Of a stretch of DNA of 20,393 nucleotides, positions 1-20,393 are shown one piece after another. Made by a program: the position numbers and the translations under genes. Origin of the DNA: a virus. Positions within the stretch are counted from its first letter, which is position 1, and each line of letters opens with the position of its first letter. The stretch lies in the IMG/VR virus record IMGVR_UViG_3300029448_000573, positions 1-20,393 of that record. One strand, given 5' to 3'. The notes under the pieces were generated by a model. That model was given only the letters and a program-made list of their open reading frames with translations. It did no database searches and was not told where the DNA came from.

Positions 1-404
1 TGGAAAACATAAAGGCAATACCATTAAAATATTTATCCTACGAGGAATATAATGAAAGATACAGAGAAAGAGATGCTAAACCAGACACGGATAAATTTGC
101 TGATCCTGAATTTGTGTATACAACATATAATGACGAGTTGGGTCTTACACCAATACCAGACACGAGCAACAGAACAATAAAATTTGATTACTACATAACA
201 AATACTGCCTTATCGGCTTACAATGATACAGGGATAATACCTACCAGATTTGAACCCGTAGTAAATGCTCGTGCAAAGTACTACACCTACATGTTTAGGT
301 CAGATGTACAAACAGCACAATACGCCCTCAAAGAATACGAAGATGGTATTAAACGGATGAGGGTAGAATTAATAAACAGAAAGAATTACATGAGGGCAGT
401 ATAA
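1..404 (+). CDS. Head-to-tail adaptor protein (5' end missing)
   Basis: The frame is open from base 3 to the TAA at 402-404, so the gene starts upstream and only its last 133 or so residues are visible; the GTG at 114 is internal. The visible part is rich in Tyr, Arg and Glu, with a central segment reading IKFDYYITNTALSAYNDTG followed by helices (IPTRFEPVVNARAKYYTYMF) and a basic coiled C-terminus ending NRKNYMRAV. The pattern of a short beta segment plus 'LS..nD...iP..fe.vv...A.yy' followed by helices is what I know from adaptor proteins of podoviruses such as phage SU10, which sit below the portal and connect it to the nozzle. The gene directly precedes the nozzle gene, as expected for that role, and its stop codon abuts the next start. 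T7 gp11-type adaptor is the alternative family. Confidence 0.6.
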   Translation, partial: ENIKAIPLKYLSYEEYNERYRERDAKPDTDKFADPEFVYTTYNDELGLTPIPDTSNRTIKFDYYITNTALSAYNDTGIIPTRFEPVVNARAKYYTYMFRSDVQTAQYALKEYEDGIKRMRVELINRKNYMRAV

Positions 405-1931
405 GTGGCTGACTTAAGTGAAACCGCTGCATTTCCATTTGTATGTGAAGGTGGGTTAGTTCTTAACCAATCTACATTTATAATGAAACCCGGACAAGCA
501 CTTGAGCTTCTTAACTTTGAGCCTGACATTGATGGTGGTTATAGAAGAATAAGTGGCTTCAGCAAATACGTAACAGCCATTGTGCCACAAACAAGTGCAT
601 CAAGTGAAGAGGTATTGATGGTTGCAACGTTTGGATCAACTGTTGTTGCAGCAAGAGGTGAAAAAATATTTAGTGCTACTCCCGGTGGATCAAGTTGGAC
701 AGAACGTAATAGTGGCAGATCAAGTGCAGGCACGTATGATTTTGAAAGATTTAACTTTGATGGCAACGACAAGTTGATTGTTGTAGATGGTGCAAATGAT
801 CCCACAGTGTTTAACACATCATTTAGTGCGACAGACATAACAGAAAGCTCTGTAGAAGGTGCAAAACACGTTGTGGCTTTTAAAAATCACATGTTTTATT
901 CTGGTATGTCTACTACACCACAAGAGGTAGTATTTAGTGTTCCTTTTGATGAAGATGCTTTTAGCAGTGGTTCAGGAGCAGGTAGCATTAAAGTTGATGA
1001 CACAATTGTAGGACTTAAGGTTTTCCGTGATAATTTATTTATCTTTTGTGAAAACAGAATATTTAAACTTGGTGGTAGCTCGTCTAGTGACTTTACTGTT
1101 GTACCAGTTACAAGAAACATAGGATGTGTAAATGGGCAGACTATACAAGAATTTGCAGGTGACCTTATTTTCTTAGGTCCTGACGGACTACGTACCATCG
1201 CAGGTACTGCAAGAATTGGTGACGTTGAGTTAGGTACAATAAGTTCTAACGTGCAAAGTTTGTTTGATGCTAACTTATCTGATTCAGGTAGTTTTACATC
1301 TATAGTTATACCCAACAAAACACAATATAGAATATTTTTTACAAAAAGTGGAACAGGCGAAAATGCAACTGAAGGGGTTATATGTGTTCTTAGAGGGCAA
1401 CAATTTGAATTTGCAGAAATAAAAAGCATAAGACCAACATCAACAGATACGTTTGTATCTTCAGGTAATGTGATAGCTTTACATGGATCAGGAGATGGAT
1501 TTGTATATAGACAAGAGTCAGGTAATGATTTTAATGGCACTGCTATTTCGGGAAGATATCGTAGTCCAGATTTAACAATGAATGATCCGGGAATACGAAA
1601 AAATATGCAAAGAGTAATAGTTAACTTTGCTCCTGAATCGTCAATTGATGCAGACTTATTTGTTAGATATGATTATGAAAGTAAAAACTCAGCACGACCT
1701 GCTGCTTACCCACTAGACTCAGGAGACATAGCAGCCATATATGGAACTTCCACATATGGAACAAGTTCATCTGTATCGGGAACATACGGTGGAGCATCAC
1801 AACCACTTGTAAGACAAGCAGTAGAAGGATCAGGCTTTGCAGTGGCTTTACGAGTGAACGATGGGGGAACAACTGCACCATATTCACTAAAAGGATTTCA
1901 ACTAGAATATCAATTAGGAGCAAGAAGGTAA
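405..1931 (+). CDS. Tail nozzle / tail tubular protein
   Basis: A 508-residue, almost entirely beta-predicted protein. I recognise the N-terminal pattern of podovirus nozzle proteins: PFVCEGGLVLNQ near residue 11, then a Pro-Gly segment, LLNFEPDIDGGYRRISGF near residues 35-52, and repeated blades such as FNFDGNDKLIVVDGANDPTVF, KNHMFYSG, FRDNLFIFCENRIFKLGG and FAGDLIFLGPDGLRTIAG, consistent with a beta-propeller-like body. In the family (T7 gp12, P22 gp10, SU10 nozzle) this protein forms the tail tube distal to the adaptor. The start is a GTG directly after the upstream TAA; the next ATG would remove the conserved N-terminus, so GTG is preferred. A weak GAGG lies at 392-395. It is followed without a gap by the first fibre gene. 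Nozzle is well supported by position and fold pattern; the exact subfamily is uncertain. Confidence 0.72.
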   Translation: MADLSETAAFPFVCEGGLVLNQSTFIMKPGQALELLNFEPDIDGGYRRISGFSKYVTAIVPQTSASSEEVLMVATFGSTVVAARGEKIFSATPGGSSWTERNSGRSSAGTYDFERFNFDGNDKLIVVDGANDPTVFNTSFSATDITESSVEGAKHVVAFKNHMFYSGMSTTPQEVVFSVPFDEDAFSSGSGAGSIKVDDTIVGLKVFRDNLFIFCENRIFKLGGSSSSDFTVVPVTRNIGCVNGQTIQEFAGDLIFLGPDGLRTIAGTARIGDVELGTISSNVQSLFDANLSDSGSFTSIVIPNKTQYRIFFTKSGTGENATEGVICVLRGQQFEFAEIKSIRPTSTDTFVSSGNVIALHGSGDGFVYRQESGNDFNGTAISGRYRSPDLTMNDPGIRKNMQRVIVNFAPESSIDADLFVRYDYESKNSARPAAYPLDSGDIAAIYGTSTYGTSSSVSGTYGGASQPLVRQAVEGSGFAVALRVNDGGTTAPYSLKGFQLEYQLGARR

Positions 1932-3542
1932 ATGGCAGGATACTCAGCTAGACAATCGTCATATTCTGACGGAGACGTGATAACTGCAGCTCAGAGTAAC
2001 AGTGAATTTGATGCGTTAGTATCAGCATTTAATGTATCGAGTGGACACAGTCACGATGGTTCAACTGCAGGTGATGGTGGCCCAATTACTAAATTATTTG
2101 GTAACTCACTTATTTTTGGAGATGGTACAACAGACCAAGATATAACTGTTGCATTTAATGCAAATGGTAATGACGGTGAATTTAAATGGATGGAAGACGA
2201 GGATTATTTTGAATTTAGTGATGACATACTTATTGCTTCTACAGAGAAGCTACAATTCAGAGATACAGCTATATACATCAATTCAAGTGCCGATGGACAA
2301 CTTGACCTCGTAGCTGACACAGAGATACAGATTGCAGCCACGACCATTGATATAAATGGTAATGCAGATGTATCAGGCACACTTACATATGGTAGTTTAT
2401 CTGACGGTGCAATAACTATTACAGCATTTGTTGATGAAGATAATATGGCTTCCAACAGTGCTACTCTTGTGCCTACACAACAATCTGTAAAAGCTTACGT
2501 TGATACTCAGTTGACTGCTGAAGATTTAGACTTTCAAGCTGATAGTGGTGGTGCGTTAAGCATTGACCTAGACAGTGAAACTTTAACATTTACAGGTGGT
2601 ACAGGTATAGACACATCTGGTAGTGGCAATGCTGTTACCTTTGCAATAGACTCCACTGTGACTACATTAGCAGGTTCACAAACACTTACAAATAAAACAT
2701 TAACAAGTGCTGTACTAAACGGAACAATATCAGGTACATCGATTAAAGATGAAGATGATATGACTTCTAATTCAGCAAGTCATTTAGCCACTCAACAATC
2801 AATCAAAGCTTACGTTGATGCACAGATAACTGCAGAGGACTTGGACTTTCAGGCTGATAGTGGTGGTGCATTAAATATTGACCTCGATAGTGAGACACTT
2901 ACATTTACAGGTGGCACAGGTATTGACACAAGTGGTAGTGGTAACGCTGTTACTTTTGCAATAGATTCTACTGTAGCTACGTTATCAGGTTCACAAACAC
3001 TTACTAACAAAACTTTAACAACGCCCATAGCAAATGCAGGTGTTCAGTTAAAAAATGGTGCGACCAGTGCAGGATTTTTAGAGTTTTTTGAAGATAGTGA
3101 TAATGGTACAAACAAGGTAACACTTATAGGTCCTGCATCAACTGGTGATGTAACGGTTACATTGCCGTCAACAGCAGGAACTGTTGCACTAACCAGTGAT
3201 ATAGCTGTCACTGCTTCTAGCACTACTACGTTTACAAATAAGTCAATAGATTCTGATAACAATACCATTACTAATATTGTGAACGCTGATATTAAATCTA
3301 GTGCTGCAATAGCCGACACTAAACTAGCAACAATCTCAACAGCTAACAAAATATCACTGACTGCATTGGATATAGATGGTGGTACAGATATAGGTGAAGC
3401 AGTTGCCGATGCAGACTTGTTTATTGTTGACAATGGTGCAGGTGGTACAAATAGAAAAGTAACAGCTTCTGCACTTAAAACATATGCAGGTGGAGCTTCA
3501 GCAAGTAAAGGCTTTGCAACAGCTATGGCAATAGCATTATAA
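1932..3542 (+). CDS. Tail fibre protein with internal 105-residue duplication
   Basis: A 536-residue Gly/Ser/Thr/Asp-rich, Cys-free protein typical of trimeric fibres. Residues 1-45 form an N-terminal module ending in GHSHDG (His39, His41), a motif common at the head of marine phage fibres. A beta segment follows (SLIFGDGTTDQDITVAF, FKWMEDEDYFEFSDDILI). Residues about 168-272 and 273-363 are two copies of one unit containing TQQSVKAYVD, AEDLDFQADSGGAL and GSQTLTNKTLT. The C-terminal part reads NADIKSSAAIADTKLATIS and DADLFIVDNGAGGTNRK, phrases recurrent in marine phage fibre shafts. ATG follows the nozzle stop codon with no gap; AGGAG (1916-1920) and AGAAGG (1923-1928) lie inside the nozzle gene. 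It is the first gene after the nozzle and so the leading candidate for the fibre attached to it. The receptor is unknown. Confidence 0.75.
   Translation: MAGYSARQSSYSDGDVITAAQSNSEFDALVSAFNVSSGHSHDGSTAGDGGPITKLFGNSLIFGDGTTDQDITVAFNANGNDGEFKWMEDEDYFEFSDDILIASTEKLQFRDTAIYINSSADGQLDLVADTEIQIAATTIDINGNADVSGTLTYGSLSDGAITITAFVDEDNMASNSATLVPTQQSVKAYVDTQLTAEDLDFQADSGGALSIDLDSETLTFTGGTGIDTSGSGNAVTFAIDSTVTTLAGSQTLTNKTLTSAVLNGTISGTSIKDEDDMTSNSASHLATQQSIKAYVDAQITAEDLDFQADSGGALNIDLDSETLTFTGGTGIDTSGSGNAVTFAIDSTVATLSGSQTLTNKTLTTPIANAGVQLKNGATSAGFLEFFEDSDNGTNKVTLIGPASTGDVTVTLPSTAGTVALTSDIAVTASSTTTFTNKSIDSDNNTITNIVNADIKSSAAIADTKLATISTANKISLTALDIDGGTDIGEAVADADLFIVDNGAGGTNRKVTASALKTYAGGASASKGFATAMAIAL
2433..3020 (+). 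repeat. Direct duplication inside the fibre gene, 315-bp period
   Basis: Two tandem in-frame copies with a 315-bp (105-codon) offset: unit one starts at 2433, unit two at 2748. The best-conserved core is 2517-2705 against 2832-3020. There, 60 of 63 residues are identical by hand comparison, while about 30 of 189 nucleotides differ, mostly at silent positions. The duplication is therefore old at DNA level and held constant at protein level. Confidence 0.85.
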
Positions 3543-3554
3543 AAGGAAAAAGAA

Positions 3555-3893
3555 ATGGCACAAGACTTTAGAAATCAATTTCAAGATGACTTACCTACAA
3601 GTCATAATGATACAAATAGTTTACTGTGGACTGGTGGTGATTTTGATGCACTTATTAGTATTAGATTAGCAAATGTGTCTACTGCACAAGCTACAGTAGA
3701 TGTCTACATAAGAAATTCATCTGTAGATTATTATCTAATTAAAAATGCACCAATCCCAGTCGGAGGTAGTTTAGAATTGATTGATTCAGGCTCAAAGATT
3801 GTTGTCAAGAATGGTGATGTTTTATATGGCATAGCAAGTGCAGCAAGTGCCATTGATGCAGTTGTCTCAGCAGTTGATACTATTAGTGAATAG
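3555..3893 (+). CDS. Small conserved marine-phage structural protein
   Basis: A 112-residue protein with alternating beta-strand character: LLWTGGDFDALISIRLANVS, AQATVDVYIRNSSVDYYLIK, APIPVGGSLELIDSGSKIVVKNGDVLYG, then an Ala/Val/Asp tail. The order 'vDVYI...yyLIKNAPIP.GgSLELIdgGsKivl..GD' is one I know from small proteins in the tail regions of marine cyanophages and pelagiphages. No biochemical function is established to my knowledge. A compact jelly-roll or Ig-like beta sandwich is likely. It has a good AAAGGA (3542-3547) 7 nt before ATG. Its place between two fibre genes suggests a tail or fibre accessory part. No membrane segment or signal peptide is seen. Confidence 0.6.
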   Translation: MAQDFRNQFQDDLPTSHNDTNSLLWTGGDFDALISIRLANVSTAQATVDVYIRNSSVDYYLIKNAPIPVGGSLELIDSGSKIVVKNGDVLYGIASAASAIDAVVSAVDTISE

Positions 3894-3903
3894 GAGATAG
3901 AGT

Positions 3904-4359
3904 ATGGCATACATAGGAAATGACGTACCTGCTAACTTCCAATCTCTACCATCTGTTGTAAGATTTAATGGTACAGGTTCAGAAGACGAATTTAATTTAG
4001 GTAGAACAATATCTAATGTGCAATCAATAATTGTATCAGTAGATGGTGTTGTACAAGACAGTTCTAAGTACACTGTACCTGATGGCACAACTCTTACTTT
4101 TGGTTCAGGTGAAATACCCCCTGCAGGAACAGGTAATGTCTTTGTATACTTTCTCGGATTAGCAGCAGGAAATGTAACACCTGCACCTGAGAACAAAGGT
4201 AACTTCAAGAATGGTGGCATGTTCAGAACTAATGCACAAGCCTTAGATACAGACATAACAATACTTGCTACAGAGAACGCAAATGTTACAGGAGACCTTA
4301 CAGTTAACAGTGGTGTTACATTGACGGTAAATAGTGGTGGAAGGTTGGCAGTATTATGA
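3904..4359 (+). CDS. Tail fibre N-terminal-domain protein, MAYIG type (short)
   Basis: A 151-residue protein opening with MAYIGNDVPANFQ. It carries a fibre N-terminal beta domain of about 95 residues, including VVRFNGTGSEDEFNLGR, SIIVSVDGVVQDSSKY and GTTLTFGSGEIPPAGTGNVFVYFL. This 'DGV.Q....Yt...GTTLtF...pp.G' pattern is widely seen in phage tail fibre heads, where it is thought to anchor the fibre to the tail. The remaining roughly 55 residues are a short beta-helix-like repeat (TGDLTVNSGVTLTVNSGGRLAVL), so the protein looks like a fibre head with a stub shaft and no receptor-binding tip. Its stop overlaps the next start (ATGA at 4356-4359), which suggests coupled synthesis with the first small cassette; that neighbour could supply the tip. 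GGAG lies at 3894-3897. The gene at 6973 shares the N-terminal domain. Confidence 0.65.
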   Translation: MAYIGNDVPANFQSLPSVVRFNGTGSEDEFNLGRTISNVQSIIVSVDGVVQDSSKYTVPDGTTLTFGSGEIPPAGTGNVFVYFLGLAAGNVTPAPENKGNFKNGGMFRTNAQALDTDITILATENANVTGDLTVNSGVTLTVNSGGRLAVL

Positions 4360-4787
4360 GTAGTTTAAAAGTAGACAACATAACAGGTCGTGGTAATGCA
4401 GGTTTTACAGGTTCTGTAAAAAGTGAAGGTGGTAACACTACCACAGATTTACAACAAGGGTTGGCAAAGGCTTGGGCAGATATAGCAGCAGGAGTAGGTA
4501 GTTCCATGCCTGACAGTTTTAATTGTTCAAGTATTGACGATGATGCATCAGGTGAATGTGGAGTAAATATCGCAAGTGATATGAGTAGTGCTAATTATTC
4601 AGCACAAGTTACTATAATTTTTGGACACGCTGCAGATGATAGTAATAGCCTTAGAACTGCAACCATTGAAAGTACGGCTACTGGTGCAGTAGAATTAGAT
4701 TTTTCTTATGTAAACGGTAGTGGTCTTCATGTTGCCCAAGACCTTGAAACAGGTGCGAGTACTATAATTCACGGAGATTTAGCATGA
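4356..4787 (+). CDS. GDLA-family small fibre-tip-like protein, copy 1
   Basis: A 143-residue protein and first member of a four-gene paralogous set. Its order is: an N-terminal MSSLKVDNITG segment, as found at the heads of marine phage fibres; KSEGGNTTTDLQQGLAKAW near residues 23-41; DSFNCSSIDDDASGECGVNI and SDMSSANYSAQVTIIFG in the middle; and HGDLA at the C-terminus. The pattern 'QQGLAKaW...DSFN.SSi.D...G...v.....M....Y' is recurrent in marine phage tail regions. I read it as a compact beta-rich receptor-recognition or fibre-tip module, without known ligand. It overlaps the previous gene by ATGA and the next gene by ATGA. A GGAAGG upstream (4340-4345) may help initiation. The function is inferred only from family context. 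Confidence 0.6.
   Translation: MSSLKVDNITGRGNAGFTGSVKSEGGNTTTDLQQGLAKAWADIAAGVGSSMPDSFNCSSIDDDASGECGVNIASDMSSANYSAQVTIIFGHAADDSNSLRTATIESTATGAVELDFSYVNGSGLHVAQDLETGASTIIHGDLA
4773..4786 (+). promoter_or_regulatory. Ribosome binding site inside GDLA codons (junction 1)
   Basis: GGAGATTTAGC followed by ATG at 4784. GGAGA (4773-4777) lies 6 nt before the start of the next gene and itself encodes Gly-Asp of the terminal GDLA of the upstream protein. The stop and start overlap as ATGA. Confidence 0.7.
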
Positions 4788-5245
4788 GTACATTATCAGT
4801 AGATGCAATCACAGGTAAGTCTACCTCAACAAACATAACCATTGGCTCAACACCTGTAGTGAGTGCAAGTGCAAACTCCTTGACTATTAGAGGTGAGGGT
4901 TCAGCACAGACAAGTATTCAGCAAGGGTTATGTAAATCGTGGTGGTTTGTTACTGGAACTGGAACTGCTGTAATTACTGATTCTTTTAATGCAAGTGGAA
5001 TTGTTGATAATGGACCGGGAGATTACACAGTTTCAATAGTCAATGACATGGCTAATGCTACTTATTCAATAGGGGGTATGTGTGGGATAGCATCAAGTAC
5101 AGATGTTACATCAAGAAACGTACAACCTTTTGGTGGAGCAATATTAGCAGGAAGTTTGAGATACAACACAACAACTAATGATGCAAATGTAGACAATGAC
5201 CAAGATGGCATAAACTATATTCAAATATTTGGAGACCTCGCATAA
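4784..5245 (+). CDS. GDLA-family small fibre-tip-like protein, copy 2
   Basis: A 153-residue paralogue of its neighbours. It begins MSTLSVDAITG, then has an Ala/Ser/Thr-rich beta segment, RGEGSAQTSIQQGLCKSWW, TDSFNASGIVDNGPGDYTVSIVNDMANATYSIGG and the terminus IQIFGDLA. Shared positions with copies 1 and 4 are the QQGL-K-W block, DSFN, the Asp-Gly turn, the DM...Y block and the GDLA end. The region between about residues 100 and 145 differs from the paralogues and is where binding specificity could lie, which is an inference. Start is by ATGA overlap, with GGAGA 6 nt upstream inside the preceding gene. The stop TAA shares one base with the next ATG (TAATG). No catalytic motif is seen. Confidence 0.6.
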   Translation: MSTLSVDAITGKSTSTNITIGSTPVVSASANSLTIRGEGSAQTSIQQGLCKSWWFVTGTGTAVITDSFNASGIVDNGPGDYTVSIVNDMANATYSIGGMCGIASSTDVTSRNVQPFGGAILAGSLRYNTTTNDANVDNDQDGINYIQIFGDLA

Positions 5246-5247
5246 TG
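5231..5247 (+). promoter_or_regulatory. Ribosome binding site inside GDLA codons (junction 2)
   Basis: GGAGA at 5231-5235 is 9 nt before the ATG at 5245 and encodes the Gly-Asp of the upstream GDLA terminus. The junction reads GCATAATG, with stop TAA and ATG sharing one base. Confidence 0.65.
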
Positions 5248-5646
5248 GCAAACGGAACAATAGCATTTGATACATTATCAACAAGTGGACAGATAACAGG
5301 AACAGCTAAGTCTGTGGATACAGATTATGTTGTGAATGGTAGTGCGAAGTCATTTGAAACACACGATGGTGATTCAACAACTTTTTTAGAAAGTTTTAAT
5401 ATGTCTAGTATTACTGATGGTGATGCAGGTATATGTTCTCCAGTTTTTACTAATAACATGACTAGTAAAAACTATTTTACTGCTGCTTCAGGAGGTGCTG
5501 AAAGTACAAGTTTTAGTGCACCTCGTTCTGTGAGACATGACACATCGAGTTCAACAAGCACTTATACTTATGCAATAGTTAACTCATCTAATGGTCTTGT
5601 TGATAGAGCTTATACAACATCTTGTAATATTGGAGACCTTGCATGA
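5245..5646 (+). CDS. GDLA-family small fibre-tip-like protein, copy 3 (divergent)
   Basis: A 133-residue, most divergent member of the set. The N-terminal segment is IAFDTLSTSGQITGTAK. The QQGLAKaW block is replaced by YVVNGSAKSFETHDGD, which keeps only the Gly-x-Ala-Lys and an aromatic residue. The middle FLESFNMSSITDGDAGICSPVFTNNMTSKNYFTA aligns with the DSFN...D..G...f...M...Y pattern of the others. The C-terminus is NIGDLA. The segment between, SAPRSVRHDTSSSTSTYTYA, resembles no other copy. Membership rests on order of motifs, terminus and position rather than overall identity. TAATG overlaps at the 5' end and ATGA at the 3' end keep it in the coupled series. Confidence 0.55.
   Translation: MANGTIAFDTLSTSGQITGTAKSVDTDYVVNGSAKSFETHDGDSTTFLESFNMSSITDGDAGICSPVFTNNMTSKNYFTAASGGAESTSFSAPRSVRHDTSSSTSTYTYAIVNSSNGLVDRAYTTSCNIGDLA
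5632..5645 (+). promoter_or_regulatory. Ribosome binding site inside GDLA codons (junction 3)
   Basis: GGAGA at 5632-5636 lies 6 nt before the ATG at 5643 and encodes Gly-Asp of the upstream GDLA. The junction is GCATGA, as at junction 1. Confidence 0.7.
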
Positions 5647-6131
5647 CAATAGAAACACCAGAATTTCAAGGCACACATCTTTGGGATAGATTGTGTTGGG
5701 CAAAAGAAAAGCTAGAGCCACACAGAACAGAATACTGTGTCGTATGGGAAGACCCTGAAGAGCCTGATGCACCTGCAAAGATTACACATCCTGACCCTAA
5801 TTGGATGGCTTGTGCATTAAAGGGTGGCATACTTCCACCTGTAGAAGCCTATTGGGAACTTGCTAAAGATGAAGCCAAGCCTGACTTTGTAAAGCATACA
5901 AGAGGATACTTGTTACATAACACTAAACCTATTGAAGCTATGACAGAAGAAAGAGCAATAGAATATCTTATTATGAAAGACTTACCGAGACATGTATGGC
6001 AAGACTACGACAGAGCCAACAAACCTCGTATGCTCATTTGTACTAAATCACAACTGCCAAGCACTAGAGTATGGCGAAATGCTTGGAGAATTAATGAAGA
6101 ACTAACCATACATAATGAAAAAGCTGCTTAA
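5643..6131 (+). CDS. Trp-rich conserved phage protein with C-terminal RNAW motif
   Basis: A 162-residue acidic protein with many Trp residues, unlike its Thr/Ser-rich neighbours. The N-terminal part (FQGTHLWDRLCWAKEKLEPH, YCVVWEDPEEPDAPAKI, HPDPNWMACALKGG) looks globular alpha/beta. The middle, TEERAIEYLIMKDLPRHVWQ, is helical. Residues about 130-148 read MLICTKSQLPSTRVWRNAW. The 'lP..R.fRnAW' motif is shared with the next gene and is one I associate with marine phage proteins sometimes annotated as tail assembly chaperones. That assignment is tentative and no enzymatic motif is visible. It is coupled by ATGA to cassette copy 3 and followed after 11 nt, with AAAGGAG, by the related gene. Confidence 0.5.
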   Translation: MTIETPEFQGTHLWDRLCWAKEKLEPHRTEYCVVWEDPEEPDAPAKITHPDPNWMACALKGGILPPVEAYWELAKDEAKPDFVKHTRGYLLHNTKPIEAMTEERAIEYLIMKDLPRHVWQDYDRANKPRMLICTKSQLPSTRVWRNAWRINEELTIHNEKAA

Positions 6132-6142
6132 AGGAGAAACCA

Positions 6143-6514
6143 ATGGCAACAACAAACATAGCAGATAAAGATGGAAATCTTATTAATGCAGCAGATGCAA
6201 CTATACCATCAGATAGACATTTTAGAAATGCATGGACATTATCTGGCTCAACAATAACTGAAGATTTGACTGTAGCTAAAACTATATTCAAGGATAAGAT
6301 AAGGGAAGTAAGAAAGCCTTTATTAGAAGCTGAAGATGTAGTTTATATGAAAGCAATGGAAGCTGATGATGCAGATGCTAAAGCTGCAAGTGTAACTAAG
6401 AAGACTAATCTTAGAAATGCTCCTGCTGCAAGTGCAATCACAAATGCTTCAAGTATATCTGCACTCAAGGCTGCTTGGGATACAGATGTATTAGGTGACA
6501 GTCCATACGCATAG
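6143..6514 (+). CDS. Possible tail assembly chaperone-like protein (RNAW motif)
   Basis: A 123-residue protein. Residues about 21-32 read IPSDRHFRNAWT, followed by GSTITEDLTVAKTIFKDKIREVRKPLL and a helical Ala/Asp/Lys-rich second half with KKTNLRNAPAASAI. The order 'DR.FRnAW..dg..i..D...A..i..d.iR..R...l' then a Lys/Ala helix and 'LR..p' is familiar from small proteobacterial phage proteins, sometimes labelled tail assembly chaperone. I cannot confirm that function. A chaperone for folding or trimerising the surrounding fibres would fit its place in the fibre block. Its RNAW motif is near the N-terminus, whereas in the preceding gene it is near the C-terminus. AAAGGAG is placed about 6 nt before ATG. 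Confidence 0.5.
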   Translation: MATTNIADKDGNLINAADATIPSDRHFRNAWTLSGSTITEDLTVAKTIFKDKIREVRKPLLEAEDVVYMKAMEADDADAKAASVTKKTNLRNAPAASAITNASSISALKAAWDTDVLGDSPYA

Positions 6515-6523
6515 GAGTAACGA

Positions 6524-6973
6524 ATGGCTTTAACACAAATAAACAGAGGTGGTTTAAATACTGGAGTTTCTGATTCTAGTAATGCCACCTTTTTGACTGT
6601 TGATAGTTCTGAACAAGCAGTTATAAAATCTGAAGGTGGTGCAGCAACTACATCTGTACAACAAGGGTTGGCTAAAGTGTGGGTAGCTTTTGATACTCCA
6701 ACTACTTCCAATGGTCAAACAATAACAATGACAGATTCCTTTAACATGACATCTTCTACTGACAATGGAACAGGACAAATAATGCTTGTTTTTGCTAATG
6801 ACATGGCTAATGACGATTATGTAATTAGTATTCAAGGTGGTGAATCAAGTAATTTGGCAAGTGTTGATACTGGAACTAAAGCAACTGGACAAATAAGAAT
6901 TGAAACATTTAATGTATCCGAAACCTTAGTTAACTGCCCTACTTGTTCTGTAATTTTTGGAGATTTAGCATAA
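6524..6973 (+). CDS. GDLA-family small fibre-tip-like protein, copy 4
   Basis: A 149-residue protein, the best match to copy 1. Features in order are MALTQINRGGLNTGVSD at the start, IKSEGGAATTSVQQGLAKVW near residues 34-53, TDSFNMTSSTDNGTGQIML, FANDMANDDYVISIQGGES and the end CPTCSVIFGDLA. A pair of Cys residues near the C-terminus (CPTC) is unique to this copy. It is separated from copies 1-3 by the two RNAW genes, so either the array was interrupted or a new copy was added. The start has AGGAG (6514-6518 region) just upstream. The stop TAA shares one base with the next ATG. As in the other copies, a receptor-recognition role is inferred from context only. Confidence 0.6.
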   Translation: MALTQINRGGLNTGVSDSSNATFLTVDSSEQAVIKSEGGAATTSVQQGLAKVWVAFDTPTTSNGQTITMTDSFNMTSSTDNGTGQIMLVFANDMANDDYVISIQGGESSNLASVDTGTKATGQIRIETFNVSETLVNCPTCSVIFGDLA

Positions 6974-6975
6974 TG
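6959..6975 (+). promoter_or_regulatory. Ribosome binding site inside GDLA codons (junction 4)
   Basis: GGAGA at 6959-6963 is 9 nt before the ATG at 6973 and encodes the Gly-Asp of GDLA. The junction is GCATAATG, as at junction 2. It supports 6973 rather than the upstream in-frame ATG at 6943 as the real start. Confidence 0.7.
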
Positions 6976-7836
6976 GCATACATAGGCAAATCTCCTTCAC
7001 AGGGAGTTCGTAGTAGGTTTCAATACCAAGCTACGGCAGGTCAGTCTAGCTTCAGTAGCACTGATGCAAACGGATTGACACTTACCTACACAGATAGTTT
7101 GTACATGGATGTATATCAAAATGGTATACTACTTGTACCCGGTGATGATTACACTGCAACTACAGGCACAACTGTTGTATTAGTTCAATCTGCTAGTTTA
7201 GATGACATCATTGAGATGGTAGTCTATGATGTGTTTTCTGTACCAGATGCAGTTAGTCAGAGTGCAGGGGGTAACTTTAGTGGTGATATATCTTCAGGTG
7301 GTTTGCCTGTAAAGGTTGCTGGAAAAGAATCTATGTTTATTCCTGCTGGTGGAATGAAGCCCACAGTAAGTAACGGTTGTGCCAATCATGCTAGTGTTGA
7401 GACAACGGCAGGTAGACCTGATATGATTGTATTAGATTTTGACAAAGATTCAGATGAACATGCACAATTTCAAATATGTTTTCCAAAAAGTTATGATTTA
7501 GGTACTGTTACTTTTCAAGTTTGGTGGACTGGATTAGCTGCAACTACAGGTGTCGCTTGGGGATTACAAGGTGTAGCAGTATCAAACAATAGCACTATAG
7601 ATGTTGCGTATGGCACTGCTGTGGTCGTAACAGATAATGCTCAAGGAGCAGTTGAAGAAGTTTGTGTTACTGCTGAAAGTGGAGCAGTTACAATAGCAGG
7701 AACTCCTGCAGATGATGACATAATTTTCTTTAGGTTTTTTAGAGATGTTTCAGATGGTAATGATGATATGGCAGGAGATGCTAGATTATTAGGGATAAAA
7801 TTATTTTTTAATACAGACGCAAAGAATGATTCTTAA
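6973..7836 (+). CDS. Tail fibre / structural protein, MAYIG type (long)
   Basis: A 287-residue protein. I start it at 6973 because the product then begins MAYIGKSPSQG, the same opening as the 3904 gene, and because GGAGA lies 9 nt upstream; an extension to ATG 6943 would add ten residues read from inside the preceding gene. Residues 1-95 are the fibre N-terminal beta domain (FQYQATAGQSSFS, YMDVYQNGILLVPGDDYTAT, GTTVVLVQSASLDDIIEMVVYD). The second part, from GGLPVKVAGKESMFIPAGGM to the end, includes ETTAGRPDMIVLDFD, DEHAQFQICFPKSYDLGTVT, GVAWGLQGVAVS and EDARL-like MAGDARLLGIKLFFNTDA. This is a beta-sandwich-like module very common in marine phage tail regions and of unknown ligand. Likely a short fibre or fibre-associated protein. 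GGAGA follows its stop and serves the next gene. Confidence 0.68.
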   Translation: MAYIGKSPSQGVRSRFQYQATAGQSSFSSTDANGLTLTYTDSLYMDVYQNGILLVPGDDYTATTGTTVVLVQSASLDDIIEMVVYDVFSVPDAVSQSAGGNFSGDISSGGLPVKVAGKESMFIPAGGMKPTVSNGCANHASVETTAGRPDMIVLDFDKDSDEHAQFQICFPKSYDLGTVTFQVWWTGLAATTGVAWGLQGVAVSNNSTIDVAYGTAVVVTDNAQGAVEEVCVTAESGAVTIAGTPADDDIIFFRFFRDVSDGNDDMAGDARLLGIKLFFNTDAKNDS

Positions 7837-7848
7837 TGGAGACACTTA

Positions 7849-8775
7849 ATGAGTGGTAATTTTGGTAATTTAAGTATGACTTTTCTTCAAAGTGAAGAAA
7901 TTTGCAAAACTAATCAATTTCCAGTTGTTTCTGGTGGTAATTCTTCTACTGATGGTGATTATAAAGTACACCAATTTACCTCTTCTGGTACAGCAATTAT
8001 ACACAACGGATATGACACAACATATGGTGATGTAATGGATTTTCTAGTTATCGGTGGTGGGGGAACTGGTGGTGGAAATTTCAGAAGTGGTGGTGGAGGT
8101 GCTGGTGGATATCGTAATTCTTATGCCTCTGAAAGTTCTGGTGCTAATGCTAGTTCAGAAGCAGTGGTTCATTCAATAAACGCACATTACGATATTACAG
8201 TTGGAGCTGCTGGTGGTAGAAATTCAAATGCTGCTGGTGGTGCTGGAACTTCCAGTACTTTTGCTTCAGTAACATCTCATGGAGGTGGTGGTGGTGGAAA
8301 TTATGATTCTGCTGCCGTAGCAGGAACTTATGGTTCTGGTGGTGGTGCTGGTCATGGAAACGGAGGAGCATATAATGGTTCAGATGGAACAGCAGGACAA
8401 GGTAAAAATGGTGGGGATTCTGCAGACACAGGAAATGGAGCACAACAAGGTTCTGGAGGTGGTGGTGCAAATTCGGATGGAGCAAATGGAGGTTCTACCT
8501 CAAACGTGACAGGTGGTGGTGCTGGGTTAGCAAGTTCAATCACAGGTTCTTCTGTCACTAGAGCTGGTGGTGGTGGAGGTGGAAACTATGAAAACGGTGG
8601 AACTTCTGCTGGAGGTTCTGGAGGTGGTGGTGCTGGAGGTTCTGGGGAAAATGCTGCTGGAGTCAATGCTACTGTTGATAATTCAGGCTCTGGTGGTGGT
8701 GGTTCTGCATGGTCTGGTCAAAATGGTGGTCTTGGCATGGCAGGTCTAGTGGTAATAAGATATAAGTTTCAGTAG
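7849..8775 (+). CDS. Glycine-rich tail adhesin
   Basis: A 308-residue protein. Residues 1-65 form an N-terminal beta segment (DYKVHQFTSSGTAIIHNGYD, MDFLVIGGGG). Residues about 65-295 are dominated by runs of 3-7 Gly with Ser, Asn and Ala, broken by short non-Gly loops: HSINAHYDITVGAAGG, FASVTSHGGG, SSITGSSVTRAGGGG. The end GLGMAGLVVIRYKFQ is the usual closing strand ('G.vvIRY') of this family. Such Gly-rich proteins are known as phage tip adhesins. In Salmonella phage S16 gp38 such glycine runs form packed polyglycine-II helices with receptor-contact loops at one end; a similar sandwich is plausible here. GGAGA (7838-7842) precedes ATG by 6 nt. The other-frame and reverse openings here are low-complexity artefacts. 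Confidence 0.7.
   Translation: MSGNFGNLSMTFLQSEEICKTNQFPVVSGGNSSTDGDYKVHQFTSSGTAIIHNGYDTTYGDVMDFLVIGGGGTGGGNFRSGGGGAGGYRNSYASESSGANASSEAVVHSINAHYDITVGAAGGRNSNAAGGAGTSSTFASVTSHGGGGGGNYDSAAVAGTYGSGGGAGHGNGGAYNGSDGTAGQGKNGGDSADTGNGAQQGSGGGGANSDGANGGSTSNVTGGGAGLASSITGSSVTRAGGGGGGNYENGGTSAGGSGGGGAGGSGENAAGVNATVDNSGSGGGGSAWSGQNGGLGMAGLVVIRYKFQ
8055..8720 (+). repeat. Low-complexity GGT/GGA tract coding polyglycine
   Basis: Repeated GGT/GGA/GGTGGTGGT clusters coding Gly runs, including 8283-8299, 8454-8466, 8565-8583, 8622-8640 and 8690-8704. Near-identical runs within one gene are substrates for slippage or unequal recombination, which would add or remove whole Gly turns in frame. Confidence 0.6.
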
Positions 8776-8782
8776 GTAAAAA

Positions 8783-9124
8783 ATGGCACATTTTGCAGAA
8801 CTAGATAAAAATAATATTGTACTTAGGGTTTGTGTTGTTGATAATAATAATGTACCTAGCGATAAACATATTGATGGAGAAACTTGGTGTAAAAATTTCT
8901 GGGGTGGTAACTGGAAACAGACTTCTATTACAGGTAGTTTTAGAAAAAGATTTGCATCGGTCGGTGGAAAGTATGATACAACAAATGATTGGTTTCAATC
9001 ACCCAAACCGTATAGTTCATGGTCTTTAGACAGTAATGGAGAATGGCAACCCCCTAAACCTTATCCTGATAGTGGAAAACATGTGTGGAATAACGATTTA
9101 AACGATTGGGTTGAAATAGAATAG
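8783..9124 (+). CDS. Small Trp-rich marine-phage structural protein
   Basis: A 113-residue protein opening MAHFAELDKNNIVLRVCVVD, with 8 Trp residues and several Pro-Tyr pairs: FWGGNWKQTSITGSFRKRFA, GGKYDTTNDWFQSPKPYSSW, NGEWQPPKPYPD, KHVWNNDLNDWVEIE. I know this 'MAHFA.lDenNiVl.v.vVdn...GE....l.G..WkqtSy.g..Rk.yA.iGy.Yd...d.F..PqPy.SW.l' pattern from many marine cyanophage and pelagiphage tail regions. It is a beta-rich protein of unknown function. The Trp/Pro/Tyr composition is suggestive of carbohydrate or aromatic surface binding, which is my inference. The start has GTAGGT a few bases upstream. It lies between an adhesin and a fibre, so a tail-fibre accessory or tip role is likely. Confidence 0.65.
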   Translation: MAHFAELDKNNIVLRVCVVDNNNVPSDKHIDGETWCKNFWGGNWKQTSITGSFRKRFASVGGKYDTTNDWFQSPKPYSSWSLDSNGEWQPPKPYPDSGKHVWNNDLNDWVEIE

Positions 9125-9132
9125 GAGTAAAG

Positions 9133-10260
9133 ATGACTAAAGCAGCAGAATTAGCAAAGATGGGTGAAGTCATAACCAATTCACAGATTGGTGGGCGAAG
9201 GAATATTGTCATCAATGGTGCGATGCAGGTGGCACAGAGAAGCAGTTCAGCAGTTACAGGACTTGGTGCGAGTGCAGGATATTTTACAGTAGATAGATTT
9301 AAAATGCACTTTGCAAATACAGCAGGTCGTTTAACAATGTCACAAGAAGCCATTACAGATTTAAGTGGTTTTTCCAAAGCTATAAAACTAGATTGTACTA
9401 CAGCAGATACTTCTATTGCAGCAGGTGAACTTGCTTCAATACAAACTAGATTTGAAGGGAATGATTTACAACAATTAAAAAAGGGTACATCTGACGCAGA
9501 AAAAATAACAGTATCCTTTTATGTTAAAGGAAATGCAAGTGCTACATATACTTGCGAACTATATGACAATGATAATAGTAGACACAATGGGCAAGAGTTT
9601 TCTGTTACTACAAGTTGGACAAGAGTTGTACTTACTTTTGCAGGAGATACTACAGGTACGTTGGACAACGATAACGCTAATAGCTTTCAAATAAACTGGA
9701 ATTTACACGCAGGTAGTACATATACAGGTGGTACTTTTTCATCAAACACTTGGAATACTACAACTAATCAAAGAATAGGTGATAATCAAACATCTTTTTT
9801 TGATAGTGATGCTAGAACATTCTTTATAACAGGAGTCCAACTAGAAGTAGGCTCACAAGCCACACCATTTGAGCATAGGTCATTTGGAGAAGAATACCAG
9901 CTTTGCCAAAGATATTATCAAGAACTTACAGGCAGTGTAGATAATAGTGCTTTGGCAGACAGTCAGCAGTTTTTATTTCCTATGTTAGCTTATAATACAA
10001 CTTTAGGTCTTGGTACTGTAACTTTTACTACACCAATGAGAGCTGCCCCAGCTATAGGATATAGTGCTGTAGGACATTTTTTAAAATACTCAGCAGGTCG
10101 TGGTGACAATGTAACTGGCTTAGAATTATATGATGCAGCAGAAAATGCTACCACAAGAACGGCTTCTGTTAATGTAACTAGTGGTGATTCTGTAGCAGGA
10201 GGAGGTTTTGTAGCTACACAAAACACTGCTGCAAGATTAAATTTTGATGCAGAACTATAG
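9133..10260 (+). CDS. Tail fibre / receptor-binding protein (RRNIVINGAM type)
   Basis: A 375-residue protein. The N-terminal helix (MTKAAELAKMGEVITNSQIG) leads to GRRNIVINGAMQVAQR at residues 21-36, then YFTVDRFKMHFAN. This 'GRRNiiiNGaMqvaQRg' head is diagnostic of a large class of phage fibre and tip proteins. The central part (about residues 60-240) is a carbohydrate-binding-module-like jelly roll: AGELASIQTRFEGNDLQQLK, ITVSFYVKGNASATYTCELY, SWTRVVLTFAGDT. Residues about 230-261 read FITGVQLEVGSQATPFEHRS then the E-E-x-x-L-C-Q-R-Y-Y closing motif. A final roughly 110-residue beta domain (VDNSALADSQQ to AELend) is variable in such proteins and would carry the receptor site. AGGAG lies upstream of ATG. 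The last gene of the fibre block. Confidence 0.75.
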   Translation: MTKAAELAKMGEVITNSQIGGRRNIVINGAMQVAQRSSSAVTGLGASAGYFTVDRFKMHFANTAGRLTMSQEAITDLSGFSKAIKLDCTTADTSIAAGELASIQTRFEGNDLQQLKKGTSDAEKITVSFYVKGNASATYTCELYDNDNSRHNGQEFSVTTSWTRVVLTFAGDTTGTLDNDNANSFQINWNLHAGSTYTGGTFSSNTWNTTTNQRIGDNQTSFFDSDARTFFITGVQLEVGSQATPFEHRSFGEEYQLCQRYYQELTGSVDNSALADSQQFLFPMLAYNTTLGLGTVTFTTPMRAAPAIGYSAVGHFLKYSAGRGDNVTGLELYDAAENATTRTASVNVTSGDSVAGGGFVATQNTAARLNFDAEL

Positions 10261-10268
10261 GAGTAGAC

Positions 10269-10439
10269 ATGAATTTTGAAAACCCAAAATATGTTAAAGG
10301 CAAAGATGATAAGATTGTTGCTATATCAGCAGTTGTAGATGGTAAAAATATATGTATGCCTAAATCTGTAAGTAACAGATATTATGATGCAATTCTTGAG
10401 TGGGTAGCTGAAGGCAACACAATAGCTGAAGCAGACTAA
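10269..10439 (+). CDS. Small conserved phage protein, 56 residues
   Basis: A 56-residue gene: ATG at 10269 with AGGAG at the end of the preceding gene, TAA at 10437-10439. The product begins MNFENPKYVKGKDDKIVAIS, continues with a short beta segment containing IPV-like CMPKSVSNRYYDAILEW and ends EWVAEGNTIAEAD. The 'n..Y......i..p.d..N..Y..yl.WvaeGNt..pAd' pattern is familiar from tiny phage proteins next to fibre genes, where it is often part of a larger fibre or chaperone protein. Function is unknown. Its spacing, ribosome binding site and family-like ending make it a real gene despite its size. Confidence 0.65.
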   Translation: MNFENPKYVKGKDDKIVAISAVVDGKNICMPKSVSNRYYDAILEWVAEGNTIAEAD

Positions 10440-10450
10440 GGATGAAAATG
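10438..10450 (+). promoter_or_regulatory. Shine-Dalgarno that decides the start at 10448
   Basis: AAGGA at 10438-10442 overlaps the stop of the previous gene. It leaves no spacer to the ATG at 10442 but 5 nt to the ATG at 10448, favouring the latter. Confidence 0.5.
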
Positions 10451-10636
10451 AGTATGCAACCTGAACTAAAAGTACAACTAGAACTTGATGCACACGAGAA
10501 AGAATGTGCCATCCGTTATCAAGCAGTCAATGACAAGTTAGAAGGCTTAGACAAAAGAATGTGGCGAATAGAAGCTATGTCTATGGTGGGAACTTTAGGT
10601 GTGGTAGCTTTAGTAGTCGCAATAGTAATGAAGTAA
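10448..10636 (+). CDS. Small membrane protein, XhlA-like / possible holin component
   Basis: About 62 residues: a soluble charged N-terminus with heptad-like spacing (LDAHEKECAIRYQAVNDKLE, GLDKRMWRIEAM) and one C-terminal hydrophobic segment of about 16-18 residues (VGTLGVVALVVAIV) ending in Lys. This layout, an amphipathic coiled coil followed by a single membrane segment with a short basic tail, is that of XhlA/haemolysin-type phage proteins that assist holins, and of some one-segment holins. ATG at 10442 sits directly on the AAGGA (10438-10442), while ATG at 10448 lies 5 nt after it, so I prefer 10448. No endolysin is in the window, so a lysis role is inferred from architecture only. An envelope protein for DNA entry is the alternative. 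Confidence 0.5.
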   Translation: MSMQPELKVQLELDAHEKECAIRYQAVNDKLEGLDKRMWRIEAMSMVGTLGVVALVVAIVMK

Positions 10637-10646
10637 GGATTAAAGT

Positions 10647-12068
10647 ATGGCAGAAACTGACACAACTTTAGAAACAGAAACAGAAACAGAAGAAGAAGAA
10701 GTAGGAATAACTCCCCCTTCAACTCCTGTTACTGATGTTCAAAAGACAGTAGAAGAGAGGGCAGGAGCTACTGAGCTACCTGATGGTACTAAATACACTC
10801 CTACAGTTCAAAAGGTACAAGATAATGAACTTCTTGATAAGCCTGACGCTCTTTCCACAACTGATGAAATAAGTGCTAGCACTGTATCTACAGATGATTT
10901 AGACGTTGATTTACCTACAGACCAAACTGCTGAGACATATGATGCAAAAACTATAGAAGAGGGAGATTTACCTGACGCAGATGCCGCACAAGGCGAGTTA
11001 TCCGACGGATCAACTGCTGACTTTGTGAAAGGAACTGTAAGTGATAAGGCAGAAGCTACAGCTGCAACGGGAACAGTATCCGAAGAGTCTACTGTCCAAT
11101 ACCAGCTAGGAGAATTGTTTTCTTCCTTTGAGGAAGGTAAACCTCTACCCCCGTGGGCATCACCTGCCGTCAGAAAAGTTAGTGCAATCATGCAGTCGAG
11201 AGGAATGGGTGGTTCTAGCATGGCTTCTGCGGCCATAACGCAAGCTCTTATGGAATCAGGTATTCCTATAGCTAAAGCTGATGCTGATCGTTATGGGCAG
11301 ATGGAAATGGCTAATCTGAATAATGAACAGCAAACTGCCTTACAAAATGCTTTGACTTATGCGGCTATGGATAGAGCTAATCTCGATGCTAGAACAAAAG
11401 TTAACATTAACAACGCTCAAGCGTTCTTAGCTATGGACTTACAAAATTTAAGTAACGAACAAAAGATGAAAGAGGTTGACTACGCAGGACAGATGCAAGC
11501 TCTCACATCCAATCAAGCAGCAGAAAATTCAGCGGCTCAGTTTAATGCTCAATCACAAAATCAAATAGATGAGTTCTTTGCAGAACTAGGGGCCCAAATA
11601 GAAACAGGTAACATGAATCGTAAAGCTGCTCAAGACCAATTTAACGCAAGTGAAAAAAATGCAGTCGCTCAATACAATGCATCTCTAAATGATTCTCGTG
11701 AAAAATTTAACTCACAGATGGCTACACAAATAGCACAGTCAAATGCTGTGTGGCGTAGAGAAATAAACACAGCAGAGACTGCTAACGAAAATGCGGCCAA
11801 CCAAATGAACGTTCAAAATCTACTTGGTATAACTCAAGCTTCTCTCGATGCACTGTGGCAACGATACAGAGATGAAGCAGGGTGGGCGTTAAAGATAGCA
11901 GAGAGTCAAGAGCAACGGTATCACGAGATAGGATTACTTGCTATGGAGATAGATGCAAATACTGATCTGTATGAGATGGAAAGTGATGCTACGTTCAGCA
12001 CGGAATTAGGCAAAGCTATATTGAATGGTGTGTTTAAAGTAGGTGGCAAGTTTGTTGATAATGCTTAG
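10647..12068 (+). CDS. Virion internal protein (first of the ejection-protein series)
   Basis: A 473-residue protein. Residues 1-165 are acidic and low-complexity (ETETETEEEE near residue 10, many Asp/Glu/Thr), probably unstructured. Residues about 167-229 form a conserved block: LPPWASPAVRKVSAIMQSRG, MGGSSMASAAITQALMESG, IPIAKADADRYGQMEMANLN. I know this block ('WA..a.R...a.M..RGMG.SSMa..Ai.qa.mES..pIA..Da') from internal or structural virion proteins of marine cyanophages and pelagiphages. Residues 230-420 are Ala/Gln/Asn-rich long helices (NNEQQTALQNALTYAAMDRA) suited to coiled assembly, then WALKIAESQEQRYHEIGLLA. Position directly before the large virion proteins suits the T7 gp14-like slot, though sequence homology to gp14 is not visible. 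AAGGATTAAAGT precedes ATG. Confidence 0.65.
   Translation: MAETDTTLETETETEEEEVGITPPSTPVTDVQKTVEERAGATELPDGTKYTPTVQKVQDNELLDKPDALSTTDEISASTVSTDDLDVDLPTDQTAETYDAKTIEEGDLPDADAAQGELSDGSTADFVKGTVSDKAEATAATGTVSEESTVQYQLGELFSSFEEGKPLPPWASPAVRKVSAIMQSRGMGGSSMASAAITQALMESGIPIAKADADRYGQMEMANLNNEQQTALQNALTYAAMDRANLDARTKVNINNAQAFLAMDLQNLSNEQKMKEVDYAGQMQALTSNQAAENSAAQFNAQSQNQIDEFFAELGAQIETGNMNRKAAQDQFNASEKNAVAQYNASLNDSREKFNSQMATQIAQSNAVWRREINTAETANENAANQMNVQNLLGITQASLDALWQRYRDEAGWALKIAESQEQRYHEIGLLAMEIDANTDLYEMESDATFSTELGKAILNGVFKVGGKFVDNA
10671..10700 (+). repeat. Short tandem repeat (GAAACA)x3 then (GAA)x4
   Basis: In-frame microsatellite coding Glu-Thr-Glu-Thr-Glu-Thr-Glu4 in the disordered N-terminus of the internal protein. 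All units are multiples of three, so slippage alters length without a frameshift. Confidence 0.7.
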
Positions 12069-12081
12069 GAAAGGTTAAAGT

Positions 12082-12621
12082 ATGTGGGAATTTTTAAGTG
12101 GTGTTTGGGGTGGAATATCTAGTACAGTAGGGTCAGCCTATGATACAGTTTCAACTTTCGTAGAGGATACCTACGATGATTATTTTACAGACTATAGCAA
12201 AGATAGTATGTCTAATTATTTTACTCCAGACAGGGGATCAAGCACATCATCTGCACTAGGAGCAGCAATGGAATTTGCTGGTGGTTTTATGGAGGTTGTA
12301 TCACCTGCTGATGGTTCTCCTACTCAAATGCCTTCATCTAAGAGAAGAAGAGTATCTGCACCAAGTAGCAGAGCAAGTGCAGGTCAGTTTAACGTAAGTA
12401 AAAGTAACATGGCAAACTTACAATTTGGCTATACACCGAGAGTAAATGATGCTATAATAAAAGCAAACGCAAGTAAAGTTCCCTCTATAGAAATGGCAGT
12501 AGCACAGATGATGAACTACAAAAGTTCACGAGGTGCTACCATAAAGCTACAAGGTGCTAAACCACCGAGTGTGGCTGCCCGAACTAAAAAGCCATCATTT
12601 GCTCCTAAATACTATGGATAA
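12082..12621 (+). CDS. Small internal virion protein
   Basis: A 179-residue protein. The N-terminal 40 residues (MWEFLSGVWGGISSTVGSAY, DTVSTFVEDTYDDYFTDYSK) are aromatic and amphipathic, resembling membrane-active or capsid-interior segments of ejection proteins. The centre has a Gly/Ala/Met hydrophobic patch (LGAAMEFAGGFMEVV), a basic stretch (SSKRRRVSAPSSRASAGQFN) and a positively charged C-terminus (SRGATIKLQGAKPPSVAART, then KKPSFAPKYYG). I do not recognise a named family with certainty; marine phages often carry a small protein of this layout between the Gln/Asn-rich internal protein and the large ejection proteins. The basic tail could contact packaged DNA, which is inference. A long purine tract (AGGAAAGG) lies before ATG. 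Confidence 0.55.
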   Translation: MWEFLSGVWGGISSTVGSAYDTVSTFVEDTYDDYFTDYSKDSMSNYFTPDRGSSTSSALGAAMEFAGGFMEVVSPADGSPTQMPSSKRRRVSAPSSRASAGQFNVSKSNMANLQFGYTPRVNDAIIKANASKVPSIEMAVAQMMNYKSSRGATIKLQGAKPPSVAARTKKPSFAPKYYG

Positions 12622-12626
12622 TAATT

Positions 12627-13184
12627 ATGATAAACACTCAAAAAAGAAAAGACCTACAAGTAAATCGTTTTAACAAAGCTCCTCCCGGATGGTCTCTTAC
12701 TGAGCCTAAAGGTAAATGGGCGTGGGAAAAGCCGCCTGTAAGCTCTAGTCCTGCAAAGGCTGTTGATCTAATTATTGACAGATTAGAAACTCCCGAAGTG
12801 CGTACGCAGATGGAAAAGTTAATGGTTGCAGGGGTATCAATACAAGAGATTGTTAACGGCATTGCAATTGGTGGCTTTAGTCAAGGACAGTTTAGTCCTG
12901 ATGTAGCTGAGATAATTAAAGGACCTTTGGCAGCTTACCTTATGGGGATGGCTGCTGAAGAAGAGATACCTGTAAAAGTATACAACACACGGGATGGTTT
13001 GTATAAGATGGATGAGGGTATGAGTGATGATGACATGATGAATATTATGAAAGATAGAAACCCTGATCTGTACAAGTTTATACAATCAAAGGCAGATGAG
13101 ATTGATGCAGAGCCTGAGCCGACTGTTGAAAAAGGCTTTATAGCGATAGCTCCAGAAGAAGTATTAGAAGAAGGAAAAATATAA
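12627..13184 (+). CDS. Conserved virion-associated protein (PPGWSL type)
   Basis: A 185-residue protein opening with a conserved head: PPGWSLTEPKGKWAWEKPP at residues 19-37. This is followed by a helical domain (AKAVDLIIDRLETPEVRTQM, EKLMVAGVSIQEIVNGIAIG, FSPDVAEIIKGPLAAYLMGM) and an acidic C-terminus (DDDMMNIMKDRNPDLYKFI then EAEPEP-like EIDAEPEPTVEKGF). The 'PPGWSLT.pkGkW.WE.PP' head recurs in marine podoviruses and cyanophages beside the internal virion genes. No function has been established to my knowledge. A scaffold or structural link between the internal proteins is a reasonable guess. Only 5 nt separate it from the previous gene, with a weak GGATAA upstream. Its TAA shares one base with the next ATG, so synthesis of the 633-residue protein is probably coupled to it. 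Confidence 0.6.
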   Translation: MINTQKRKDLQVNRFNKAPPGWSLTEPKGKWAWEKPPVSSSPAKAVDLIIDRLETPEVRTQMEKLMVAGVSIQEIVNGIAIGGFSQGQFSPDVAEIIKGPLAAYLMGMAAEEEIPVKVYNTRDGLYKMDEGMSDDDMMNIMKDRNPDLYKFIQSKADEIDAEPEPTVEKGFIAIAPEEVLEEGKI

Positions 13185-15085
13185 TGGGATTAAGTGCAGG
13201 TGGTTTCTTTAAGAACTTTGTAAAAGGTGCAGCCCAGCAGTATAATACTAATGTTGCATATGTAGAACAACAGAAGATAGAAGAAGAACAAGCAAAGAAG
13301 AAAGAAGCACGGAAATTTGCGTCTGACAAAAAGCTTAAAATGATGGAGCTTGAGTATAAATCACAATTAGAAGGGGTAAAAAACGAAAAAGAAAAGAAAA
13401 TTTTTGGTGAGTATGAGTACAGAGACTCATCTAAACCGAAGCTTACTTTATCTGTGAAAAAAAATACAATATTTCCTACTGCCAAAGACAAGTACAGCAA
13501 AGCTTTAGGTATGTATCAAAACTTAGATTTTGATCAATTAAAAAAAGAATTAACACCTGATGCTTACCGTAGTTTAGTAGATGACACTATCTCTAATTAC
13601 ACAGGATTTTCTACAGTTACTGATGGTAAAACTGAAGGTACAAAAGTAAATGTGTCGTACAATGCTAGATTTTATCCTAAAATAGAAAAGACCCCAGATT
13701 TAATGGATGCACTGTCGGTGCAAATTAATAGGGATGTAGATTGGACAAAAAATTACATTAAAAATGCACAGCCAAATTCTATAATAAGTGACAAGGTTGA
13801 TTTTAAAGTAGAACCCAATTCTGTAACAATGAGTGTTAAAGGTTTTTATGGTTTAGATTCAAGTCAAAAATTCTTTAAGCCTGAAGATGTCAAAACAGCA
13901 GCTCAGATTGTGGGTACTAAAGATGGTGTAATAGACTTTATGAATCAAAAACAAAAACTTATGGAAAGAGAAACTTTAAAAGCACAAAAAAAATTTGGTA
14001 CAGACGCTCCTTTGTTTACTGGTAGTGACTATATAAATGCTGCAGCTGTAGCCAAAAAGGCTATATCAACTTTGCCACGTAGTCAGTTAAATGAGCTGTC
14101 TCCAATGGTAGGAATAACTATAAGAGATGCTGTATTACAATTGCCTAATGGAAGAGCCATAGTAAATGACCCTCAAGTTTTTCACGATCTTGTTCGTACT
14201 CTTCTCCCTCCGGGTGCTAATCCTCCTTTGATGCAAATAAATAGTCAAGCAGCTTTAAGAGGAAAGCAAGCTATGTTTATGAAAAAGTTTGGAGCAAAAA
14301 GAGGAGCAGATATAGCAGTAAACTCTGTAAGTAAAGCTGATCAAGCTGGAAGAAGACTCCAAAGAGCTAATTCTATTAATCTACTAGTAGATTCTGGTGC
14401 AGGAACTGGTGCTGCAGCTCAAACAGAATCATATTTTGTAGGTTTAGCAGAACAATCAAAACAATTTTTTACAAGAATGACAGGCTACGAATTTACTCAG
14501 ACAAGCCAACAAGTAAAAGATATTTTAACTTCTGGACAAGAAAAGGCAAATAAAGAAACTGACCCTATACAAAGGGAAATAATATTAAGAGACGCTGTCT
14601 TAAACTATAATACTACTCTTATGATATTTGATATTGCCACTATGGCACAAGATGCAGGAGGGGGATTTACTGCAGGAGGAAGCACTGTGCGACTATCTGA
14701 TGGTGATGTAAGATTATCTTCAAAAGCATTAGCTGGTAGACTTCTCGAAATTCCCGGAGCAGTACAAGCAGTAGCTGGAATTATTGCTGAGTTTGCTGAA
14801 AAAGAAATGGTAATTTTTGATATGTTGGCTAATGGAGATATGGAAGATGCTAGAGCAGGGTTAGTTATGTTAAATGCCTACAGAGGTGAGTTAGGATCGT
14901 TTGTACAAGCCTTACAAGATCAAAGATTTAGTGAGATTCTCCCAACTCTAAAAGATGGAGCTAAAGAAGACGAAGAAATTAATCTACAGAAATTAATAAG
15001 CAAAGGTAAAAAAGACAACGAAGTTAAAAAAGGTGCAGGTACTAAATCTAATAAAAAAATAAATAACTTAGAGGATTTTAATTAA
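13184..15085 (+). CDS. Internal virion / ejection protein, 633 residues
   Basis: A 633-residue protein. The N-terminus MGLSAGGFFKNFVKGAAQQY is a short amphipathic segment. Residues about 25-75 are a charged coiled coil (EQQKIEEEQAKKKEARKFAS and onwards). Then a long mixed domain: PDAYRSLVDDTISNYTGFST, a beta section near residues 190-240 (VDFKVEPNSVTMSVKGFYG), a helical section with LPRSQLNELSPMVGITIRDA and LVRTLLPPGANPP, then MIFDIATMAQDAGGGFTAGG and AVQAVAGIIAEFAEKEMVIF. The end is Lys-rich and probably flexible. There is no enzymatic motif I can name. Position and size match the second internal core protein (T7 gp15 slot) delivered into the cell during infection. TAATG overlaps join it to both neighbours. 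Confidence 0.6.
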   Translation: MGLSAGGFFKNFVKGAAQQYNTNVAYVEQQKIEEEQAKKKEARKFASDKKLKMMELEYKSQLEGVKNEKEKKIFGEYEYRDSSKPKLTLSVKKNTIFPTAKDKYSKALGMYQNLDFDQLKKELTPDAYRSLVDDTISNYTGFSTVTDGKTEGTKVNVSYNARFYPKIEKTPDLMDALSVQINRDVDWTKNYIKNAQPNSIISDKVDFKVEPNSVTMSVKGFYGLDSSQKFFKPEDVKTAAQIVGTKDGVIDFMNQKQKLMERETLKAQKKFGTDAPLFTGSDYINAAAVAKKAISTLPRSQLNELSPMVGITIRDAVLQLPNGRAIVNDPQVFHDLVRTLLPPGANPPLMQINSQAALRGKQAMFMKKFGAKRGADIAVNSVSKADQAGRRLQRANSINLLVDSGAGTGAAAQTESYFVGLAEQSKQFFTRMTGYEFTQTSQQVKDILTSGQEKANKETDPIQREIILRDAVLNYNTTLMIFDIATMAQDAGGGFTAGGSTVRLSDGDVRLSSKALAGRLLEIPGAVQAVAGIIAEFAEKEMVIFDMLANGDMEDARAGLVMLNAYRGELGSFVQALQDQRFSEILPTLKDGAKEDEEINLQKLISKGKKDNEVKKGAGTKSNKKINNLEDFN

Positions 15086-18000
15086 TGGTGTCTATTAGAG
15101 AAATTCAAAGTGGCATTGTAGAAGAAGAAAACAAAGCTAATTCTGAAAATGCTTCTGTAGCACAGACTGATAATTTTTTAGATGCTGTAAATATAAAAGA
15201 TAGTAGTGCAGCAGACCTTGATAAAAGATTTTTTAGTGGTGCTGTTCCTAATTCTGCAAAGATGCGTAATGAAATAGATAACGCAATAGGATATAAATCT
15301 TTTAAAACTTTCTACGATGACTATGTAGAATTTAACACAAAGTACAATAAAGGTGCAAAGTTAAAAACCAAATCTGAGCTACAAGATTTTGCAAGTCGAG
15401 GTAAATACACAAATCAAAATGGTATTGTGGTATCCGATGTTAATGATTCTCCTCTTATATCTTTTGCAGAAGGCACGAGCTACGATGATAAGATAAAAAT
15501 TATGGCTAGTAACAGAGCTAGGCAGATAGAGACTGATAATTCTATAACTAATTTACCTGTTAATCGTATGTTAACCCAATTTGCAGAACCAGTAAAGGAT
15601 AAGAAAGACCCAGTTCGTCTACCTAAAGGTAAACCATTCTACACTGACCTAGAGGGAAATAAGGTTGAACTTGAAGAAAGACCTCTGTTTGGTAACGTAG
15701 GGGAAGAGGGCAAAATAGTCTACGATTACGAGAACCCTGCCTTACTATTCAAAAACTTTCTTGATAAAAAGACAAATTTGAATGAATATCAAAAGTCAAT
15801 GTTGATAAAAGCACAGGCTACTGAAGGGTTTATGGACACAGATAAATCTCTAGAATCTTTTCGTACTGTTAATTATGCTAAAGATATAGGAAGAATGGTA
15901 GGTAATGCTAGTTTATTTATGATTGAAGCTGGAGTTAATACCTTTGGTGATCTTAGAATAGGTGCTGACGACGAAGAAACTCCTGAGTGGATGAAGTCCA
16001 TGAGACTTCCCGACACTCATATAGATTACGGTTCTGAAATATTTGCACAGAGAACGGGTATAGATGTAGAAACAGCAGAGAGAATACTTGATTGGAGTCC
16101 TGACTTTGTAGCACCAATCAAAAGAGAGTTTGTAGCAGGACTACCGATTGCAGGTGTTCTTAGTATAGGTAGACTTGGTGGAGTCATGCTACGTGATTCA
16201 GGATTCAAAAGGCACATTAAAAATAAATTTGGTGGTAAAACTTTTGATGAAGCATTTGAGATAGGCATGAAACAGGGAGAGAATTACGACTCCATGTTAA
16301 CTAGTTATGCTGAAACTGGCTTTAACTCTCCATTTCTTAACAGTTGGAAAAAATCAGCTACCATAGAAGCTATAAATTCTCAGGGGGTGATGAAGAACTA
16401 CTTTAGAAAAGTAGACACTACCGACATAGATAATATGATTAAAGAACTTAGTACAGACGTAGGGTTACTATCTGAGAGAAGACTTAAAAATCCTAAGTTT
16501 AATGAAGCGTGGAGAAAAAAATCAGACGAGCTTTTACTGTTAAAAAAGAAAAAATCTAACATGCACTTGACAGCTAGGATACCTTTTAAGTTCTTAAATG
16601 CCGTAAAGACAGAAGGCTTTCCTGCAATTGGTGTAGGCTTATCTAAGCACACACATCAAGAATACTTTGAAGATCAAAATGAAACTATGTTTGAGTTTGG
16701 TGGTGTTGCTTTAGGCTTGTATGGTGAGAAAGTATTAAAAGGACCAGCAGCAGGTATGCGTAGTATCTTGAACGGTACATACAGATTTGACGGTATATCT
16801 GGTGCAAATAAAAGAATAGCTGAAGATTTTGTAGGAAACTTATACGCTAAATCACCTGACCTAGCTCAAACATTTGAAAATGGGGTAGAAGCTACTTTGT
16901 CTTTAGAAAGAAGATTATTATCTTTAAAAGATGTCAAAGGTAATCCAATTATAAACAGTCCTGATATAATAAGCAAAACAATAGAAAATATAGGTGTACT
17001 TAATATATTGAAACAAACTTCAAGTTCTGCAAATAACTCTATAAAAGCAGGCGATGCTATGAATTTTAGCAAGAAATTTGTAGATTTGCAAACCAAACTT
17101 ATAGACCAAAAAGGATTAAACGAAGAACTAGCCGACGCAGTTAACAAACTTAATGTCGCAGCAACTTCTCCCAATATTACAGAAGCTGATTTAAGTTTTA
17201 TAAAAGGGTTAAATCGTTATGCAAAAGATAGTCAGACTTCTTTGCAAAAAGAGATAGATGAGTTCTATACGAATATAGATGACTCCACTGCTCTGTTGAT
17301 GTTAAGAGCATCAGGTGCAGACATAGGAGGTGGCAAGCTTGAAGATACAGGAGAATTACTAAGAACTTTAAATATGTCTCGTAAACAAATGGACATAGCT
17401 TTAGGTAAAACAGCCGATCAAATAACAGAAGAAATGAATCAAAGACTATTAACATTTGATCAGGCAATATTAGATTTGACGAGAAAAACTGAGAACTCCA
17501 AAAGAATCGTCACTAAAGATATGACTAAGATAACAAGTCTAGCTTTTAACTACATTAAAGAAGGTAAATACCAAAGAGCATCTAACGGTTTCAACAAACT
17601 AAGAGAACAGAATAAAAACGCTTTTATGGATGTTTCTAACGTTTTTGAAACTATGACAAAGGATGATGAACTTGCATCAGACGCTGCTAAAAAAATAGGA
17701 GGAATCAAACTTTCTGCAATTCAAGAATCAGATATGGGTAACGTTTTAAATAGTGCCGCAGATAACTTCTTTAACCAAAGACCTGAATTAACAGATGCAG
17801 TCAACGCACTGAAAGAAGAGTATCCTAATGCTACATCATTAGAGATATGGTCTGCCTTAAAACAAGAAGCCGTAGCAAAAGGTAGTGATGTTATGAAGCT
17901 ACCTCTTAACTTTGTAGATTTTGAATTAGTGGCATCAGGTCTTTCAAGTGCTGTGTACAAAGGCAAAGGTAACAGAAAAGTTCTACCTGTTAAAGAGATA

Positions 18001-19884
18001 AGAAAAGCTTTATTTGATGCTGCTGAAGATAAAAACACAGGATTTAAAGTTGGTTTTTTTGACGACTCAGGGGGTGTTCCTGTAAATCAACAGGTTATGA
18101 GTGACTATAAAAAAGTTAAAGGCGTGTACATGGACTACGCTGAAAGATATGACACTGGAACTTTAGGTGGAAATTGGACAAATACTATAGCAAGTAAAAG
18201 TGATGAAGGTATAGTATATAAAACAAAACAAGGACCTGCTAACTGGGTAGCAAAAGAAGTAAACGAATATATCAACAATGGAAAACTATCTTCTCTTACT
18301 ACAGATTTCATGTCAGATATGGCTTCTGTATTTAATGGGGTGAGAATAGCAGGTGGCAAAAATTTACCTGTTACCTACCAATTTTTGGAAGGACAAAGAG
18401 GAACTAGATCATTTAAAAGTTTGATGAAAAACAACCTAAAACTGATGGCTATTAACGCTAGTTCTGGAGGTAAGGGTATACAGAAACTACGTGACGATCC
18501 TGTATTTAGAGGAAAGTTTTTAACTAGTAAAGAAGTTAATGATGGTCGAGAGATAATAGGCAACGGAGATAAAGATGGCTTCGCTGCTGTAATGTCACAA
18601 ATGCAAAGTGCCACCATGTTAAGGCAAGATGGAACAGTAACGCCTTTATTTAGTCAAGCTGACATTGATTCTATATATGATGTAGGTGGAGTGGATGAGC
18701 TTATACGAGTTAGTAAGCCTGCTAAATTATACTTTAACAAAGCTTTAGATGACACAAGAGATATTGTAGCACAAATACGTAAGCCTGACAGTAAAGTAGC
18801 TAGAGATTTAAAAGATGAAGCTGACTTGATGGTGAAGTATAGTTCTGATTTAAACCCACCTAATATGGCTACAATTATTAGTAAAGGTGCAGATGAGTTT
18901 GACAAGTTGAACTCTGTAAGAAGAGGATACATACGTAATTTAAAACAAAAAGGTGTAACAGGAAAAAATTTCGACGATAGAATAAGGCGATATGATAAGC
19001 ACGTAGCTAAACAAACTTTAGAGTTTATACAAACAGGAGCAGTAAAACCCGTACAAGGAACAATAGGTACTGCAGCAAAACCTATACCTACTGCAGTTGA
19101 CCCTGCTGCTATGTGGAAATTACTAGGAGGAGAACAGACTACTCAACAAACTAGAGTCATAAAAACCATATTTCAAAGAGCAACAGGGGATGATAAACTA
19201 TATGAAAACTTACAAGCAATAGCAGGCTTGATGAATACTAGAGTTCCGGGAGCAAGTTCAGGCGTAAACTTTGCAGGAATACCACGTGGTTTATCTGTAG
19301 AATCTTACATAAGTAGAGTTTACTCTATGGCTAGAGAAGTTGTATCGTTCAAGTACGTGGCAACTGAAGCAATCTTGCAAACTATGAGAATGAAAAACTT
19401 TAATGCTTTTGAAGCTATGATAGACAACCCAGAGATTGCTGAACACGTTGTTAAAATTATGAAAACTGGACAGCCTTTAGCACAAAGAGCAGAGACAAAC
19501 TTCTTACAACTTATGACTAACGCTGTTGCAAAACAAGTTGTTAAGTACGAAAGTGCAGAGGGTTCAAGATTAAATCCAAATGCAGGAGAGGGATTCTTTT
19601 CTTCAGACGGAGATGGGGTGATTAATAATTACAACAACTACGTCAAACGAGGAGAAGAAAAAGGTTTCTTGATAGGTGGCATGAATAAAGAAGCCTTTCC
19701 CGTAGCAGGAGAGGGAGAATACCTGACACCTAATCTAAAAGCTATAACAGGCTTTGGGCAAACTTCAGGAGCAGGACAAAAGTTTGACGTAAGAAAGAAA
19801 CCTGAATTTTTAGGTGGCACACCTGATGCCAATCCTGAAACTCTAACAGGTTTTGAGAAAATATTCGGAAGAGTAAAAAATTAA
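15085..19884 (+). CDS. Giant internal virion / ejection protein, 1599 residues
   Basis: A 1599-residue gene, the largest in the window. The first 250 residues are polar and helical with no signal peptide. Two hydrophobic stretches, about residues 348-370 (FVAGLPIAGVLSIGRLGGVM) and near 537 (FGGVALGLYGEKVLKGPAAG), are the only plausible membrane-interacting parts. Long helices fill residues 580-900 (LADAVNKLNVAATSPN and similar). Near residues 1395-1430 there is a conserved-looking block VPGASSGVNFAGIPRG, SVESYISRVYSMAREVVSFK. The C-terminus is Gly/Pro-rich (GFGQTSGAGQKFDVRKKPEF). Size, position as the last large late gene and coupling to the 633-residue gene match the T7 gp16 slot, which forms the periplasmic or membrane conduit. 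I see no lytic transglycosylase motif, so any wall-degrading activity must lie elsewhere. The first base of ATG is the last base of the preceding stop codon. Confidence 0.62.
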   Translation: MVSIREIQSGIVEEENKANSENASVAQTDNFLDAVNIKDSSAADLDKRFFSGAVPNSAKMRNEIDNAIGYKSFKTFYDDYVEFNTKYNKGAKLKTKSELQDFASRGKYTNQNGIVVSDVNDSPLISFAEGTSYDDKIKIMASNRARQIETDNSITNLPVNRMLTQFAEPVKDKKDPVRLPKGKPFYTDLEGNKVELEERPLFGNVGEEGKIVYDYENPALLFKNFLDKKTNLNEYQKSMLIKAQATEGFMDTDKSLESFRTVNYAKDIGRMVGNASLFMIEAGVNTFGDLRIGADDEETPEWMKSMRLPDTHIDYGSEIFAQRTGIDVETAERILDWSPDFVAPIKREFVAGLPIAGVLSIGRLGGVMLRDSGFKRHIKNKFGGKTFDEAFEIGMKQGENYDSMLTSYAETGFNSPFLNSWKKSATIEAINSQGVMKNYFRKVDTTDIDNMIKELSTDVGLLSERRLKNPKFNEAWRKKSDELLLLKKKKSNMHLTARIPFKFLNAVKTEGFPAIGVGLSKHTHQEYFEDQNETMFEFGGVALGLYGEKVLKGPAAGMRSILNGTYRFDGISGANKRIAEDFVGNLYAKSPDLAQTFENGVEATLSLERRLLSLKDVKGNPIINSPDIISKTIENIGVLNILKQTSSSANNSIKAGDAMNFSKKFVDLQTKLIDQKGLNEELADAVNKLNVAATSPNITEADLSFIKGLNRYAKDSQTSLQKEIDEFYTNIDDSTALLMLRASGADIGGGKLEDTGELLRTLNMSRKQMDIALGKTADQITEEMNQRLLTFDQAILDLTRKTENSKRIVTKDMTKITSLAFNYIKEGKYQRASNGFNKLREQNKNAFMDVSNVFETMTKDDELASDAAKKIGGIKLSAIQESDMGNVLNSAADNFFNQRPELTDAVNALKEEYPNATSLEIWSALKQEAVAKGSDVMKLPLNFVDFELVASGLSSAVYKGKGNRKVLPVKEIRKALFDAAEDKNTGFKVGFFDDSGGVPVNQQVMSDYKKVKGVYMDYAERYDTGTLGGNWTNTIASKSDEGIVYKTKQGPANWVAKEVNEYINNGKLSSLTTDFMSDMASVFNGVRIAGGKNLPVTYQFLEGQRGTRSFKSLMKNNLKLMAINASSGGKGIQKLRDDPVFRGKFLTSKEVNDGREIIGNGDKDGFAAVMSQMQSATMLRQDGTVTPLFSQADIDSIYDVGGVDELIRVSKPAKLYFNKALDDTRDIVAQIRKPDSKVARDLKDEADLMVKYSSDLNPPNMATIISKGADEFDKLNSVRRGYIRNLKQKGVTGKNFDDRIRRYDKHVAKQTLEFIQTGAVKPVQGTIGTAAKPIPTAVDPAAMWKLLGGEQTTQQTRVIKTIFQRATGDDKLYENLQAIAGLMNTRVPGASSGVNFAGIPRGLSVESYISRVYSMAREVVSFKYVATEAILQTMRMKNFNAFEAMIDNPEIAEHVVKIMKTGQPLAQRAETNFLQLMTNAVAKQVVKYESAEGSRLNPNAGEGFFSSDGDGVINNYNNYVKRGEEKGFLIGGMNKEAFPVAGEGEYLTPNLKAITGFGQTSGAGQKFDVRKKPEFLGGTPDANPETLTGFEKIFGRVKN

Positions 19885-19890
19885 CCCAAC

Positions 19891-19908
19891 TAAGGAGACA
19901 AACTAATG
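19891..19908 (+). promoter_or_regulatory. Strong Shine-Dalgarno for the last gene
   Basis: TAAGGAG at 19891-19897 is followed by an 8-nt spacer and ATG at 19906. The 21-nt gap here (19885-19905) is the longest between any two genes in the window; no hairpin or poly-T terminator is seen in it. Confidence 0.65.
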
Positions 19909-20393
19909 AAGATGTATAACAACGGTCAACGTAAAGGCATGATGTACGGTGGTGGTGCTACCCCAAGAAAGCCTATGATGTATGGTGGCACGACTAAAAA
20001 GAAAATGCAGATGGGTGGACTTGCTGAACAAAACAGAAAGTCAACTGCAGGTCAAACAGGGATGATGAACCCAATGGGTAGCATGACTGAGAAGAAGAAG
20101 TTCAGCATGGGTATGAGAAAAGGTGGCAAACTAAGTGCAGGTTTGACGGCTTTAAAAAAAGAAAGACCCGACGTTGTAAAAAAAATGGGATTTAAAAAAG
20201 GTGGCAAGACAGAAGAAACAAAAGTTGCTGTTTCATCAGCAGGCATGAACGAATACGGACTTGCTGCAAAAAAAGTTGGAGATAAGTATGAATCTTACAA
20301 AGGTGGTAAGAAAACAGGCACATTTAATTCACTGAAGGCTTTGGAAAAACACCAACTAAAGTTAATTGAGATTGATGACAACTTAGCTTCTAG
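19906..20393 (+). CDS. Met/Gly/Lys-rich phage protein (3' end missing)
   Basis: The frame is open from ATG 19906 to the window end (162 codons visible, no stop), so the gene is cut off. The first 75 or so residues contain 14 Met and repeated short blocks of Lys/Arg plus Met plus Gly-Gly: RKGMMYGGGA, RKPMMYGGTT, KKKMQMGGLA, then RKGGK, KKGGK and YKGGKK. No Cys is present. The last visible part (VAVSSAGMNEYGLAAKKVGD, YKGGKKTGTFNSLKALEKHQ) looks like a small alpha/beta end domain. Met/Gly-Gly repeats of this sort occur in marine phage proteins next to ejection genes, but I know no function. Strong positive charge would allow nucleic-acid or membrane contact, which is speculation. Confidence 0.6.
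   Translation, partial: MKMYNNGQRKGMMYGGGATPRKPMMYGGTTKKKMQMGGLAEQNRKSTAGQTGMMNPMGSMTEKKKFSMGMRKGGKLSAGLTALKKERPDVVKKMGFKKGGKTEETKVAVSSAGMNEYGLAAKKVGDKYESYKGGKKTGTFNSLKALEKHQLKLIEIDDNLAS

Follow-up and report, generated by a model that had tools for sequence, protein, structure and literature searches.

An array of small genes for exchangeable putative fibre tips in a phage fibre block syntenic with that of HMO-2011

The window analysed here, the whole 20,393 nt of IMGVR_UViG_3300029448_000573, covers the structural part of a phage genome. Its fibre block is syntenic with that of Puniceispirillum phage HMO-2011, the two having in common the gene order fibre, structural protein, MxYIG head, GDLA genes, gp36/gp35-like genes, MALT-type gene and second MxYIG head, and the protein encoded at 5643 is 70% identical to HMO-2011 gp36. 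Whole-window megablast against phages gave zero matches, and tblastn with the fourth array protein alone reached distant phages only, HMO-2011 being the best. Judged by the fibre-block gene order, the owner of the array would be an HMO-2011-like marine podovirus. Phages of this type are reportedly among the most abundant in the ocean, and close relatives infect SAR116 and Roseobacter RCA, hosts of different orders (PMC6918029). The array is not essential to the phage group, since another phage of this wider type, Roseobacter phage CRP-1, is annotated with one long fibre gene and no array.

Three of the four array genes follow the first MAYIG fibre head and the fourth precedes the second (Table 1). 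The open reading frame coordinates and alignment confirm the four starts and the common motif order given in the initial annotation, namely a K-x-W region (QQGLAKAW, QQGLCKSW, VNGSAKSF and QQGLAKVW in copies 1 to 4), DSFN or ESFN, an Asp/Gly turn, a DM/NM...Y block and a terminal GDLA. In copy 3, for which loss of QQGL-K-W had been described, the motif is degenerate, but K-x-[WF] is still kept. The genes are paralogous, as had been proposed: all match phrog_11355, annotated as tail fiber protein (E 6e-7 to 9e-16), which together with the wide recovery of relatives by their profile (see below) places the resemblance beyond chance. A Pfam search with the four proteins returned no convincing family, and a PDB sequence search gave a chance-level match only (E 0.43). 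Downstream of the second head, whose C-terminal part differs from that of its homologue in locus L089, the window has other fibre-like genes and not further GDLA slots. The window gene at 9133 matches the end of phrog_4492, a fibre C-terminal part encoded as a separate gene.

Table 1. Coordinates of the array genes, their parts and borders, and the two flanking fibre heads in the window.
Feature	Position	Strand	Remarks
First MAYIG fibre-head protein	3904..4359	+	phrog_18673 tail fiber protein, E 3.8e-26; tipless in the window
Copy 1	4356..4787, 143 aa	+	phrog_11355, E 1.3e-13
Copy 1 parts	anchor aa 1-37; tip cassette 4467-4784	+	cassette from K-A-W to GDLA
Copy 1 right border	4773..4787	+	GGAGATTTAGCATGA; GDLA-stop, likely Shine-Dalgarno, overlapping ATG of copy 2
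Copy 2	4784..5245, 153 aa	+	phrog_11355, E 2.5e-11
Copy 2 parts	anchor aa 1-50; tip cassette 4934-5242	+	
Copy 2 right border	5231..5247	+	GGAGACCTCGCATAATG; GDLA-stop, likely Shine-Dalgarno, overlapping ATG of copy 3
Copy 3	5245..5646, 133 aa	+	phrog_11355, E 6.1e-7
Copy 3 parts	anchor aa 1-34; tip cassette 5347-5643	+	NGSAKSF replacing QQGLAKxW
Copy 3 right border	5632..5646	+	GGAGACCTTGCATGA; overlapping ATG of the 5643 gene
Copy 4	6524..6973, 149 aa	+	phrog_11355, E 8.7e-16
Copy 4 parts	anchor aa 1-50; tip cassette 6674-6970	+	MALT-type anchor
Copy 4 right border	6959..6975	+	GGAGATTTAGCATAATG; overlapping ATG of the 6973 fibre head
Second MAYIG fibre-head protein	6973..7836, 287 aa from ATG	+	phrog_18345, E 7.4e-9

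A profile of the four copies recovers 314 open reading frames, the four included, from 80 IMG/VR loci and the window, and further scans bring the family to 375 over all loci, some of which overlap. Every GDLA-ending frame found is a family member. Relatives examined carry 3-8 copies per contig, the window four, and the order of the anchor classes defined below is conserved along their arrays: three slots after the first MAYIG head, one MALT... slot before the second and, often, three or four more GDLA genes after it. The window thus holds the first four slots of the array. HMO-2011 has five GDLA paralogues (gp40, gp37, gp34, gp32 and gp29), on anchors closely similar to those of the window.

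Each protein consists of a slot-specific N-terminal anchor (~34-50 residues) and a hypervariable tip (~100 residues) running from K-x-W to the terminal GDLA. When 307 proteins are split at the lysine of K-x-W the anchors form 32 classes, about ten of them common, and the tips 273 clusters. Within the common anchor classes the median identity is 61-83% for anchors as against 28-32% for tips. The two parts are decoupled: median tip identity is 31% for pairs whose anchors are at least 95% identical and 30% for pairs with unrelated anchors, the rank correlation of anchor and tip over all pairs is weak (0.10), and 14 of the 30 multi-member tip clusters cover more than one anchor class. Family anchors also carry ends of other kinds, C1q in HMO-2011 gp31, L053 and L060, and S74-type in L029, L030 and L074. 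Tips turn over faster than the flanking genes, as homologues of the next gene (5643) are 90-97% identical between phages, yet the tips upstream of them are unrelated in 94% of pairs.

Tip cassettes have moved between slots and genomes as whole units, whose breakpoints lie at the K-x-W codons and at GDLA/stop. In four pairs a stretch of 310-321 nt, beginning near the K-x-W codons and ending at the stop, is 93-98% identical in DNA, and the 5' parts show no match. Over 15 cross-anchor pairs mean binned identity is 0.39-0.51 before K-x-W, 0.82-0.89 in the tip and 0.41 just past the stop; random pairs give 0.34-0.48 in the same bins, but 0.66 in the last 25 nt, which contain GDLA. Tips of the window take part in this traffic. 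That of copy 2 recurs at 90% DNA identity on another anchor (L090) and at 92% fused to a MAYIG fibre head homologous to the 6973 head (L089), and in L107 and L108 that of copy 4 is borne by the slot-2 anchor (82-83%). Copy 3 keeps both anchor and tip in the same slot of L100-L103 (93-94%), its tip being found on another anchor in L104 (71%); the copy 1 tip has no near relative among the loci searched. One contig, L054, carries two related tips (80%) on two anchors. The initial annotation's view of these proteins as interchangeable modules is thus strongly supported across genomes. Locus L089, syntenic with the window, lacks the array of three genes, and there each of the two MAYIG heads terminates in a GDLA tip; this presence of tips on both heads where the array is absent suggests that a stand-alone protein corresponds to the distal end of a fibre head.

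The right border of the cassette appears to have a double role. In 285 of 295 genes GGAGAY is followed by the ATG of the next gene, placed within the stop or directly after it (GCATGA or GCATAATG), and the glycine codon of GDLA is GGA in 289 of 295 (98%) as against 25% elsewhere. Synonymous-codon bias is raised at this border (Gly133 1.52 bits; Asp, Leu and Ala 134-136 0.54-0.68 bits) and at the left one (Gly34, Leu35 and Ala36 0.57-0.67 bits), and is near zero at motifs inside the tip (Asp61 0.00, Asn55 0.00, Gly65 0.02 bits). It is also raised in the anchor region, where shared ancestry within slots can explain it, so that the left border is a weaker case than the right. At the left border the 12-mer GCGAAGGC[TG]TGG occurs at 51 of 97 AKAW sites, in many anchor classes, where family codon frequencies predict ~2%. 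The GDLA codons are likely to be the Shine-Dalgarno sequence and stop/start junction of the next gene, and the array genes are probably translationally coupled. A purely protein motif is ruled out by the GGA preference. A mere by-product of a ribosome-binding site is ruled out as well, there being 295 GDLA ends to four GELA; as aspartate is kept over glutamate, though GAA or GAG would also follow GGA, and leucine is encoded by all six codons, GDLA is also selected as protein. GDLA, listed as a terminal motif in the initial annotation, is thus not a tip motif alone but likely in part a translation signal.

AlphaFold2 monomer models of copies 4 and 3 (mean pLDDT 79 and 79.9) both show a low-confidence anchor and a mostly confident β-sandwich tip with weak stretches in the variable loops. 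Foldseek with the copy 4 model found no PDB match below E 0.001 but 71 matches among predicted viral proteins, of which several are long tail fibres. By VIA-align the nearest neighbour of the copy 4 tip is the Pam1 tailspike (Z 8.1, 1.8 Å over 69 residues, a middling value), others being the phiAB6 tailspike, AP22 gp53, R-pyocin fibres and H-type lectins. The copy 3 tip gives an overlapping list of PDB neighbours, also at a middling value (Z 7.3, 2.0 Å, 70 residues), and different folds, which would have spoken against a common module, are not seen between the two. The case for a likeness to fibres and spikes is that independent entries of both kinds agree, and does not lie in any single score.

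We consider it probable, at roughly 0.7, that the four genes encode stand-alone distal fibre tips, each a socket and a cartridge, exchanged at two borders. The N-terminal anchor, conserved per slot, would be the socket and probably sets the docking place. The β-sandwich of ~100 residues between K-x-W and GDLA would be the cartridge, most likely binding the host surface. The GGAGAY...GCA stretch would both encode GDLA and serve the next gene as ribosome-binding site and stop/start overlap. The DNA of both borders is common to different slots, so that homologous recombination within these short handles is the likely route of exchange; YqaJ and Erf recombination genes were not found in the records searched. 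The outcome would be a combinatorial set of 3-8 tips per phage, several presumably on each virion, with turnover that may be adaptive. The initial proposal of recognition modules agrees with the position in the fibre block, the PHROG label, the hypervariability and the predicted fold, and of its parts it is recognition itself that we infer.

Ordinary tail-fibre mosaicism, in which the small genes would be a fragmented fibre locus with neither positional sockets nor special borders, is a rather unlikely account. It is well known that phages swap the C-terminal ends of their fibres, and this has been described as general, with breakpoints at varied positions along the fibre (PMC10386132), and in the window other fibre C-terminal parts likewise form separate genes, as at 9133. 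Here, though, the breakpoints recur at two positions instead of being scattered along the fibre, the borders are marked by codon bias, the order of anchors is conserved and tips move between the slots of one genome type. That the products are virion decoration or assembly proteins which bind no host, varying by drift or other causes, seems improbable. A shared fold is no proof of function, and both host binding and presence in the virion are inferred; against this, the genes sit in the fibre block and match a tail fiber family, their slots are shared with C1q and S74 fibre ends, their tips occur fused to fibre heads, and the fold predicted for them resembles the C-terminal domains of tailspikes and tail fibres. 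Programmed diversification by a dedicated enzyme, through a diversity-generating retroelement or invertible shufflon-like cassettes, is very improbable even though a constant N-terminal and a hypervariable C-terminal part would suit it and a tyrosine integrase gene is present in three of nine records: reverse transcriptase (PF00078) was found in none of 14 records, some of them fragments, and serine resolvase in none of nine, the differences span whole domains instead of single adenine-derived positions, and all 314 family frames lie on the strand of the match, with no inverted copies. Chimeric metagenome assembly, to which short shared repeats at the borders and data mostly from metagenome contigs might give rise, scarcely deserves credence as the source of the cross-slot combinations, as every junction seen has tip and anchor frames and overlapping starts in intact form, the same combinations turn up in independent samples (for example L107/L108, and L100-L103 in the same slot), partners are 2-29% apart in DNA, too distant for chimeras from one sample, and the array is also present in cultured HMO-2011, where one slot anchor bears a C1q end.

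If the four genes are exchangeable fibre tips, swapping them probably lets related viruses quickly change which cells they grip. A wider proposal, that of a modular adhesin, we advance tentatively, at a little below even odds: each virion would carry several different tips by way of slot anchors, supplied from a population-wide pool of cartridges copied at two standard borders, one of which would be at once the protein end and the next ribosome-binding site. Such a pool, if real, would be a concrete genetic route for host shifts of HMO-2011-type phages and a large natural library of small, clean-bounded domains for matching tips to hosts, and would explain part of the hypervariable host-recognition islands known in marine phages (PMC3909814).

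The closest known system is HMO-2011 itself, whose gp40, gp37, gp34, gp32 and gp29 resemble the window's genes in family (phrog_11355), position in the fibre block, anchors and a GDLA overlapping the next start, and differ in their tips, in the C1q end on the gp31 anchor and in gp39, which has another fibre end. These genes are annotated merely as tail fiber proteins, and their exchange is undescribed in the accessible literature. The Pam1, phiAB6, AP22 gp53 and R1/R2 pyocin proteins have a distal β-sandwich similar to that predicted for the tips, a structural likeness only and a middling one, but they carry this domain at the end of a long fibre or spike, whereas in the array each tip has a gene to itself, behind a short anchor. 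Shufflons and invertible fibre cassettes (R64 pilV, phage Mu) join exchangeable C-terminal ends, at standard borders, to an N-terminal part that stays constant. Unlike these, the array has no inverted copies, no dedicated recombinase was found for it, and each of its cassettes is an intact gene that brings its own anchor. Tail-fibre mosaicism likewise conserves the N-terminal part and replaces the C-terminal one by recombination (PMC10386132), but in the array a genome has several slots, tips are exchanged between them, and the breakpoints are fixed at two borders. In the open-access literature we found no account of stand-alone tips arrayed in several slots with standard borders, one border doubling as the next start, and with movement between slots and onto heads. 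Fibre-tip exchange itself is already known; what appears new is its organised, multi-slot form with standard borders.

Two genes of the window, at 7849 and 9133, match the C-terminal parts of far longer phage proteins, indicating that further fibre ends are present here as separate genes too. The pair at 5643 and 6143, flanked by the third and fourth of the small paralogous GDLA genes, holds a conserved position in the cultured Puniceispirillum phage HMO-2011 (gp36 and gp35) and in L089, a syntenic relative without the three-gene array. Both members contain a similar W/F-R-N-A-W segment and the second weakly matches tail fibre assembly families; the two are possibly fibre chaperones.

Coordinates and assignments of the genes discussed
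Gene	Coordinates	Basis
7849	7849-8775	phrog_2295, positions 564-848 of 1183; Pfam Gly_rich_2
9133	9133-10260	phrog_4492 tail fiber, positions 776-1095 of 1096
5643	5643-6131	between copies 3 and 4
6143	6143-6514	between copies 3 and 4; phrog_20196 (unknown)
405	405-1931	phrog_5107, labelled amidase, E 4e-83
HMO-2011 gp39	L085:9348-9833	fibre end of another kind, phrog_6942
HMO-2011 gp31	L085:12617-13141	C1q domain on slot-6-like anchor

The protein at 405, which bears the same amidase label as HMO-2011 gp44, also matches virion structural and head-closure families, and may be a mis-annotated tail or connector protein. In isolate HMO-2011 two slots, or fixed array positions, carry ends other than GDLA (gp39 and gp31).
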